A DNA stretch of 64,000 nt from Rhodovulum robiginosum (GTDB lineage: Bacteria > Pseudomonadota > Alphaproteobacteria > Rhodobacterales > Rhodobacteraceae): assembly GCF_003944755.1 (NCBI RefSeq), contig NZ_RWGU01000051.1:186001-250000 (forward strand). The letters run 5' to 3'. Below, in pieces: positions 1-64,000 of this stretch. The first letter of the stretch is position 1. The number at the start of each line of letters is the position of its first letter. The notes below the pieces were generated by a model. The model saw nothing but the letters and a program-made list of their open reading frames with translations. It was not told where the DNA came from and searched no databases. A program made the translations under genes and the position numbers.

Positions 1-621
1 GCCGATCTGCGCGACGCGACGCTGACCGGCGCCCGACTTATGGTGCTGACAACCGGCGCGCTCGACGATCTGCGCGATGCGCCCCGGGCCGGGTTCGAGA
101 TGGCCCTGGACCGGCTGGCCGCCGCCGGCGCGCACATCGAGCACCACGAGGCGCCCGAGGTGGCCGAGGCGCTGCCGCTGTCGGGGGTGCTTTACACCAC
201 CGAGGCCTACGCCACCTGGCGCGAGGCCATCGAGGCCGCGCCCGACAAGATGTTCGGCGAGATCCTCAAGAGGTTCCGCGCGGGCGGCACCCATTCCGGC
301 GCCGATTACGTGGCTGCCTGGCAGCGGCTGGACGCGCTGCGCGCCCGGTGGGCGGCGCGGGCGGCGGGCTTTGACGCGGTACTGATGCCCACCTGCCCGA
401 TCTCGCCCCCCTCTGTCGCCCGGCTGATGGAGGATCCCGACTACTATGTCACCGAAAACCTGCTGACCCTGCGCAACACCCGCATCGGCAACCTGATGGG
501 GGTGCCCGCGCTGAGCCTGCCCACCGGCGTGCCGGCGGCGGGGATCACCCTGGCCGGCCTGCCGGGGGGCGAGGAACGGCTGCTGAGGCTCGGGGCCGCG
601 GCCGAAGCGGCGCTGACCTAA
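1..621 (+). CDS. Amidase family protein, C-terminal part (5' end outside window)
   Basis: The reading frame is open from the first base and ends at a TAA at 619-621, so about 206 C-terminal residues of a longer protein are present. The segment DAVLMPTCPISPP and the later GNLMGVPALSLPTG are typical of the C-terminal part of amidase-signature enzymes (GatA-like, substrate amide hydrolysis). The catalytic Ser-Ser-Lys core lies upstream and cannot be seen. Substrate is unknown. A GC-rich hairpin (644-660) without a T-run follows the stop and may be a weak terminator. The next gene is on the same strand after a 138-base gap. Confidence 0.85.
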   Translation, partial: ADLRDATLTGARLMVLTTGALDDLRDAPRAGFEMALDRLAAAGAHIEHHEAPEVAEALPLSGVLYTTEAYATWREAIEAAPDKMFGEILKRFRAGGTHSGADYVAAWQRLDALRARWAARAAGFDAVLMPTCPISPPSVARLMEDPDYYVTENLLTLRNTRIGNLMGVPALSLPTGVPAAGITLAGLPGGEERLLRLGAAAEAALT

Positions 622-759
622 AAGCCACAACTCGCAGGCATGGGCCGGGCGCGGCCCGGCGCCGCGCTGGACCCGGACGGGGCGAGCCGGTATCGTCAGG
701 CCATAACCGGGGCGCCAGACGATCCCGGCCTGAGGCAGTAACATAACAAGACAGGGTCA

Positions 760-1941
760 ATGGCCTTTCCCGAGCGGTTTTCGAACCTGCCAGAATACGC
801 TTTTCCGCGGCTCAGAGGGCTGCTGGACCATCACGCGCCCGGCGGCGCGCCTTTACACATGAGCATCGGCGAGCCGCAACATGCCTTCCCCGACTGGGTG
901 GGCGGTGTCATCGTCCAGCATGCGCAGGAGTTCGGCAAATATCCCCCCAACGACGGCACACCCGAACTGCGCAGCGCGATCACCGACTGGCTGGCGCGCC
1001 GCTACGGCGTTCTGTTGTCGCCGGACACGCAGATATCGGTACTGAACGGCACCCGCGAGGGGCTGTTCAACGCGGCGCTCGCGCTCTGCCCCGAGCAGAA
1101 GGCCGGCGACAAGCCGGTGATCCTGACGCCGAACCCTTTTTACCAGGTCTATTCCGTTGCCGCGCTGGCCGCCTCGGCCGAGCCCGTTTACGTGCCGGCC
1201 ACCGTCGGGACAGGCTATCTGCCCGACTACACCGCGCTGCCGGCCGAATTGTTGAACCGGGTGGCCATCGCCTATATCTGCTCGCCGTCCAACCCGCAGG
1301 GCGCGGTGGCCGACAAGGCGTACTGGGCCGAGCTGTTGCGGCTGGCCGAAAAGCACGACTTTCAGGTCTTCGCCGACGAGTGCTATTCCGAGGTCTTTCG
1401 TGAAACGCCGCCCCCCGGCGCGCTGGAGGCCGCCCACGAGATCGGCGCCGACCCCGAGCGCGTGCTGGTGTTCCATTCGCTTTCGAAACGCTCGAACCTG
1501 CCGGGGCTGCGCTCGGGCTTCGTTGCCGGCGGCCCGGCGAGCCTGACACGGATCAAGCAGTTGCGCGCCTATGCCGGCGCGCCCCTGCCGATACCCCTGC
1601 AACGGGTGGCCGAGAGGCTATGGGCCGACGAGGCGCATGTGGCCCACAGCCGAGCCCTCTACCAGCGCAAATACGGTATTGCCGACACTGTCTTCTCGGG
1701 CCTGCCCGATTATCGCCGGCCTGCGGCGGGGTTCTTCTTGTGGCTGCCGGTCGAGGATGGCGAGGCGGCGGCGCTGAAACTTTGGCAAGAGACCGGGGTG
1801 CGGGTGCTGCCCGGCGCGTATCTGTCGCGCGACGTGGGCGACGAAAACCCCGGAGCCGGCTATATCCGGGTCGCTATGGTGGCCCCGGAGCAAGAATTGC
1901 AGCACGGGCTGATCCGGCTTCGTGACTGTCTGTACGGTTGA
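760..1941 (+). CDS. PLP-dependent class I/II aminotransferase (DapC-like)
   Basis: The 393-residue protein has the fold-type I aminotransferase pattern: SIGEPQH near residue 35, SPSNPQG near 175, the PLP phenol-oxygen Asp in FADECYSE (D206) and the Schiff-base lysine in SLSKRSN (K243), followed by the phosphate-binding Arg in GLRSGF. Closest by eye to N-succinyldiaminopimelate aminotransferases of lysine/peptidoglycan precursor synthesis, but the substrate is inferred only from family resemblance. The only upstream ribosome site is a weak AGGG before the ATG. ftsK starts 13 bases downstream, so the two are probably co-transcribed, which fits a cell-wall/division context. Confidence 0.85.
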
Positions 1942-1954
1942 GGAGGCGAGCAGG

Positions 1955-4801
1955 ATGGCTTCGTACCAGGCGAAACAGCGCAACCCGCTTCTGGATTCCA
2001 ACATGCAGGCCGCGATCGAGCGGCGCGGCAAGGAGTTGCTGGGCCTCGTCCTGATCGCGTTGGGCGCGCTGGCGGCGATGATGCTGGGCTCTTACGTGCC
2101 CGAAGACCCGAGCTGGCTGTCGGCCACCGACGCGCCGGCGGAAAACCTGCTGGGCCGGTTCGGCGCCTCGCTGGCCTCGCCGCTTTACATCATCGTGGGC
2201 TGGGGCAGCTGGGGTCTGGCGGCGGTGCTGGGCGTCTGGGGGCTGCGTCTGCTGGCCCACCTGGGCGAAGACCGCGCCCTGGGCCGGCTGATCTTCGCGC
2301 CCATCGCCGTGGCGCTGATGTCGGTCTACGCCTCGACCCACGTGCCGCCCGAAACCTGGAGCCACAGTTTCGGGCTGGGCGGGCTGTTCGGCGACACCGC
2401 ACTGGGGGCGGTGCTGGGCGTCGCGCCGGTGACCGCCGGGCTGGGCCTCAAGATCATGGCCGGGCTGTCGGGGCTGGCGGCGGTGGCGCTGGGCCTGTTC
2501 GTCCTGGGGGTGGACGGCGACGAGTTGAAAGCGTTCTTCCGCTTCCTGCTGGTGGGCGTGATCATGTCTTACGCCGGGATCATGTCGCTGCTGGGCCGCT
2601 CTGCGCGGGGTGCGCTGCGCATTGCGCAGACGCTGAATGACAGGCAACGCTCCGAACGCTCGGCCCGCGCCGAACGCCGGTCCGAACGCCGCGCCGCTGC
2701 ACACGAACCCCCGCGCGTGACGCGCCGGGCCCCCGTTTCGGCGGCCCCGGCCCCGGCGGTCGAGTCCGAAGACGCGCTGCCGGTTTCCGCGCGTCCCGGA
2801 CTGTTCTCGCGCCTGCCCGCGCTGGTCCGCCGGTCGCCCGAGCCCGAGGTGGAGCCCGAACTGGTCGAACCCGAACTGCCCGAGACGGACGAGGCGTTCG
2901 CCCCGGTCTCGGAAGAGCGGATCAAGGCGCGCATCGCCGATGTCATCAAGAGCCGTGCCCGGCAGACCCCGAGCCTGACCGCGCTGCGGCCAGAGCCGCC
3001 GGTGGTGCGCAACCGGCGCGGTCCCCAGCCGCTGATCGCGGATGCCGCGCCGCGCGGCGTGGCGGCCGAGCCGCCGCTGGGCATGCCCGAAACTGCACCG
3101 GCCGAGGAGGCGCCAGAGGCGCAGGAGGAGGCGCCGCTGATGCTTCAGCCGGCGTCGCCGCCGCGCCCGTCCGCCGCGGCGCAGGCCGCGCGCCCGGTCG
3201 TTCAGCACCCGCCCAAGCGCGCGCCCCAGCCCTCGCGCCAGGCCCGGCAAGAGGCTCAGCCGGCGCTGCAATTCGACGACCCTGCGGCGGGCTACGAACA
3301 TCCGCCCCTGTCGCTCTTGACCAACCCTGCCGTGATCGAGCGGCTGCACCTGTCCGACGAGGCGTTGGAGGAAAACGCCCGGATGCTGGAAAACGTTCTG
3401 GACGATTACGGCGTCAAGGGCGAGATCGTCAGCGTGCGCCCCGGCCCGGTGGTCACCATGTACGAACTGGAACCGGCCCCCGGCCTCAAGGCCAGCCGGG
3501 TGATCGGGCTGGCCGACGACATCGCGCGGTCGATGTCTGCGCTGTCGGCGCGGGTCTCGACCGTGCCGGGCCGCAGCGTGATCGGCATCGAGCTGCCCAA
3601 CGCCGAGCGCGAAAAGGTGGTCTTGCGCGAAATCCTGTCGGCGCGCGATTTCGGCGATTCGCAGATGCGGCTGCCGCTGGCGCTGGGCAAGGATATCGGC
3701 GGCGACCCGGTGGTCGCCAACCTCGCCAAGATGCCCCACCTGCTGATCGCGGGCACCACGGGCTCGGGCAAGTCGGTGGCGATCAACACGATGATCCTGT
3801 CGCTGCTCTACAAGCTCAGCCCAGAGGAATGCCGGCTGATCATGATCGACCCCAAGATGCTGGAACTCAGCGTCTATGACGGCATCCCGCACCTGCTGTC
3901 GCCCGTCGTCACCGACCCAAAGAAGGCTGTCGTGGCGCTGAAATGGGTCGTGGGCGAGATGGAGGAACGCTACCGCAAGATGTCCAAGATGGGCGTGCGC
4001 AACATCGAGGGCCATAACGGCCGGGTGCGCGACGCGCTGGCCAAGGGCGAGATGTTCTCGCGCACGGTGCAGACCGGGTTCGACGACGAGACCGGCGAGC
4101 CGATCTTCGAGACAGAGGAGTTCGCCCCCGAGGCGCTGCCCTACATCGTGGTCATCGTCGATGAGATGGCCGACCTGATGATGGTCGCCGGCAAGGAGAT
4201 CGAGGCCTGCATCCAGCGCCTGGCGCAGATGGCGCGGGCCAGCGGCATCCACCTGATCATGGCCACCCAGCGCCCCTCGGTCGACGTCATCACCGGCACG
4301 ATCAAGGCCAACTTCCCGACCCGGATCAGCTTCCAGGTGACGGGCAAGATCGACAGCCGCACCATCCTTGGCGAGCAGGGCGCCGAGCAGCTGCTGGGCA
4401 TGGGTGACATGCTGTACATGGCCGGTGGTGCCAAGATCACCCGTGTGCACGGCCCGTTCGTGTCCGACGAGGAGGTGGAAGAGATCGTGCGCTACCTCAA
4501 GGCCTACGGCCCGCCCGACTATGTGGGCGGCGTGGTCGAGGGCCCCGACGACGACAAGGAAAGCGATATCGACCTTGTGCTGGGCCTTGGCGGCAATACA
4601 GACGGCGAGGATGCGCTTTACGACCAGGCGGTGGCCATCGTGCTGAAAGACCGCAAATGCTCGACCTCCTACATCCAGCGCAAGCTGGCCATCGGATACA
4701 ACAAGGCTGCGCGGCTGGTCGAGCAGATGGAGGAAGAGGGCGTGGTCAGCGCGGCCAACCACGTGGGCAAGCGCGAGATCCTGGTGCCCGAGCAGGGCTG
4801 A
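1955..4801 (+). CDS. ftsK: DNA translocase FtsK
   Basis: This is a septal DNA pump that resolves and segregates chromosome ends at division. The 948-residue protein has about four N-terminal membrane segments (roughly residues 20-190), a long Pro/Ala/Glu-rich linker (about 230-450), the beta/alpha translocase motor with Walker [11 protein letters not shown] near residue 600 and Walker [13 protein letters not shown] near 730, and a C-terminal winged-helix gamma domain ([20 protein letters not shown]) that reads KOPS sites. An in-frame ATG at 1922 lies inside the aminotransferase gene; the ATG at 1955 is preferred because GAGGAGG sits just upstream. lolA follows. Confidence 0.97.
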
Positions 4802-4861
4802 TCGCTGCGTTGTGACCGGCTTCGGGCTGGCAAGTGCGATGCGGAGCGGTAGAGTGCGCGC

Positions 4862-5458
4862 ATGAAAACGCTCAGCCTCGCCTTCGCCCTGTTGTTCGCC
4901 GCGCTTCCCGCGCTCGCCGATCCGATCCCGCTGGCCGAGCTGTCGCGCTACCTCAACGGCATCGAAACCGCCCAGGGGCGGTTTACCCAGGTCAATGGCG
5001 ACCGGTCGGTCTCGACCGGCACCGTCTACATCCGGCGCCCGGGGCGCATCCGCTTCGAGTACGACCCGCCCAATGATGCGCTGGTCATGGCCGGAGGCGG
5101 GCAGGTGGCGGTGTTCGACCCGAAGTCGAACCAGCCGCCCGAGCAATACCCGCTGAGCCGCACCCCGCTAAGCCTGATCCTCGACCGGCAGGTGGATCTG
5201 CGCCGCGCGCGGATGGTGGTGGGCTATGGCGCAGAGGGCAGCACGACCCGCGTGACCGCCCAGGACCCGGACAACCCCGATTACGGCACGCTCACGCTGT
5301 TTTTCGCGGACGATCCTGTGCGGCTTGTCCAATGGGTCGTCGACGACGGCAGCGGCAGCCCGGTGCGCGTTGCGCTGGACGACCTAGAGACGGGTGTCAG
5401 CTTGGGCGCCAGCCTGTTCAATATCGTGCTGGAGGCCCGCAAGCGCGGCGAAGACTGA
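4862..5458 (+). CDS. lolA: Outer-membrane lipoprotein carrier LolA
   Basis: LolA is the periplasmic chaperone that takes lipoproteins from the LolCDE transporter to the outer membrane. The 198-residue product starts with a clear Sec signal (MKTLSLAFALLFAALPALA, then DP). The mature part carries LolA hallmarks: a GRFTQ segment near residue 40, PGRIRFEYDPP near 60 and repeated beta-strand spacing through the end. Length fits the family (about 200). It lies 60 bases after ftsK on the same strand, an arrangement common in this bacterial family. A strong hairpin (5524-5550) ends the unit. Confidence 0.95.
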   Translation: MKTLSLAFALLFAALPALADPIPLAELSRYLNGIETAQGRFTQVNGDRSVSTGTVYIRRPGRIRFEYDPPNDALVMAGGGQVAVFDPKSNQPPEQYPLSRTPLSLILDRQVDLRRARMVVGYGAEGSTTRVTAQDPDNPDYGTLTLFFADDPVRLVQWVVDDGSGSPVRVALDDLETGVSLGASLFNIVLEARKRGED

Positions 5459-5523
5459 CCGCGGCAAGACGGCCGGCCGACCCTTTTGGCAAACAGCCGG
5501 TGGCAACGGGGCGGTGGAAAGGA

Positions 5524-5550
5524 AACGCCGCGCCCGGGCGGCGCGGCGTT
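5524..5550. terminator. Bidirectional hairpin between lolA and the CTERM gene
   Basis: A perfect 11-bp inverted repeat, AACGCCGCGCC / GGCGCGGCGTT, with a 5-base loop lies between two convergent genes. It is followed on the plus strand by GGTTTTG. It probably terminates both lolA and the opposing gene. Confidence 0.75.
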
Positions 5551-5572
5551 GGTTTTGCGCCTGTCCCGGGGC

Positions 5573-6328
5573 TCAGGCGGACCTGCGGCGTTTGAACAGG
5601 CCGATCATGACAATGCCCAACCCGAGAAGCGGCAGCGACGCGGGCAGCGGAACCTCACCGGGGCCATCCGCCTCGGCCATGATATTGCGGAAGAACTGCT
5701 GCGACTGCGTCGACGCCGGGTCGTCGTTGAAGTTGCCGTCGCCCAGGCCGACCACCCAGCCGCTGCCATAGCCGATTTTGACAACGGCGGCATCGCCGTC
5801 GCTATCGGTGGCTAGGGTGGTGTAGGCCCCCGCGGTGAAGTCGGTCCCGGCGACGAAGCCGAGGCTGGTGCCCGCCACACCATTGGCGAGCAGCGCGTCG
5901 CTGCTGGCGGCCCATGTGCCTCCGGATGCCCCGTTTCCGGTCACGCTGAGACCGAACGGGGTAAACCAACTGTTGTAGTTGCCGGCCGAGTTGACAGACG
6001 TGTTGTCGGCCCCGATCACCAGTGTGCCACCTGCCGCGACAAAGCTCTGGAGCGCGGCGATCTCGGGCGCGGTTGAGGCCGTGTCGAGCATGCCGGTGTA
6101 AAACACGTCGAGACCGGCCAGATAGGCCGCGCTCACGGTGCCGGTGCCGGCGGTCACGGAATGCCCGTCATTGATGATCGCGTTGCGGATGTCATCATAA
6201 TTGCCGCCATCCAGCTGATATGACAAATAGGTCCGCGACGAATCCAGGCTGCCGATCGAGGCGGCCATGGCCGGCGCTGCCGACACGGCCGCGACCGCGA
6301 GCGCGAAACAAAGGTTTTTGAACATCAT
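5573..6328 (-). CDS. VPLPA-CTERM sorting-domain surface protein
   Basis: A 251-residue exported protein. It has an N-terminal signal peptide (FALAVAAVSAAPAMA) and a C-terminal tripartite sorting tail: the VPLPAS motif, a hydrophobic stretch (LPLLGLGIVMIGLF) and a basic end KRRRSA. VPLPA-CTERM tails are known substrates of exosortase-type enzymes that remove the tail and anchor the protein; no exosortase is in this window. The central part (a GGTLVIGAD segment near residue 97, a GYGSGWVVGLGDGNF segment near 190) resembles the class-I glutamine-amidotransferase-like fold of DUF4350-type proteins, but I see no catalytic triad. Function unknown. Confidence 0.85.
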   Translation of the reverse strand: MMFKNLCFALAVAAVSAAPAMAASIGSLDSSRTYLSYQLDGGNYDDIRNAIINDGHSVTAGTGTVSAAYLAGLDVFYTGMLDTASTAPEIAALQSFVAAGGTLVIGADNTSVNSAGNYNSWFTPFGLSVTGNGASGGTWAASSDALLANGVAGTSLGFVAGTDFTAGAYTTLATDSDGDAAVVKIGYGSGWVVGLGDGNFNDDPASTQSQQFFRNIMAEADGPGEVPLPASLPLLGLGIVMIGLFKRRRSA

Positions 6329-6585
6329 ATTAAAAGCCCCCTGATATCTATGACACTAAAAGGTTGAATGACGGCGCTGTCGCACGTCAATGAAAACCGA
6401 CATGGATAAGCCCCTGATTGCGCGATTCCGACGTTTTTTCGCACAAGGGCGGTTTCACTGCGGCGCTATTGTTTCCCGATGCGAAACAGGTCGTCTTTAT
6501 TTTACATGCAATTGCACACCTGGCCGATGCTGCGAAGCATGTGCTCAACGCAGTGCAGCCGGGTTTTCGGCCGCAGCGTCGCGCC

Positions 6586-7170
6586 CTACCGCCGACGGCA
6601 GCGCCGAAGCTGTGCGTCGTAAGTCGCCGAGCGCGCCGCGACGCGGTGGGACACCCGCACAAGCCACGGCTTGGCGCGATAGCTGCCGCGGGCAAACCCG
6701 GCCTGGCCCTCGTGATAGGCAAGATACTGGTTGCGCGCGTCCGACAGCGCGATGCCGTTCCTCTTGCGGGTCTCGTTCATGTACCAGCCCATGAAATCGG
6801 TAGCATCATAGATGTCGTGCCGCTTGGCGCGCCGGTTGCGGGTGTCGCGCTTGTAGGCGTCCCAGGTGGAATCGATCGCCTGCGCATAACCGTAGGCAGA
6901 GCTTTGCCGGCCCATCGGAATCACGCCGAGGGCGAACCGCAACGGCGTGCGTGCATCGCCGTCGAACTTGCTTTCCTGGTGGATCACCGCCATCTGCACG
7001 TGAACGGGGACGTGCCATCGCCGCTCGGCGCGCTTCATTGCGCGCAGGTATTTCGGCCGCTGGTTCACGATGCTGCAGGCATCGTCCAGATTTCGCGGCG
7101 GCACCCTGTCGCCGCCGCCCCCACAGCCGGCCAGCACCAGCATGAGCGTAAAAAGAAGGACCCTGCTCAT
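6586..7170 (-). CDS. Lytic transglycosylase-like (SLT domain) lipoprotein
   Basis: The start at 7170 is chosen over an upstream ATG (7239) because it gives a perfect lipoprotein signal (MSRVLLFTLMLVLAGC, lipid Cys16) preceded by AGAGGGG. The 194-residue protein has the Slt-type catalytic pattern: HQESKF with the acid Glu66, then SSAYGYAQAIDSTWDAY and a late YLAYHEGQAG that matches the conserved Tyr/Gly block of the fold. It probably cleaves peptidoglycan from the outer membrane side of the periplasm. The DATDFMGWYMNET insertion is typical of alphaproteobacterial members. Confidence 0.85.
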   Translation of the reverse strand: MSRVLLFTLMLVLAGCGGGGDRVPPRNLDDACSIVNQRPKYLRAMKRAERRWHVPVHVQMAVIHQESKFDGDARTPLRFALGVIPMGRQSSAYGYAQAIDSTWDAYKRDTRNRRAKRHDIYDATDFMGWYMNETRKRNGIALSDARNQYLAYHEGQAGFARGSYRAKPWLVRVSHRVAARSATYDAQLRRCRRR

Positions 7171-7249
7171 CTGCCCCTCTGCCTCTTGGTTTTTTATTGA
7201 TTTGAGAATAGTCGAAAACCGCCCCCGGCGAAACGCCAAAGCCGGCCCC

Positions 7250-8131
7250 TCAGATCAGAAATGCGAGAGCGAGCGGCAGCGACACCACCGATATCAGCGT
7301 CGAAACGACGACGAGGCCTGCCACCGCCTCGGCATCGGCGCCGTATTTCTCGGCCAGCAGGTACGAGGTGACGGCGACGGGTGTCGAGACCTGCAAGACC
7401 AGCACCGCGAAGGGCACCGGGTCCAGCTGGAACCACAGCCCCACGCCCCAGGCGGTGGCGATGCAGATCACGACCTTGACGAGCGACAAAACGAAGGACA
7501 GCGCCAGGTGGCTGGGATGCAGCCGCGCGATCGCCACGCCTAACGTGATCAGCATCAGCGGAATCGCCATCTGCCCGATCAGTTCCAGCGTGTTGGTCAG
7601 AAAGACCGGCGTCTGCCAGCCCTGCCAAAGGAACACCCCGCCCAGCAGCGTGGCGCCCACCAGCGGCTCCTTGACCACCTTCAGCGGCGAGCCGCCGCCC
7701 GAGACCAGCCACACCCCGATCGTGAACGAGTAGATCGCCATCACCGCGAACACGACCACGGCATAGCCCAGCCCCTCTTCGCCAAAGGCGAAGAGCGCCA
7801 AAGGCAGGCCCATGTTTCCGGTATTGCCGAAGATGATCGGGGCGAGGTAGGTGCGCCGGTTAAGCCGGCCGATCAGCACCACCAGCAGGCACAGCACCGT
7901 CACGCCCGCATAGGCCACAACCGCCGCGAGCGACAGCGTGGTCAGCGCCGCGGGGTCGATTTCGGTCTTCATCAGCGCGGTGAACACAAGGCATGGCACC
8001 CCGAGCGTCATCGCCAGCCTTGTGACGAACTGCACCCGGTACTCGAACCCCAACCTGACCCAGGCAAAACCCACCGCGGCAAGCAGGAAAACCGGCGCCA
8101 CGATTTCCATCACTGTCAGGACGATGTTCAC
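7250..8131 (-). CDS. AEC (auxin efflux carrier) family transporter
   Basis: A 293-residue integral membrane protein with about ten hydrophobic helices in two similar halves. PIIFGNTGNMGLPLALF near residue 100 is the broken-helix signature of the AEC family (related to bile-acid/auxin carriers), and the C-terminal half holds PVAVTSYLLAEKYGADAE. Substrate unknown; bacterial relatives export malonate, malate or similar organic acids. It stands alone, transcribed towards the transglycosylase and divergent from hspQ. Confidence 0.88.
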   Translation of the reverse strand: MNIVLTVMEIVAPVFLLAAVGFAWVRLGFEYRVQFVTRLAMTLGVPCLVFTALMKTEIDPAALTTLSLAAVVAYAGVTVLCLLVVLIGRLNRRTYLAPIIFGNTGNMGLPLALFAFGEEGLGYAVVVFAVMAIYSFTIGVWLVSGGGSPLKVVKEPLVGATLLGGVFLWQGWQTPVFLTNTLELIGQMAIPLMLITLGVAIARLHPSHLALSFVLSLVKVVICIATAWGVGLWFQLDPVPFAVLVLQVSTPVAVTSYLLAEKYGADAEAVAGLVVVSTLISVVSLPLALAFLI

Positions 8132-8215
8132 AAACTGTTTCCCCGAAAACCGTGCTGTCGCATGGACTTTTTTGCGCTTTCCGGTTTACTAACGAAGGGT
8201 AGGGGCTGCAAACCA

Positions 8216-8542
8216 ATGCTTAAGACGCACGCCAAATATCATTTGGGCCAAGTTGTACGGCACAGAAAACATCCGTTTCGCGGCGTGGTTTTCGATGTCG
8301 ACGCGATGTTTTCGAATTCCGAAGAATGGTATCAGGCTATCCCCGAGGATAGCCGGCCGAGCAAGGACCAGCCCTATTACCACCTGCTGGCCGAGAACGA
8401 CCAAAGCTATTATGTGGCTTACGTGTCCGAGCAAAACCTCTTGCCCGACGAAACCGGCGAACCGGTGGACCACCCCGATCTCGAAGATCTCTTCGGCGAT
8501 TTCGAGGACGGGCATTACCCGCTGCAATTCCAGCTGAACTGA
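8216..8542 (+). CDS. hspQ: Heat shock protein HspQ
   Basis: A 108-residue product matching HspQ/YccV: KYHLGQVVRHRKHPFRGVVFDVD at the N-terminus (quoted in part), QPYYHLLAEN in the centre and YVSEQNLL followed by a DLFGDFEDG tail. HspQ is a heat-induced small protein that binds hemimethylated DNA and in enterobacteria acts as a Lon specificity enhancer. The ATG at 8216 is preferred to the upstream in-frame ATG at 8162, because family members begin with the KYHLGQ block and the extra 18 residues are not conserved. It converges on ggt. Confidence 0.93.
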   Translation: MLKTHAKYHLGQVVRHRKHPFRGVVFDVDAMFSNSEEWYQAIPEDSRPSKDQPYYHLLAENDQSYYVAYVSEQNLLPDETGEPVDHPDLEDLFGDFEDGHYPLQFQLN

Positions 8543-8551
8543 GGCGCCGGG

Positions 8552-10132
8552 CTAGTAGCCCAGCGCGCAGCCGTCCTTGCGCGGGTCCGACGCGCCCTGC
8601 AGCACCCCGCTTTCCTCGTCGATGACGATCGCCTGGGCGCCGCCCAGCGCGCTTTCGGGCGTGGCCACGTCATGGCCCATGCCGGCAAGCTCTGCACGCA
8701 CCGCGTCGCTATAGCCGCGTTCGAGCATCAACTGGCCCTCCAGCGGAAAGCTGCGCGGCGCGTCCAGCGCGGCCTGCGGATCCATCCCGTAATCGACGAC
8801 ATTGGACAGAACCCGCGCATGCCCCGCCGGCTGATAGGGGCCGCCCATTACGCCGAACGGCATGATCACGCGGCCATTCCTTTTCATCATCGCCGGGATG
8901 ATCGTGTGCATCGGGCGTTTGCCGCCGTGGGCCTCGTTCGGGTGGCCCTCGGCCAGGGTAAAGCCCGCGCCGCGGTTCTGGAAATTGATCCCGAACTTCT
9001 CTGACGCCAGGCCCGAGCCGAAGCTGTGGAAGATCGAGTAGATCAGCGACACCACCATCCGGTCGCGGTCGATCACGGTGATGTAAATCGTTTCCTTGTG
9101 CACCGACTCCGACACCGCGGCGGCGTCGGCCATCGGCCGGTCCGGGTCGATCAGTGCGGCCAGTTTCTCGGCCGTCTCGGGCGCCAGCATGTGGTCGAGC
9201 CGCCGGGTCTGCCCGGCGTCGGCGATGAAGCGGTTGCGCGCGTCATAGGCCAGCTTGGCCGCCTCGGCCTCCAGATGGGCGCGGCGCGCGCCCCACGGGT
9301 CCAGCGCGGCGAGGTCGAATTGCGCCAGGATGTTGGCCATCAGGATCGCCGTGGCGCCCTGCCCGTTGGGCGGATGCTCGACCAGCTCGACATCGCGGTA
9401 GGGGCCGCTCAGCGGCGTGGTGTATTCGCAGGCGGTTGCCGCGAAATCGTCCAGCGTGTGCACCCCCCCGACGGCGTTGAGCGAGGCCACCATGTCCTCG
9501 GCCACCTCGCCCTCGTAAAAGGCCGCGCGTCCCTCCATCGCGATTCGGCGCAGCACTTCGGCCTGTTGCGGCGCGCGAAACACCTGGCCCGGCCGCGGCG
9601 GGGCGCCGTTCAGCAGGTAGTGCTCGCGCGCGGCGCCCTGCAACGCGTCGCTCGCGCGCGCCCAGTCAAAGGCGGTGCGCGGGGCCACGGGCACGCCCGC
9701 CGCGGCATAATGGATCGCGGGCGCGAGGCTTGCCTTCAGCCCGGCCCGGCCCCAGTCGCGCGACAGCCGGCAAAAGGCGTCGACCGCACCTGGAACGGTC
9801 ACGGCCTCGGGTCCCTGCGGCGGCACCGCGGCGAGGCCCCGGTCGCGCATCGCGGCGGCCGACAGGGCGGCGGGCGCCCGGCCCGACCCGTTCAGCGCAA
9901 CGATCTCGTCGCTGTCGGATGGGCGGATCAGCACGAAACAGTCGCCGCCCAGCCCGGTCATCTGCGGCTCGCAAATCCCCAGGAGAACGGCGCCGGCCAT
10001 TGCGGCATCGACAGCGTTGCCACCGGCCTCGAGCATCTGCACCGCGACCTTGGCGGCCAGCGGGTGCGACGTGGCGCACATCCCGTTCGTGGCGAAGACG
10101 GGCGAGCGGCCCGGAAGCTGGAAATCGCGCAT
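8552..10132 (-). CDS. ggt: Gamma-glutamyltransferase family protein
   Basis: An N-terminal nucleophile hydrolase that self-cleaves into two subunits and hydrolyses or transfers the gamma-glutamyl group of glutathione and analogues. Seen: GMCATSHPLAAK near the N-terminus, the conserved GNAVDAAMA block, the large subunit EHPPNGQG, and the autocleavage site E|TIYITV, where the Thr would become the new N-terminus; MGGPYQPAGH follows. The start at 10132 (MRDFQLP) has GGAGG eight bases upstream; ATGs at 10150 and 10192 would add non-conserved residues. No signal peptide is evident, so a cytoplasmic GGT-like hydrolase is possible. Length of 526 residues fits the family. Confidence 0.9.
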   Translation of the reverse strand: MRDFQLPGRSPVFATNGMCATSHPLAAKVAVQMLEAGGNAVDAAMAGAVLLGICEPQMTGLGGDCFVLIRPSDSDEIVALNGSGRAPAALSAAAMRDRGLAAVPPQGPEAVTVPGAVDAFCRLSRDWGRAGLKASLAPAIHYAAAGVPVAPRTAFDWARASDALQGAAREHYLLNGAPPRPGQVFRAPQQAEVLRRIAMEGRAAFYEGEVAEDMVASLNAVGGVHTLDDFAATACEYTTPLSGPYRDVELVEHPPNGQGATAILMANILAQFDLAALDPWGARRAHLEAEAAKLAYDARNRFIADAGQTRRLDHMLAPETAEKLAALIDPDRPMADAAAVSESVHKETIYITVIDRDRMVVSLIYSIFHSFGSGLASEKFGINFQNRGAGFTLAEGHPNEAHGGKRPMHTIIPAMMKRNGRVIMPFGVMGGPYQPAGHARVLSNVVDYGMDPQAALDAPRSFPLEGQLMLERGYSDAVRAELAGMGHDVATPESALGGAQAIVIDEESGVLQGASDPRKDGCALGY

Positions 10133-10373
10133 TTCTACAGGTCCTCCCATTCGGTCGGGCCAGACCGTAGACTGCGCGCAAATCGAAGCCAATGTGTAAA
10201 TGGAGGGAGGAAGAGACCTCGACGCCGCGCACTGGGTGGGGGCTGTTGACGCGGCGCCGAGGGAAGCCTTATGCAGCTACAATTCCGAAGTTGGCGCCCG
10301 ACTGCGGCCCCGGTGAGGGCGAAATAAGGCGGTTTTTGGGCGTTGTCACAGATGGCGTGACGGTGCCGGCCGA

Positions 10374-10838
10374 TCACCCAAGCGCGATCTCGAGATCGAG
10401 ACAATTGCCGCCGGTCATCCGGCGATAGGCCGCGCGGGCCGAAAGCGCGCGGATCAGCGTCCAGCCAAAGCCGCCCTCGGGCAGGGTGCCGCGGGCCGGG
10501 GCCCGCGCAGGCGGGGCGCCGTCGGGCATCGGCGCGCCATGGTCGCACAGCCGCACCCGCGCCAGGCCGCCCTCGCGGCGCAGCGCAAGGGTGACGCGCC
10601 CCGCCGGCTGGCCGCGATAGGCATGTTCGACGATATTGTTCAGCGCCTCGGCCAGCACGATCTCAACCCGGCCGCGGGTCTCGGGCCCGAGACCGGCCTC
10701 GGTCAGGTGACGCGCCACTGTCGCCAGGCTGCGTCGCACCTCGAAAGGCCGCGCGGCGAAATCCAGAACCAGGGCCGGCGCCGCCCCCGGCCCGCCCTGC
10801 CCGGCGCCGGCCAGCGGGCAGAGCGGTCGGGCGGTCAT
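10374..10838 (-). CDS. Anti-sigma factor-like HATPase (RsbW/SpoIIAB type)
   Basis: A 154-residue GHKL-type ATPase. It shows the N-box EALNNIVEHAY, a G1-like CDHGAPM and a glycine-rich GGFGWTLIRAL lid. Proteins of this type are serine kinases that hold a sigma factor or another partner and are released by a STAS antagonist. Its ATG overlaps the stop of the STAS gene (ATGA), so the pair is translationally coupled. No sigma factor or PP2C phosphatase lies next to it, so the target is unknown. The 240-base gap up to ggt shows nothing recognisable. Confidence 0.87.
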   Translation of the reverse strand: MTARPLCPLAGAGQGGPGAAPALVLDFAARPFEVRRSLATVARHLTEAGLGPETRGRVEIVLAEALNNIVEHAYRGQPAGRVTLALRREGGLARVRLCDHGAPMPDGAPPARAPARGTLPEGGFGWTLIRALSARAAYRRMTGGNCLDLEIALG

Positions 10839-11173
10839 GCCCCGGCCTCTCCCAGCGCCGCCTCGGGGCTTTCGTGGATGGTAAAGACCGAATCCATCCG
10901 CGTCAGGCGGAACACCTTTTCCACGGTAGGGGTCAGCCCGGCCAGTTCCAGCCGCCGCCCCTCGCCCATCAGTTTCAGAACGGCGACCACGGCGCCCAGT
11001 CCCGAACTGTCGAGAAAGCCCACCTGCGACAGGTCCAGCACCACGCGGTCGGGTCCGCCGGCGGCGATCTCGCGCATGCGGTCCTTGAACTGGATCGCCA
11101 CCGCCGCGTCGATCCGCGGCTCCTCGACGATGACCCATAGCGCGCCGCCCCGTGTCTCCGGCCTGAGTTGCAT
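10835..11173 (-). CDS. STAS-domain anti-sigma factor antagonist (RsbV/SpoIIAA type)
   Basis: A 112-residue STAS protein. The phosphorylatable serine block VGFLDSSGLGAVV is intact and LDLSQ precedes it, as in SpoIIAA. The start at 11173 has GGAGG five bases upstream; the in-frame ATG at 11191 does not. It forms a two-gene partner-switching unit with the overlapping HATPase gene: when unphosphorylated it would bind that kinase and free its client. Confidence 0.9.
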   Translation of the reverse strand: MQLRPETRGGALWVIVEEPRIDAAVAIQFKDRMREIAAGGPDRVVLDLSQVGFLDSSGLGAVVAVLKLMGEGRRLELAGLTPTVEKVFRLTRMDSVFTIHESPEAALGEAGA

Positions 11174-11260
11174 GGTTGCCTCCAGCTGCATGTCGCGGCA
11201 AGGCTAGACGGCAATCCTTACCATTGGGTAAGGCTCAACCGACGGATCGGGGAGGTCGGC

Positions 11261-12433
11261 ATGGACGAGGTAGTGATCTGCGGCGCGGCGCGCACGCCGA
11301 TGGGCGGCTTTCAGGGGGTGTTCGCGGGGGTCGATGCGCCCAGCCTCGGCGGCACGGCGATTCGCGCCGCGATGCAGGGCGCAGGCGTCGACACGGTGGA
11401 CGAGTTGCTGATGGGCTGCGTCCTGCCGGCCGGCCAGGGCCAGGCCCCGGCGCGCCAGGCGGGCTTTGTCGCCGGGCTCGGCGAAGAGGTGCCGGCCACC
11501 ACGGTCAACAAGATGTGCGGCTCGGGCATGAAGACGGCGATGATGGCGCATGACCAGATCGCGCTGGGTGGCGCGCAGGTCATCTGCGCCGGCGGCATGG
11601 AAAGCATGACCAACGCCCCCTATCTCTTGCCCGCCATGCGCGGCGGGGCGCGCATCGGCCATGGCCAGGCGCTCGATCACATGTTCCTCGACGGGCTCGA
11701 AGACGCCTATGACAAGGGCCGGCTGATGGGCACCTTCGCCGAAGACTGCGCCGAGGCGTTCCAGTTCACCCGCGAGGCCCAGGACGATTATGCACTGCGC
11801 TCGCTCTCGAACGCGATCGAGGCGCAGAAAACCGGCGCCTTCACCGGCGAGATCGCACCGGTCACCGTGACATCGCGCAAGGCCGAGACCGTGGTCGCCG
11901 AAGACGAGCAGCCCGGTAACGCCCGGCCCGACAAGATCCCCCATCTCAAGCCCGCCTTCCGCAAGGAGGGCACCGTCACCCCGGCCAATTCCTCCTCCAT
12001 CTCCGACGGTGCGGCCGCGCTGGTCCTCGCCGGCCGAGCCGCCGCCGCGGCCCGCGGCCTGCCGCTCCGCGCGCGCATCCTGGGCCATGCCAGCCATGCC
12101 CAGGCGCCCGGCTGGTTTACCACCGCACCGGTGCCGGCGGCGCAGAAGCTCATGCAAAAGATCGGCTGGTCGGTGGCCGATGTCGACCTGTGGGAGGTGA
12201 ACGAGGCCTTCGCGGTCGTTCCCATGGCCTTCATGCGCGAGATGGGCCTGCCCCGCGACAAGGTCAACGTCAACGGCGGCGCCTGCGCGCTGGGCCACCC
12301 GATCGGCGCCTCGGGCGCGCGCATCATCGTCACCCTGCTCAACGCGCTGGAACACCGCGGCCTCAAGCGCGGCGTCGCCGCCATCTGCATCGGCGGCGGC
12401 GAAGGCACGGCCATCGCCATCGAACGCCCCTGA
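11261..12433 (+). CDS. Acetyl-CoA C-acyltransferase (thiolase)
   Basis: A 390-residue thiolase that condenses or cleaves acyl-CoA (acetoacetyl-CoA in polyhydroxybutyrate or ketone metabolism, or beta-oxidation). The acyl-accepting Cys86 is in VNKMCGSGMK, followed by GGMESMTNAPY, NEAFAV, the catalytic His in GGACALGHPIGASGAR and the second Cys in CIGGGEGTA. The start with GGGGAGG upstream (ATG 11261) removes 31 upstream residues of the open frame. It is divergent from the STAS/HATPase pair. Exact substrate chain length cannot be told from sequence. Confidence 0.92.
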   Translation: MDEVVICGAARTPMGGFQGVFAGVDAPSLGGTAIRAAMQGAGVDTVDELLMGCVLPAGQGQAPARQAGFVAGLGEEVPATTVNKMCGSGMKTAMMAHDQIALGGAQVICAGGMESMTNAPYLLPAMRGGARIGHGQALDHMFLDGLEDAYDKGRLMGTFAEDCAEAFQFTREAQDDYALRSLSNAIEAQKTGAFTGEIAPVTVTSRKAETVVAEDEQPGNARPDKIPHLKPAFRKEGTVTPANSSSISDGAAALVLAGRAAAAARGLPLRARILGHASHAQAPGWFTTAPVPAAQKLMQKIGWSVADVDLWEVNEAFAVVPMAFMREMGLPRDKVNVNGGACALGHPIGASGARIIVTLLNALEHRGLKRGVAAICIGGGEGTAIAIERP

Positions 12434-12449
12434 GGCTTCTTCTGGCCGC

Positions 12450-12507
12450 AAATATCCTCGGGGGGTGAATGGGCCGTCAGGCCCAGAGGGGGGCAGACAG
12501 CCCCCCT
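12450..12507. repeat. Intergenic hairpin-rich element (REP-like)
   Basis: Directly after the thiolase stop, the sequence AAATATCCTCGGGGGG is followed by two hairpins: GGGCC/GGCCC around a GTCA loop (12471-12484) and AGGGGGGC/GCCCCCCT around AGACA (12487-12507). From memory, similar 'AAATATCC-G-run plus G/C hairpin' segments recur between genes in Rhodobacteraceae genomes. It may act as a terminator as well. Confidence 0.45.
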
Positions 12508-12533
12508 TGCCCCGTCGCCAAGGAGCACCGCCC

Positions 12534-12986
12534 ATGCGGATCGACTACGACGCCCTGTCCAAGACGCTCGCCGCGCTCACCGAGGGCGAAACCGACACGG
12601 TCGCGCTGATGGCCACCATGGCCTGCGAGTTGCACCATGCCGACGATCGCTTCGACTGGACCGGGTTTTACCGCGACGTCGGCGGCGGGCTGTTGAAGAT
12701 CGGGCCCTACCAGGGCGGGCATGGCTGCCTTGCCATCCCCTTTGGTCGGGGCGTCTGCGGCGCCGCGGCGCGCACCGGCGAGGTGCAGCTCGTGGCCGAT
12801 GTCGAGGCCATTGCCGACCATATCGCCTGTTCGGCCTCCACCCGGTCCGAGATCGTGCTGCCGGTCTGGAACGCTGACGGCGTGCTCCTGGGCGTGCTCG
12901 ACATCGACAGCGACCGTCCGGCGGCCTTTGACGAGGCCGACGCCGAGGGGCTTGCGCGGCTGCTGGCGGCGACCTTCGCACGATGA
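12534..12986 (+). CDS. Free methionine-(R)-sulfoxide reductase (GAF domain)
   Basis: A 150-residue single GAF-domain protein of the fRMsr family, which reduces free methionine-R-sulfoxide with thioredoxin. The three family cysteines are present: C65 in GGHGCLAIP, C75 in FGRGVCGAA and C99 in DHIACSAS, with SEIVLPV and GVLDIDSD further on. The start at 12534 has AAGGAG upstream. Its stop overlaps the next start (ATGA), so it is coupled to the LysE-type exporter gene. Confidence 0.92.
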   Translation: MRIDYDALSKTLAALTEGETDTVALMATMACELHHADDRFDWTGFYRDVGGGLLKIGPYQGGHGCLAIPFGRGVCGAAARTGEVQLVADVEAIADHIACSASTRSEIVLPVWNADGVLLGVLDIDSDRPAAFDEADAEGLARLLAATFAR

Positions 12987-13594
12987 GCTTTCACGGCTGG
13001 GCGGTTTTCGCGCTCTTCTGGGCGCTTTTCGTCACCACGCCCGGGCCGAACGCTGTGAACTGCATCGCCAACGGCATGACGCATGGCTTTGCCCGGTCGC
13101 TCTGGGGGGTGGCGGGCATCCTGACCCAGGCGGTCTTGTTTCTCACGCTGTCGGCTGGCGGCATCACCGCGCTGATCGCGGCCAGCCCGACGCTTTTCGC
13201 CTGGCTCAAGCTCGCCGGAGCGGCGGTTCTGATCTGGCTGGGCCTGCGCGGCTGGCGCAACGCGGCCATCGCCGTGGCGCCGCGGCCGGCCTCGGGCGGG
13301 TCGATCTACACGCGCGCCTTCCTGATCGCCACGATCAACGCGAAAAGCATCGCCGGATACCTCGCCGCCTTTTCCCAATTCGTCGAACCGGGCGTGCCCA
13401 TCGCCCGGCAGATGGGCGCGATCTTTCCCACTGCGCTCGCGCTGACCACGCTGTCCTATGCGACCTATACCGGGCTCGGCGCCTGGCTGGGCCGGATGGC
13501 CCTGGGCGCGGTGATGAACGTGCGGCTGCGCCAGGGGCTCGCGCTTTGTTTCATCCTTTATGGCGGGCTTTTGGGGGTTTCGGCGCTGCCGTGA
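12983..13594 (+). CDS. LysE/RhtB family amino-acid exporter
   Basis: A 203-residue membrane protein with about six hydrophobic segments and the family signature TPGPNAV at the end of the first helix, followed by GVAGILTQ and a KLAGAAVLIWLGLRGWR block. It probably exports an amino acid or homoserine-lactone-like compound. It overlaps the fRMsr gene by four bases, so the two are coupled; a link to methionine homeostasis is conceivable but only inferred. Confidence 0.88.
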   Translation: MSFHGWAVFALFWALFVTTPGPNAVNCIANGMTHGFARSLWGVAGILTQAVLFLTLSAGGITALIAASPTLFAWLKLAGAAVLIWLGLRGWRNAAIAVAPRPASGGSIYTRAFLIATINAKSIAGYLAAFSQFVEPGVPIARQMGAIFPTALALTTLSYATYTGLGAWLGRMALGAVMNVRLRQGLALCFILYGGLLGVSALP

Positions 13595-13633
13595 GCTTGC
13601 AGTCCGGCGGCCGAGGGGCTACCGCCCGGTGCC

Positions 13634-14281
13634 ATGTGCGATACCTATGCCCCGCCCGACACGCCCCTCGCGGTCGTCCACCAGGATCACGCGCTTCTCG
13701 TGGTCGAAAAGCCCGCGGGGCTTTTGTCGGTGCCGGGCAAGGGCCCGCATCTGGCAGATTGCCTGCTCGCCCGCGTCCAGGCGGCCTTTCCCGAGGCCCT
13801 GCTGGTGCATCGGCTGGATCGCGACACATCGGGCGTGATCGTCTTCGCGCTGACGCCCGCGGCCCAGCGCCACCTCGGCCTGCAATTCGAAAAACGGCAG
13901 GTCAGGAAGACCTACGTCGCGCGCCTGTGGGGGCGGCTGGAGCCCAAGACCGGCACCGTGGATCTGCCGCTCATCGTCGACTGGCCGAACCGGCCGCGGC
14001 AGATGGTCGACCACGCCAACGGCAAGCCCGCCATCACCGACTGGCGCGTGGTCCGGCACGAGGCGGACGCGACGCGGGTGCGGCTCTATCCCAAGACCGG
14101 GCGCAGCCACCAGCTCAGGGTGCATATGAAGGCGGTCGGCCACCCGATCCTGGGCGATCCGTTCTATGCCGAGGGGCCGGCGCGCGCCGCGCCGCGGCTG
14201 ATGCTGCATGCCGAGGCGCTGCAGTTGCGCCACCCCGATGGCGGGCGCGGCATGCGCTTTCGCGCGGCCTGCCCGTTCTAG
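13634..14281 (+). CDS. RluA-family RNA pseudouridine synthase
   Basis: A 215-residue enzyme, about the size of E. coli RluA (dual 23S rRNA/tRNA U32 pseudouridine synthase). The catalytic Asp62 lies in HRLDRDTSG, the KPAGLLSVPGKG block precedes it, and KTGRSHQLRVHM with GHPILGDPFY closes the core. There is no S4 domain, again like RluA rather than RluC/RluD. Target uridine is not deducible. Confidence 0.9.
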   Translation: MCDTYAPPDTPLAVVHQDHALLVVEKPAGLLSVPGKGPHLADCLLARVQAAFPEALLVHRLDRDTSGVIVFALTPAAQRHLGLQFEKRQVRKTYVARLWGRLEPKTGTVDLPLIVDWPNRPRQMVDHANGKPAITDWRVVRHEADATRVRLYPKTGRSHQLRVHMKAVGHPILGDPFYAEGPARAAPRLMLHAEALQLRHPDGGRGMRFRAACPF

Positions 14282-14336
14282 GCTTAACCGGGCGACAACC
14301 CGTTTCGGCCCAGGGTGCCTCTGCAAGGAGGCCGCC

Positions 14337-15368
14337 ATGGCAAAGACGTTCACCCCGCCCGACACCGAGTTCGCCACCGCGACCGGCGGCAACGTCAACG
14401 ACAGGCCGGGCATCAGCAGCATCGATCATCCGCCGTGGTCCTGCGCCGATCTTGTGATCGCCCCGAACGGGCGAGATACCGATCCGCGCCTTTTCGCGGT
14501 GGGCGAGACCTGCCGCCTGAGCTTTGCCGGGCCCGGCGGTCCCAGGGTGCTTGAGGATGCCGTGATCCTTCGCAGCGACGATCTGGCGGCGGGTCAGGGC
14601 GCGGTGGTGTTCGAGGGGAACGACCAGCATGGCGACGTGGTGCAGGTGGTCTGGTCGCCCGGGTTCGACCTGCACGCCTGGTACCGGAACCATTTCGAGC
14701 CCGGCGCGCGGCCGGGTTTTTATACCACCGACCGGCGGCCGGGCGATTTTCGTCATGTCTGCTTTGCCAGCGGTACGCTGATCGCCACGCCGCAGGGGGC
14801 CGTGCCGGTCGAGCGGTTGCAGCCGGGCCAGCGCGTGTCGACACGCGACGACGGCGCGGTGCCGGTGTTGTGGGCGGGGCGCAAGACCATGCCCGGCCTT
14901 GGCGCGGCCGCGCCGGTGGTCTTTGCGCCCGGAACGCTGGACAATACCCGGCCGCTGGTGCTGTCGCAGCAGCACCGGGTGCTGATGGCCACGCCACGGG
15001 TCGCGCTGGCGTTCGGCGTGCCCGAGGTGCTGGCGCCGGCCAAGGCGCTGATCGACGGGCGCTCGGTCTGGCTGGCGCCGCGGCGCGAGATCACCTATTG
15101 CCACCTGCTGTTACCGATGCACGCAATACTCGACGCCGAGGGTGCGGGGTGCGAAAGCCTGTTTCTGGGCGATGTCGCCCAGCGCGCGCTGGGGGCCGAG
15201 GAGGTCGCCGAAATCGCGTCGTTCTTCCCCGAACTGGCCGCGGCCGCGGGGCCGGGGCGACTGCTCGCCGCGCGGCCCATGCTCAGGGCCGGGGAGGCGC
15301 GGCTGTTGCGGGCCGAACAGGCGCGCGTGGGGCACGGGGGGCCGCCGGCCGTTCTGCCGGCGGCGTGA
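14337..15368 (+). CDS. Hint-domain protein
   Basis: A 343-residue protein. Residues 1-140 show no family I recognise. The second half begins with CFASGTLIATPQGAVPVE, the N-terminal Cys block of a bacterial Hint_2 (Hedgehog/intein-like) domain, followed by LQPGQRVSTRD, LWAGRKTM and the QQHRVLM His block. Such domains are frequent in Rhodobacteraceae, often on secreted RTX-like proteins; whether this one self-cleaves is unknown, since the usual C-terminal Asn/Cys is not obvious. AAGGAGG precedes the ATG at 14337. It converges on the aldehyde dehydrogenase with only six bases between stops. Confidence 0.82.
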   Translation: MAKTFTPPDTEFATATGGNVNDRPGISSIDHPPWSCADLVIAPNGRDTDPRLFAVGETCRLSFAGPGGPRVLEDAVILRSDDLAAGQGAVVFEGNDQHGDVVQVVWSPGFDLHAWYRNHFEPGARPGFYTTDRRPGDFRHVCFASGTLIATPQGAVPVERLQPGQRVSTRDDGAVPVLWAGRKTMPGLGAAAPVVFAPGTLDNTRPLVLSQQHRVLMATPRVALAFGVPEVLAPAKALIDGRSVWLAPRREITYCHLLLPMHAILDAEGAGCESLFLGDVAQRALGAEEVAEIASFFPELAAAAGPGRLLAARPMLRAGEARLLRAEQARVGHGGPPAVLPAA

Positions 15369-15374
15369 CGGGCC

Positions 15375-16817
15375 TCAGGCCGCGGGGTCCCAGCCGCTGA
15401 CGGCCTTGACCTCGCAAAACTCCTCCAGGCCCCATTTGCCGCCCTCGCGCCCGTTGCCGGACCTTTTGACCCCGCCAAAGGGGCTGCCCGCGCCGCGCGA
15501 CTGGCCGTTCATCTCGACCATGCCCGAACGCAGCCGCCGCGCCAGGCGGTTGCGCCGGGCGCCGTCTGCGGTCTGCACATAGTTGGTCAGCCCGTAGTCG
15601 GTATCATTGGCGATCTCCAGCGCCTCGTCCTCGGACCGGAACGGGATCATCGAAAGCACCGGGCCAAAGATTTCCTCGCGCGCGATGGTCATGTCGTTGG
15701 TGACGTCGGCAAAGACGGTGGGGCGGGCGAAATATCCGCGGTTCAGCCCGTCGGGCCGCCCGGTGCCGCCGGCGACAAGCCGCGCGCCCTCGTCGATGCC
15801 TTTCTGGATCAGGTCCTGAACCTTGTCGAATTGCGCGGCGCTGGCCAGCGGGCCGATCTGGCGCCCGGACTGAGAGGCCGGCCCGACGGCCATGCCCTCG
15901 GCCAGCGCTTTTGCCGTCTCGACCGCGTCGTCGTAGACCGACCGCTCGACCAGCATCCGCGTCGGTGCGTTGCACGACTGGCCGGTATTGTTGAAGCAGT
16001 GCAGAACGCCACGCTTGACCGCCTTTTCGTCGGCATCGGCGAAGATCAGGTTGGCGCCCTTGCCGCCCAGTTCGAGATGTACGCGCTTGAGCGTGTCGGC
16101 GGCATTTTTCGAGATCGCGGTCCCGGCGCGGGCGGACCCGGTAAACGAGATCATGTCGACCCCGGCATGGCCCGACAGATCGGTGCCCACCCCGGCCCCG
16201 TCGCCGTTGACGAGGTTGAACACGCCCTTGGGTACGCCGGCCTCGTCCAGGATCTCGGCAAAGACGATGGCCGAGAGCGATGCGATTTCCGAAGGTTTCA
16301 GCACCATGGTGCAGCCGGTGGCAATCGCCGGGATCACCTTGAGCGTGATCTGGTTCATCGGCCAGTTCCACGGCGTGATCATGCCGATTACGCCCGCGGG
16401 TGCCATCAGGATGCGGTCGGTGGGCGAGTCTGCGTCTAGCGGGCGCTCGAACTCGAACGCCTCGAGCGCCTTGATGAAGTTGTGGATGTGATAGGCGCCT
16501 GCGCCGACCTGTGCCGCGCGCGCGAATTCGATCGGCGCGCCCATCTCGCGGCTCATCGCCTGGGCCAACTCTTCGCCGCGGGCATTGTAGATCTCGAGGA
16601 TGCGCTTGAGCAGGGTCAGGCGCGCGGCCTTGTCGGAAAACGCCCAGCTTTCGAAGGCTTTTTTGGCGGCGCCCACGGCGGCATCGGTATCGGCCGGGCC
16701 ACCCAGCGAAACGGTGGCAAAGGGCTCTTCGGTCGAGGGGTCGATCACCGCGCAGTCGCGGCCCTCTCGCGGGGCGACCCAGCCCCCGTCAATGTAGAAG
16801 TCACGTTTCTCGATCAT
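15375..16817 (-). CDS. Aldehyde dehydrogenase family protein
   Basis: An NAD(P)-dependent aldehyde dehydrogenase of 480 residues. The active-site Glu is in HLELGGKGANL and the nucleophile Cys in NTGQSCNAPTRM; PWNWPMNQITLKVIPA and EEIFGPVLSMIPF complete the signature. The ATG at 16817 is chosen because GGGAGG lies just upstream; another ATG at 16841 adds eight non-conserved residues. Substrate unknown. The 125-base gap to the peroxiredoxin remnant is the shared divergent promoter region. Confidence 0.92.
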   Translation of the reverse strand: MIEKRDFYIDGGWVAPREGRDCAVIDPSTEEPFATVSLGGPADTDAAVGAAKKAFESWAFSDKAARLTLLKRILEIYNARGEELAQAMSREMGAPIEFARAAQVGAGAYHIHNFIKALEAFEFERPLDADSPTDRILMAPAGVIGMITPWNWPMNQITLKVIPAIATGCTMVLKPSEIASLSAIVFAEILDEAGVPKGVFNLVNGDGAGVGTDLSGHAGVDMISFTGSARAGTAISKNAADTLKRVHLELGGKGANLIFADADEKAVKRGVLHCFNNTGQSCNAPTRMLVERSVYDDAVETAKALAEGMAVGPASQSGRQIGPLASAAQFDKVQDLIQKGIDEGARLVAGGTGRPDGLNRGYFARPTVFADVTNDMTIAREEIFGPVLSMIPFRSEDEALEIANDTDYGLTNYVQTADGARRNRLARRLRSGMVEMNGQSRGAGSPFGGVKRSGNGREGGKWGLEEFCEVKAVSGWDPAA

Positions 16818-16942
16818 GGGGACCTCCCTGGGTTGCGACACACCGTCCTATGCGAGCGTTTTGCGGCCTTCAGGGGCTGCATGGGTGCAATTTAGAACGT
16901 ATCTAAGCTGCATAATTCCCACCGACAGGAAAGACCGAGTCC

Positions 16943-17387
16943 ATGGCATTGCGCATCAATGACACCGCCCCCAACTTCACCGCCGACACCACCGAAGGCA
17001 AGATCGACTTTCACGACTGGATCGGCGACAGCTATGCCGTCCTGTTCTCGCATCCCAAGGATTTCACCCCGGTCTGCACCACCGAGTTCGCGGCCGCCGC
17101 CAAGCTGGCCGACGGTGCGCACCACCTTCATCATCGGCCCCGACAAGAAGATCCAGCTGATGCTGATCTATCCGATGACCGTGGGCCGCAACTTCGACGA
17201 GATCATTCGCGCGCTGGACGCGATCCAGAACACTACCGGCAAGCCGGTGGCCACCCCCGCCGACTGGCGCCCGGGCGACGACCTGATCTTGGGGCTCGCG
17301 CTGACCACCGACGAGGCGAAGGAGAAATTCGGCGAGGTCGAGGAAATCTTCCCCTACCTGCGCAAGGTCAAGGCGACGGCGGCCTGA
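16943..17387 (+). pseudogene. 1-Cys peroxiredoxin (AhpC/TSA, Prx6-type), internally deleted and frameshifted
   Basis: The first ~56 codons (16943 to about 17110) encode a normal start including the peroxidatic Cys in [10 protein letters not shown]. From about 17117 the similarity continues in another frame: [20 protein letters not shown], then [12 protein letters not shown] and an intact C-terminal end at 17387. About 146 codons remain against about 217 in the family, so roughly 70 codons (GLSIDP... region) are lost at the junction and the frame is shifted. The first frame alone runs to 17407 with unrelated residues. A non-functional gene is the simplest reading. An AGGAAAG ribosome site still precedes the ATG. 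Confidence 0.85.
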
Positions 17388-17644
17388 TCGGGGTTTCGCA
17401 CCCATAACCGCAGCCCGGCGGGGCGCGGTGAGCAGGGCGCGTCGCTTTGGCGGCACGCCTTTGTTTTGTCGGAGGGCTTGGAGTTCTGTCCGAAAGCCGG
17501 GCAAAGGCGCAACGAAAGCGGGGCCGGCGCTGGCCCGGCGCCCTCCGCTCGAGTCCGGGCCAGGTGCGATAAATCGAAGGCAGAACGGCCCTGCAACGCC
17601 TTGAGAGGGCTAATTCCTGCGCGCCTGCGGGGCGGTCGCGTGGT

Positions 17645-18508
17645 ATGGATTGCCCCATGTGGCGTGCCATCAGGGTTTTCTTCGTCGGGCTGGCCGTGGC
17701 GATTGCCGGCGTCTGGCTGTTGTCGCAGCCCAGAAACGACCGCGACTGGCGTGCCGATTACGCCCGTCAGCCGCAGGTGGCGCGCGGCGCGGACGCGCCG
17801 GTCTTGCGCAACATCCGCAACTGGTCCTATGCCCCCGACGGCACCCCGACCGCGACCCCCTGGATCGAGCGCGCGCTCGACCCTGGCGCGCTGCGGCAAG
17901 CATGGTTCGTGGTCGAACCCTTCGGCCCCAGCCCGGCCATCGCCCACACCATGTTCGCCTTCGAGTTCGAAGATGGCGCGGTTTTCGTCGCCTCGATCGA
18001 GGCGCGGCGCGAGGTGGGCGAGAGCTATAGCGCGGTGAAGGCCGCGCTCTTGCCGATCTACGAATATATCGTCGTCTGGACGACCGAGCGCGACATGTAC
18101 GCCAACAGCGAATTCGTGACCGGCGACCAGTTGTTTCTTTATCGGCTGGATATCCCGCTGGCGCATCAGCGCGCGATCCTGGGCGCGATGATCGACAGGA
18201 CCGAGGCTTTGCAGACGCAGCCGCGCTGGTACAACACGCTGTTCGCCAATTGCTCGAACCTGCTGGCCCGCGTGGTCAACGGCCTGCAGGCCGGGGCGGT
18301 GCCGCTGCATTATTCATGGATTCTGACGGGCTATGCCGACAGCTACCTCCATCGGCTGGGCTATATCGGGCTGGGCGAGGGTTTCGCCACGACAGAGCGC
18401 CGGGCGCATATCTCGCCGCTGATCCCGCGCGCCTATGGCCAGACCGACCCGGCGGCGTTTTCGGCGCGGCTCAGGGCGCTGATGGACGGGCGCGCCGTGC
18501 CGGGCTGA
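17645..18508 (+). CDS. DUF4105 (Lnb N-terminal periplasmic domain-like) protein
   Basis: A 287-residue protein with an N-terminal membrane segment (FFVGLAVAIAGVWLL) and a periplasmic domain of the DUF4105 type. The family Cys is in TLFANCSNLL (C203); the segment AIAHTMFAFEF carries the conserved His, and EARREVGESYS precedes TTERD. In Bacteroides the Lnb protein with this domain is an intramembrane lipoprotein acyltransferase; for stand-alone proteobacterial members the function is not known to me. The start could also be the ATG at 17657; no clear ribosome site separates them. The 257 bases upstream hold no gene I can support. Confidence 0.8.
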   Translation: MDCPMWRAIRVFFVGLAVAIAGVWLLSQPRNDRDWRADYARQPQVARGADAPVLRNIRNWSYAPDGTPTATPWIERALDPGALRQAWFVVEPFGPSPAIAHTMFAFEFEDGAVFVASIEARREVGESYSAVKAALLPIYEYIVVWTTERDMYANSEFVTGDQLFLYRLDIPLAHQRAILGAMIDRTEALQTQPRWYNTLFANCSNLLARVVNGLQAGAVPLHYSWILTGYADSYLHRLGYIGLGEGFATTERRAHISPLIPRAYGQTDPAAFSARLRALMDGRAVPG

Positions 18509-18513
18509 ACTGA

Positions 18514-18543
18514 AAGGGCCCCGGCATCGCTGCCGGGGCCCTT
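18514..18543. terminator. Strong hairpin between DUF4105 gene and pnp
   Basis: A perfect 13-bp inverted repeat (AAGGGCCCCGGCA / TGCCGGGGCCCTT) with loop TCGC lies between the convergent 3' ends. It probably stops transcription from both sides, protecting each gene from antisense reading. Confidence 0.8.
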
Positions 18544-18564
18544 CCCCTGGTCGGAAACGCGGGG

Positions 18565-20709
<2,145 letters not shown>

Positions 20710-20889
20710 TCGTCTATCCTGTAAGGGCACTCCCAGGCGTATCCCGGGTCCCTGTTTGACTGGCGGCCCCATTGCCGCCGACCCCTCCTATCTTCCTCTC
20801 GAGCGCCGGGGCCGTGGCGCGCCGTCTCAGATGCAGGGGCCTTACAGGAGATGCCGCTTTTTGGAAAGGGGGTTGTCCCCGCGCCGGGG

Positions 20890-21864
20890 CTAGAACACCG
20901 CGTGGGCGCCCCGGTCGTCGGCCACATCGCCGCGCAGCATCGCGGCGTAATGGGCGCGCAGCGTGTCGGTGCCGAATTCCGGTGTGGCGTCGGCCTCGTA
21001 GCGGCCCGTTGCCGGGTCCAGCAGCAGCATCGACTCGCTGGCATAGTAGCGGCCGATCCTGGCCAGTTCCGCCTTTTCGGCGGCCTTTGGCACGATCCGC
21101 CCCGCCAGGCCCAGCCCCGCAACGATGGTATCGAGCAGCTTTAGCGGGACGTGTTTGAACTTCGGCTCCTGCCCGGCGAGGTCGAACAGCATCCGCCCCT
21201 GGTCGAGCGGCGTCAACGCGGGGCCCGGCCCGCCGATGGGCAGGATGCGGTTCTGCAAATCCGGCTCGGTCAGGCAAAGCGCTATGTAGCGGCCCAGGTC
21301 GGCATCGCTGATCGGCTTGCAGGCGGTCAGCCGCCCGTCGCCGAAGACGAGAAAGGGCTTGCCGGCCTTCACGCGCTCGACCTGCCCGGAGAGCGATTTG
21401 AAAAACGCCGTGGGCCGGACGATCGACCATGTCAGCCCCGAGGCCGTCAGCTCTTCCTCGAAGGCCAGCTTGGCCTGCTGGAAGGCCAGCAACGGCTTTT
21501 GCACGCAGATCGCCGAGAGCAGCACGAACTGCCCCACGCCGGCGGCTTTCGCGGCCTGCAGAAGGTCGGAATGGGCCTGGTAGTCGACGGCCCAGGCATC
21601 TTTCGGCGCGCCGCTGCGCGAGGCCAGGCACGACACCACCGCGTCGACCCCGCCGGCCAGCGCCGCCGCCTGCGTTGCGGCGTCGGTCACGTCGCCCCGT
21701 GTCACGGCGCAGCCCGCGAGCCCGCCGGTTGCAGATCCGGGCCGAACGAGGGCCGTCACCTCGTGGCCCGCCGCGTGCAGCGCCTGCGCGGTGGCCCGGC
21801 CGATGCTGCCCGTACCGCCCAGCAGCAGCACGCGTTTCGCGTGGGTCTTGTCGTCGCTCGTCAT
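20890..21864 (-). CDS. bciA: Divinyl (bacterio)chlorophyllide 8-vinyl reductase BciA
   Basis: A 324-residue NADPH-dependent SDR-type (NmrA-like) reductase that converts the 8-vinyl group to ethyl in (bacterio)chlorophyll synthesis. Rossmann motif GGTGSIGRATAQAL near residue 16, SAICVQKPLLAFQQAKL near 147 and SIVRPTAFFKSLSGQV with CKPISDADLGRYIA, which are the hallmarks of BciA rather than general epimerases. No other photosynthesis gene is in the window; in Rhodobacterales bciA commonly lies outside the photosynthesis cluster. Its presence suggests, but does not prove, aerobic anoxygenic phototrophy. It sits 180 bases upstream of pnp, same strand. Confidence 0.88.
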   Translation of the reverse strand: MTSDDKTHAKRVLLLGGTGSIGRATAQALHAAGHEVTALVRPGSATGGLAGCAVTRGDVTDAATQAAALAGGVDAVVSCLASRSGAPKDAWAVDYQAHSDLLQAAKAAGVGQFVLLSAICVQKPLLAFQQAKLAFEEELTASGLTWSIVRPTAFFKSLSGQVERVKAGKPFLVFGDGRLTACKPISDADLGRYIALCLTEPDLQNRILPIGGPGPALTPLDQGRMLFDLAGQEPKFKHVPLKLLDTIVAGLGLAGRIVPKAAEKAELARIGRYYASESMLLLDPATGRYEADATPEFGTDTLRAHYAAMLRGDVADDRGAHAVF

Positions 21865-22059
21865 GCCGCCACCCTAGCGAACCGGCATGGCGAGACAATG
21901 GAACCTTTGCCGCGGGTGCGCCGCCGCGTGCGGCCCGTGCCAGCCGCCCGGCGCCATCGCGCGATTGCGGGACGGACCGGATGCCCGGCAACGGCAGATT
22001 GCCAGACGGGGCCTCACCGGACATCATGGCACGAAAACCAGCCGCGGTAGGGCCTGCTC

Positions 22060-22959
22060 ATGGACGTATTGAGAACTCCGGACGAGCGTTTTGACAACTT
22101 GCCCGGCTATTCGTTCGACCCCAATTACATCGATGACCTCGACGGCTACGAGGGCCTTAGGGTGCATTACGTTGATGAAGGCCCGGATGACGCGCCACGA
22201 ACGTTTCTGTGCCTTCCGGGTGAGCCGACATGGGCCTACTTGTATCGGCGCATGATACCCGTTTTCGCGGAGTCCGGCGCGCGGGTGGTCGTGCCGGACT
22301 GGTTGGGGTTTGGACGGTCTGACAAGCCTGTGGATGACGCGGTCTACGGCTTTCATTTTCATCGCGGCATGATGATGGCCCTGATCGAGAAGCTGGACCT
22401 GAAAGACATCACCTTGGTGGTACAGGACTGGGGCGGCATTTTGGGACTGACCCTGCCGATGGATCTCCGCCACCGGTTTTCGAGATTGATCGTCATGAAT
22501 ACGGCTATCCCAGTCGGCGAGAGCCTGGGCGAGGGGTTTGAGGGCTGGAAAGACTACGTGGCAAGCCGCCCCGACATGGATTGCGCAGCATTGATGAAGC
22601 GGGCATGCCCACATCTGAGCGCGTCCGAGGCGCAAGCCTACGAAGCCCCGTTCCCGGATCGGCGATACAAGGCGGGCGTTCGCCGGTTTCCGCAAATGGT
22701 CATGGTTGGTCCCGGGATGGACGGTATCGAAACCGCGAAGCGCGCGCGGCACTTCTGGCAAACGGAATGGGACGGGGAAAGCTTCATGGCCATCGGTGCA
22801 AAAGATCCGGTGCTGGGCGTTCCGGTGATGAGACGCCTGCGCGAAACCATAAAGAACTGCCCGGAACCGATGGTCCTGAAAGAGGCCGGCCATTTCGTGC
22901 AGGAGTGGGGCGACCCGGTCGCGCGCGCGGCACTAAGGTATTTCGGCGATATGTCGTGA
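22060..22959 (+). CDS. Haloalkane dehalogenase (DhlA/DhmA-like alpha/beta hydrolase)
   Basis: A 299-residue cytoplasmic alpha/beta hydrolase that cleaves carbon-halogen bonds hydrolytically. Nucleophile D123 in VVQDWGG, with halide-binding Trp W124; acid D249 in AIGAKDPVLG; base H278 in EAGHFVQEWG. The acid after strand 7 and a second Trp in the cap (W163 in FEGWKDY) are features of subfamily I, like Xanthobacter DhlA. Activity towards a given substrate is not predictable. By eye its GC is clearly lower than that of neighbours (about half A/T in its first 60 bases), and it is opposed to rpsO and bciA/pnp, so transfer is likely. Confidence 0.87.
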   Translation: MDVLRTPDERFDNLPGYSFDPNYIDDLDGYEGLRVHYVDEGPDDAPRTFLCLPGEPTWAYLYRRMIPVFAESGARVVVPDWLGFGRSDKPVDDAVYGFHFHRGMMMALIEKLDLKDITLVVQDWGGILGLTLPMDLRHRFSRLIVMNTAIPVGESLGEGFEGWKDYVASRPDMDCAALMKRACPHLSASEAQAYEAPFPDRRYKAGVRRFPQMVMVGPGMDGIETAKRARHFWQTEWDGESFMAIGAKDPVLGVPVMRRLRETIKNCPEPMVLKEAGHFVQEWGDPVARAALRYFGDMS

Positions 22960-23098
22960 GCGCCCCGGCGGCTTCGGCATTGCCGCTCTTTTTGGTTCGC
23001 CAGGGCGCGCACCGGCCACGGCGGCGTACCCGGCACCGGGCGCAAGGGTGATGGCATGTCGGGCGTGAAATGCCCGAATCTGAAGGCCTCAAACGAAA

Positions 23099-23122
23099 AC
23101 GCCCGCTCCTGCGAGCGGGCGT
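23099..23122 (-). terminator. Rho-independent terminator of rpsO
   Basis: A perfect 10-bp stem ACGCCCGCTC / GAGCGGGCGT with a 4-base loop lies 26 bases past the rpsO stop, followed on the minus strand by TTTTCGTTT. This is the classical arrangement for an intrinsic terminator. Confidence 0.88.
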
Positions 23123-23147
23123 CCTGCACTTTGGTCTCTGGCGCCGC

Positions 23148-23417
23148 TTAGCGGCGAATGCCCAGTCGCTGGATCAGGTCCTTGTAGCGGGCCTCTTCCT
23201 TGCCCTTGAGGTAGTCCAAGAGCTTGCGGCGCTGGGCGACCAGCTTCAGCAGGCCACGGCGCGAGTGGTTGTCTTTCTTGTGGGTCTTGAAATGCTCGGT
23301 CAGCGTCGAGATGCGGCTGGTCAGGATTGCGACCTGCACCTCGGGCGAACCGGTGTCGCCGTCCTTGGTGGCGTATTCCTTGACCAGGCGGGTCTTTTCT
23401 TCGGCAGTGATCGACAT
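23148..23417 (-). CDS. rpsO: 30S ribosomal protein S15
   Basis: Primary 16S rRNA-binding protein of the central domain. The 89-residue length is standard. Seen: [16 protein letters not shown] at the start, [17 protein letters not shown], the rRNA-contact region [15 protein letters not shown] and [19 protein letters not shown] at the end (quoted in parts). An AGGAG lies just before the ATG. A terminator follows directly, so it is not co-transcribed with pnp. Confidence 0.98.
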
Positions 23418-23546
23418 CGGGATCTCCTCTAATTGGGGTCAAGACGGCACAAGCCGGGATGTCGTCCAGCAGGGCCCATGCGGCACCGCCCATTTCGGGC
23501 GGATGCGGGCGTATACGGGATTCGCAGGCGCTTGGAAAGGGGGCGG

Positions 23547-23897
23547 TTACTCGGCCTCGGCCTCGATCTGCCGGGCGATCTCGCCGGCCCAGTCGCCGAT
23601 GATCGGGATGAAGTCGATCTGCGACAGCGAAAAGGCGATGGCAGAGACCAGGATCGAGGCGCCGACCACCGTGCCAAGGCCGAACGCGAGACCGCGCAGG
23701 AACTGAAACCCGACGCTGCGCCAGAGCGAATTCTGGACCCGCACGAAACGATGCGCGTTGAACCGCTCTACCTCTTGGCGCAGCGCGGCGGTTTCGCGGG
23801 TCAGTGCCTGTTGCGTCTGCTCGGCCTCGTTCACCGGGATCGCCCGTGTCCGTTTTTCATTGCGACGCAGCCTAGCCCGGCGGGGCGCCGACGCCAA
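23547..23897 (-). CDS. DUF5665-type small membrane protein
   Basis: A 116-residue protein (or 95 if translation begins at the GTG at 23834). A predicted coiled region rich in Gln/Glu (EAEQTQQALTRETAALRQEV) precedes one hydrophobic segment (FGLGTVVGASILVSAIAFSL) and a short acidic end. It resembles the DUF5665 family of alphaproteobacteria; function unknown. With the ATG at 23897 it overlaps the 3' end of the upstream RTX gene by 26 bases; the GTG start avoids this and the conserved part begins near there. Confidence 0.7.
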   Translation of the reverse strand: MASAPRRARLRRNEKRTRAIPVNEAEQTQQALTRETAALRQEVERFNAHRFVRVQNSLWRSVGFQFLRGLAFGLGTVVGASILVSAIAFSLSQIDFIPIIGDWAGEIARQIEAEAE

Positions 23898-24840
23898 GCC
23901 CGTGCCAGCCCAGCGCGGCGATTTGCGAGGCGGGCACCAGCACCACAGACGCCGCGCTCAGCCCTGCGGCGGTCCGGATATCGGCCAGCGCCGCCCCGTC
24001 GAGGGTGAGCGTGGCGCTGTCGCCGGGCCCGGTCTCGACGCCGATTTCCGGGTCGGGATGGGCGGTGTCGTCGTAGACGACGATCAGCCGGTCCTCTTCG
24101 GCGTCGAAATCCTCGATCTCGGCGGGCGCGTCCGCGCCCGCGATCCAGTCGCCCATGACGAAAGCGTCGGACGCCCCGCCGCCCGTCAGGGTGTCGCCGG
24201 CGCCGCCGATCAGCACGTCCTCGCCCCGCCCGCCGTTGAGGAAATCCGGCGCGCCGTCATCCCCGGCCGGGCCCGGCGCGCGGGGCGTGTCGAGACCCGA
24301 CAGCCGGTCGGCCCCGTCATTGCCGTTCAGCACGTCCGCCCCGGCGCCGCCTTCGAGGATGTCGTCTCCGTAGCCGCCCATCATCGCGTCGTCGCCCGCT
24401 TCGCCGTCCATCATATCGTCGCCCGGCCCGCCGATCATCAGGTCGTTGCCGGCGCCGCCCTTCATCGTGTCGTCGTCGGCCTGTCCGGCCAGGGCGTCAT
24501 CGCCCGCGCCGCCGGCCAGCCTGTCCGCGCCGCGGTCGCCCTCGATCCGGTCGGCCCCGCCGGCCCCGTCGAGCATATCGTCGCCCGCCGCGCCCAGCAG
24601 GATGTCGTCGCCGGCGCCGCCGTCGAGGATGTCGTCGGCGGGCGTGCCGAACAGCACCGCGCCGGCCGCCGCGTTATCCGCTGCCGCATCCTCTGCCGCG
24701 TCATCCAGCAGGTCGGCCCCGCCGGGGCGGGGGGCGCGGCCGGTCTCGTCCGCGTCGTCGGTCTCGCTGTCGGAAAGGCTGTCCAGCCCGACCGATGCGC
24801 CCAGCATGATGGCCCCAAGAAGCCCGGCTATCGCAAACAT
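23872..24840 (-). CDS. RTX (hemolysin-type calcium-binding) repeat protein with N-terminal membrane segment
   Basis: A 322-residue protein. The first ~20 residues are hydrophobic (MFAIAGLLGAIMLGASVGL), then an acidic linker, then about a dozen GGxGxDxLx nonapeptides between residues ~70 and 215 (for example GGAGDDILLG, GGPGDDMMDG, GGYGDDILEG), which bind calcium in parallel beta-rolls. The last ~100 residues form an acidic beta-rich end (DAFVMGDWIAGAD, DRLIVVYDD). The membrane segment is unlike classic type I secretion substrates and suggests a Sec signal or anchor. Function unknown. Confidence 0.82.
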   Translation of the reverse strand: MFAIAGLLGAIMLGASVGLDSLSDSETDDADETGRAPRPGGADLLDDAAEDAAADNAAAGAVLFGTPADDILDGGAGDDILLGAAGDDMLDGAGGADRIEGDRGADRLAGGAGDDALAGQADDDTMKGGAGNDLMIGGPGDDMMDGEAGDDAMMGGYGDDILEGGAGADVLNGNDGADRLSGLDTPRAPGPAGDDGAPDFLNGGRGEDVLIGGAGDTLTGGGASDAFVMGDWIAGADAPAEIEDFDAEEDRLIVVYDDTAHPDPEIGVETGPGDSATLTLDGAALADIRTAAGLSAASVVLVPASQIAALGWHGLGVGAPPG

Positions 24841-25069
24841 CCGCTCAATCCCCGCATGCGCGCTCGTGCCGGCGCGCGACGCCCCCGCGCGCAGCCTACC
24901 CTGTCGCGTCGCCGCGCGGCCGGGAAAATCGCCGCATTGGTTAAGCGAGGGTGTGCGCGGTCACAGTTTCGTGAAACCCTGTGCCGAGGGCAGGTTGCCG
25001 CAGCCGGGGCTGGTGCAAACGGGTGTTTCAAGGCAGGGGCCACGCTAAGTAGCCGGCAGGGTCGGGAAA

Positions 25070-25731
<662 letters not shown>

Positions 25732-25735
<4 letters not shown>

Positions 25736-28146
25736 TGTACCGCACGGCCCTCTCTGCGCTCCTGTCGCACTGGCGGCGGCACCCGATGCAACTGGGCAGC
25801 CTGCTGTTGGGGCTGGCACTGGCCACGGCGCTGTGGTCGGGCGTGCAGGCGATCAATGCCGAGGCGCGGGCGAGCTATGACCGCGCCGCCGGCGTGCTGG
25901 CGCAGGACCGGCTGGAACAGCTCGTGCCCACCGACGGCCAGCGGTTTTCGCAAGAGGTCTACGTGGCGCTGCGCCGCGCGGGCTGGGACATCTCGCCGGT
26001 GCTGGAGGGGCGGTGGAGCCGCGCCGGGCGGTCGGTGCGAATCCTCGGGATCGAGCCGTTGAGCCTGCCGGCCGGCGCCGCGCCGCAGCCGGTGGCGGCC
26101 GGGGGCGACATGGCGGCTTTTCTCAGCCAGCCGGGGCAGGGATTCGCCGCGCCGCAGACGGTGGCCGCGCTGGACGGCGCCGATGGCCTGCCGCCGCTGA
26201 CGGCTGCGCCGGACATGGTGCCGGGGATGGTGCTGGTCGATATCGGCATCGCACAGGGGCTTTTGCGCGCCGAGGGCGAGGTTTCGCGCCTGCTGGTCGC
26301 GCCCGCTCAGCCGGTGGGGCGAACGCCGCTGGGCGAGGTCGCGCCGGGGCTATCGCTGCGCGCGCCGCAGGCCGAGGCGGACGTGGCCAACCTTACGGGC
26401 AGCTTTCACCTCAACCTGACCGCCTTCGGGTTTCTCTCGTTCGCGGTTGGGCTCTTCATCGTGCATTCCGCCATCGGGCTGGCGTTCGAGCAGCGCCGCC
26501 CGATGTTTCGCACCCTGCGGGCGCTGGGCCTGCCGCTCGGGGCGCTGGTGGCCATCCTCGCCGCCGAGGTGCTGATCCTGGCCCTGGCCGCCGGGTTGGT
26601 GGGGATCGGGCTGGGCTATGGCATTGCCGCGGCGCTCTTGCCGGATGTGGCGGCGACGCTGCGCGGGCTTTACGGCGCGGCGCTGCCGGGCAGCCTGTCG
26701 CTGAGGCCCGAGTGGTGGCTCGGCGGGCTTGGCATCGCGATGCTCGGCGCGGGCGTGGCCGCGGCGCAAAGCCTCTGGCGGCTGTGGCACCTGCCGCTCC
26801 TGGCGCCGGCCCAGCCGCGGGCCTGGGCGCGGGCCTCGGCGCGAGCGCTGGCGCGGCAGGGGGCGCTGGCGGGCGGGCTGGCCGTGGTCGCGGTTCTGGC
26901 GGGGCTGTTCGGGCAGGGGGTCGCGGGCGGTTTCGTTCTGCTGGGCGCGCTGCTCTTGTCGGCGGCCCTGGCGCTGCCCGGCGTGCTGGCCCTGATCCTG
27001 GGCGCTGCGGAACGGGCCAGCCGGGGCGCGCTGGCGCAGTGGTTCTGGGCCGATACGCGCCAGCAACTGCCGGGCCTTTCGCTGGCGCTGATGGCGCTTT
27101 TGCTGGCGCTCGCGGCGAATGTCGGTGTCGGCACCATGGTGGCGAGCTTTCGGCTGACCTTTACCGGCTGGCTGGACCAGCGGCTGTCATCGGAGTTTTA
27201 TGTCACCGCCCGCAACGAGGCCGAGGCGGGGCGCCTGCACGACTGGCTTGAGCCGCGCAGCGACGCGCTGTTGCCGATCTGGAAGATCGAGGGGCCGGTC
27301 AGGGGCCGGACGGCCGAGGTCTACGGCGTGGCCGATCACCCGACCTATTCCGAGAACTGGCCGATCCTGACCGGCACCCCGGATCTGTGGCAAAGCCTGG
27401 CCCGGGGCGAGGGGGCGATCGTCAACGAACAGTTGTGGCGGCGCGAGGGGCTGCGGCTGGGCGACAGCCTGACCTTGCCCGGCGGGGCCGAGCGCGCGCT
27501 GGTGGGCGTCTATTCCGACTATGGCAACCCGCGCGGTCAGGTGATCATCGGGGTCGAGGACCTGACGGCGCTTTACCCCGAGGTCGAGCGGCTGCGCTAT
27601 GCGATACGAATCGATCCGGAAAAGGTGCCTGACCTGCGCAGGGCGCTGGTCGATGAGTTCGGCCTGCCCGCCGACAACATGATCGACCAGGCTTCGGTCA
27701 AACGCTTCTCGCTGCAGGTGTTCGAGCGGACCTTCGCGGTGACCGCGGCGCTGAACGTGCTGACCATGGGGGTGGCGGGATTCGCGATGTTCACCAGCCT
27801 GCTGACGCTGGCCACGATGCGCCTGCCGCAACTGGCGCCGGTCTGGGCGCTGGGGCTGACACGGGGCCGGCTGGCGCGGCTGGAGCTGGTGCGCGCGCTG
27901 CTGCTGGCGGCGCTGACCATGGTGCTGGCGCTGCCGGTGGGGCTGGTGCTGGCCTGGGCGCTGCTGTCGGTGGTCAACGTGGCGGCGTTCGGCTGGCGGC
28001 TGCCGATGCATGTCTTCCCGGCCGATTGGCTATGGCTCGGGGCGCTGGCGCTGGCGGCCGCGGGGCTGGCGGCGGCCTGGCCGGCGCTGCGGCTGGCGCG
28101 GATGCCGCCCTTGCGGCTGCTCAAGGTGTTTGCCGATGAACGTTAG
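25732..28146 (+). CDS. ABC transporter permease (FtsX/MacB-like)
   Basis: An 804-residue permease of the FtsX superfamily with two FtsX-like membrane units: one N-terminal helix (residues ~20-40), a first large periplasmic part, a TM block near 230-440, a second periplasmic part (about 480-660) and a last TM block near 670-800. Large two-unit permeases of this type move lipids or lipoproteins, or shape the envelope; they are not ordinary importers. It overlaps both neighbours, and the downstream gene encodes an exported lipocalin-like protein, together suggesting a lipid-related export function. Confidence 0.87.
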
Positions 28147-29191
28147 GCTGATTCTGGTCCTGATGGTTTGGCCGTTCGCGGCGATCGCCCAGGGCTTTGC
28201 CGGGCTCGGGCAGGGTGCCGAGGGCTTTGCCACCCCGCGGCCGGGTGTCGCGCTGGAGTTCCCCGCCGATCACGGCGCGCATCCCTCTTACCGAATCGAA
28301 TGGTGGTACCTGACGGCGAACCTGAAAGGTGAAGACGGGCGCAGCTACGGCGTGCAGTGGACGCTGTTCCGCTCGGCCCTCGCGCCCGAGACCCGCGAGG
28401 GCTGGGCGGACCCGCAGATCTGGATGGGCCATGCCGGGCTGACCACGCCCGAGCGGCATTTCGTGGCCGAACGCCTGGCGCGCGGCGGCATCGGGCAGGC
28501 GGGCGTCACCGCCGTGCCCTTCGGCGCCTGGATCGACGGCTGGCGGATGCAGGGCCGTGCAGCCGAGGGCCGGGACGAACTCTCAGCGCTCAGCCTGACG
28601 GCGCAGGGCACGGACTTTGCCTACGACCTCGATCTCACGGCCGAGGGGCCGCTTGTTGCCCATGGCCAGAGCGGCTATTCGACCAAGTCCGAATCCGGTC
28701 AGGCAAGCTATTATTACTCGCAACCGTTCTACCGCGTGGCCGGCACGCTCGACCTGCCCGAGGGGCCGATTGCGGTGACGGGTCGGGCCTGGCTCGACCG
28801 CGAATGGTCCAGTCAGCCGCTCGATGCGGAACAGAAGGGGTGGGACTGGGTCTCGCTTCATTTCGAATCGGGTGAAAAACTGATGGGCTTTCAGTTGCGC
28901 AGCACCGATGGGGCCTATACTTCCGGCACTTGGATCGGGGCCGATGGCCGGGCCGAGCCGTTCGAGGACGGGGTCTTGACGATGACGCCTCTCGGCCGGG
29001 CCCGGGTGGCGGGGCGCGATCTGCCCGTGCGCTGGCGGCTGGAGCTGCCGGCAAAGGGGCTGGACGTGGAAATCGACGCGCTGAACGCGCAAAGCTGGAT
29101 GGAGACGCGCTTTGCCTACTGGGAAGGTCCGGTCCGCATCACCGGAAGTCACCGGGGCGAAGGGTACCTGGAGATGACGGGATATGAGTGA
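28136..29191 (+). CDS. Lipocalin-like exported protein (CrtC/AttH-type)
   Basis: A 351-residue protein with a Sec signal (MNVRLILVLMVWPFAAIAQG) and a double lipocalin-like body. Seen: HPSYRIEWWYLTANL near residue 46, GVQWTLFRSAL, YYYSQPFYRVAG, AWLDREWSSQPL and GWDWVSLHFESG, the pattern of AttH/CrtC-family proteins (named after carotenoid 1,2-hydratase relatives). An enzyme role in carotenoid hydration is possible but not supported by context; the coupling to an FtsX-like transporter (10-base overlap) suggests a lipid- or envelope-related role. Confidence 0.82.
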   Translation: MNVRLILVLMVWPFAAIAQGFAGLGQGAEGFATPRPGVALEFPADHGAHPSYRIEWWYLTANLKGEDGRSYGVQWTLFRSALAPETREGWADPQIWMGHAGLTTPERHFVAERLARGGIGQAGVTAVPFGAWIDGWRMQGRAAEGRDELSALSLTAQGTDFAYDLDLTAEGPLVAHGQSGYSTKSESGQASYYYSQPFYRVAGTLDLPEGPIAVTGRAWLDREWSSQPLDAEQKGWDWVSLHFESGEKLMGFQLRSTDGAYTSGTWIGADGRAEPFEDGVLTMTPLGRARVAGRDLPVRWRLELPAKGLDVEIDALNAQSWMETRFAYWEGPVRITGSHRGEGYLEMTGYE

Positions 29192-29741
29192 CCCGTTCTC
29201 GACGCTTGAGGGCACGCTGGACCAGGTCTGGCTGCGACTCGCCCGCGGCGTTGCCGAAAAGCGTGCGCCGGCGCGCCATCCGGTGCTGGCCACCATGGGC
29301 CCCGAGGGCGCCGAAGTGCGCACGATGGTGCTGCGCTATGCGCGCCGGTCGATCGACCGCGTCGAGCTGAATTCCGACCTGCGCTCCGCCAAGGTGGACG
29401 AGTTGCGCGCCAACCCGCAAGGCACGCTCCTGATCTGGGAACCGCGCGCCAAGTTGCAGATTCGCCTGCGCACGCGGTTCGAGATCCTCGAGGGCGACAA
29501 GGTGCGCGGGTACTGGCGCGCGATGCCCGATCCCGCGCGGCTTCTTTATGGCGGCAAGCCCGCGCCGGGGATGCCCATCGGCCACCCCGCCGAGCACAAG
29601 CCGGTGCCCGATCAGGCCGCCTATTGCGTGCTGCGCGGCACGGTGGTCGAGATCGACACCCTGCAGCTTGGCATGCCGCGCCACCGCCGGGCGTTGTTCC
29701 GCGCCGTCGACGGCTGGGTCGGCAAGTGGAGCGCGCCCTGA
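29184..29741 (+). CDS. Pyridoxamine-phosphate-oxidase-like flavin-binding protein
   Basis: A 185-residue split-barrel FMN-type protein: ARHPVLATMGPEGAEVRTMVLR at the N-terminus, NSDLRSAKVDELRANP and LIWEPRAKLQIRLR in the centre (quoted in parts). It resembles PdxH N-terminal barrels but lacks the PdxH C-terminal dimerisation block, so it is probably a general flavin reductase or oxidase rather than PdxH. It overlaps the preceding gene by eight bases and closes the operon. Confidence 0.82.
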   Translation: MSDPFSTLEGTLDQVWLRLARGVAEKRAPARHPVLATMGPEGAEVRTMVLRYARRSIDRVELNSDLRSAKVDELRANPQGTLLIWEPRAKLQIRLRTRFEILEGDKVRGYWRAMPDPARLLYGGKPAPGMPIGHPAEHKPVPDQAAYCVLRGTVVEIDTLQLGMPRHRRALFRAVDGWVGKWSAP

Positions 29742-29829
29742 GCCAGCCGGACCGGACAGGCCCCTTTCGCCTTTTCTTGCCCTGCGTCTATATCCCTGTT
29801 TGAATTGAACGACTTCAAAGGTCCCCGCC

Positions 29830-32019
29830 ATGCAAGCTCCTCTGCCGCTCACCCGTGATCTGGTCCTGATCGGCGGCGGGCATGCCCATGCACTGGTCCT
29901 CAGGTCCTGGGGGATGAAGCCGGTGCCGGGCGTGCGGCTGACGGTGATCAATCCCGCCCCCTCGGCGCCCTATTCGGGCATGCTGCCCGGCCTGATTGCC
30001 GGACACTACCGGCGCGACCAGTTGGAAATGGACCTCGTGCCGCTTGCGCGCCATGCCGGGGCGCGGCTGATTCTCGGCCGCGCGGTCGGCATCGACCGGG
30101 CGATGCAGCGCGTGATCGTCGAGGGCCGGCCGCCGGTGCGCTATGATGTCGCCTCGCTCGATATCGGCGTAACCTCGGCGCTGCCCGACGTGCCGGGCTT
30201 TGCCGAACATGCGGTGCCGGCCAAGCCGCTGGCCGACTTCGCCGAGGCGTGGGAGGGTTACGTGGCCCGCGCCGTCGCCGGCGAGGTGGCGCCGCGGGTC
30301 GCGGTGATCGGCGCGGGCGTCGCCGGGGTCGAGCTGGCGCTGGCCGCGCGGCACCGGCTGGCGGCAAACGGCCTGACACCCGAGATTACCCTGATCGATG
30401 CAGGTACGCGCATCATGGAAGGCGTGGGCCTTGGCGCCCGCGGCGCGCTGAAGCGCGCGCTCGCGCGGCAGGGGGTCGATGTGCGCCTGGGCAATCCAGC
30501 GGTGCGGATCACCGCCAAGGGCGCGGTTCTGGAGGACGGGCAGAAGGTGCCCGCGAGCCTGGTGATCGGCGCGGCGGGCGCCCGGCCGCAGCCCTGGCTG
30601 GCCGAGACCGGGCTCGACCTGACCGACGGTTTCGTCACGGTCGACCCGTTCCTGCGCTCGGTCAACGACCCTGCGATCTACGCCGCGGGCGATTGCGCGC
30701 ACCTGTCCCACGCGCCGCGGCCCAAGGCCGGGGTCTACGCCGTGCGCGAGGCGCCGATCCTGCTGAACAATTTCAAGGCCGACCTGACCGGCGCCCTGCG
30801 CAAGCCCTTCCGGCCGCAGCGCGGCTATCTCAAGCTGATCTCGATGGGCGACAAGACCGCGGCCGCAGACCGGTTGGGCTCGCGGCTAGAGGGCGAATGG
30901 GTCTGGGCCTGGAAGGACCGGATCGACCGCGACTTCATGGACCAGTTCAAGCGCCTGCCGTTCATGGACACCCGCGTGATCGCGCCCGCCAACTCGGCCC
31001 GCGGCGTGCGCGAGATGCTGGGCGGGCGTCAGCAGCCCTGCGGCGGCTGCGCCGCCAAGCCCGGACACGAGACCCTGCAAGGCGCGCTGGCCGACCTGGC
31101 CGATCCCCAGCGCGACGATGTGCTGGCCGGCCCCGGCGACGACGCCGCGGTGCTGGCCCATGGCAACGGCGCGCAGGTCTTCACCACCGATCATCTGCGC
31201 AGCCTGACCGAAGACCCCTACGTGATGGCCCGTATCGCGGCGGTGCATGCGATGGGCGATGTCTGGGCGATGGGCGGAAAGCCGCAGGCGGTGTTGTCGA
31301 ACCTGATCCTGCCGCGCATGGCCGAACGGATGAGCCGGGCCACGCTGACCGAGATCCTCGACGGCGCGGCCGAGGTGGTGCGTGCGGCCGGGGCCGACCT
31401 GGCCGGCGGGCACACCTCGACCGGGCCGGAACTGACCGTGGGCTTTTCCGTCACCGGCCTGGTCGACGGGCCGGTGATCGGGCTGAAGGGTGCCCAGCCG
31501 GGGGACGCGCTGATCCTGACCAAGCCCATCGGGTCGGGCACGATCATGGCCGCCGAGATGCAGAAAAAGGCCACAGGGGCCGAGGTGCTGGCCGCGCTGG
31601 AGATCATGCAGACGCCCTCGGCCACGGCGTCCGAGGTTCTGGCCGAATGGGCCCACGCGATGACCGATGTCACGGGCTACGGGCTGGCCGGGCACCTGCT
31701 GGGCATGTTGCGTGCCTCCCGCGTGGCCGCCGAACTGGACGAGGTGCCTTACATGGAGGGCGCGGTGCGGCTGGCCGAGATGGGCATCCGGTCGACGGCA
31801 TTCGCCGAGAACGCGCGGTTTGCCGTCGATATCCCGGGGGTCGACCTGCAAGAGCCTCACACGGCGCTGTTGTTCGACCCGCAGACGGCGGGGGGCCTGC
31901 TGGCGGCGGTACCGGGCGAGCGGGCGGCAGATGTGCTGGGCGAACTGGCCGATCGGGACGTCGCCGCCTGGCGCATCGGCAGGCTTTACGCCGGCGCACC
32001 GGCCGTCACGTTCCCGTAA
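29830..32019 (+). CDS. selD: Selenide,water dikinase fused to N-terminal FAD/NAD(P) oxidoreductase domain
   Basis: A 729-residue fusion. Residues 1 to ~390 form a two-dinucleotide-binding oxidoreductase (IGGGHAHALVL at the N-terminus, AVIGAGVAGVELALAAR near 158, YAAGDCAHLS near 282). Residues ~400-729 are SelD, which makes selenophosphate from selenide and ATP: the Cys/Lys pair is GGCAAKPGH (C407, K410, the spacing of E. coli C17/K20), with DDAAVLAHG, TDHLRSL and GGHTSTGPE following. The oxidoreductase part may deliver reduced selenium; this is inference. It converges on mnmH and overlaps it by 14 bases. Confidence 0.93.
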   Translation: MQAPLPLTRDLVLIGGGHAHALVLRSWGMKPVPGVRLTVINPAPSAPYSGMLPGLIAGHYRRDQLEMDLVPLARHAGARLILGRAVGIDRAMQRVIVEGRPPVRYDVASLDIGVTSALPDVPGFAEHAVPAKPLADFAEAWEGYVARAVAGEVAPRVAVIGAGVAGVELALAARHRLAANGLTPEITLIDAGTRIMEGVGLGARGALKRALARQGVDVRLGNPAVRITAKGAVLEDGQKVPASLVIGAAGARPQPWLAETGLDLTDGFVTVDPFLRSVNDPAIYAAGDCAHLSHAPRPKAGVYAVREAPILLNNFKADLTGALRKPFRPQRGYLKLISMGDKTAAADRLGSRLEGEWVWAWKDRIDRDFMDQFKRLPFMDTRVIAPANSARGVREMLGGRQQPCGGCAAKPGHETLQGALADLADPQRDDVLAGPGDDAAVLAHGNGAQVFTTDHLRSLTEDPYVMARIAAVHAMGDVWAMGGKPQAVLSNLILPRMAERMSRATLTEILDGAAEVVRAAGADLAGGHTSTGPELTVGFSVTGLVDGPVIGLKGAQPGDALILTKPIGSGTIMAAEMQKKATGAEVLAALEIMQTPSATASEVLAEWAHAMTDVTGYGLAGHLLGMLRASRVAAELDEVPYMEGAVRLAEMGIRSTAFAENARFAVDIPGVDLQEPHTALLFDPQTAGGLLAAVPGERAADVLGELADRDVAAWRIGRLYAGAPAVTFP

Positions 32020-33067
32020 GGGTCCGCGCCGCGGCGGCGATGCGCGCCGCCGCCTCCTCCAGCGCCTCGGGCGCGAGCGAGGGCAGCGCGATTTCCTGGA
32101 CAGGCAAGTCGGCGAAGCGCGCGCGCTGGCGCGCGTAGCGCGGGTCGTAATGGTCGGCCATCAGGGTTTCGGCCAAGCTTTCGAAGGCGCCGGCCTGCGC
32201 CATCTCGCGCCATGCCTCGATGCGCTCGTGCGGATGCTGTGGGGCCAGCCCGTCGATGGTCGACAGCAGCCGCGCGGCATCCTCGGTCACGTCGCGGTAG
32301 CGGCGGGCAAGATAGCGCGCGCGTTCGGGCAATGACGCGGCCAGCACCATCCGCGGCGCCGATTTCATCGCCTCCCACAGCCCGGGCGGCAGGTTGATAT
32401 GGCCGATCTTGCTCGACTCTGCCTCGACCACGACCGGGCGGGCCGGGTCGATCCGCCGGCGCAGCGCGGCCAGCGCGGTCTCGAACCCTTTCTGCGCCGG
32501 CTGCCCGCCCGGCATCGCCCCGAAGAGCGATCCGCGGTGGTTGGCCAGCCCCTCCAGGTCGATCACCTGCACGCCATGCCGTGGCATGAGCGCCAGCAGG
32601 TCGGTCTTGGCGGTGCCGGTATTGCCGTCCAGCACGACGACGCGGCCGGGCCAGGGCGCTTCGTAAAGCGCCTGCTTGACCAGCCGCCGATAGGCGCGCC
32701 AGCCGCCCTGGATCGTGTCGGCCTGCCAGCCGATCTGGCGCAGGATCAGGGCGAGCGAGCCCGACCGCTGCCCGCCGCGCCAGCAATAGACCAGCGGCCG
32801 GTAAGAGCGCGGCCGGTCGGCCAGCGTCGTCTCGATATGATGCGCGGCGTTGCGCGCCACGATGGCCGCGCCCATCTTGCGCGCCAGAAACGGGCTTTCC
32901 TGCGTGTAGACGGTGCCCACGCGCGCGCGCTCTTCGTTCGACAGAACCGGCAGGCTGATCGCGCCGGGGACATGGTCCTCGGCGTATTCGGCGGGCGAGC
33001 GGACGTCGATCACCTCGTCGAAGGCGAGGTGGTCGAGATCGTCCAGATCGGAAAGCGTCAGGGGCAT
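32006..33067 (-). CDS. mnmH: tRNA 2-selenouridine synthase MnmH (SelU)
   Basis: A 353-residue enzyme that replaces sulfur by selenium in 2-thiouridine at tRNA wobble position 34, through a geranylated intermediate, using selenophosphate from SelD. The N-terminal rhodanese domain has the catalytic Cys95 in VYCWRGGQRSGS; the C-terminal half carries a P-loop GNTGTAKT near residue 150 and VVVEAESSKIG. With selD alongside and no selA/selB seen, selenium use in this segment points to tRNA modification. Tail-to-tail overlap with selD is 14 bases. Confidence 0.95.
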   Translation of the reverse strand: MPLTLSDLDDLDHLAFDEVIDVRSPAEYAEDHVPGAISLPVLSNEERARVGTVYTQESPFLARKMGAAIVARNAAHHIETTLADRPRSYRPLVYCWRGGQRSGSLALILRQIGWQADTIQGGWRAYRRLVKQALYEAPWPGRVVVLDGNTGTAKTDLLALMPRHGVQVIDLEGLANHRGSLFGAMPGGQPAQKGFETALAALRRRIDPARPVVVEAESSKIGHINLPPGLWEAMKSAPRMVLAASLPERARYLARRYRDVTEDAARLLSTIDGLAPQHPHERIEAWREMAQAGAFESLAETLMADHYDPRYARQRARFADLPVQEIALPSLAPEALEEAAARIAAAARTLTGT

Positions 33068-33106
33068 CGCGGCCTTTTACGGGCCCTTGGCGCGATGGGA
33101 AAGGGC

Positions 33107-33310
33107 TCAGTCGAAGGCGGTGCCCGACTTTACCCCGAGCTTCTTGAAGATCATCGCGGCGGGGCAGAACCCGGTAAAGGACGCCTGGATCATGTTCACC
33201 CCGATAAAGGCGGTGAAAAGGTACCACCAGTCCGACACAAAGGTGCCGAGGGCGAGGCTGAGAAGGATCATGAAGCCGGCAAAGCTCATCACGGCGCGGT
33301 CGAGGGTCAT
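33107..33310 (-). CDS. DUF2892 (YgaP-type) inner-membrane protein
   Basis: A 67-residue protein with two hydrophobic helices (VMSFAGFMILLSLALG and WWYLFTAFIGVNMIQASF) separated by a short turn, then the conserved GFCPAAMIFKKLGVK with a single Cys, as in the membrane half of YgaP and in stand-alone DUF2892 proteins. The ATG at 33310 has GGAGA ten bases upstream. It lies 39 bases downstream of mnmH, same strand, so the two may share a transcript with the rhodanese-containing MnmH; functional link is only suggested. Confidence 0.83.
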   Translation of the reverse strand: MTLDRAVMSFAGFMILLSLALGTFVSDWWYLFTAFIGVNMIQASFTGFCPAAMIFKKLGVKSGTAFD

Positions 33311-33441
33311 GGCAGTCTCCATGCGAAAAACGCCCGGTCGGGGCAACGCGTCCCGGCATGTCGGCGCCGGGGCCGCCGATACTATGGCGAAGCGGGCGGG
33401 CGTGGGCAAGCGCAGCAAAAACAACTGAAAATGGACCGCGC

Positions 33442-33455
33442 TTGACAAGTGTCAA
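33442..33455. promoter_or_regulatory. Perfect palindrome TTGACA-AG-TGTCAA in a 346-base intergenic stretch
   Basis: Between the DUF2892 gene and the next plus-strand gene (33311-33656) no coding frame is convincing. The stretch holds a 6-bp perfect inverted repeat with a 2-base centre. The left arm is itself a -35 consensus, so it may be a promoter with an overlapping operator; the hexamer 17 bases downstream (TTCCAA) is a poor -10. The site lies 202 bases upstream of the small exported protein that precedes the RTX genes. Confidence 0.4.
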
Positions 33456-33656
33456 TGGCCCGTGTTCCAATTCTTCGTGACGCGGAAACCGGCGTTGTGC
33501 CGGTCGAGCGGGTTAAGCGGTCTGGGGCGTTAGGCCTTGGTATCAAAGGTATTTATAGCACCGGGACGGAGCACCGGTTGGGCCGGTGGTTCGCTGAAAA
33601 GTTTTCCTCGGCGCCGGAATGCCGCTGATTTGACCGCAGGGGAGGCGACGAGTGCT

Positions 33657-34244
33657 ATGGGTGCGGCACCTCTCAGGATCGCGGGGCTGGTGGCGCTGAT
33701 GATGAGCGGCACAGCCTGTTCGGGCGATCAGGATGCCGCGGTGCAATTTCTGGGCTGCGATGCCAGCTTCAGCCGCTTCGGACCCGAAATCCTCTCTCAG
33801 GAAACCGACCGTGACAGCTTTGCGGTGCAGGCGGCCGCGTTCTTCGCGCGCGTTTCGCCGGCAACCTTCGCCGACGCGGTTTCGGGCGGGGCGCCCGGTG
33901 CGGCGCTGAGGGCGGACGCGCGGTTCGCCGGGGGCGATACCGGCTGGCGTCTGTGGCGGCCGGTGCCGATTCCCGACGATCCCGATGCGTTCTACGAAGA
34001 ACCCGCACAGGCCCATTACCTGATCCGCCCGCCGTCCGGCGCCCGGTATGACAGCCTGGTTCTGGTCGGCCTGCCGGCCGAAGGCGGCGCGCTGGGCAGC
34101 CCCGCGCTGGCCGGGCGCCTGCGCGCCGGCGGAGAAACACCGTTTTTCACCATCGAGCCGGTTGAGCCGGCGCGGTGCACAATTGACCCGTCCGCGGTTG
34201 CGGTCGGTCTGGAGGCGTTGCTGGCCATAACCGGTCAGCCATAG
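33657..34244 (+). CDS. Exported protein of unknown function upstream of the RTX protease
   Basis: A 195-residue protein. The ATG at 33657 gives a hydrophobic N-terminus (MGAAPLRIAGLVALMMSGTACSG), a Sec signal with a poor lipobox, so lipoprotein status is doubtful. GGGGAGG lies 11 bases upstream of this ATG; the open frame reaches back to 33537. The mature part has three Cys and a YLIRPPSGARYDSLVLVGLP block, but no family I recognise. It ends 16 bases before the RTX protease gene and is probably co-transcribed with it. Confidence 0.7.
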   Translation: MGAAPLRIAGLVALMMSGTACSGDQDAAVQFLGCDASFSRFGPEILSQETDRDSFAVQAAAFFARVSPATFADAVSGGAPGAALRADARFAGGDTGWRLWRPVPIPDDPDAFYEEPAQAHYLIRPPSGARYDSLVLVGLPAEGGALGSPALAGRLRAGGETPFFTIEPVEPARCTIDPSAVAVGLEALLAITGQP

Positions 34245-34260
34245 AAGGGGAGAGATTACG

Positions 34261-37200
34261 ATGGCTGGAAGTCAAACGGTGACGGCGAGCACAAACACAC
34301 TGCTTGCCGGTCTCAAGCGGACCACCCAGTGGGACACGAGCTCGCTGTCCTACAAGGTTGCGACCAGCGCCGACTCCGCGCGGATCGACGCCGTCTATAC
34401 CAATCGTTTCGGCCAGGCGCCGGGCACCGCCCACGACCCGTTCAATGCGACGGATGCCGATGAGGACGCGTTCATCGCATCCATCAACCAGGCCATCGCC
34501 GCCTACAGCCTCGTCTCCGGCCTGAGCTTCTCGACCGAGTCGGACGTCAACGACGCCGACCTGGTGTTCTCCGGCGGCTATGACGAGCTGCGCTATTCCA
34601 GCGGGCGCACGCCGATCGCGCGGATGGACGCGCCGGGCGAGAACCTCAAGCCAGGCGAAACCGACGATTACCAGTCGTTCTTCTTCACCCGCATGGCCGA
34701 CGAGCGGATCAACCGCGACGGCGAAACCGGCGGCGCCAGCATCAACCAGTTCGTGATCCTGCACGAACTGGGCCACGCGCTGGGCCTCAGCCACCCGCAT
34801 AGCAGCGACCGCGGCACCACCGCCTGGGCCGATGCCGGACGGGTGTCGACCGACAACAAGGCCGACAACGCCCGCTACACGGTGATGTCGTACGAGGTCG
34901 GCGCGATCGACCGGCTGGTGTTCAACGACGCTGCGACCGGCGGCTTCGGCCACACGGTCACGCCGTCGTCGCTGGATATCGCGGCGCTGCAGGACATTTA
35001 CGGCACCTCCACGGCCCATACCGGCAATACCACCTACACGCTGACGAACGCGCGCTCGGCCGCGCTGGACGTTGACGGCAGCGACAACGGCATCTCGATC
35101 GGCCGCGCCTTTTACACGATCTGGGATACCGGCGGCACCGACGAGATCGAGTATTCGGGCACGCGCAACGCCTATATCAACCTCAACGACGCCACCCTGG
35201 TGCAGACCGACACGCCCGCCGATACCGAGCTTCTGACCCAGATCCGCCGGACCGACGCGTACAGCACCATGGTGACCGATCACGGTGACGGCACCACCAG
35301 CCACGTCAAGAACGAGCTGACCGATGCCGGCTACCACGCGGGCGGCTATTTCTCGACGCTCACCGAGGCGGGCGCTGGCACCCAGATCGGCGGCTATGCC
35401 ATCGCCAACGGCGTGGTGATCGAGAACGCCACCTCTGACGAAGGCAAGGACATCCTGATCGGCAACGACGCCGAGAACGAGCTGACGTCGGGCGATGGCA
35501 ACGACCTTCTGGTCGGGGCCGGCGGCGATGACGACCTCGATGCGGGCGCCGGCGACGACGAGTTGATCGGCGGCATGGGCGACGACATGCTGGAAGGCGG
35601 CTCCGGCACCGACACCGCCTATTACACCGAGCCCTGCCGCAACTACGAGATCTCGAACGATCCGGCGACCGGTACGGTGACCATCGAGCATGTCGACGGC
35701 TCGCGCGTCGACGGCTACGACATCCTGACCGGGATCGAGCGGGCCAAGTTCGCCGATGGCGTGATCGACCTGACCGAAGACGATATCGGCTGCCCGCCGC
35801 TCGACTTCATCTTCCTGGTCGATCTGTCGGGGTCGTTCTTCGATGACCTCTTCTCGTTCCGTGCCGCGGCCCGCGACATTGCCGCCGACCTGCGTGCCGA
35901 GAACTCCGATGTGCGCTTTGCCATCGCGTCCTTCATCGACAAGCCCGAGTCGCCCTATGGCGCGCCCGGCGACTACCTTTACCGGCCCGAACTGGCGCTG
36001 ACGGATTCGGTTGCGGATTTCGAGGCGACGCTTGACGGGCTGAGCACCGGCTCGGGCGGCGACGGTCCCGAGGCGCAATGGGTCGGCCTTTGGAACGCGG
36101 CCAACGGCGTCGGCCTGAACCTGCGCGAAGACTCGTCGCGCATCATCTACATGGCCACCGACGCCCCGGCGCATTCGGCCTCGGATTACGGGCTGAACGA
36201 AGCCAATATCCGCGATTTCCTCGAAACCTCGGGCACCGAGGTCGAGGGTGAGGGCACGCCGGGCCTCGTGGCCGATTTCGGGACCGCGACCGAGACCTCG
36301 TCGACCTCCAGCGCGATGGGTGCCGACGGGATCGAGGTCGAGCCCTTCGAGGTGGAAACCCGCGACCCGGACGATCCGGGCTACGACACCGGGGCGGAAA
36401 CCGACTATCCCACCGATGACCCGTTGTTGTCCGAGATGGGCGCCGCCCTGCGCGACCTCAGCGCGACGCCGATCATCGGCACTACGGCCGGCTACGGCTC
36501 GGCGGAGGCCTACGAGTCGGCGCTGGCCGACATGGGCGGCGGCGGCGTGGTGATCGAGACGTCGTCCGACGGCAGCGACATCGCCGACGCGGTGCGGGCC
36601 GGCCTGGCCGAAATCTCGGGCGCCGTCACCGGCTCCGGCACAAGCGGCGACGATGTGCTGGAGGGCACCGAGGGCTCCGACGTTCTGCTGGGGCTTGCCG
36701 GTAACGACACGATCACCGGCCTCGGCGCCAGCGACCAGCTTGACGGCGGGTCGGGTAACGACACGATCGATGGCGGCGACGGCAACGACGAACTCGACGG
36801 CGGCACCGGTAACGACACGCTGGACGGCGGCGACGGCGACGACGATATCCGCCCCGGCGCCGGCGCGGACATCATCACCACCGGCGCGGGCGACGACGTC
36901 ATTTCCGGCCCGCCTGACTCGCTGGGGTCGAGCTTCGAAAGCGACCGGATCACCGACATGACCGACCGCGACGGCATCGTGCTGAGTACCTACGACCCGG
37001 GCGAGGCCATGCCGGAACTGACCCTGACCGTGGGCACGGATTCCGCGTCGGCCGAGATCACCACCCTGACTTCCGATCTCGACGGCGACGGTTTCAACGA
37101 CTTCACCCTGATCTTCGACGGCGACGTTACCGGCCTGGGGCTGGAGCTGTTCGAGAGCGGCGGCGAATACGTGATCGCGCGGCAGGACTACAACGGCACC

Positions 37201-37977
37201 ACCGGCGATGACGTGGTCAGCGGCAACGGTTTCGACAACATCATGGCCGGCTTCGGCGGCGATGACGAATTGTCGGGCGAAGATGGCGATGACGTCATTA
37301 GCGGCGGGCTTGGCGCCGACTTCCTGCGCGGTGACGCTGGCGCCGACACCATCTATGGCGGCGACGGCACCGACACGATCAATGGGGGCGACGGCGACGA
37401 CACGATCCTCGGCGGCGATACCGAAGCCGACCGGCGCGACGAGATCTACGGCGGTGACGGCAATGACACCATCAATGCCGGCTACGGCAACGACCTGATC
37501 TACGGCATGAACGGCAACGACACCATCGCCGGCGGCTTTGGCGCCGACGAGTTGCAGGGTCAGGCGGGCGACGATGTCATCACGGGCTCGGCGCTGTCGG
37601 ACCTGGTGTTCGGTGGCGACGGGAACGACTTCGTCAATGGCGGCTTCGGCTTCGACCGGATCAATGGCGGGGACGGGGCGGACAAGTTCTACCACCTCGG
37701 GATCCGCGACCACGGGTCTGACTGGGTTCAGGACTACACCGCCGCCGATGGCGACGTTCTGCTCTTCGGCGACGCGACGGCCTCGGCCGACGATTTCAAC
37801 GTCCAGTTCACCCACACCTCGTCGCCCGCCACGGGGCGGTCGGGCGACGACGACGTGCAGGAAGCGTTCGTTGTCTACCGTCCGGCGGGCCTGATCGTCT
37901 GGGCGCTGGTCGATGGGGCCGGGCAGGACAGCCTCAACATCGAGATCGGCGGCGAGGTGTTCGACCTGCTGGCCTGA
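34261..37977 (+). CDS. RTX protein: M10-like metalloprotease fused to VWA domain
   Basis: A 1238-residue secreted protein without N-terminal signal. Order: serralysin-like protease (zinc site HELGHALGLSH, H168/H172/H178, E169; Met-turn YTVMSYE, M209); a first RTX block (~394-455); a von Willebrand A domain starting FIFLVDLSGS with MIDAS D521/S523/S525; a second RTX block (~800-885); a third RTX block (~985-1130); and a C-terminal module shared with two neighbouring genes (37513-37977). Lack of a Sec signal, RTX repeats and the EVFDLLA end fit type I secretion, but no transporter is nearby. GGGGAGAG precedes the ATG. Putative role: extracellular protease or adhesin. Confidence 0.87.
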   Translation: MAGSQTVTASTNTLLAGLKRTTQWDTSSLSYKVATSADSARIDAVYTNRFGQAPGTAHDPFNATDADEDAFIASINQAIAAYSLVSGLSFSTESDVNDADLVFSGGYDELRYSSGRTPIARMDAPGENLKPGETDDYQSFFFTRMADERINRDGETGGASINQFVILHELGHALGLSHPHSSDRGTTAWADAGRVSTDNKADNARYTVMSYEVGAIDRLVFNDAATGGFGHTVTPSSLDIAALQDIYGTSTAHTGNTTYTLTNARSAALDVDGSDNGISIGRAFYTIWDTGGTDEIEYSGTRNAYINLNDATLVQTDTPADTELLTQIRRTDAYSTMVTDHGDGTTSHVKNELTDAGYHAGGYFSTLTEAGAGTQIGGYAIANGVVIENATSDEGKDILIGNDAENELTSGDGNDLLVGAGGDDDLDAGAGDDELIGGMGDDMLEGGSGTDTAYYTEPCRNYEISNDPATGTVTIEHVDGSRVDGYDILTGIERAKFADGVIDLTEDDIGCPPLDFIFLVDLSGSFFDDLFSFRAAARDIAADLRAENSDVRFAIASFIDKPESPYGAPGDYLYRPELALTDSVADFEATLDGLSTGSGGDGPEAQWVGLWNAANGVGLNLREDSSRIIYMATDAPAHSASDYGLNEANIRDFLETSGTEVEGEGTPGLVADFGTATETSSTSSAMGADGIEVEPFEVETRDPDDPGYDTGAETDYPTDDPLLSEMGAALRDLSATPIIGTTAGYGSAEAYESALADMGGGGVVIETSSDGSDIADAVRAGLAEISGAVTGSGTSGDDVLEGTEGSDVLLGLAGNDTITGLGASDQLDGGSGNDTIDGGDGNDELDGGTGNDTLDGGDGDDDIRPGAGADIITTGAGDDVISGPPDSLGSSFESDRITDMTDRDGIVLSTYDPGEAMPELTLTVGTDSASAEITTLTSDLDGDGFNDFTLIFDGDVTGLGLELFESGGEYVIARQDYNGTTGDDVVSGNGFDNIMAGFGGDDELSGEDGDDVISGGLGADFLRGDAGADTIYGGDGTDTINGGDGDDTILGGDTEADRRDEIYGGDGNDTINAGYGNDLIYGMNGNDTIAGGFGADELQGQAGDDVITGSALSDLVFGGDGNDFVNGGFGFDRINGGDGADKFYHLGIRDHGSDWVQDYTAADGDVLLFGDATASADDFNVQFTHTSSPATGRSGDDDVQEAFVVYRPAGLIVWALVDGAGQDSLNIEIGGEVFDLLA
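37513..37977 (+). repeat. Copy 1 of the 465-base C-terminal RTX module
   Basis: The last 154 codons plus stop of the M10/VWA protein. The same module of identical length ends the next two large plus-strand genes (43628-44092 and 45693-46157). Copies 1 and 2 differ at about five bases over the first ~310. Shared protein landmarks are GSALSDLVFGG, FYHLGI, DHGSDWVQDYTAADGDVLLFG and the end EVFDLLA. Confidence 0.9.
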
Positions 37978-37997
37978 GCCAAGCGCGAAAGACAACG

Positions 37998-38027
37998 GGG
38001 GCGCGCCGCCGCGGGGTGGCGCGCCCC
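37998..38027 (+). terminator. Terminator after the first RTX gene
   Basis: A 10-bp stem GGGGCGCGCC / GGCGCGCCCC with a 10-base loop is followed by TTTCGTT, 21 bases after the stop codon. Confidence 0.7.
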
Positions 38028-38058
38028 TTTCGTTGGGGGCCGCGTACCGCGCGCGCCG

Positions 38059-38439
38059 CTATTCGATGCAGATGAATTCGCGCGCGCCGGCCGCGTTGAG
38101 AATTGCGAAGCAGCCCATCGAAGGGGTGTATTGCGAACAGCTAGCGGTCTCGGCGAGGCAGAGTTCGGAACAGTCGGTTGACCGGCGGCAGGCCTGACCG
38201 GCATCGGGCGTCGGGCGAAAGCAGACATAGCTGCCCAAGAGCCCCGCCTTGAGATACTGCCCGCCCTTGGCCCGGCAGGCGGCCGCGGGGCCGGCCGGTA
38301 CGCCGGGCCGTCCGGCCGGAGACGAAGCGCCCGGCGCCGGCCCGGCGTCGTCTGCCGGGGACGGGGCCGGGCCGCCGCCGGTCTGACATCCGGCCAGCAT
38401 GGCGAAGACGAAAAGGCCGGCAGCGATCGCGCGTTTCAT
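38059..38439 (-). CDS. Small cysteine-rich lipoprotein
   Basis: A 126-residue protein with a clean lipoprotein signal (MKRAIAAGLFVFAMLAGC, lipid Cys18), a Pro/Ala/Gly-rich linker and a small C-terminal domain with eight Cys (for example GSYVCF, STDCSELC, TASCSQY, SMGCFA), probably four disulfides in the periplasm or at the cell surface. The start at 38439 is chosen for the signal; the frame is open to 38514. No family recognised. It is opposed to the RTX genes on both sides. Confidence 0.75.
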   Translation of the reverse strand: MKRAIAAGLFVFAMLAGCQTGGGPAPSPADDAGPAPGASSPAGRPGVPAGPAAACRAKGGQYLKAGLLGSYVCFRPTPDAGQACRRSTDCSELCLAETASCSQYTPSMGCFAILNAAGAREFICIE

Positions 38440-38656
38440 CGGCACTTCGCCCCCGCATTTCTGGCGCCGCAAAGCGGCACTCACCCCCACTGCCCCGTGC
38501 GCTGTTTGGCACACCGGCCCCCGTCGTCCGACGGGCGCGTGGAATCATTCCAAATATCGGCGCATTCCTTCCATGTTTCCTTGACGCAGCGCAAAGCGCG
38601 GCGCCAGACTGGTTGATCGAACGGCGTTCGCCGTTCAGGGGGGAAGGAAAAAAATA

Positions 38657-41600
38657 ATGCCCGATGATTTTGCAGCAGACCTAGGAACAAGCGGTTCGGT
38701 TTCGGCGGGGGGGTCGGCGACCGGCAATATAGAAACATCCTTTGACCGCGACTGGTTCGCGGCGATTCTGCAGGCCGGACGAAGCTACGAGATCAGCCTC
38801 GAAGGCTCGCCCACCGGCGGCGGAACGCTGGACGACACCTATCTCGACGGCATTTACACGTCGGCGGGGTCGTACATTTTCGGAACCTCCGACGACGATA
38901 GCGGGGACGGCTTCAACAGCTTTCTGGAATTCACCGCCACGAACGGCGGCGTCCACTATATCTCGGCGGCGGCCTTTGGGGCCCAGACCGGCAGCTATAC
39001 GCTTTCGCTGGTCGCGCTCGGCGGCAGCGGCGACGATTACAGCGACAATACCGGCACAAGCGGCCGCGTCTCTGACGGTGGCAGCACCATGGGCGAGATC
39101 GAGTCCGCGTACGACACCGACTGGTTCGCGTTGTCGGTGACGGCCGGAACGACCTACCTGATCGACCTGGAGGGGGCTGGGACCCTGGCGGGCTCGCTGA
39201 GCGACCCGTATCTCTACGGCATCTATAGTTCCTCGGGGTTGCCGATCGCCGGCACATCCAACGACGATGGCGGCGTCGGGCTCAACAGCAGCCTGGAATT
39301 CACGCCTTCGACAAGCGGGACGATCTACATCGCGGCCGGCGCCTACGGCGCCAACATCGGCACCTATACGCTCAGCGTCGAGGGGCTGGGCTCGACCGAC
39401 GATTATTCCGAGGATTCAGAGCGCGCCGGCAGCGTGGCGGTCGGCGGCGCGGCCACCGGCGAGATCGAGGACGCCTATGACGGCGACTGGTTTGCCGTCA
39501 GCCTGATGGCCGGGCGAACCTACATGATCGACCTGGAAGGGACGCAAACCGGCGAAGGCACGCTGAGCGATCCGTTTATCCTGGGCGTCTTCGACAACAG
39601 CGAGAGCCTGATCCCGGCCAGTTTCGACGACGACGGCGGCGAGGGGCTGAACAGCCAGCTGGAGTTCACGGCGACCGTGAGCGGCACGCACTACGTTTCC
39701 GCCGGCGCCTACGGCGCGAATACCGGCACCTACCGGCTGAGCGTCTCGGACGCCGGGACGGGTGACGACTATGCCGACAACCCGGGCACCACCGGTGCGG
39801 TGTCGCCCGGATCCGATGCAACGGGCGCGATCGAGGACGCCTATGACCGCGACTGGTTCGCCATCACCCTGGAGGGCGGGCGCAGCTACCAGATCGACCT
39901 GGAGGGGTCGGGGACCGGCGGCGGATCGCTGAGCGACCCCTACCTCAACGGTGTCTTCAACTCCGCCGGCAGCTTTATCGCCGGCAGCTTTGACGACGAT
40001 GGCGGCGAGGGGCTGAACAGCCGGGTCGAGTTCACCCCGGTTTCGGACGGCACCTATTTCATCTCGGCCGGCGCCTACGGCGCCAATATCGGCAGCTACA
40101 CCCTGTCGGTGAGCGGCGCGGGGTCAAGCGACGACTACGCGGCCGATACCTCGACCACGGGCGCAGTCGGCGCCAGCGGCATTGCGACGGGCGAGATCGA
40201 GGCGCCGGAAGATCGTGACTGGTTCGCCGTGACGCTGGAACGCGGCGCAACCTACGCGATCGGGCTGGAGGGCTCTTGGTCGGAGGGCGGCACGCTGTCC
40301 GACCCGTTCCTGCGCGGTATCTACACCGCGTCGGGCACGCCGATCTCGGGCACCTCCGACGATGACGGCGGGGTGGTTCTCGACAGCTTGCTGGAATTCA
40401 CCGCCACCTCGACGGGCACGCACTACATCTCGGCGGGCGCGTTTGGCGACGCGACCGGCACCTACACGCTGGTCGTCGAGAACCTTGGCGGCGGCGGCGA
40501 CGATTTCGCATCGGACACCGGCACGTCGGGCGCGGTCTCGGTGGGCGGCGCGGCCACCGGCGAGATCGAAGAGGCCGACGATACCGACTGGTTCGCGGTG
40601 ACGCTGGCCAGCGGCGGCAGCTACGTATTCGACCTGGAGGGCACGCCTACCGGCGCGGGCACGCTGCCCGACCCCTATATCGAGGGCGTCTACGATTCCG
40701 CCGGCAGTTTCATCGCGGGCGCGTATGACGACGATGGCGGCCTTGGCCTGAACAGCCGTCTGGAATTTGTCGCCAGTTCGGGCGGAACCTACTACATCGC
40801 CGCGGGCGCCTTCGGCCTGAATACCGGTACATACACCTTGTCGGTGACCGGCGTCGGGGGCGGCACCGACGATTACGCGGATTCGACTTCGACCGACGGG
40901 ACGGTCGCGGTCGGCGGTTCGTCCACCGGCGTGATCGAGGAAGACGGCGACCGGGACTGGTTCGCCGTGACCCTTCAGGCCGGCAGAAGCTACCAGTTCG
41001 ATCTCGAAGGCGCGCAGACGTCTGCCGGCACACTCTCCGACCCGTATATCCGCGGCCTTTACGATTCCGCGGGCGACCGGATTTCGAACACCACCGACGA
41101 CGATGGCGGCGACGGGCTGAACAGCCAGATGTCCTATTCGGCCGCTGCGACCGGCACCTACTACATCTCGGCCGGGGCTTACGGGCTGAACACTGGCAGC
41201 TACAAGGTATCGGTGACCGACACCGGCGCGGCGGACGACTATTCGCAAGACACCAGCACCACAGGCGCGGTGCCGGTGAATGGCGCGGCCACCGGCGTGA
41301 TCGAGTCGGCGGGTGACCGAGACTGGTTCGAGGTCAGCCTGACCTCGGGGTCGACCTACCTGATCGACCTCGAGGGCGTCCAGACCGGCGGCGGCACCCT
41401 GAGTGACCCCTATTTCCGCGGCATCTACGACGCCTCGGGGGTGCTGATCGGCGGCACAGCCGATGACGACGGCGGCGCTGGGCTGAACAGCCAGCTTCTC
41501 TACACGGCGGCCTCCGGCGGCACCCACTACCTGTCGGCCGGGGCCTATGCCGGCTATTCGGGCAGCTACAAGATCTCGATCGAGGAGATCGCCACCGCGG

Positions 41601-41983
41601 CGCCGACCGACGATTACGCCCAGACGACGGCCACAACGGGCGCCGTCGCCGTCGGCGGCTCGTCGTCCGGCGCAATCGAAGAGACCGGCGACCAGGACTG
41701 GTTTGCCGTCAGCATGGAGGCCGGCCAGACCTACCGCATCGATGTGGAGGGCAGCGAGACCGCGGCCGGCACGCTGGCCGACCCGTATCTGCGCGGCATC
41801 CACAATTCCTCGGGCAGCCTGATCGCCGGCTCGACCAACGACGACGGCGGCGCGGGTCTGAACAGCCAGCTCGAATTCACCGCCTCGAGCGCGGGCACCT
41901 ACTATATCGCGGCCGGCGCCTATGATGGCACGGGGTCGTACAAGGTGACCGTGTCCGAGGTCGCCGGGGCACCCGGCGGCGGC
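38657..41983 (+). repeat. Nine tandem ~368-base coding repeats (PPC-like units)
   Basis: Unit starts, read from the DDY/DDF codons, are about 38657, 39032, 39398, 39764, 40130, 40499, 40868, 41234 and 41609; spacing is 366-375 bases. The units are diverged in sequence but keep the DWFA, LEG, SDPY, DDDGG and GAYG landmarks, so they arose by tandem duplication within the gene. Confidence 0.9.
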
Positions 41984-44092
41984 GATTTCGACATCACCAT
42001 CGCCTACGAGGGCGACCCGGCCTACAACAGCGTTTTCGAGGCCGCTGCGGCGACCTGGGAAAGCATCATCACCGATGATCTTCCCGACGTTGTCGACGCC
42101 AACATCGGTGCTGTGGACGACTTGCGCATCGAGGCCTCGGTGACCGCGATCGACGGCGCCGGCGGCATTCTGGGACAGGCTGGGCCGCGTGCGTTCCGCG
42201 AGGGTTCGTCGTTGCCCTATGCCGGGATGATGCAGTTCGACTCGGCCGATCTGGCCGGCATGGCGGCCAAGGGCATCCTGCAGGACGTGATCGAACACGA
42301 GATGGGCCACGTCCTGGGCCTGGGCACGCTATGGAGCTGGCTGGGGCTGAAAAGCGGTTTCAGCTACACCGGCGCAAATGCGGTGGCCGAGTACGCGACG
42401 CTGACCGGCACGACCCAGAGCACGGTGCCGCTGGAAACCACCGGCGGGCCGGGCACCGCCGGCAGCCACTGGTCCGAGGCGATCTTCACCAATGAGCTGA
42501 TGACCGGCTATGCCGAGAACAGCCCGCCCATGCCGCTGAGCCGGCTGACCGTCGGCGGGCTGGAGGATCTGGGCTATGCGGTCGATTACGGCGCGGCCGA
42601 GGCCTACACGCTGGCCGGGTCCAGCCTGTCGGCCGAGGACCTGATCCTCTCGGTGGTCTCTGCCGAGGCGGACGGGCGGCTTAGCGACATTGGCGGCACC
42701 TCGGCGCTGACGGCCGACGCGTTCTCGGGCGCGCGGGTCATCAATTTCGAGGACAAGCCGCTGAACGTCGCCGCGACCCCGGCAGGCGAAAAGCTGGACG
42801 GCACGGTGACAACAGCCGACGAGGACACGGTCTTCTTCTTCGAAACAACGACAGGCAATGACTATTTTGTCGAGATCATCGGAACCTTCGAGAAGAACGA
42901 GCCCGCGACGGCCGATGACGTGAAAGGGACGATCACCAGCATGTCCTTCTACTCGGAGGGCTTCCTGCTGGTGACCTACGACTTCTCCGACGCGCCGGTG
43001 GATGCCGAGGAGTTCCTCGGGTCGTGGCGTCCCTACGACCTGTCCGGCAACAATTACATCGAAAACCGCTCTCCCAATGCGCAGAACGACGTGATCGACG
43101 CGGGCGGCGGCGACGATGTGTTGGTCGGCGGTCTCGGCGATGACGATCTCGACGGCGGCGCGGGCGATGACGCGGCGGTGTTCGATGTCGATTACGCCGA
43201 TGTCGCGGTGTCGCTGGATGGCGATGTCTTTACCCTGGTTTCCGATCTGGGCACCGATACCGTGACGGGCATCGAAACCTTCGAGTTCGCCGACCGTACC
43301 CTGACCGCGGCCGAACTGGAGGCGGATGCCGATGGCGGCGGGACGCCGGGCCTGACCCTGGTCGGCACCCCCGGCGACGACCGCCTCGAAGGCGGCGAGG
43401 GTGACGATACGATCCGCGGCCTGGGCGGCGACGACCGGCTGATCGGCAATGGCGGCAACGACCGCCTGGAAGGCGGTGACGGACTCGACATCCTCAACGG
43501 TGGCGATGGCGACGACACGATCCTGGGCGGCGCCAGCTCGGCCGACCGGCGCGACCAGATCTTCGGCGGCGCCGGGGATGACAATATCGACGCGGGCTAT
43601 GGCAACGACGCGGCCTTCGGCGGCGATGGCAACGACACCATCGCCGGCGGCTTTGGCGCCGACGAGTTGCAGGGCCAGGCGGGCAACGATGTCATCACGG
43701 GCTCGGCGCTGTCGGACCTGGTGTTCGGTGGCGACGGGAACGACTTCGTCAATGGCGGCTTCGGCTTCGACCGGATCAATGGCGGCGACGGGGCCGACAA
43801 GTTCTATCACCTCGGGATCCGCGACCACGGGTCTGACTGGGTTCAGGACTACACCGCCGCCGATGGCGACGTTCTGCTCTTCGGCGACGCGACGGCCTCG
43901 GCCGACGATTTCAACGTCCAGTTCACCCATACTTCATCGCCGGAAACCGGGCGGTCGGGCGACGACGACGTGCAGGAGGCGTTCGTCATCTATCGGCCCG
44001 CCGGGCTGATCGTCTGGGCGCTGGTGGACGGGGCCGGCGAGGCCAGCCTCAACATCGAGATCGGCGGCGAGGTGTTCGACCTCCTGGCATGA
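38657..44092 (+). CDS. Giant RTX protein: nine PPC-like repeats plus M8-like metalloprotease
   Basis: A 1811-residue protein. Residues 1-1109 are nine tandem ~122-residue beta-sandwich units resembling bacterial pre-peptidase C-terminal (PPC) domains, each opening with DDY/DDF and holding a RDWFAV-type strand and a DDDGG-GLNS turn. Residues ~1110-1330 are a metalloprotease of leishmanolysin-like (M8) pattern: HEMGHVLGLGTLW (H1214, E1215, H1218), a distant third ligand His1271 in GSHWSEAIF and Met-turn ELMTG. RTX repeats follow (~1475-1520 and ~1575-1720) and the shared C-terminal module. No N-terminal signal; type I secretion is likely. GGGGGGAAGG precedes the ATG. The 217 bases upstream must hold its promoter; none stands out. 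Confidence 0.87.
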   Translation: MPDDFAADLGTSGSVSAGGSATGNIETSFDRDWFAAILQAGRSYEISLEGSPTGGGTLDDTYLDGIYTSAGSYIFGTSDDDSGDGFNSFLEFTATNGGVHYISAAAFGAQTGSYTLSLVALGGSGDDYSDNTGTSGRVSDGGSTMGEIESAYDTDWFALSVTAGTTYLIDLEGAGTLAGSLSDPYLYGIYSSSGLPIAGTSNDDGGVGLNSSLEFTPSTSGTIYIAAGAYGANIGTYTLSVEGLGSTDDYSEDSERAGSVAVGGAATGEIEDAYDGDWFAVSLMAGRTYMIDLEGTQTGEGTLSDPFILGVFDNSESLIPASFDDDGGEGLNSQLEFTATVSGTHYVSAGAYGANTGTYRLSVSDAGTGDDYADNPGTTGAVSPGSDATGAIEDAYDRDWFAITLEGGRSYQIDLEGSGTGGGSLSDPYLNGVFNSAGSFIAGSFDDDGGEGLNSRVEFTPVSDGTYFISAGAYGANIGSYTLSVSGAGSSDDYAADTSTTGAVGASGIATGEIEAPEDRDWFAVTLERGATYAIGLEGSWSEGGTLSDPFLRGIYTASGTPISGTSDDDGGVVLDSLLEFTATSTGTHYISAGAFGDATGTYTLVVENLGGGGDDFASDTGTSGAVSVGGAATGEIEEADDTDWFAVTLASGGSYVFDLEGTPTGAGTLPDPYIEGVYDSAGSFIAGAYDDDGGLGLNSRLEFVASSGGTYYIAAGAFGLNTGTYTLSVTGVGGGTDDYADSTSTDGTVAVGGSSTGVIEEDGDRDWFAVTLQAGRSYQFDLEGAQTSAGTLSDPYIRGLYDSAGDRISNTTDDDGGDGLNSQMSYSAAATGTYYISAGAYGLNTGSYKVSVTDTGAADDYSQDTSTTGAVPVNGAATGVIESAGDRDWFEVSLTSGSTYLIDLEGVQTGGGTLSDPYFRGIYDASGVLIGGTADDDGGAGLNSQLLYTAASGGTHYLSAGAYAGYSGSYKISIEEIATAAPTDDYAQTTATTGAVAVGGSSSGAIEETGDQDWFAVSMEAGQTYRIDVEGSETAAGTLADPYLRGIHNSSGSLIAGSTNDDGGAGLNSQLEFTASSAGTYYIAAGAYDGTGSYKVTVSEVAGAPGGGDFDITIAYEGDPAYNSVFEAAAATWESIITDDLPDVVDANIGAVDDLRIEASVTAIDGAGGILGQAGPRAFREGSSLPYAGMMQFDSADLAGMAAKGILQDVIEHEMGHVLGLGTLWSWLGLKSGFSYTGANAVAEYATLTGTTQSTVPLETTGGPGTAGSHWSEAIFTNELMTGYAENSPPMPLSRLTVGGLEDLGYAVDYGAAEAYTLAGSSLSAEDLILSVVSAEADGRLSDIGGTSALTADAFSGARVINFEDKPLNVAATPAGEKLDGTVTTADEDTVFFFETTTGNDYFVEIIGTFEKNEPATADDVKGTITSMSFYSEGFLLVTYDFSDAPVDAEEFLGSWRPYDLSGNNYIENRSPNAQNDVIDAGGGDDVLVGGLGDDDLDGGAGDDAAVFDVDYADVAVSLDGDVFTLVSDLGTDTVTGIETFEFADRTLTAAELEADADGGGTPGLTLVGTPGDDRLEGGEGDDTIRGLGGDDRLIGNGGNDRLEGGDGLDILNGGDGDDTILGGASSADRRDQIFGGAGDDNIDAGYGNDAAFGGDGNDTIAGGFGADELQGQAGNDVITGSALSDLVFGGDGNDFVNGGFGFDRINGGDGADKFYHLGIRDHGSDWVQDYTAADGDVLLFGDATASADDFNVQFTHTSSPETGRSGDDDVQEAFVIYRPAGLIVWALVDGAGEASLNIEIGGEVFDLLA
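43628..44092 (+). repeat. Copy 2 of the 465-base C-terminal RTX module
   Basis: Same length as copy 1 and nearly the same DNA up to about 43937, then more substitutions in the last 155 bases. The protein level stays almost identical to the end EVFDLLA. Confidence 0.9.
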
Positions 44093-44099
44093 TCCGGCC

Positions 44100-44124
44100 G
44101 GTGCGGCGCCTCGGGCGCCGCACC
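44100..44124 (+). terminator. Hairpin after the giant RTX gene
   Basis: A perfect 11-bp inverted repeat GGTGCGGCGCC / GGCGCCGCACC with a 3-base loop, starting eight bases after the stop. It has no T-run, so it may be a weak terminator or a message-stabilising hairpin. Confidence 0.6.
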
Positions 44125-44222
44125 GCACCTGGGCCATGGAACTTGGCGAAAGTGTGGTGTAGCGTCCGTGACGGCGCACCATGCGGTCGCCTTTTTCTTT
44201 TGTCCTTTCCAAGGGGAACCCC

Positions 44223-46157
44223 ATGGCAGTAGCCACGATCAGCAACGAGGGCGGGATCGACCTGGTGGAGAGTGCCGAGGCGACATTCGCCCTGTCGCTC
44301 GACCTCAGGGATCTGGAAGCCGACACCATTTCCTTTTTCTACGATATCTCGCCGGGCACCGCGACGGATGCCGATTACGGCGGCGGCGGGGGCGGGGGTA
44401 CCCTGCCGATCGGCCCCGGCACGCCGCTGGGCCAGACCGTCCAATTCACGATCTACAGCATCGGCGACGACCTCGTCGAGCCGACCGAGACCGCCTTTCT
44501 CGACGTGACGCTGACCGGGATCACATTCGGCGACGGCAGCACCGAGAAACGAATCCCGATCAACATCCTCGACAACGCACGGCCCGAAGGGGCGCTCGTG
44601 GTGACAGGCAGCGCGAACGCGGGCGAGACGCTGGGCCTCGATACCGATGCGATCACCGATGCCGAGGGGCTGGGGACGTTTTCCTACCAATGGTATCGGG
44701 ACGGAGAGACCATCGCCGGCGCGGACGAAGACACCTACGAATTGACCGGCGACGATATCGGGGCCGAGATCACCGCCGAGGTCAGCTATGTCGATGGCGA
44801 GGGCGCCTCGGAATCGGTGACCAGCGCCGCGCTGGGCCCCGTGATCCATCTCAACACCGACCCGGTGGGCAGGCCCGCGCTGAGCGGCACGGCGCGCGAG
44901 GACGAGACCCTTACAGCCGACGCCGACGACGTGAGCGATGTAGACGGGATACCCGGCCCCGGCCTCTTTCAGTGGCTGCGCGACGGGGTCGATATTGCCG
45001 GTGCCACCGGCGACACTTACACCCTTGAGCAGGCCGATGTGGGGGCCGAGATCGCGGTGGCCTACCGCTTTACCGACGGGTTCGGCACCGACGAAGAGGT
45101 GATCAGTGCGGCCACCGGTGCGGTGGAAAACGTCAATGACGCGCCGACCGGTGCCGTGGCCCTGACCGGCACGGCGGCGGTGGGAGAGACGCTCGGCGCG
45201 GACATGTCGGCCGTGGAAGACGAAGACGGGCTGGGCGCCTTCAGCCACGCCTGGTTGCGCGACGGGGCGAGTATCGACGGCGCTGCGGGCGACAGCTACG
45301 CGCTGAGAGAGGCCGACCTGGGCACCGAAATCTCGGTGCGGGTTTCCTATACCGACGGGTTCGGGGCCGCTGAATCGCTGGTCAGCGCGTCCTCGGGGCC
45401 GGTGTTGCCCGTGGGGTTGGAACTGATCGGTACACCGGGGCCGGACGTGTTGCGCGGAGGTGCGGGCAATGACACCATCCGCGGGCTCGGCGGCGATGAC
45501 GAACTCTACGGCGAGGGCGGCGGCGACACCATCGAGGGTGGCGACGGGCTGGACACGATCAACGGCGGCGACGGCGACGACACGATCCTCGGCGGCGCCA
45601 GCTCGGCCGACCTGCGCGACGTGATCTATGGCGGTGATGGTAACGACAGCATCGACGCGGGCTATGGCAACGACCTTGTCTTCGGCATGGGCGGCAACGA
45701 CACCATCGCCGGCGGCTTTGGCGCCGACGACCTGCGCGGGCAGGCCGGCAACGACGTGATTACCGGATCGGCGCTGTCGGACCTCGTCTTCGGCGGCGAC
45801 GGCGAAGACTTCGTCAACGGCGGGTTCGGCTACGACCGGATCAACGGCGGGGCCGGCGCGGACAGGTTCTACCATCTCGGCATCGCCGATCACGGGTCTG
45901 ACTGGGTGCAGGACTACACCGCCGCCGATGGCGATGTGCTGCTCTTCGGCGATGCCACGGCCTCGGCCGACGACTTCTCGGTGCGGTTCACCCATACCTC
46001 GTCGCCCGAAACCGGGCGGTCGGGCGATGACGACGTGCAGGAAGCGTTCGTCATCTATCGGCCCGCCGGGCTGATCGTCTGGGCGCTGGTCGACGGCAGC
46101 GGGCAGGACAGCCTGAACATCGAGATCGGCGGCGAGGTCTTCGACCTGCTGGCCTGA
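44223..46157 (+). CDS. RTX protein with Calx-beta-like and Ig-like domains
   Basis: A 644-residue protein. Residues ~1-130 resemble a Calx-beta domain (a DLVEPTETAFLDVTLTG segment near 95), followed by three ~88-residue beta-sandwich repeats starting VTGSANAGETL, LSGTAREDETL and LTGTAAVGETL, each with a W(Y/L)RDG turn and a DIGAEI/DVGAEI/DLGTEI strand. RTX nonapeptides (~405-490) and the shared C-terminal module follow. There is no catalytic motif; an adhesive or scaffold role is likely, probably exported by a type I system encoded elsewhere. AAGGGG precedes the ATG at 44223; the frame is open to 44181. Confidence 0.85.
   Translation: MAVATISNEGGIDLVESAEATFALSLDLRDLEADTISFFYDISPGTATDADYGGGGGGGTLPIGPGTPLGQTVQFTIYSIGDDLVEPTETAFLDVTLTGITFGDGSTEKRIPINILDNARPEGALVVTGSANAGETLGLDTDAITDAEGLGTFSYQWYRDGETIAGADEDTYELTGDDIGAEITAEVSYVDGEGASESVTSAALGPVIHLNTDPVGRPALSGTAREDETLTADADDVSDVDGIPGPGLFQWLRDGVDIAGATGDTYTLEQADVGAEIAVAYRFTDGFGTDEEVISAATGAVENVNDAPTGAVALTGTAAVGETLGADMSAVEDEDGLGAFSHAWLRDGASIDGAAGDSYALREADLGTEISVRVSYTDGFGAAESLVSASSGPVLPVGLELIGTPGPDVLRGGAGNDTIRGLGGDDELYGEGGGDTIEGGDGLDTINGGDGDDTILGGASSADLRDVIYGGDGNDSIDAGYGNDLVFGMGGNDTIAGGFGADDLRGQAGNDVITGSALSDLVFGGDGEDFVNGGFGYDRINGGAGADRFYHLGIADHGSDWVQDYTAADGDVLLFGDATASADDFSVRFTHTSSPETGRSGDDDVQEAFVIYRPAGLIVWALVDGSGQDSLNIEIGGEVFDLLA
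45693..46157 (+). repeat. Copy 3 of the 465-base C-terminal RTX module
   Basis: Same length as copies 1 and 2 and clearly homologous, but with many synonymous and some amino-acid changes (for example DDLRGQ for DELQGQ, EDFVNGGFGYD for NDFVNGGFGFD). It is the oldest or least homogenised copy. Confidence 0.88.
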
Positions 46158-46182
46158 TCCGGCCCGGATCGACACCTTGTCG

Positions 46183-46210
46183 GGGCGCGCATCCCAAGCG
46201 GTGCGCGCCC
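46183..46210 (+). terminator. Terminator after the third RTX gene
   Basis: A 9-bp stem GGGCGCGCA / TGCGCGCCC with a 10-base loop followed by TTTCACTT, 26 bases past the stop. It closely resembles the hairpin after the first RTX gene. Confidence 0.7.
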
Positions 46211-46271
46211 TTTCACTTGCCCGCCGCGCCGCGCGGCCCTAGCGTTGCGTCGGTTAGGAAGGGAGTGGCCG

Positions 46272-46733
46272 ATGGCCGTGGCACTGGATGCGCTCGACCG
46301 CAGGATCCTGCGCGAGCTGCAAGCGGATTGCAGCCAGTCTCTGGAGGATATCGCCCGCAAGGTGGGCTCGTCGAAGACGCCGGTCTGGAACCGCATCCGC
46401 AAGATGCGCGAAGCGGGCGTGATCGCCGCCGAGACGGTGCTGCTGTCGCCCGAGGCGCTGGGGCTGGAGGCGTGTTTCTTCGTGCTGGTGCGCACGTCCG
46501 AGCACGACGCCGACTGGCAGGCGCGGTTCCTGTCCGTCCTGCAGGCGCGGCCCGAGGTGCTGGAGGCGCACAGGCTGGCCGGCGATATCGACTACATCCT
46601 CAAGATCCGCGTGGCCAACGCGCGCGCCTACGATTCCTTTTACCAGGCGCTCATCGCCGAGGTGCGGGTCTTCGAGATCACCGCGCTCTTGTCGATGGAA
46701 GAGATCAAATCCACCACCGTGTTGCCGGTCTGA
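46272..46733 (+). CDS. Lrp/AsnC-family transcriptional regulator
   Basis: A 153-residue feast/famine regulator: N-terminal helix-turn-helix (LDRRILRELQADCSQSLEDIA, then KTPVWNRI, quoted in parts) and a C-terminal RAM/AsnC ligand domain (VLEAHRLAGDIDYILKIRV). The ATG at 46272 with AAGGGAG upstream is preferred to 46245. Such regulators usually respond to amino acids and control neighbouring genes; no obvious target adjoins, since the RTX genes end upstream and manB converges. Confidence 0.9.
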   Translation: MAVALDALDRRILRELQADCSQSLEDIARKVGSSKTPVWNRIRKMREAGVIAAETVLLSPEALGLEACFFVLVRTSEHDADWQARFLSVLQARPEVLEAHRLAGDIDYILKIRVANARAYDSFYQALIAEVRVFEITALLSMEEIKSTTVLPV

Positions 46734-46740
46734 AATCGGC

Positions 46741-48144
46741 CTAGCCGGCCGCCGCCGCGGGCCCGCCTGCGGCGCGGACCAGCGCTGTCAACTCGGCCAC
46801 CTTGGCCTCCAGCAGCGCGCGGTCGCCGCGCGTCTCGATGTTGAGGCGCAACAGGGGCTCGGTGTTCGAGGCCCGCAGGTTCATGCGCCAGTCGGCGAAA
46901 CCCAGGCTCGCCCCGTCCAGTCGGTCGATCTCGTCCGCCGCGTCGCCCAGCTGGGCGACGATGGCCTCGATCACCGCCGCGGGGTCGCTGACGGTAAAGT
47001 TTATCTCGCCCGAAGAGGGGAAATCGGCGCGCATCTCGGCGACGCACTGGCCAAGGCTCTGGCCGCTGCGCGACAGGTATTCGACGATCTTCAGCCACGG
47101 GATCATGCCGCTGTCGCAATAGTAGAAATCGCGGAAATAGTGATGCGCCGACATCTCGCCGCCATAGACCGCGTCGACCTCGCGCATCTTGGCCTTGACG
47201 AAGGCGTGGCCGGTTTTCGAGGCGACGGCACTGCCGCCGTTGGCGGCGATCACCGCGCGGGTGTTCAGCACGACGCGGGGGTCGTAGACGATGGTCTCGC
47301 CCGTGCCGCCGGCGAGAAAGCTCTGAGCCAGAAGGGCGACCACGTATTCCCCGTCGATGAAATCCCCTGCCTCGTCGAAGAGAAAGCAGCGGTCGAAATC
47401 GCCGTCCCACGCCACGCCCATCTCGGCGCCTTCGGCGCGTACCGGCGCGGCGGTCATCGCGCGGTTTTCCGGCAGCAGCGGGTTGGGCACCCCGTTGGGA
47501 AAGCTGCCGTCGGGCACATGGTTGACGCGGACGAAGTCGAGCGGTGCGCCGCGGCGCGCCAGTTCCGCGGCGATGGCGTCGAACGTGGGTCCGGCGGTGC
47601 CGTTGCCGGAGTTGACCAGGATCTTCATCGGCTTCAGCTTGTCCGCCTCGACGAAGTCGCAGACATGCGCGGCAAAGGCGGGCCGGGTGTCGACGGGCGC
47701 GTACCCGCCGGGCGTGGCCAGCGGTTCCAGATCGCTTTCGGCGGCGGCGCGGATGGCGGCCAGTTCGCTGCCCGGGTCGATCGGACGGCTGCCGGGGCCG
47801 ACCAGTTTCATCCCGTTATAGTCCATCGGGTTGTGCGAGGCGGTGATCTCGATGCCCCCCGTTGCACCCAGGTGGGCGGTGGCGAAATAGACCTCTTCGG
47901 TGCCCGCGAGACCGATATCCAGCACCTCCGCGCCCTGGTCGCGCAGACCGGACATCACCGCGCAGGCCAGCTCTGGGCTCGACTCGCGGCAGTCGCGGCC
48001 GACCACGACGCGCAACGCGCGCCCCTCGGTCCTGGCCCCCATCACGTGGGCAAAGCCCGCGCCGATGCGCCGGGCGATGTCGGTGTCGAGGTTGTCGCCG
48101 ATGCGGCCGCGCACGTCATAGGCTTTGAAGCAGGTCAGGTTCAT
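46741..48144 (-). CDS. manB: Phosphomannomutase / phosphoglucomutase
   Basis: A 467-residue alpha-D-phosphohexomutase making mannose-1-phosphate from mannose-6-phosphate. Phosphoserine loop GIEITASHNPMDYNGMK near residue 100, metal loop DGDFDRCF near 245, sugar loop GGEMSAHHYFR near 330 and phosphate loop RASNTEPLLRL near 430 are intact. It lies 15 bases after manC, same strand, so they form a GDP-mannose operon with the upstream glycosyltransferase gene, which points to exopolysaccharide or lipopolysaccharide synthesis. It converges on the Lrp gene. Confidence 0.95.
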   Translation of the reverse strand: MNLTCFKAYDVRGRIGDNLDTDIARRIGAGFAHVMGARTEGRALRVVVGRDCRESSPELACAVMSGLRDQGAEVLDIGLAGTEEVYFATAHLGATGGIEITASHNPMDYNGMKLVGPGSRPIDPGSELAAIRAAAESDLEPLATPGGYAPVDTRPAFAAHVCDFVEADKLKPMKILVNSGNGTAGPTFDAIAAELARRGAPLDFVRVNHVPDGSFPNGVPNPLLPENRAMTAAPVRAEGAEMGVAWDGDFDRCFLFDEAGDFIDGEYVVALLAQSFLAGGTGETIVYDPRVVLNTRAVIAANGGSAVASKTGHAFVKAKMREVDAVYGGEMSAHHYFRDFYYCDSGMIPWLKIVEYLSRSGQSLGQCVAEMRADFPSSGEINFTVSDPAAVIEAIVAQLGDAADEIDRLDGASLGFADWRMNLRASNTEPLLRLNIETRGDRALLEAKVAELTALVRAAGGPAAAAG

Positions 48145-48159
48145 TGGGGGATCCTCGGC

Positions 48160-49572
48160 TCAGGTGCGGGCGTAGACGTCTTCGTAACGGATGATGTCGT
48201 CCTCGCCGAGATAGCTGCCGGTTTGCACCTCGATCAGCACCATCGGCACCTTGCCCGGGTTTTCCATCCGGTGCACGGCGCCGAGCGGCACGTAGATCGA
48301 CTGGTTTTCGCTGATCAGGGTCACGGTGTCGTCGACGGTCACCTTGGCGGTGCCCTCCACCACGATCCAGTGTTCCGAGCGGTGCACATGGCTTTGCAGC
48401 GACAGCGCCGCGCCGGGATGCACCACGATCCGCTTCACCTGGAAGCGCGACCCGATGACGAGCGACTCGTACCAGCCCCAGGGGCGGTAATCGCGGGGCA
48501 GTTGCTGGGCCTGGCTCGCGCCCTTTGACTTGAGCGCGTTCACCGCCTTGCGCACGTCCTGGGCGCGGGTCTTGTCGGCCACCAGCACGGCATCGGGCAT
48601 GGCGATGGCCACGATGTTGTCCAGGCCGATGCCGACGATTTCCTGCGCCGGATCCTCGGACCGCAACAGCGTGTTGGTACAGTCGATGGCGGTGGCGTGC
48701 TCCGACGTTGCGACCGCGCCCTCCTGTTGCGGCATTTCGCGCCAGACCGCATCCCAGCCGCCCAGATCGGACCAGCCGGCGGCGAAGGGCACCACCGACA
48801 GGTTGTCGGCCTTTTCCATGACCGCATAGTCGATGGAAATGTCGCCGGCCTCGCCCCACGGGCCGGGGGCGAGACGCAGAAAGCCCAGATCGGGCTGGCC
48901 CTCGTCCACCGCCTGCTGCACCGGCTCGACCAGGTCGGGGGCATGGGCCCGGAAGGCATCGAGGATGGACTTGACCGAGAACAGGAAGATGCCGGCGTTC
49001 CACATGAAATGGCCGGCCTTCAGCATATCCTCGGCATGGGGCGCGTCGGGTTTTTCGACGAAACGCACGAGGTCGATCGCGGTGAGTTCGCCCGCCGCCG
49101 GCCTGGCGGAGAGCTCGAGCCAGCCATAGCCGGTTTCGGGATGGGTGGGGGCAATGCCGAAGGTGACGAGCCGGGCCACCGCGGCCCCGGCCGTCACCGC
49201 GGTGCGAAACGCCTCGGCATCGGGGATGACATGATCGGAGGGCGCGACGAGCATCAGCCCGTCGGGGTTGGACTTTTCCAGCCACAGCGCGGCCGACAGG
49301 ATCGCCGGGGCGGTGTTGCGCCCTTCCGGCTCGATCAGGATCGCGCCGGGGTCGACGCCGATATCGGAAAGCTGCTCGGTCACGATGAAGCGGAAATCGG
49401 AATTCGTCAGTACCATCGGCGCGCCGTAGCCCTCGCCCGACAGCCGCCGGGCCGAGGCCTGAAACAGGCTTTCGTCGCCGATCAGCCGGGAAAACTGCTT
49501 GGGGTAGCTCTTGCGCGACAAGGGCCAGAGCCGGGTCCCCGACCCACCGCAGAGAAGAACAGGAGTGATCAT
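48160..49572 (-). CDS. manC: Mannose-1-phosphate guanylyltransferase / mannose-6-phosphate isomerase
   Basis: A 470-residue bifunctional enzyme. The N-terminal nucleotidyltransferase begins MITPVLLCGGSGTRLWPLSR and has FVEKPDAPHAEDML and YAVMEKADNLSVVP; the C-terminal cupin carries the type II PMI site (LQSHVHRSEHWIVVEG, then ENQSIYVPLGAVHRMENPG). It supplies GDP-mannose together with ManB. The ATG at 49572 has GAGGG upstream and starts the conserved domain. The 154 bases to the glycosyltransferase stop hold no gene. Confidence 0.95.
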   Translation of the reverse strand: MITPVLLCGGSGTRLWPLSRKSYPKQFSRLIGDESLFQASARRLSGEGYGAPMVLTNSDFRFIVTEQLSDIGVDPGAILIEPEGRNTAPAILSAALWLEKSNPDGLMLVAPSDHVIPDAEAFRTAVTAGAAVARLVTFGIAPTHPETGYGWLELSARPAAGELTAIDLVRFVEKPDAPHAEDMLKAGHFMWNAGIFLFSVKSILDAFRAHAPDLVEPVQQAVDEGQPDLGFLRLAPGPWGEAGDISIDYAVMEKADNLSVVPFAAGWSDLGGWDAVWREMPQQEGAVATSEHATAIDCTNTLLRSEDPAQEIVGIGLDNIVAIAMPDAVLVADKTRAQDVRKAVNALKSKGASQAQQLPRDYRPWGWYESLVIGSRFQVKRIVVHPGAALSLQSHVHRSEHWIVVEGTAKVTVDDTVTLISENQSIYVPLGAVHRMENPGKVPMVLIEVQTGSYLGEDDIIRYEDVYART

Positions 49573-49726
49573 AAAGTGGCCCTCGTCTGAAATGGCGGCG
49601 TGCTGAAATTCTTGTCGAATAATATGGCCGCGATGGCAACTGCGCAGCGCCCCGAGCCGCAGCGACGACAACGCCAAGCCCGTTTTCCCCGATATTTGGT
49701 GCAATTTGGAAACGCGCGCGGCGCGC

Positions 49727-52453
49727 TCAGCCCTGTCGCAGTTCGCGCGCCCGTGTGCGGGCCGCCGCGCCCATCCGGGCCAGGCGATCGGGGTCGGCAA
49801 CCATATCCGCCACCGCTGTGGCGGCGGCCTCGGGGTCGTCGGCGGGCACCACGCGGCCGCTTTGGCCGTCTTGCACCAGCTCTTGCGGCATGCCGCGGGC
49901 ATAACAGACCACCGGGCGGGCCGCGGCCATCGCCTCGGTCACGGTGCGGCCAAAGGATTCGGCGAATTTCGACAGGCTCACGACGATGTCCGCGTTCGAC
50001 AGTGCTGCGGCAGGGCTGTCGATGTATCCTGGCGTCTCGACGTTGTCGGGCAACGGGCGCAAGGCCGCGAGGTCGGGTGTCTCGGGCCCGATCAAAAGGC
50101 AGCGCAGGTCCACGCCGCGGCCTTGCAGCGCGCGGGCCATGGCGACGAAATCGGCGATGCCCTTCTTCGTGACATTGCTGCTGATCATCGCCACGCGGAC
50201 CGGCCCCTCGGGCACCGGCGGCGGCAGCTCGAAAAGCGCCGGATCGATCGGGTTGAGGTGCACCTCGGTCCGTTCGGGGCAGGCCAGCCATTTGGCGACG
50301 GGCGGCGAATTGGCGACGAAGCGGTCGGCATGGGCCAACAGCCAGGCGCGGGCCTCGGCCGGGCCTTCGCCCAGGGTGGCGCAAAGGTCGGGGTCTTCGT
50401 CCAGCAACTCGCGCACATGTGCGATGCCGGGCACGCCCGCCTGCCGCGCGGCCAGAAGCGGCGCGTCGAGGACCAGCGTGTTGACATGCACCTCGCGCGC
50501 GCCTGTCGCCTCGATCAGGTCCGCCATCGCGGCCAGCGTGTCGGGGTGGGGCGCCCGGCCCGCGCGGCGCCAGCGATAGGGCAGCACATGCACCGCCGCG
50601 GCCTGTGCCCGTATCATGTCCATGTAGTCGGGGTTGTGCACGGCAGGCAGCACGGCGTGGGCGGCCCACCCCTCGGCGGCAAAGCGACCGAGCATATCCA
50701 GAAGGCTGCGTTCCGCCCCGAAGATCACCTGGTTGGCCTGATGGGCAAAGACCAGCAGCACCGGGCCCTCTACGCGCGCCTGCCCTTCGAAGACCGGCCG
50801 GGCCGGCAGCCCCGCCGCGCGGCCCTCGGTCTCCCAATGCAGCAGCGGGTTGGCCTCGCCGGTGTCGTTGGCCAGCCGGTAGCCCGTGGTGCTGAACAAC
50901 GGCGAGGGGTCGCGCCCCTGGGCCGCGCCGCTTTCGAGGTAGTGCAGCGCAGGGTCGCGTCCGGCGCGGCGGACATCCTCGTAGCTGGACAGGTACCAGC
51001 GCCCGTCGAACAGGGCCGAATGGCGGATGATGTCGTCGTCGGTCAGCGCGGCGGGCGGGTCGCCCAGGCCGATCTCTTCGGGGATGTCGAAGGGCCGGCG
51101 CGCCGGGTGCTGGGGCAGGTAGAGGTCTTCGGGCGTGCTGGCGCGTTCGTGCCAGCGCAGGGCGGCCTGGTGATAGTCGTGGCGCAGCCCGTGATGTTGG
51201 GTACGGGCATGGGTGGGGCCGGCCTGGGTCAGCGACGCGGGGTCGACGCGGCCCAGCGCCATCGGCACGCCGGGCAGCACCTCGGCGATGGCGGCGGGCC
51301 CGAAGGCGCGCTGGACGCGGTAATAATACTCGGTATCGGCATTGACCTTCACCCGGTCCCAATAGCCCAGCCGCTCGCGCAGCTCGGCGCGGATCATCAG
51401 CGACGAGACGTTGCGGTGCACCAGCCCCTCGGGCTCGACCCGCCAGCGGGTAAAGCCCAGCTCCGGCGTCGCCCGGCACCAATGCGAGACCGTGGCCATC
51501 AGATCGTCGCGTTCGATCAGCGGCGCGACCTGCGCGGCGATCTTTTCGGGGTGCGACCAGTCGTCGGCATCGTGCACGGTCACGAAGGCGCCGGCGGCCG
51601 CGGCAAGGCCGAGGTTGCGCGCCGGGTAGGCGCCCTGGTTCCGCGCGGCCGGCAGCATCTTTACCCTTTCATCGGCCTCGGCGTGCCGTTCGGCCACCGC
51701 GCGCGTGCCATCGGGCGAGCCATCGTCGACCACGAGGATCTCGAGGTTGCGCCAGCTCTGGGCGCGCAGTCCGGCGAGCGCGGTGTCAATCACCGCCTCG
51801 GCGCGGTAGGCGGGCACGATGACGCTGACCTGCGGGCCGTTCTCTGGGGCGGCGGCCGGGCGGCCCGGCATCAGCCGGTCAAGGGCCGGCGCGCGGCCCA
51901 GGCGCAGCCGTACCGCTGCGCGCCCGGCCTCGGCATAGACCGCGTTGAGTGCAGCCACGGCGTCGCGCGCCCGGCCCCTGGCGGCAGCCCCTGCAAGGCG
52001 CAGTTCGTGCAGGGGGCCGCGCGTGGCGGTCTCTTCGGCCACGATCTGGGCGGCGCGTCGCCTGGCCCCGACACGCGCCGCCGACAGCACCGCCAGCACC
52101 GGCGGGCCCGGCCCGCCGATCAGCGCCGCCCCGAAGCCGCCGGCGCGAAACGCCGTCATCCGGCGGTCGGCCTCGGCCCAGTCGCCCAGGCTGGCCGCCC
52201 GCCGGGCGAGCGCCCAGTTGGCCCAGTCGCGGTTGGCCCCTTCGGGCCCGTCGGCCAGCGCCCTGAGCGCGGGCTCTGCCTCGGCTTCGAACCCGGCCCA
52301 GAGATCGTCTTCCAGCCCCGGCGCCTCGGGGCGGGCGGGCCAGCGGCCCTCGGCCTGACCGAACCGGGTGAAATGGTCGTGCGGCGACAGCCCGGCCGCG
52401 GCGACATCGGGATAGGCGGCGGCATACCAGTCTGGGTCGAAAGCGTCGGTCAT
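49727..52453 (-). CDS. Two-domain glycosyltransferase (GT2 + GT4)
   Basis: A 908-residue fusion. The N-terminus has a short FDPDWYAAAYPDVAAAG repeat that recurs near residue 500 (FDGRWYLSSYEDVRRAG), a motif common in bacterial polysaccharide transferases. A GT2 domain spans ~210-400 (VSVIVPAYRAE, VVDDGSPDG, HDADDW metal motif). A GT4 domain spans ~590-900 (AMISSNVTKKG, SKFAESFGRTVTEAMA near 840). It probably adds two sugars in surface polysaccharide assembly; donor likely GDP-mannose for one site, judging from manC/manB downstream. Cytoplasmic or membrane-peripheral; no membrane segment is clear. Confidence 0.87.
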   Translation of the reverse strand: MTDAFDPDWYAAAYPDVAAAGLSPHDHFTRFGQAEGRWPARPEAPGLEDDLWAGFEAEAEPALRALADGPEGANRDWANWALARRAASLGDWAEADRRMTAFRAGGFGAALIGGPGPPVLAVLSAARVGARRRAAQIVAEETATRGPLHELRLAGAAARGRARDAVAALNAVYAEAGRAAVRLRLGRAPALDRLMPGRPAAAPENGPQVSVIVPAYRAEAVIDTALAGLRAQSWRNLEILVVDDGSPDGTRAVAERHAEADERVKMLPAARNQGAYPARNLGLAAAAGAFVTVHDADDWSHPEKIAAQVAPLIERDDLMATVSHWCRATPELGFTRWRVEPEGLVHRNVSSLMIRAELRERLGYWDRVKVNADTEYYYRVQRAFGPAAIAEVLPGVPMALGRVDPASLTQAGPTHARTQHHGLRHDYHQAALRWHERASTPEDLYLPQHPARRPFDIPEEIGLGDPPAALTDDDIIRHSALFDGRWYLSSYEDVRRAGRDPALHYLESGAAQGRDPSPLFSTTGYRLANDTGEANPLLHWETEGRAAGLPARPVFEGQARVEGPVLLVFAHQANQVIFGAERSLLDMLGRFAAEGWAAHAVLPAVHNPDYMDMIRAQAAAVHVLPYRWRRAGRAPHPDTLAAMADLIEATGAREVHVNTLVLDAPLLAARQAGVPGIAHVRELLDEDPDLCATLGEGPAEARAWLLAHADRFVANSPPVAKWLACPERTEVHLNPIDPALFELPPPVPEGPVRVAMISSNVTKKGIADFVAMARALQGRGVDLRCLLIGPETPDLAALRPLPDNVETPGYIDSPAAALSNADIVVSLSKFAESFGRTVTEAMAAARPVVCYARGMPQELVQDGQSGRVVPADDPEAAATAVADMVADPDRLARMGAAARTRARELRQG

Positions 52454-52594
52454 GGCGAGCCTGTTTCGGGAGGCGCAGGATAGGCCCGAACGGCGGCGGG
52501 GAAAAGCGCCCCGGCCGCTGCCGGCATTTCGCAGAAAGCCGCCCCGCCCCCCTTGACGCCCGCCGCCGCCTCGCTTAGCTACCGCAACGCTCTT

Positions 52595-52671
52595 GGCGGA
52601 GTAGCTCAGTTGGTTAGAGCAGAGGAATCATAATCCTTGTGTCGGGGGTTCAAGTCCCTCCTCCGCTACCA
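52595..52671 (+). tRNA. tRNA-Met (CAT), elongator type
   Basis: Full cloverleaf of 77 bases with encoded CCA: acceptor GGCGGAG/CTCCGCT (one G-T pair), D-arm GCTCAGTTGGTTAGAGC, anticodon loop ATCATAA (CAT), T-arm GGGGGTTCAAGTCCCTC. It lacks the initiator mismatch at position 1-72 and the GGG/CCC anticodon stem, and matches the alphaproteobacterial elongator Met sequence I know; tRNA-Ile2 is unlikely. Confidence 0.95.
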
Positions 52672-52981
52672 AGCTTTCCTGAAAGTCCCGATCGGCAATT
52701 CCGCGCCTTTGCGCGGCGGATCGGTGCCCTTCGCGCCGCTGCGTGACGCCGTGCACCTGCCGCGCGATGGCGGGCGGCTGGACCTGCCTTTGCCGCCTTT
52801 TCGGGCGGGGCGGTTTAATCTTCCGCCGCTTTGCGCTACCTATACCCCATGACCTGAAACGCACATCCGCAGCGACCGGGGGTCGGCCTTTTCCCAACGA
52901 CGTGGTTGTCCCTAGCTCCGCCAGCGCGCTGCGCTGTGCGGTCCGCCGCCATGTGTCAAAAGACGGATAGAGGAGCCAAGC
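52672..52981. other. 310-base gap between tRNA-Met and the ATP-grasp gene
   Basis: No convincing gene, repeat or attachment site was seen. The end (52966-52980) holds the GAGGAG ribosome site for the next gene, so its promoter probably lies here or is shared with the tRNA. Confidence 0.6.
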
Positions 52982-54208
52982 ATGACCGATTACGACCCCG
53001 AAAAGGGCTATATCGCAATCCTGGGCTGGAGCCTGAACGCCATCGACGCGGTCGACCGGTTCGATCGCCGCTACATCGTGGTGGCCCCGCCCTGGGCCGA
53101 GGACTATTGCAAGCAAAACGACATCCCGTACATGGCGTGGGATTTCGACCGGCTGAACGAACGCTCCTACGAGCTGGCGACCAAGCTGAAGGACGAGGGC
53201 GTCGACGTGGCCATCCCGCTCTTCGAGGAGACCGTGGAATGGGCGGGCGCCGTCAACTCGGTGTTGCTGAAAAACCCGCGTCTGCTGGGCCAGTCGATGC
53301 TGTTCCGCGACAAGTCGCTGATGAAACGCCGCGCGCAACTCGGCGGCATCCGCGTCGGTGTTTTCGAAGAGGCGCATGACCGGGGCGACGTGATCCGGTT
53401 TCTCGTCCGCGTGAACCAGACCCTGCTGAAGCTGGACGGCGACCCCAACGACCCGATCCACTTCAAGGCATTCGACAAATCGGGCACCGCCGGGCACCGC
53501 GTGATCCGCACGCCCGAGGACGTGGACAACATCCCCGACGAGGAGTTTCCCGCGCTCTTGGAAAGCCACCTGGACGGCTGGGAATTCGCCGTCGAGGCCT
53601 GGATCAAGGACCGCAAGATCGAGTTCCTGAATATCTCGGAATATGTGACGCTGGGCTATTCGGTCTTCGTGCCCGCCACACCCGAGCTGGAAAAGCACCG
53701 CGCCCGCATCACCGAGGAAATCGAGAAGCTGATCGAGGCCTTCGACATCGATTTCGGCTTCATCCACCCGGAATATTTCCTGACCAACGACAACAAGCTC
53801 TATTTCGGCGAGGTCGCCTATCGTCCGCCGGGGTTCAACGCGCTGGAACTGATCGAGCGCGCCTACGGGTTCAACGGCTATCAGGGGATGGTGCTGATGT
53901 TCGACCCCAAGGCCACCCGTGAAGAGATCGACGCCTTCTTTCCCGAAGAGGTCAAGGACGCCAAGGGCCATGCGGGGTGTTTCGGGGTCTATCCGCGCCG
54001 GCGTGTGGTCAGCCGTCTGGAGATCCCCGAGGCGACCCGCGACCACCCCTATTTCGAGTATCACCAGCTTTCCGAACCGATGGAGCAGAAGGTCACCAAG
54101 CGCACCGCGTTCGGCACCCATTGGGGGCTGGCCTATTTCTTCGGCGAGGATCCGCACCGCCTGCGCGATCTGTTGAAGGCGCAGGAAGAGTTGGACTTTT
54201 ACGTTTGA
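52982..54208 (+). CDS. ATP-grasp ligase-like protein
   Basis: A 408-residue cytoplasmic protein with an N-terminal pre-ATP-grasp part (~1-100, IAILGWSLNAIDAVDRF) and an ATP-grasp core: a lysine-bearing FKAFDKSGTAGHRVI segment near residue 165, DGWEFAVEAWIKD near 200 and the metal-binding end KLYFGEVAYRPPGFNALE near 285. ATP-grasp enzymes join a carboxylate to an amine or thiol through an acyl-phosphate. The C-terminal ~90 residues carry a small beta-rich part (GCFGVYPRRRVVSRLEIP). Substrate unknown. It sits 45 bases before a large gene with papain-like residues, on the same strand. Confidence 0.85.
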   Translation: MTDYDPEKGYIAILGWSLNAIDAVDRFDRRYIVVAPPWAEDYCKQNDIPYMAWDFDRLNERSYELATKLKDEGVDVAIPLFEETVEWAGAVNSVLLKNPRLLGQSMLFRDKSLMKRRAQLGGIRVGVFEEAHDRGDVIRFLVRVNQTLLKLDGDPNDPIHFKAFDKSGTAGHRVIRTPEDVDNIPDEEFPALLESHLDGWEFAVEAWIKDRKIEFLNISEYVTLGYSVFVPATPELEKHRARITEEIEKLIEAFDIDFGFIHPEYFLTNDNKLYFGEVAYRPPGFNALELIERAYGFNGYQGMVLMFDPKATREEIDAFFPEEVKDAKGHAGCFGVYPRRRVVSRLEIPEATRDHPYFEYHQLSEPMEQKVTKRTAFGTHWGLAYFFGEDPHRLRDLLKAQEELDFYV

Positions 54209-54253
54209 CGGCGGGTATCGCTGAAAACAGAGCAGAAGAAGGGTCAGGTACTC

Positions 54254-56272
54254 ATGGCTGAAGACGCCCCGGATGCGGCGCGGCTGGCCGGGACGCTGGA
54301 CGTGGCGCTCCAGCGCCTCGAGCAGGCGCGACGGTTCAACAAGCACCGGTATCAAATGCCGGTACTCGACGTCGTGTCGCGGCTGATCCAGGTTCCCGGC
54401 GGGCTGGAGGTGCTGCGCGAGCGCGCCCCGGCGCTGGACGCCGCAGGGCTGTTCTGGGGGTCGGACTGGGAGGCGCCCGCGACGCTGCTGCCGCAGCTCG
54501 TCGGCCAGACCCTGTCCTCGGACGACCGCACGCTGGTGGCGCTGGAGGTGGCGAACCTGCTGCGGTTTCTGGCCATTGCCCAGGGCCGTGCGACCAACCC
54601 CAACCTGCACGCCGAACACGCGCGGCATTTCCTGACCCAGGTGCTGGCGCTGAACCTGCGGCATTTCTTTGCCGGTAACTCCGAGGCCGACCGGCAGGAG
54701 GCAAACCCGGGGCTGCGCCAGAATGTCTTTCGCTTCGTTGCCGAGCATGTCGGTTTGGAGGACGTGCTTGGCGTGCTGGTCGACGAAATCTGGCGCATCC
54801 TCGAACAGCGTCCGGTCCAAAGTGCGCCGGTCAAGGAAATGATTACCCAGATGGCCATCGCGATGACGCGGCAGGGGCTTGACGCCGGCGCCGAGCGGCT
54901 GGGCGTCGAGCGCCTTGTCAGCGCGCTGTTCGGCCCTACCACCGAATGCCGCGACGACCCCGGCGTGGCCGTCTATCTCGGCCGGCTCGGCCATCTCGAC
55001 GAGGCCGGGCTGCACCGCGAGGCGCAGGGGTTTGCGCGGGCGATGCATGACACGGGCCTGGTTTCGGATTACCACGCGGCGTTCCTGCGCTGGGTCGCGC
55101 CGATTGCCGAGGTCGAGCTGGTGCCCGAGGCGCTGGGCCTGGGGCCGACGGGCAAGGATTGCTGGCGCCGCTGGCGCGGGCTGGCGGTGGACCTGATCGA
55201 TGCGGCGGTCTCGGAATGGACGCCGCAGGCGGCCTATGGCCTGGCCATGCTGCTGGAGCGCGGCATCCTGCACCTGCCGCCCCTGGCCCCGGCCCTTCGG
55301 CGGCAGATGTCGATGCAATTGACGCCAGGAACGGCGCAGAGGCTGGCGCTGGCCTTTGGCGACGCCGTGGCCCCGGAAACCCGGCTTCTGGCCGGGGTGC
55401 TCGAGGTATTGGGCCAGCCGCTTGGCGTCGGACAGGGCGCCAACCCGACCTGCCAGTCGGCCCGAGCTATCTCGATGTGGGCTCTCAACGACCCCGACTA
55501 CCTGCTGAACCTGATCGCCCAGGCGGGCGAGTTCGACTCGGTGCTGATGCATTTCGAGGGTCAGCCGATCAACTCGGCCGACCTGCCGGCCGGGCTGGCG
55601 CTTTCGGCGCCGATCGACGCCGACCCGGTCTCGGTGGTTCTGGTGCCCCACCTGGACCGGATCTATGCAGAGATGGGCCGGCTCTGCGCGCCGCGCGGCG
55701 GCGAACCGCATCGCTGGGTCAACCCCGAATTCCACGGCTGGTGGGTGTCACGGGCCTGTCTTGTGGCCGTTGATGTCGGCACCGGGCGGCTGGCCGAGTT
55801 CGACACGTTCCTCACCCGGTTTTTCAAGAGCTACGATCCGCGTTTCAACGGCGGGCGCCCGCTTATCCATCCGCAGCCCGCGGGGATCGCGGTGACCGAC
55901 AGCGCCGCGCGGTTCGTTGGCTGGCACGCCATCGCCATCCTGCGCGTCGCCGAGGACCAGCACGGCGATATGCGGATCTATTTTTACAACCCCAACAACG
56001 ACAGCGGCCAGGATTGGGGCGGCGGTGTCGTGGTCTCGACCTCCGGGTTCGGAGAGCGGCACGGAGAGGCCTCGCTGCCGATCGAGCAGTTCTGCGCGCG
56101 GCTCTACCTGTTTCACGACGATCCCGTGCGTCCGCCCGGAATCGGCGCGCCGGTGCCCGAGGACATCCGCGCCCGCGTCCACCAAATGGCGGTCGAAAGC
56201 TGGGCGGCCGAGCGTCTGCCCGAAGATGGCGTGGTGCTTGCGGGCAGCACGGACCGCGCCGCGCCGGGGTAG
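54254..56272 (+). CDS. Unrecognised 672-residue protein with papain-like C-terminal domain
   Basis: Residues 1 to ~380 are mainly helical by appearance and match no family I know. The C-terminal part shows a papain-type set: Gln394 six residues before Cys400 (GQGANPTCQSARAISMW), His558 in GWHAIAIL and N582DSGQDWG, whose Asn/Gly/Trp/Gly spacing equals the papain NSWGTGWG block. In papain these are oxyanion Gln, nucleophile, base and orienting Asn. No signal peptide or membrane helix. It follows the ATP-grasp gene after 45 bases (AAGAAGGG site), so a ligase/hydrolase pair is plausible. Family assignment rests on motif reading only. It converges on the DUF2478 gene. Confidence 0.75.
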   Translation: MAEDAPDAARLAGTLDVALQRLEQARRFNKHRYQMPVLDVVSRLIQVPGGLEVLRERAPALDAAGLFWGSDWEAPATLLPQLVGQTLSSDDRTLVALEVANLLRFLAIAQGRATNPNLHAEHARHFLTQVLALNLRHFFAGNSEADRQEANPGLRQNVFRFVAEHVGLEDVLGVLVDEIWRILEQRPVQSAPVKEMITQMAIAMTRQGLDAGAERLGVERLVSALFGPTTECRDDPGVAVYLGRLGHLDEAGLHREAQGFARAMHDTGLVSDYHAAFLRWVAPIAEVELVPEALGLGPTGKDCWRRWRGLAVDLIDAAVSEWTPQAAYGLAMLLERGILHLPPLAPALRRQMSMQLTPGTAQRLALAFGDAVAPETRLLAGVLEVLGQPLGVGQGANPTCQSARAISMWALNDPDYLLNLIAQAGEFDSVLMHFEGQPINSADLPAGLALSAPIDADPVSVVLVPHLDRIYAEMGRLCAPRGGEPHRWVNPEFHGWWVSRACLVAVDVGTGRLAEFDTFLTRFFKSYDPRFNGGRPLIHPQPAGIAVTDSAARFVGWHAIAILRVAEDQHGDMRIYFYNPNNDSGQDWGGGVVVSTSGFGERHGEASLPIEQFCARLYLFHDDPVRPPGIGAPVPEDIRARVHQMAVESWAAERLPEDGVVLAGSTDRAAPG

Positions 56273-56301
56273 CGGCATCCACCAAGGCCCGGTGCGGGCG
56301 C

Positions 56302-56826
56302 TCAGCCGACGGGCACCGGCCGGTCGTCGGCCAGGTGACGGACCCACCCCATCAGGACATCGCGCCGCGGCAGCAGGGCCGTGGCGAGGCCATCGGAAAA
56401 ATCGAGGAACGCCTCGAGGTTGAGATCGTTGACGCCGACGATCACCGGTATGTCCCGGCCGATCGCCTCGGCGATGGCGCCGCAAAGGCCGCGCCCTTGC
56501 GATTCCAGCTTGCCGAACTTGTTGACGATCAACAGATCGGCGCCCGCGGCAACGCTGCGGCCGACCGCGGCAGCGGCCATTTCAAGCGCCCCGGTATCCA
56601 GCCGGCACCCCCGCGACCCCGCGCCGAGGGATTGCGAGACCCGTATCTCGGGGCCGTCCGGCAACACCCTGAGGTCCATGTCGCACGGGTGGCTGTCGGG
56701 CGCTCGCGGGTCGATCTGGACCAGACCGGCGACCCGCGCGCCCTGCGCCGTCAGCTCTTTCGCGAGGTCGAAAAACAGCATCCCGGCATCGCCGCGGCCC
56801 GGCATCGTCGTATAGGCAAGGTGCAT
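56302..56826 (-). CDS. DUF2478 protein, putative molybdenum-related NTPase
   Basis: A 174-residue protein of the DUF2478 type. Near the N-terminus MPGRGDAGMLFFDLA takes the place of a nucleotide loop; the central LLIVNKFGKLESQGRGLCGAI is the family hallmark and resembles a nucleoside-triphosphatase strand. Members are known from genomic context with molybdate uptake and Mo-cofactor enzymes. It is the last gene of the aioBA unit (68 bases after aioA), so a role in supplying or inserting the Mo cofactor of AioA is inferred. The start at 56826 fits the conserved beginning. Confidence 0.82.
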   Translation of the reverse strand: MHLAYTTMPGRGDAGMLFFDLAKELTAQGARVAGLVQIDPRAPDSHPCDMDLRVLPDGPEIRVSQSLGAGSRGCRLDTGALEMAAAAVGRSVAAGADLLIVNKFGKLESQGRGLCGAIAEAIGRDIPVIVGVNDLNLEAFLDFSDGLATALLPRRDVLMGWVRHLADDRPVPVG

Positions 56827-56894
56827 TGCGTTGTGTTCCTTCGGCTTGACTGAAAAAGGCGGCGCCCGCCCGGTCACCGGGCGGGCGCCGTCGA

Positions 56895-59360
56895 TCAGAG
56901 TTCGACTTCCCAGGATTTGAAGCTGATCTTTTCCGCGGCCGGGCTTGGGTCCGCGATCTTGCGGATATTCGCCCAGGTCTGCTTGTAGTTCGGCAGGACC
57001 AGCTCATTCACGCCGGGGTTGATGACGTTGCCCTGCGCGCCCGAGGGCGCCCCGAACAGCATGAAGGTCTCGTTCGGCCGCGCGGTCGGTTCGAGATAGG
57101 CCATCGCCTGGGTGGCGCCGACATCGTTGTAGACCTCGACCATGTCGCCGCTCTTTACGCCCAGATCCGCCGCGTCCTCGGGATTGATCTGGATGAACGG
57201 CAGCGGGAAGCGGTCGATGGCGAAGTCGTTGTCCTGGTCGAGGAACCAGTTTTGCCAGTTGAGGTTCGACCGTCCGTTGTTGATCAGGAAGCGATGGTTT
57301 GCCTGCTGCTGCGCCTTGCCCGGCGCCTGCAGCCCGCGCCACGCCCCGAGGCAGAACAGCGCCTTGCCGTCTTCGCGGCCGTGCCGGTTGAAGACCCCGT
57401 CGGCGTAAAGACGGTTGGTTCCCACCAGCTTGCCGTCGGCGTAGCCGGTGACCGGCTCTTGCACGCCGTTGTTGCCCATCGCGCGCAGCCGGTCATAGGT
57501 CACCTCCGGGTTGCCGGTCTGGTAGCCGTCGACAAAGGCGTCCTCCTCGGTCTGCCAGTCGTAGCCGGTGAACCGGTCGGCATAGGCGTCGCGCCCCTCT
57601 TCGCGCAGCACGCGTTCGAGGTGTTGGGCGATCCCGGCCGCTATCAGGCAGTCGGGCTTCGACGATCCGGGCCCGTCCATGTATTTCTCGGTCAGCCTCA
57701 GCCGCCGTTCGCCGTTCATCGAGGTCAGGTTCATCTCGCCCGATTCCACCGCCGGCAGGATCACATGCGCGGCCTGACCGATCTGGCTGTGGATCACGTC
57801 GACATTGACCGAGAAGATGCCGCCGGCCTCGATCGCGCCGACGATGGCATCGACCAGTTCCTCGCGCGTCGTCCCGGCGCGGGCATCCATCGCCTCCTTC
57901 ACCATGTTGGAGCGGCGGTTGTAGACGCGCTTGAACTCGGAGGCGTTGAGCGTGGTCTTGTAGTGATCGTTGGCCCAGATGTGGTGCACCTTGCCCTGAC
58001 CCCCGATGATCAGCTGGTCGAGATAGGCGGCGGGCCGGCCGACATGGGCGTCGGAGGGGCGGAAATAACCCTCCTGGTGGCCGCCAAGGCGGCAGACCCC
58101 GCCGCCCTCGCGGCCGATATTGCCGGTGGCGAGCGCGATATTTACCAGCGCGCCGACGGTGGGATAGTTGTCGTTGCCCCAGATCACGCCCTTTTCATAG
58201 GCGATCGCGCATGTGCGGCGGGTGCCGTCGTCATGGGGTCGGGCGATCCATTCCGCCGCCTTGATGATATCGGCCTCGGAGACGCCGCAGATCGCGGCCG
58301 CATCGGCCGCGGACATCCGGCATTCCTCGCGCGCGGCCTCGAAAGAGCCCAGCGCGGTGGGGTGCGCCTCGTCGACCGCCTGGGCCACGCCGTCGGCAAA
58401 GGTCGAGGCCGCGATGAAGTCGGAATCGACCCAGCCCTGGTCGGCGATATGGGTGAAGAGGGCGTTGGCCACCGCCAGGTCGGTGCCCGGCGCGATCTGC
58501 AGGTGCAGCACGTTTTCGGCACCGGCCGCTTCTTCGCAGGCGTTCACGGTGACCGTCCGGCGCGGGTCGATGATCACCACGCGGGCGCCGTTGCGCATGC
58601 CCGGGATCATGTGGTTGAGAAACAGGTTGGTCTGGCATTCCAGGGGGTTGGTCCCCACCAGCACCATCGTGTCGGTGATCTCGTAATCCGAGTAGGCGTT
58701 GTTCAGCTCGCCCACCCCCATGTCGCGGGTGGAATGCACCTCGGAATTGTAGGCCGGGCGGTTGTGGATGCGGCAGTTCTTCACCTTCATGCTGTCGAAG
58801 TAGAGCTTGCCGGTGCCCCAGGTGTTTTCGTAGCCGCCGGCGCTGCCGCCGTGGTCGAACATCGACACGAAGAGATCGTCCTCGTTGTCCATGTCGATCA
58901 CGCGCGCGGTGACCCGCGCCACGAGGTCGAGCGCATCCGCCCAGGTGGTCGGCTGCCAGGTGCCGTAGCGCCAGACCATGGGTTCGGTCAGGCGCTGCTG
59001 CTGGGTGCCGGTGATGTCGGAGCGGCGGTTCTCGGCCATCCGGGCCCCGCGGACGGAGCCCAGCCCCGAGTTCACCGCGCAGTTCACGTCGGGCTTGATG
59101 ACGAGATGCACGTCGCGGCCATCCTGCTTGACGACATTGTACATCGACGGCGCATACCACGCCTCGGTCTCGGTGGGCTGCTGGCGCGTGAGATCGACGC
59201 CGAACTTGTTGTCGGAGGGGGCGCCGCCGCCCTGCCGGTTCAGCGGCCAGGTGTAGGCCTTGTAGCCGCAACCGACGATGCAATAGTGGCAGGTGACGTT
59301 ACGTTCCTGCGCATCCGCGGGGATGATCGGCAGGCGGTCGGTAAATCTTTTGTAGGCCAT
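56895..59360 (-). CDS. aioA: Arsenite oxidase large (molybdopterin) subunit AioA
   Basis: An 821-residue DMSO-reductase-family enzyme that oxidises arsenite to arsenate in the periplasm. The 3Fe-4S site is C24-X2-C27-X3-C31 (CHYCIVGCGYKAY), then VNCAVNSGLGSVRG, GTNPLECQTN, a YSDYEITDTM segment and PFIQINPEDAADLG near the end. Length equals the family (about 820-845). It has no signal of its own; known AioA rides out with the Tat-signalled AioB. AAGGGGGAG precedes the ATG, 12 bases after aioB. Part of a minus-strand aioXSR-aioBA-DUF2478 island. Confidence 0.97.
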   Translation of the reverse strand: MAYKRFTDRLPIIPADAQERNVTCHYCIVGCGYKAYTWPLNRQGGGAPSDNKFGVDLTRQQPTETEAWYAPSMYNVVKQDGRDVHLVIKPDVNCAVNSGLGSVRGARMAENRRSDITGTQQQRLTEPMVWRYGTWQPTTWADALDLVARVTARVIDMDNEDDLFVSMFDHGGSAGGYENTWGTGKLYFDSMKVKNCRIHNRPAYNSEVHSTRDMGVGELNNAYSDYEITDTMVLVGTNPLECQTNLFLNHMIPGMRNGARVVIIDPRRTVTVNACEEAAGAENVLHLQIAPGTDLAVANALFTHIADQGWVDSDFIAASTFADGVAQAVDEAHPTALGSFEAAREECRMSAADAAAICGVSEADIIKAAEWIARPHDDGTRRTCAIAYEKGVIWGNDNYPTVGALVNIALATGNIGREGGGVCRLGGHQEGYFRPSDAHVGRPAAYLDQLIIGGQGKVHHIWANDHYKTTLNASEFKRVYNRRSNMVKEAMDARAGTTREELVDAIVGAIEAGGIFSVNVDVIHSQIGQAAHVILPAVESGEMNLTSMNGERRLRLTEKYMDGPGSSKPDCLIAAGIAQHLERVLREEGRDAYADRFTGYDWQTEEDAFVDGYQTGNPEVTYDRLRAMGNNGVQEPVTGYADGKLVGTNRLYADGVFNRHGREDGKALFCLGAWRGLQAPGKAQQQANHRFLINNGRSNLNWQNWFLDQDNDFAIDRFPLPFIQINPEDAADLGVKSGDMVEVYNDVGATQAMAYLEPTARPNETFMLFGAPSGAQGNVINPGVNELVLPNYKQTWANIRKIADPSPAAEKISFKSWEVEL

Positions 59361-59372
59361 GATGCTCCCCCT

Positions 59373-59897
59373 TCAGGTATCCAGGACGTTGGACAGGCGG
59401 CCGTAGATCAGCTCGTCCACGCCCTCGGCAAAGATGTCGCCCGCGTCGTCCACGCGCAGCAGGAATTGCGGCAGGTTCTGGGTGGCGTGGCCCCAGACCT
59501 CTTGCCCGCCGGATTCGCAGTCGAACCGCGAGTAGTGGCCGGGGCAGTTCAGCGTCCGGTCGGCGGCGTGATAGCTTAGCTGCCAGCCCTTGTGCGGACA
59601 CAGCACCGAGAAGGCGACGATGTCGCCATCCGGCCCCGCGCCGCCCTCGACCGCGGTGCCGAGCTTGAGCAGAACGCCGGGGCTGTCGGCGTCGGGATAG
59701 GCGATGTCGAGCGGCGTATCGACGGCGAGATCGGCGATATTGGCCAGCCGGTTCGACGGGTATTCGACCCGCGCGAGGCTGAGTGCCGCGGCCTGCCGGG
59801 CGGGCAGAACGGTATTTGCCGCCGCGCCTGCGGCGCCCACGATGCCGCCGCGCAGGAACTGTCGGCGACCGGCATCGACCAGACGATTGCATTTCAT
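59373..59897 (-). CDS. aioB: Arsenite oxidase small (Rieske) subunit AioB
   Basis: A 174-residue subunit with a twin-arginine signal (RRQFLRGG plus a hydrophobic Ala-rich stretch) that carries AioA across the membrane. The Rieske 2Fe-2S ligands are C100/H102 (LCPHKGW) and C118/H121 (NCPGHYS). The two positions that form the disulfide in classical Rieske proteins are Trp105 and Gly120, so the bridge is absent. It passes electrons from AioA to a cytochrome or azurin; none is encoded here. GGGAGGA precedes the ATG at 59897; a longer frame (GTG at 59915) covers this site. Confidence 0.95.
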   Translation of the reverse strand: MKCNRLVDAGRRQFLRGGIVGAAGAAANTVLPARQAAALSLARVEYPSNRLANIADLAVDTPLDIAYPDADSPGVLLKLGTAVEGGAGPDGDIVAFSVLCPHKGWQLSYHAADRTLNCPGHYSRFDCESGGQEVWGHATQNLPQFLLRVDDAGDIFAEGVDELIYGRLSNVLDT

Positions 59898-60020
59898 GGA
59901 ACTGTCCTCCCTCACAGTTTCGATCCCGTCATGATACGGAAGGAGGGGCGCTGGCCGCGACAGCCCGTCACCGGTTGCCGCGCCGCGGCAAGGTATTGAA
60001 AAATCAGAGATGTCGAGGTC

Positions 60021-60038
60021 TGTTCGGAAAACCGAACA
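60021..60038. promoter_or_regulatory. Candidate AioR operator (TGTTCGG-N4-CCGAACA)
   Basis: A perfect 7-bp inverted repeat with a 4-base A-rich centre lies in the aioR-aioB gap, ending 124 bases upstream of the aioB start. It contains GTTCG-N6-CGAAC, which from memory agrees with a motif proposed for AioR in Rhizobiales and Rhodobacterales (not checked). No sigma-54 -24/-12 promoter is visible downstream. It also lies just past the aioR stop, but without a T-run a terminator is less likely. Confidence 0.6.
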
Positions 60039-60050
60039 TGGTAGGCCGTG

Positions 60051-61265
60051 TCATAGGCCCAGCTTTTGCATCTTTTCCCACAGCGTCGTGCGCGAAACGT
60101 TCAAGGCCCTCGCGGCCTCGCCCACCTGGCCGCCGGTGCGTTCGAGCGCGGCGAGGATCTGATCGCGCTCGGCGGCCTCTCGCGCCTCGGCGAGGGTGGG
60201 AAAATGCTGGATCAGCCGGCGTTCGGGAAACAGATCGGCAGGCTGGATCGTCCCGTCTCGGGCAAGCTTCACCGCCTGCATGACACGCGCGCGCAGCTCT
60301 CGGCCGTTGTCTGGCCAGTCATGGCTGCGTAGCGATGCCTCGGCCAGCCCCGACAGGACAGGCGGCGCGTCGGACCCGCCGCCGGCCTGCTGCGTCAGGA
60401 TTTCACGGGCCAGCCAGACCGCGTCGTCAGGCCGGTCCCGCAGCGGCGGGATGGGAACGGTCATCCCGGCAAGGGCGGCCACGAGATCGGCCCGCAGCAC
60501 GCCGGTGGCGCGCAGGCTGTCGATACCGGGGCCGCAGGTGGCCACGAGGCGCCCGGCAAAATCGCCGCGCAGCGTGTCCAGTAGCTCGGCCTGGGCGGGC
60601 GCCTCGATCCGCTCGAGCCCGACAAGCACGATGATGCCTTCGCCCAGCGTGCGGGTGGCCGCCGCGATAGCGGCGCGTTGGTCGGGCTCGCGCGCGAGAT
60701 TTACCTCGATCAGCGGTGCGGCGGCCCGGTCCGACAGCGCATGGATGCGCCGGGCGACCCGTGTCTTGCCGGTGCCGGGCGCCCCATGGACGAGAACGGG
60801 GCCGGCGCCGGCCGCGGCACGGTCGATCAGCGCCCCGACCTCGCGCGCCGCTGGCGACACCCCCAGCAGCGCGGGCAAGGCCGCGTCCTCGCGTGGGCCG
60901 ATGAGCAGGCGCAGCCGTTCCAGGAAGACGCCCATTTCGAAGGGCTTGGTGATGTAATCGGCCGCGCCGGCGCGCATCAGCCGCACCGCCTGCTCGATCT
61001 CGCCGCGTCCGGTGATGAACAGAAAGGGCGGCGGGGCCGAGGTCTGGCAGAGTGTGACGAAGATGTCCTCGCCGCTGCCATCGGGCAGGCGGATGTCGCA
61101 GATCACCGCGTCGATCGGCGCGCGCGGGGTCCGGATGGCTGGCAGCGCCCGCGCCGCCTGCCGCAGCCAGACGACCGTTGCGTTCTCGATCTCCAGCCGC
61201 TGGGCGAGCGAGGCGCCGAGGATCTGGTCATCCTCTACCAGAACGATATGGGCGCCGCCCAGCAT
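60051..61265 (-). CDS. aioR: AioR response regulator, NtrC-like but with degenerate AAA+ domain
   Basis: A 404-residue two-component regulator: receiver (1-120, phosphoacceptor D57, VICDIRLPDGSG), AAA+ part (~135-330) and Fis-type HTH at the end (QVGEAARALNVSRTTLWEKM). Walker A (GAPGTGKT, 161-168) is present, but the block that normally holds ELFGHEKGAFTGA is missing (residues ~190-210), and the Walker B slot reads IIVLVGLE without the Asp-Glu pair. The protein therefore probably cannot act through sigma-54 in the usual ATP-driven way. Its start overlaps the aioS stop (ATGA). Confidence 0.9.
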   Translation of the reverse strand: MLGGAHIVLVEDDQILGASLAQRLEIENATVVWLRQAARALPAIRTPRAPIDAVICDIRLPDGSGEDIFVTLCQTSAPPPFLFITGRGEIEQAVRLMRAGAADYITKPFEMGVFLERLRLLIGPREDAALPALLGVSPAAREVGALIDRAAAGAGPVLVHGAPGTGKTRVARRIHALSDRAAAPLIEVNLAREPDQRAAIAAATRTLGEGIIVLVGLERIEAPAQAELLDTLRGDFAGRLVATCGPGIDSLRATGVLRADLVAALAGMTVPIPPLRDRPDDAVWLAREILTQQAGGGSDAPPVLSGLAEASLRSHDWPDNGRELRARVMQAVKLARDGTIQPADLFPERRLIQHFPTLAEAREAAERDQILAALERTGGQVGEAARALNVSRTTLWEKMQKLGL

Positions 61266-62698
61266 CAGGCGCCGCCCTGCGGCGGTCCGGGCGGCAGGCA
61301 CACGGCGATGACGGTACGCCCGCCGCTGCGGGCATGTTCGATCCACCCGCCCAGTTCGGCGATCACATCATGGACCACGCCCAATCCGACCCCGCCGCCC
61401 GCGCCGGCCCCATGCCCGTCGAGCAGACGGCCAAGCGCCGCGTCCGGCAGGCCCGGCCCGTCGTCGCTGACGTCGATCTTCAGCATTCCGTCCGGGGCCG
61501 AGGCCGACAGGCACACGCAGCCCCCGTGCCCCGCTGCGGTCGAGGCGTTCAGCAAGAGGTTCAGCACCGCCTGGCGCACGGGGGCGGCGGGGTAGGGGGC
61601 CAGGTCCTCGGCCGTTGCCTCGACCGACCAGTCCAGCCGTTGGGCCTGTCGTTGCAACTCGGGTGAGATCAGCAGCCGCAGATCCTCGAAATCCTCGGTA
61701 GTCAGCGCCGTGCCGGTCCGGTCCAGCCGGTTGTGGTCGAGGATTGCCTTTGCGACGTCGCGCATGTGGTTCAGCCCGCGGAACAGCAGCTCGACCGAGG
61801 TGCGCACGATGTCGGGCCGGTCGGGATAGGCCCGGATCGTGTCGGCCGCATTCAGCAATCCGCCCAGCGGGTTGTTGATCTCGTGCGCCAGCGACGAGGA
61901 CAAGCGGCCGAGGCTGACCAGCCGTTCGCGTTCGAAGAGCCGCCGCTCGGCGTCGGCCCGCGCCCTGATCGCGCCGGTCATGCGGTTATAGGTGCCGAAA
62001 AGCCGCCCCATCTCGGTGTCGCCCGCGGGAAGCTGGGCATCGGGGATCGGTGCCGGCTCGGCGCCGACCGCGCCCATGTGCCGTGCGAGGATGGCCACCG
62101 GTCGCATCATCCGCCGGATGGTGACATAGCCGACGAGGGCCAATGTCAGCGTCACCGCCGCATTGAACGCGAGCAGCGCGCGCACGGTGCGCCGACGGTC
62201 ACGCACCAGGTCGGCGACGTCGAGAACGGTCAGGATCGACCCGACATTTCGCCCCTGGTACAGCAGCGGCGTCATCACGCGCAGGGCCTCGGCGCCGGTG
62301 TCCAGTGCGATTGCATCGACGGCCCTGGCCGCCGACACCCCGGCCAGTGCCCCCAGATCGCCGTCGACAGGCGCGCGGCGGGGGTCGCTGGCCGCGAGGA
62401 TGCGCCCGCCCCCGTCGGCCACAACGGTCAGGACCATGCGTTGATGATCGGCGGCCCGGCTGGCCCGGTCGAGCGTGTCGTAGATTTCCCAGACATCCTT
62501 GCGCAGGACGGACGGGCCAAGCGCCACCGACAGGCCATCGACATGCAGCCGGACGATCTCTCTCAGCCGGGCCTCCTGGCCGCGCTTGAGTTCCGCCAGC
62601 ACCTGCTGCGATGCCACCAGCCCGGCCAGCACCATCAGCACGGCCACAACGGCCGGAACCCGAATGGCCAGCGGCACGCGCCGCAGCGCCCGGATCAT
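61265..62698 (-). CDS. aioS: AioS sensor histidine kinase
   Basis: A 477-residue membrane kinase: TM1 (~13-31), a periplasmic sensing part (~32-170), TM2 (~173-195), HAMP (~196-245), HisKA with the phospho-accepting H272 in LAHEINNPLGGL, and a HATPase domain (N-box RQAVLNLLLNAS, G1 SDDGPGL, G2 GGGVGLGVVHD). It is presumed to read the arsenite-loaded AioX in the periplasm and phosphorylate AioR. It overlaps aioX and aioR by 3-4 bases each. Confidence 0.93.
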   Translation of the reverse strand: MIRALRRVPLAIRVPAVVAVLMVLAGLVASQQVLAELKRGQEARLREIVRLHVDGLSVALGPSVLRKDVWEIYDTLDRASRAADHQRMVLTVVADGGGRILAASDPRRAPVDGDLGALAGVSAARAVDAIALDTGAEALRVMTPLLYQGRNVGSILTVLDVADLVRDRRRTVRALLAFNAAVTLTLALVGYVTIRRMMRPVAILARHMGAVGAEPAPIPDAQLPAGDTEMGRLFGTYNRMTGAIRARADAERRLFERERLVSLGRLSSSLAHEINNPLGGLLNAADTIRAYPDRPDIVRTSVELLFRGLNHMRDVAKAILDHNRLDRTGTALTTEDFEDLRLLISPELQRQAQRLDWSVEATAEDLAPYPAAPVRQAVLNLLLNASTAAGHGGCVCLSASAPDGMLKIDVSDDGPGLPDAALGRLLDGHGAGAGGGVGLGVVHDVIAELGGWIEHARSGGRTVIAVCLPPGPPQGGA

Positions 62699-63555
62699 CG
62701 CAAACGCTCCACATCGCGCATTCGCACCGCGATGCCCTCGAAAAGCGCATCATCGCCCTCGGCAAAGCCGTCCAGGTGCAGCAGACGCAGCGTGGCCGGC
62801 CCGTGCTCGAACTCGGGAAAGGCGCGCAGCACCTCGGCAAAGCGGGTCGTGGCCGGCTCGTTCGCCCTGTCGGCGCGGATCGCGAAGGGCGGAAAGCCCA
62901 GCCATTCGGACTTGGCCACGACCCGCGTCGCGCCGGTCAGGCCCGGCTCGACTTCGGCGAGGATTTCCCAGACATAGCCGTCCACGCTGCCCGAGCGGGT
63001 CAGGCCGCTGGCCACGGCGCGCACCACGTTGCGATGCCCGTAGGTAAAGATCGTGCGGTCGAAAAAGTCCTCTGGCGTGCGGCCCAGGCGCACCAGGTCG
63101 GAGGCGGTGACCAGCCAGCCGGAATTGCTGTCGGGGTCCGAAAACGCATGGCTGCCGCCTTCGAGTTCGGCAAGACCGGCGGCCGTGTCGCCCTTCGCTG
63201 CGATCAGATAGGACCGGTAGAGCGGCCGGCCACGCCAGACCGGTACACCGACAAGGTGCAGTTGATCGGCATGCTGGAGATAGGGATAGCCGCAGATCCA
63301 CGCCGCATCGACGGTGCCGTTCAGCAGCAACCCCGTGAGTTCTTGGTAGGTGCGCCGCTGCACCAGTTCGATCGGTCGGCCCATGGCCAGATGGAAGGTC
63401 GACTGCAACTTCTCGATGACGAGGGCATCGTTGTCGAGAAAGACAGGCGTCAGACCCAGGCGAAAGGTCGTGCCTGTTGCCCGCCCCGGCCGCGGCAGCG
63501 CGCATGCGGCGGCGGCCGCAACGAACCTGCGCCTGTCGAATGTGATCGGACCCAT
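62695..63555 (-). CDS. aioX: AioX periplasmic arsenite-binding protein
   Basis: A 286-residue periplasmic binding protein of the phosphonate/PhnD-like fold. The N-terminus DRRRFVAAAAACAL is a Tat-like signal. The mature part has a single Cys, C88 in AAWICGYPYL, the position expected for arsenite contact in AioX, plus SDPDSNSGWLV near residue 145. It triggers the AioS/AioR system. The ATG at 63555 has GGGGAGGAAG upstream; the open frame continues to 63720. The 240-base gap to the divergent TctC gene must hold promoters for both; TTGACA occurs at 63657-63662, but no good -10 follows. Confidence 0.92.
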   Translation of the reverse strand: MGPITFDRRRFVAAAAACALPRPGRATGTTFRLGLTPVFLDNDALVIEKLQSTFHLAMGRPIELVQRRTYQELTGLLLNGTVDAAWICGYPYLQHADQLHLVGVPVWRGRPLYRSYLIAAKGDTAAGLAELEGGSHAFSDPDSNSGWLVTASDLVRLGRTPEDFFDRTIFTYGHRNVVRAVASGLTRSGSVDGYVWEILAEVEPGLTGATRVVAKSEWLGFPPFAIRADRANEPATTRFAEVLRAFPEFEHGPATLRLLHLDGFAEGDDALFEGIAVRMRDVERLR

Positions 63556-63795
63556 TCTTCCTCCCCGGGGCGATGGTACGTCGACGGGCGGCGTTCTGAC
63601 AATCTTCTGCAAGGGGCCGTCGCAGGATCGATGTGTTACCGTCCGCCTTTCTTTCGTTGACAAGTCGGTGACGGAAGCGTTCGCTGGATTGGTTCCAATT
63701 CGCAACGGGGGAGGCCGCAAAACGCGGTCGAGAGTGCGGGGAACCCGGGTGGGACGCGCAAACGGGCGGGCCCGCCCAGCAAAAGGAGGAGAGAC

Positions 63796-64000
63796 ATGAG
63801 CTTTACAGCGATCCGCGGCCTGATTGCGGCCGGTCTTGTAGGCGTGGTGGCCGTTGCGGCCAACGCCCAGGATTACAGTTTTGAAAATCCCGAGTGCATC
63901 GCGCCGGCCAATCCGGGGGGCGGCTGGGACTTTACCTGCCGCCAGGTCGGCAAGTCGCTGCAGGATCTCGGCCTGATCGACCAGACCATGCAGGTGGTGA
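63796..64000 (+). CDS. TctC-family tripartite tricarboxylate transporter binding protein, N-terminal part
   Basis: The first 68 residues of a gene that runs off the window. It has a Sec signal (LIAAGLVGVVAVAANAQ) and then ECIAPANPGGGWDFTCRQVGKSL, the N-terminal block of TctC/Bug solute-binding proteins, which capture carboxylates for TctAB. AAAGGAGGAG precedes the ATG. It is divergent from aioX; a link to arsenic metabolism is not evident. Confidence 0.88.
   Translation, partial: MSFTAIRGLIAAGLVGVVAVAANAQDYSFENPECIAPANPGGGWDFTCRQVGKSLQDLGLIDQTMQVV

Follow-up and report, generated by a model that had tools for sequence, protein, structure and literature searches.

A gene for an ATP-grasp ligase and a gene for a 672-aa protein, a probable papain-like cysteine hydrolase, form a conserved two-gene system, and the genomes that carry it nearly always contain ectoine synthase as well. 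The association with ectoine synthase is reported here for the first time. The pair lies in the window, the 64,000-nucleotide stretch of Rhodovulum robiginosum DNA that was analyzed. The two open reading frames recognized by the first-pass annotation are present in the sequence, on one strand and 45 bp apart. The features are listed below.

52982..54208, + strand: ATP-grasp ligase gene, 408 aa (open reading frame and fold match)
54209..54253, + strand: spacer between the ligase gene and the gene of the 672-aa protein, 45 bp
54254..56272, + strand: gene of the 672-aa protein, with a predicted C-terminal papain-like cysteine hydrolase domain
54254..55378, + strand: helical front half of the 672-aa protein, residues 1-375, with helices to about residue 390 (AlphaFold)
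55379..56218, + strand: predicted papain-like domain, residues 376-655 (AlphaFold model, fold searches)
55433..55435, + strand: Gln394 codon, candidate for the oxyanion hole (99/99 homologues)
55451..55453, + strand: Cys400 codon, candidate nucleophile, at the start of helix 400-412 (99/99)
55925..55927, + strand: His558 codon, on strand 554-567 (99/99)
55988..55990, + strand: Asn579 codon, just past strand 573-578, favoured as the third residue (99/99)
55997..55999, + strand: Asn582 codon, third-residue candidate of the first-pass annotation (98/99)

The identification of the first protein as an ATP-grasp enzyme is supported weakly by Pfam (PF13535, ATP-grasp_4: E 0.0028, 17.7 bits, under the 27-bit cut-off) and strongly by fold. 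In Foldseek the ATP-grasp fold spans the whole chain (model mean pLDDT 76.5) and the best matches are L-amino acid ligases, with values of E 1.4e-21 and TM 0.62 for RizA (4wd3) and of E 5.7e-18 and TM 0.68 for BL00235 (3vot). The match to RizA, BL00235 and BacD/YwfE (L-amino acid/dipeptide ligases) covers nearly the full length of the ligase, although sequence identity is 12-19% among the best 50 fold matches. Residues K111, K150, K162, E264, E277 and R281 are identical in 97/97 aligned rows; we take these conserved lysines, glutamates and arginine to be nucleotide- and Mg2+-site residues. A profile alignment places E264, E277 and R281 with their counterparts in BL00235 and RizA, so that the presumed Mg2+-site glutamates and the arginine of the L-amino acid ligases are kept. 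We know of no dedicated cysteine hydrolase partner of an L-amino acid ligase.

Next we consider the 672-aa protein. Gln394, Cys400 and His558, which had been proposed as catalytic from the single sequence, are identical in all of 99 homologous proteins, a few of which are possibly near-duplicates from one species. The block around Asn582 is also conserved (N582, G585 and W588 in 98/99 homologues each, G589 in 99/99). However, Asn582 has rivals for the part of third catalytic residue, and a better one among them, because N579, P580, N581, D583 and S584 are all invariant (99/99); Asn579 is the more likely one. The set of Gln, Cys, His and Asn (Q394, C400, H558, N579) stands in the same order as in papain and is conserved in 99/99 proteins across phyla. 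As in papain and staphopain (family C1), the Gln is located six residues ahead of the Cys. Many polar residues in the helical front half are invariant as well.

An AlphaFold model of the protein (mean pLDDT 84) suggests the same relationship: C400 opens a helix, H558 sits on a strand and N579 just past the next one, as in papain and staphopain. Papain-type proteases were among the best fold matches of this model (E 0.35 and 0.47 in the PDB, 0.10 in BFVD), and staphopain chains took ranks 3 and 9 in the PDB search; none of these matches was below 0.001. The structural part of the earlier proposal thus holds for the order of elements around the catalytic residues and falls short of significance in the fold searches. 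Searches by sequence and profile gave no significant match either. No Pfam or NCBIfam family, including peptidase family C1 (PF00112) in Pfam, matched the protein up to E 1. An hhalign comparison with one bacterial C1 peptidase domain was not significant (probability 0.4%), as was that with an unrelated control, and no description of the protein was found in the literature searched. Because no papain-type fold match is significant, the papain fold is probable rather than proven. The front half (residues 1 to about 390) is helical in the model, as had been expected, and weakly resembles armadillo/HEAT-type repeats in the fold search. It occupies the position of the propeptide in papain and staphopain and, in agreement with the first-pass annotation, the N terminus, inspected by eye, does not look like a signal peptide.

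A survey of genomes revealed that the two genes belong together. Both gave full-length matches in the same 11/398 Pseudomonadota genomes; they are adjacent on one strand in 81/85 loci, with a median gap of 31.5 bp in the 78 loci measured. The remaining four genomes encode a full ligase at another site, each time of a second clade, and the 672-aa protein is always accompanied by a ligase in the genomes checked. Protein distances of the two partners are correlated (r 0.90 over 86 pairs), which is partly due to shared ancestry. Relatives of the 672-aa protein were found as at least 495 matched stretches in at least four bacterial groups; these stretches came from two search patterns and the loci may be fewer. 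Nothing in these data overturns the first-pass proposal of a paired ligase and hydrolase outright, since the residues are conserved, the order of elements is papain-like and the genes co-occur and adjoin.

The surroundings of the pair do not name its product, because no third gene is conserved beside it in the loci examined. Clustering of the open reading frames around the 85 loci returned the pair alone. The next-largest cluster covered 25 loci in mixed orientation (same strand in 20/29 copies); those of the tighter clusters that were examined reflect Halomonas synteny. Among the flanking proteins, 91 of the 151 listed were scanned with Pfam and the commonest families were matched by just 2/91. 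A ribosomal peptide substrate was also considered and rejected: the best 60 conserved open reading frame rows (at least 18 aa, within 1.5 kb) all came from Halomonadaceae loci. What is conserved upstream in this family is the gene for SRP RNA, which lies on the opposite strand; Rfam matched SRP RNA in three Halomonadaceae loci of the six loci scanned. The window has a tRNA-Met upstream of the pair, and a fixed tRNA insertion site was dismissed after only one locus among those of 60 relatives (L008) proved to have a tRNA (Val) in the 1 kb ahead of the ligase gene. A phage or defence origin was rejected too; neither protein matched a PHROGs or PADLOC family up to E 0.1, and the 672-aa protein had no match in 50,697 phage records. 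A link to polyamines was considered as well and set aside as a matter of one locus: in L132 the cysteine gene, present there without the ligase, comes after an ABC transporter set with SBP_bac_8, which may be of the spermidine/putrescine type.

The spread across phyla and the association with ectoine were beyond the reach of a reading of the window alone. Ectoine synthase was detected in 64/65 pair-carrying genomes. In one sample it occurred in 11/11 carriers and 48/387 non-carriers (Fisher 3.2e-10), and in an actinobacterial order in 6/6 carriers and 57/204 non-carriers (Fisher 6.1e-4); these Fisher values are inflated by shared ancestry, and ectoine synthase is itself the salt marker that was counted. 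A further 45/46 carriers from Alpha- and Gammaproteobacteria, Desulfobacterota and Actinomycetota have the gene. Together, the co-occurrence of the pair in distant genomes and the ectoine gene in nearly all carriers suggest that the two enzymes form a pair, so far undescribed, that belongs to salt-adapted cells.

We lean slightly towards the view that this link is ecological only, with the pair serving a general function in saline habitats that its carriers share with ectoine makers. In the genus of the window ectC is present in 15/16 genomes and the cysteine gene in 2/16, hence ectoine does not require the pair; ectC-like sequence is found within just 3/85 pair loci. On the other hand, the association was seen in two separately sampled phyla and holds for 45/46 carriers from four bacterial groups, and in one locus the ligase gene is directly preceded, on its own strand, by a C-terminal remnant of ectC. 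This view competes with a direct ectoine tie only, so it is compatible with any of the biochemical readings discussed below. One version of a direct tie, a scheme that we consider rather unlikely, makes the pair an undescribed system of osmoadaptation connected with ectoine metabolism. The ligase would couple an amino acid to a compound of the ectoine pathway, which might be diaminobutyrate, its acetyl derivative (acetyl-diaminobutyrate) or a product of ectoine hydrolysis. The resulting new amide solute or signal would be cleaved by the cysteine enzyme when salinity falls.

The interpretation that we tentatively prefer, while stopping short of calling it probable, is that the two proteins act as one cytoplasmic unit that makes and turns over an amide-linked compound in salt-adapted carriers of ectoine synthesis. 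One would be an ATP-grasp ligase for amides, of the same type as the L-amino acid ligases, and the other a papain-like cysteine amidohydrolase. The ligase would form an amide bond to yield a peptide-like compound or an amino-acid/amine conjugate, presumably a small molecule rather than a modified protein, and the hydrolase would act on the same kind of bond. Against this interpretation stand the fold and profile comparisons with papain-type enzymes, none of them significant, and the lack of a conserved third gene that would name the product. The helical half might also point to a protein as substrate, enzymes that join and cut could work in succession when encoded in one operon, and ectoine synthesis may merely mark salty habitats.

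A unit of this kind would resemble glutathionylspermidine synthetase/amidase (Gss) and trypanothione synthetase/amidase, in which the ligase is an ATP-grasp enzyme. The amidase of these enzymes is a papain-fold CHAP domain (according to an excerpt of PMC10318531), and one protein both synthesises and hydrolyses the product (excerpt of PMC2784880). By analogy, the architecture would be that of Gss split over two genes, with a substrate not tied to glutathione. Gss is a single fusion, whereas the window has two genes, a ligase closer to L-amino acid ligases and a hydrolase whose front half, about 390 residues long, is helical. Neither GSP_synth nor CHAP domains were found in the pair by Pfam up to E 1. 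Glutathione was rejected as an obligatory substrate: the glutathione synthetase ATP domain (PF02955) was found in 7/10 carriers tested (weaker matches only in two, from Desulfobacterota), and the pair is present in three actinobacteria in which the domain was not found.

The two enzymes could instead catalyze successive steps. The ligase would make an amide and the cysteine enzyme would then act as an acyltransferase, cyclase or trimmer, leading without reversal to a secondary metabolite or a new solute. Enzymes that work in sequence would account equally well for the tight operon and for the correlated distances. Predicted peptide-synthesis operons contain ATP-grasp ligases and papain-like enzymes, the latter predicted as transacylases (as far as an excerpt of PMC2922099 describes them). 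The operons in that excerpt add modifying enzymes and transporters, whereas the window locus is a bare pair; the loci examined revealed no further conserved gene for biosynthesis or export next to the two. A pathway of two steps might do without such genes, but for a dedicated pathway their lack would be unusual. We regard this scheme as doubtful. The amidoligase systems described by Iyer et al. (2009) are likewise among the closest known systems.

It is likewise unlikely that the pair reversibly modifies proteins, with the ligase tagging a target with a short peptide or a single amino acid and the cysteine protein, which would dock this target through its helical half, taking the tag off again. 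The armadillo/HEAT-type shape, which often binds proteins, and the invariant polar residues of the front half are consistent with this scheme. However, the ligase fold is closest to ligases of free amino acids, the best 50 fold matches listed include no enzyme of the RimK or tubulin-ligase type, and no conserved target gene lies close to the pair. That the 672-aa protein is non-catalytic or not papain-like, its residue pattern being a coincidence, would explain why no peptidase matches it significantly by sequence or fold, but is very improbable in view of the invariance of Q394, C400, H558 and N579 across phyla and their fitting places in the modelled secondary structure.

The 672-aa protein represents a widespread family, present in at least four bacterial groups, that is matched by no family model searched. 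Even if the link to ectoine is ecological only, the pair establishes a family of likely cysteine hydrolases that is new and, in the genomes checked, always comes with a ligase. Should the pair indeed form and remove an amide-linked compound, and do so in carriers of ectoine synthesis only, it would be a new component of a well-studied and industrially used stress response.

The first-pass annotation had read a putative ATP-grasp ligase and a papain-like protein from two adjacent open reading frames, and their coordinates were borne out. They lie among the following features:

52595-52671, gene for tRNA-Met, upstream of the ligase gene by about 310 bp
52982-54208, + strand, ATP-grasp ligase gene (408 aa)
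54254-56272, + strand, cysteine gene (672 aa)
56302-56877, gene for a DUF2478 protein, between the pair and the arsenite oxidase genes
56895-59915, - strand, genes for the large and small subunits of arsenite oxidase (TIGR02693, 1119 bits; TIGR02694, 193 bits), downstream of the pair

Among 60 loci of relatives, a tRNA gene within 1 kb upstream of the ligase was found only in L008 (tRNA-Val). An SRP RNA gene adjoins the pair in three Halomonadaceae loci (L082, L098 and L102), upstream of the ligase and on the opposite strand.

The pair is a system. The neighbourhood survey upheld the pairing of the two genes: of the 398 Pseudomonadota genomes in one sample, 11 encode the cysteine protein, and the full-length ligase matches fall in these 11 as well; in 81 of 85 loci the two genes are neighbours on one strand (the adjacent ligase is split over two frames in L075 and cut by the contig end in L080 and L128). 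Seven further genomes of the sample gave weak partial ligase matches only (best E 6.1e-7). The intergenic gap, measured from longest-ORF starts in 78 loci, is 100 bp or less in 75; the median is 31.5 bp, 14 pairs overlap and the largest gap is 505 bp. The distances of the two proteins are correlated (r 0.90 over 86 pairs; 0/999 permutations as high), a value for much of which shared ancestry alone accounts. All 10 carrier genomes tested encode a full ligase. Four loci (L068, L089, L107 and L126) have no adjacent ligase, and each of their genomes has a full one elsewhere; a ligase remnant was found beside the cysteine gene in L089 and L107, and none in L068 and L126.

A tree of 97 ligases contains a second clade of 11 rows with a support of 100/100, which includes the ligases of these four genomes. 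The simple reading is that loss of the first-type ligase was confined to cases in which the second type could replace it. In one case, L060, the second-type ligase lies beside the cysteine gene; in L129 and L131 it has no neighbouring cysteine gene, and likewise in L137, where the contig ends just after the ligase. In L129 a TelA toxic-anion resistance gene is found close to the ligase. Three genomes of one genus, probably Marinobacter judging from the position in the ligase tree, have at least three cysteine copies each and two or three ligases; some of the copies are divergent from a second-type ligase and others stand alone. The catalytic residues are retained in the three solo cysteine copies of alignment A1. 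A solo copy in L132 follows an ABC transporter set (SBP_bac_8 plus two permeases; 4941-10870).

A scan of the genome collection with two patterns gave at least 495 matched stretches encoding a relative, although these may represent a smaller number of loci. Of the loci, the best 80 were retained, and they come from Alpha- and Gammaproteobacteria, Desulfobacterota MAGs and Actinomycetota. The actinobacterial ligases, except for the long-branched L076, nest within the gammaproteobacterial ones, which suggests that the ligase moved between phyla. The cysteine gene occurs in 2 of 16 genomes of the window's genus. The 672-aa protein had no match among phage records and matched one plasmid record, a Halomonas megaplasmid.

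The ATP-grasp_4 match of the 408-aa protein is below the Pfam threshold, and its matches to PDB sequences were weak ones to L-amino acid ligases (best E 0.14 with the single sequence and 0.0022 with a profile). A Foldseek search with its model (mean pLDDT 76.5) placed the L-amino acid ligases RizA (1.4e-21) and BL00235 (5.7e-18) at the top, followed by PurK-type and related enzymes. Residues K111, K150, K162, E264, E277 and R281 are invariant in 97/97 ligases.

The 672-aa protein matched no family, with E allowed up to 1 for Pfam and NCBIfam and up to 0.1 for PHROGs and PADLOC, and no peptidase among the PDB sequences (best E 0.16 and 0.71). The alignment of 99 homologues comprised 85 loci (the window, 80 loci of named records and 4 of other genomes) and 14 more from the 398-genome sample. 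The proposed catalytic residues Q394, C400 and H558 are identical in all 99, and so is N579. The Asn proposed as the remaining residue, N582, fared less well: it is N in 98/99 homologues, the remaining one, L076 (Hoyosella), having Y. The AlphaFold model (mean pLDDT 84.4, built with 32 sequences) has helix 400-412 starting at C400, H558 within strand 554-567 and N579 directly after strand 573-578; residues 394-398, Q394 among them, have low confidence. We prefer N579 to N582 as the candidate third catalytic residue because it follows a strand in the model, as the catalytic Asn does in papain. Against this choice, the N/G/W/G spacing at N582 is real, and a non-significant hhalign alignment pairs the N582 block with NSWG.

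Foldseek with the full model of the 672-aa protein gave nothing below E 0.001 against the PDB, where staphopain chains ranked 3 (probability 0.51, E 0.35) and 9 (E 0.47) and most of the other 48 matches listed were helical-repeat proteins, importins and catenins among them. A search of viral models put a papain-like cysteine peptidase first (E 0.10), and further papain-family matches came at ranks 12 and 20. Because papain-type matches recur in both searches, albeit below significance, a papain fold is probable. In PMC10318531, 21 papain-like families are newly classified, and the 672-aa family may be one of them. Searches of an open-access library, judged by titles and the starts of abstracts, gave no recognised description of the pair or of an ATP-grasp enzyme tied to ectoine.

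Since many carriers are halophiles by name, we looked for ectoine synthase (ectC), scored by PF06339 above its cut-off and the sole salt gene compared. In the Pseudomonadota sample ectC is present in 11/11 carriers vs 48/387 others (Fisher 3.2e-10; by genus, at E 0.001, 7/7 vs 28/206, 1.9e-6), in the window's relatives in 5/5 vs 28/96 (3.0e-3; two of these five carriers also belong to the Pseudomonadota sample) and in the order of Saccharopolyspora endophytica in 6/6 vs 57/204 (6.1e-4), all of these values being inflated by relatedness. Among named carriers (47 of the best 80 loci, spread over genera with one Halomonadaceae only) ectC was found in 45/46 genomes, the exception being a Desulfobulbaceae MAG, G517. 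Overall, with each genome counted once, 64/65 carriers have ectC.

Physical linkage of the pair to ect genes is slight. A scan of the window and of 104 loci, some of which overlap, with a threshold of E 1e-4, found ectC-like sequence in four: L083, L121, L066 and L142, the last being the same place as L066. L083 has a complete ectC 1.85 kb from the ligase on the opposite strand, and the sequence in L121, 42% identical, is at the far end of the locus. In L066, from a Desulfobacteraceae MAG, a C-terminal remnant of ectC (8573-8644) lies upstream of the ligase and on its strand, with about 80 bp between the two; the remnant closely resembles a complete copy elsewhere in that genome. EctB-like matches in other loci, with 24-31% identity, are probably other aminotransferases. 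In the window's genome ectC is on a different contig.

ATP-grasp ligases activate a carboxylate as an acyl phosphate and then join it to an amine. The 408-aa ligase would turn a carboxylate into an acyl phosphate and couple an amine; by analogy to papain, Cys400 would attack an amide with His558 and Asn579, with Gln394 stabilising the oxyanion. The ligase and the cysteine enzyme may act in succession in a biosynthesis, or the pair may reversibly modify a protein. Glutathione as the substrate is argued against by the distribution of PF02955, which was found in 7/10 carriers (two Desulfobacterota with weaker matches only, best E 7.2e-18 and 2.0e-15) and in none of the three actinobacteria among them. 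The pair is easiest to read as making and cutting one product, as glutathionylspermidine synthetase/amidase does.
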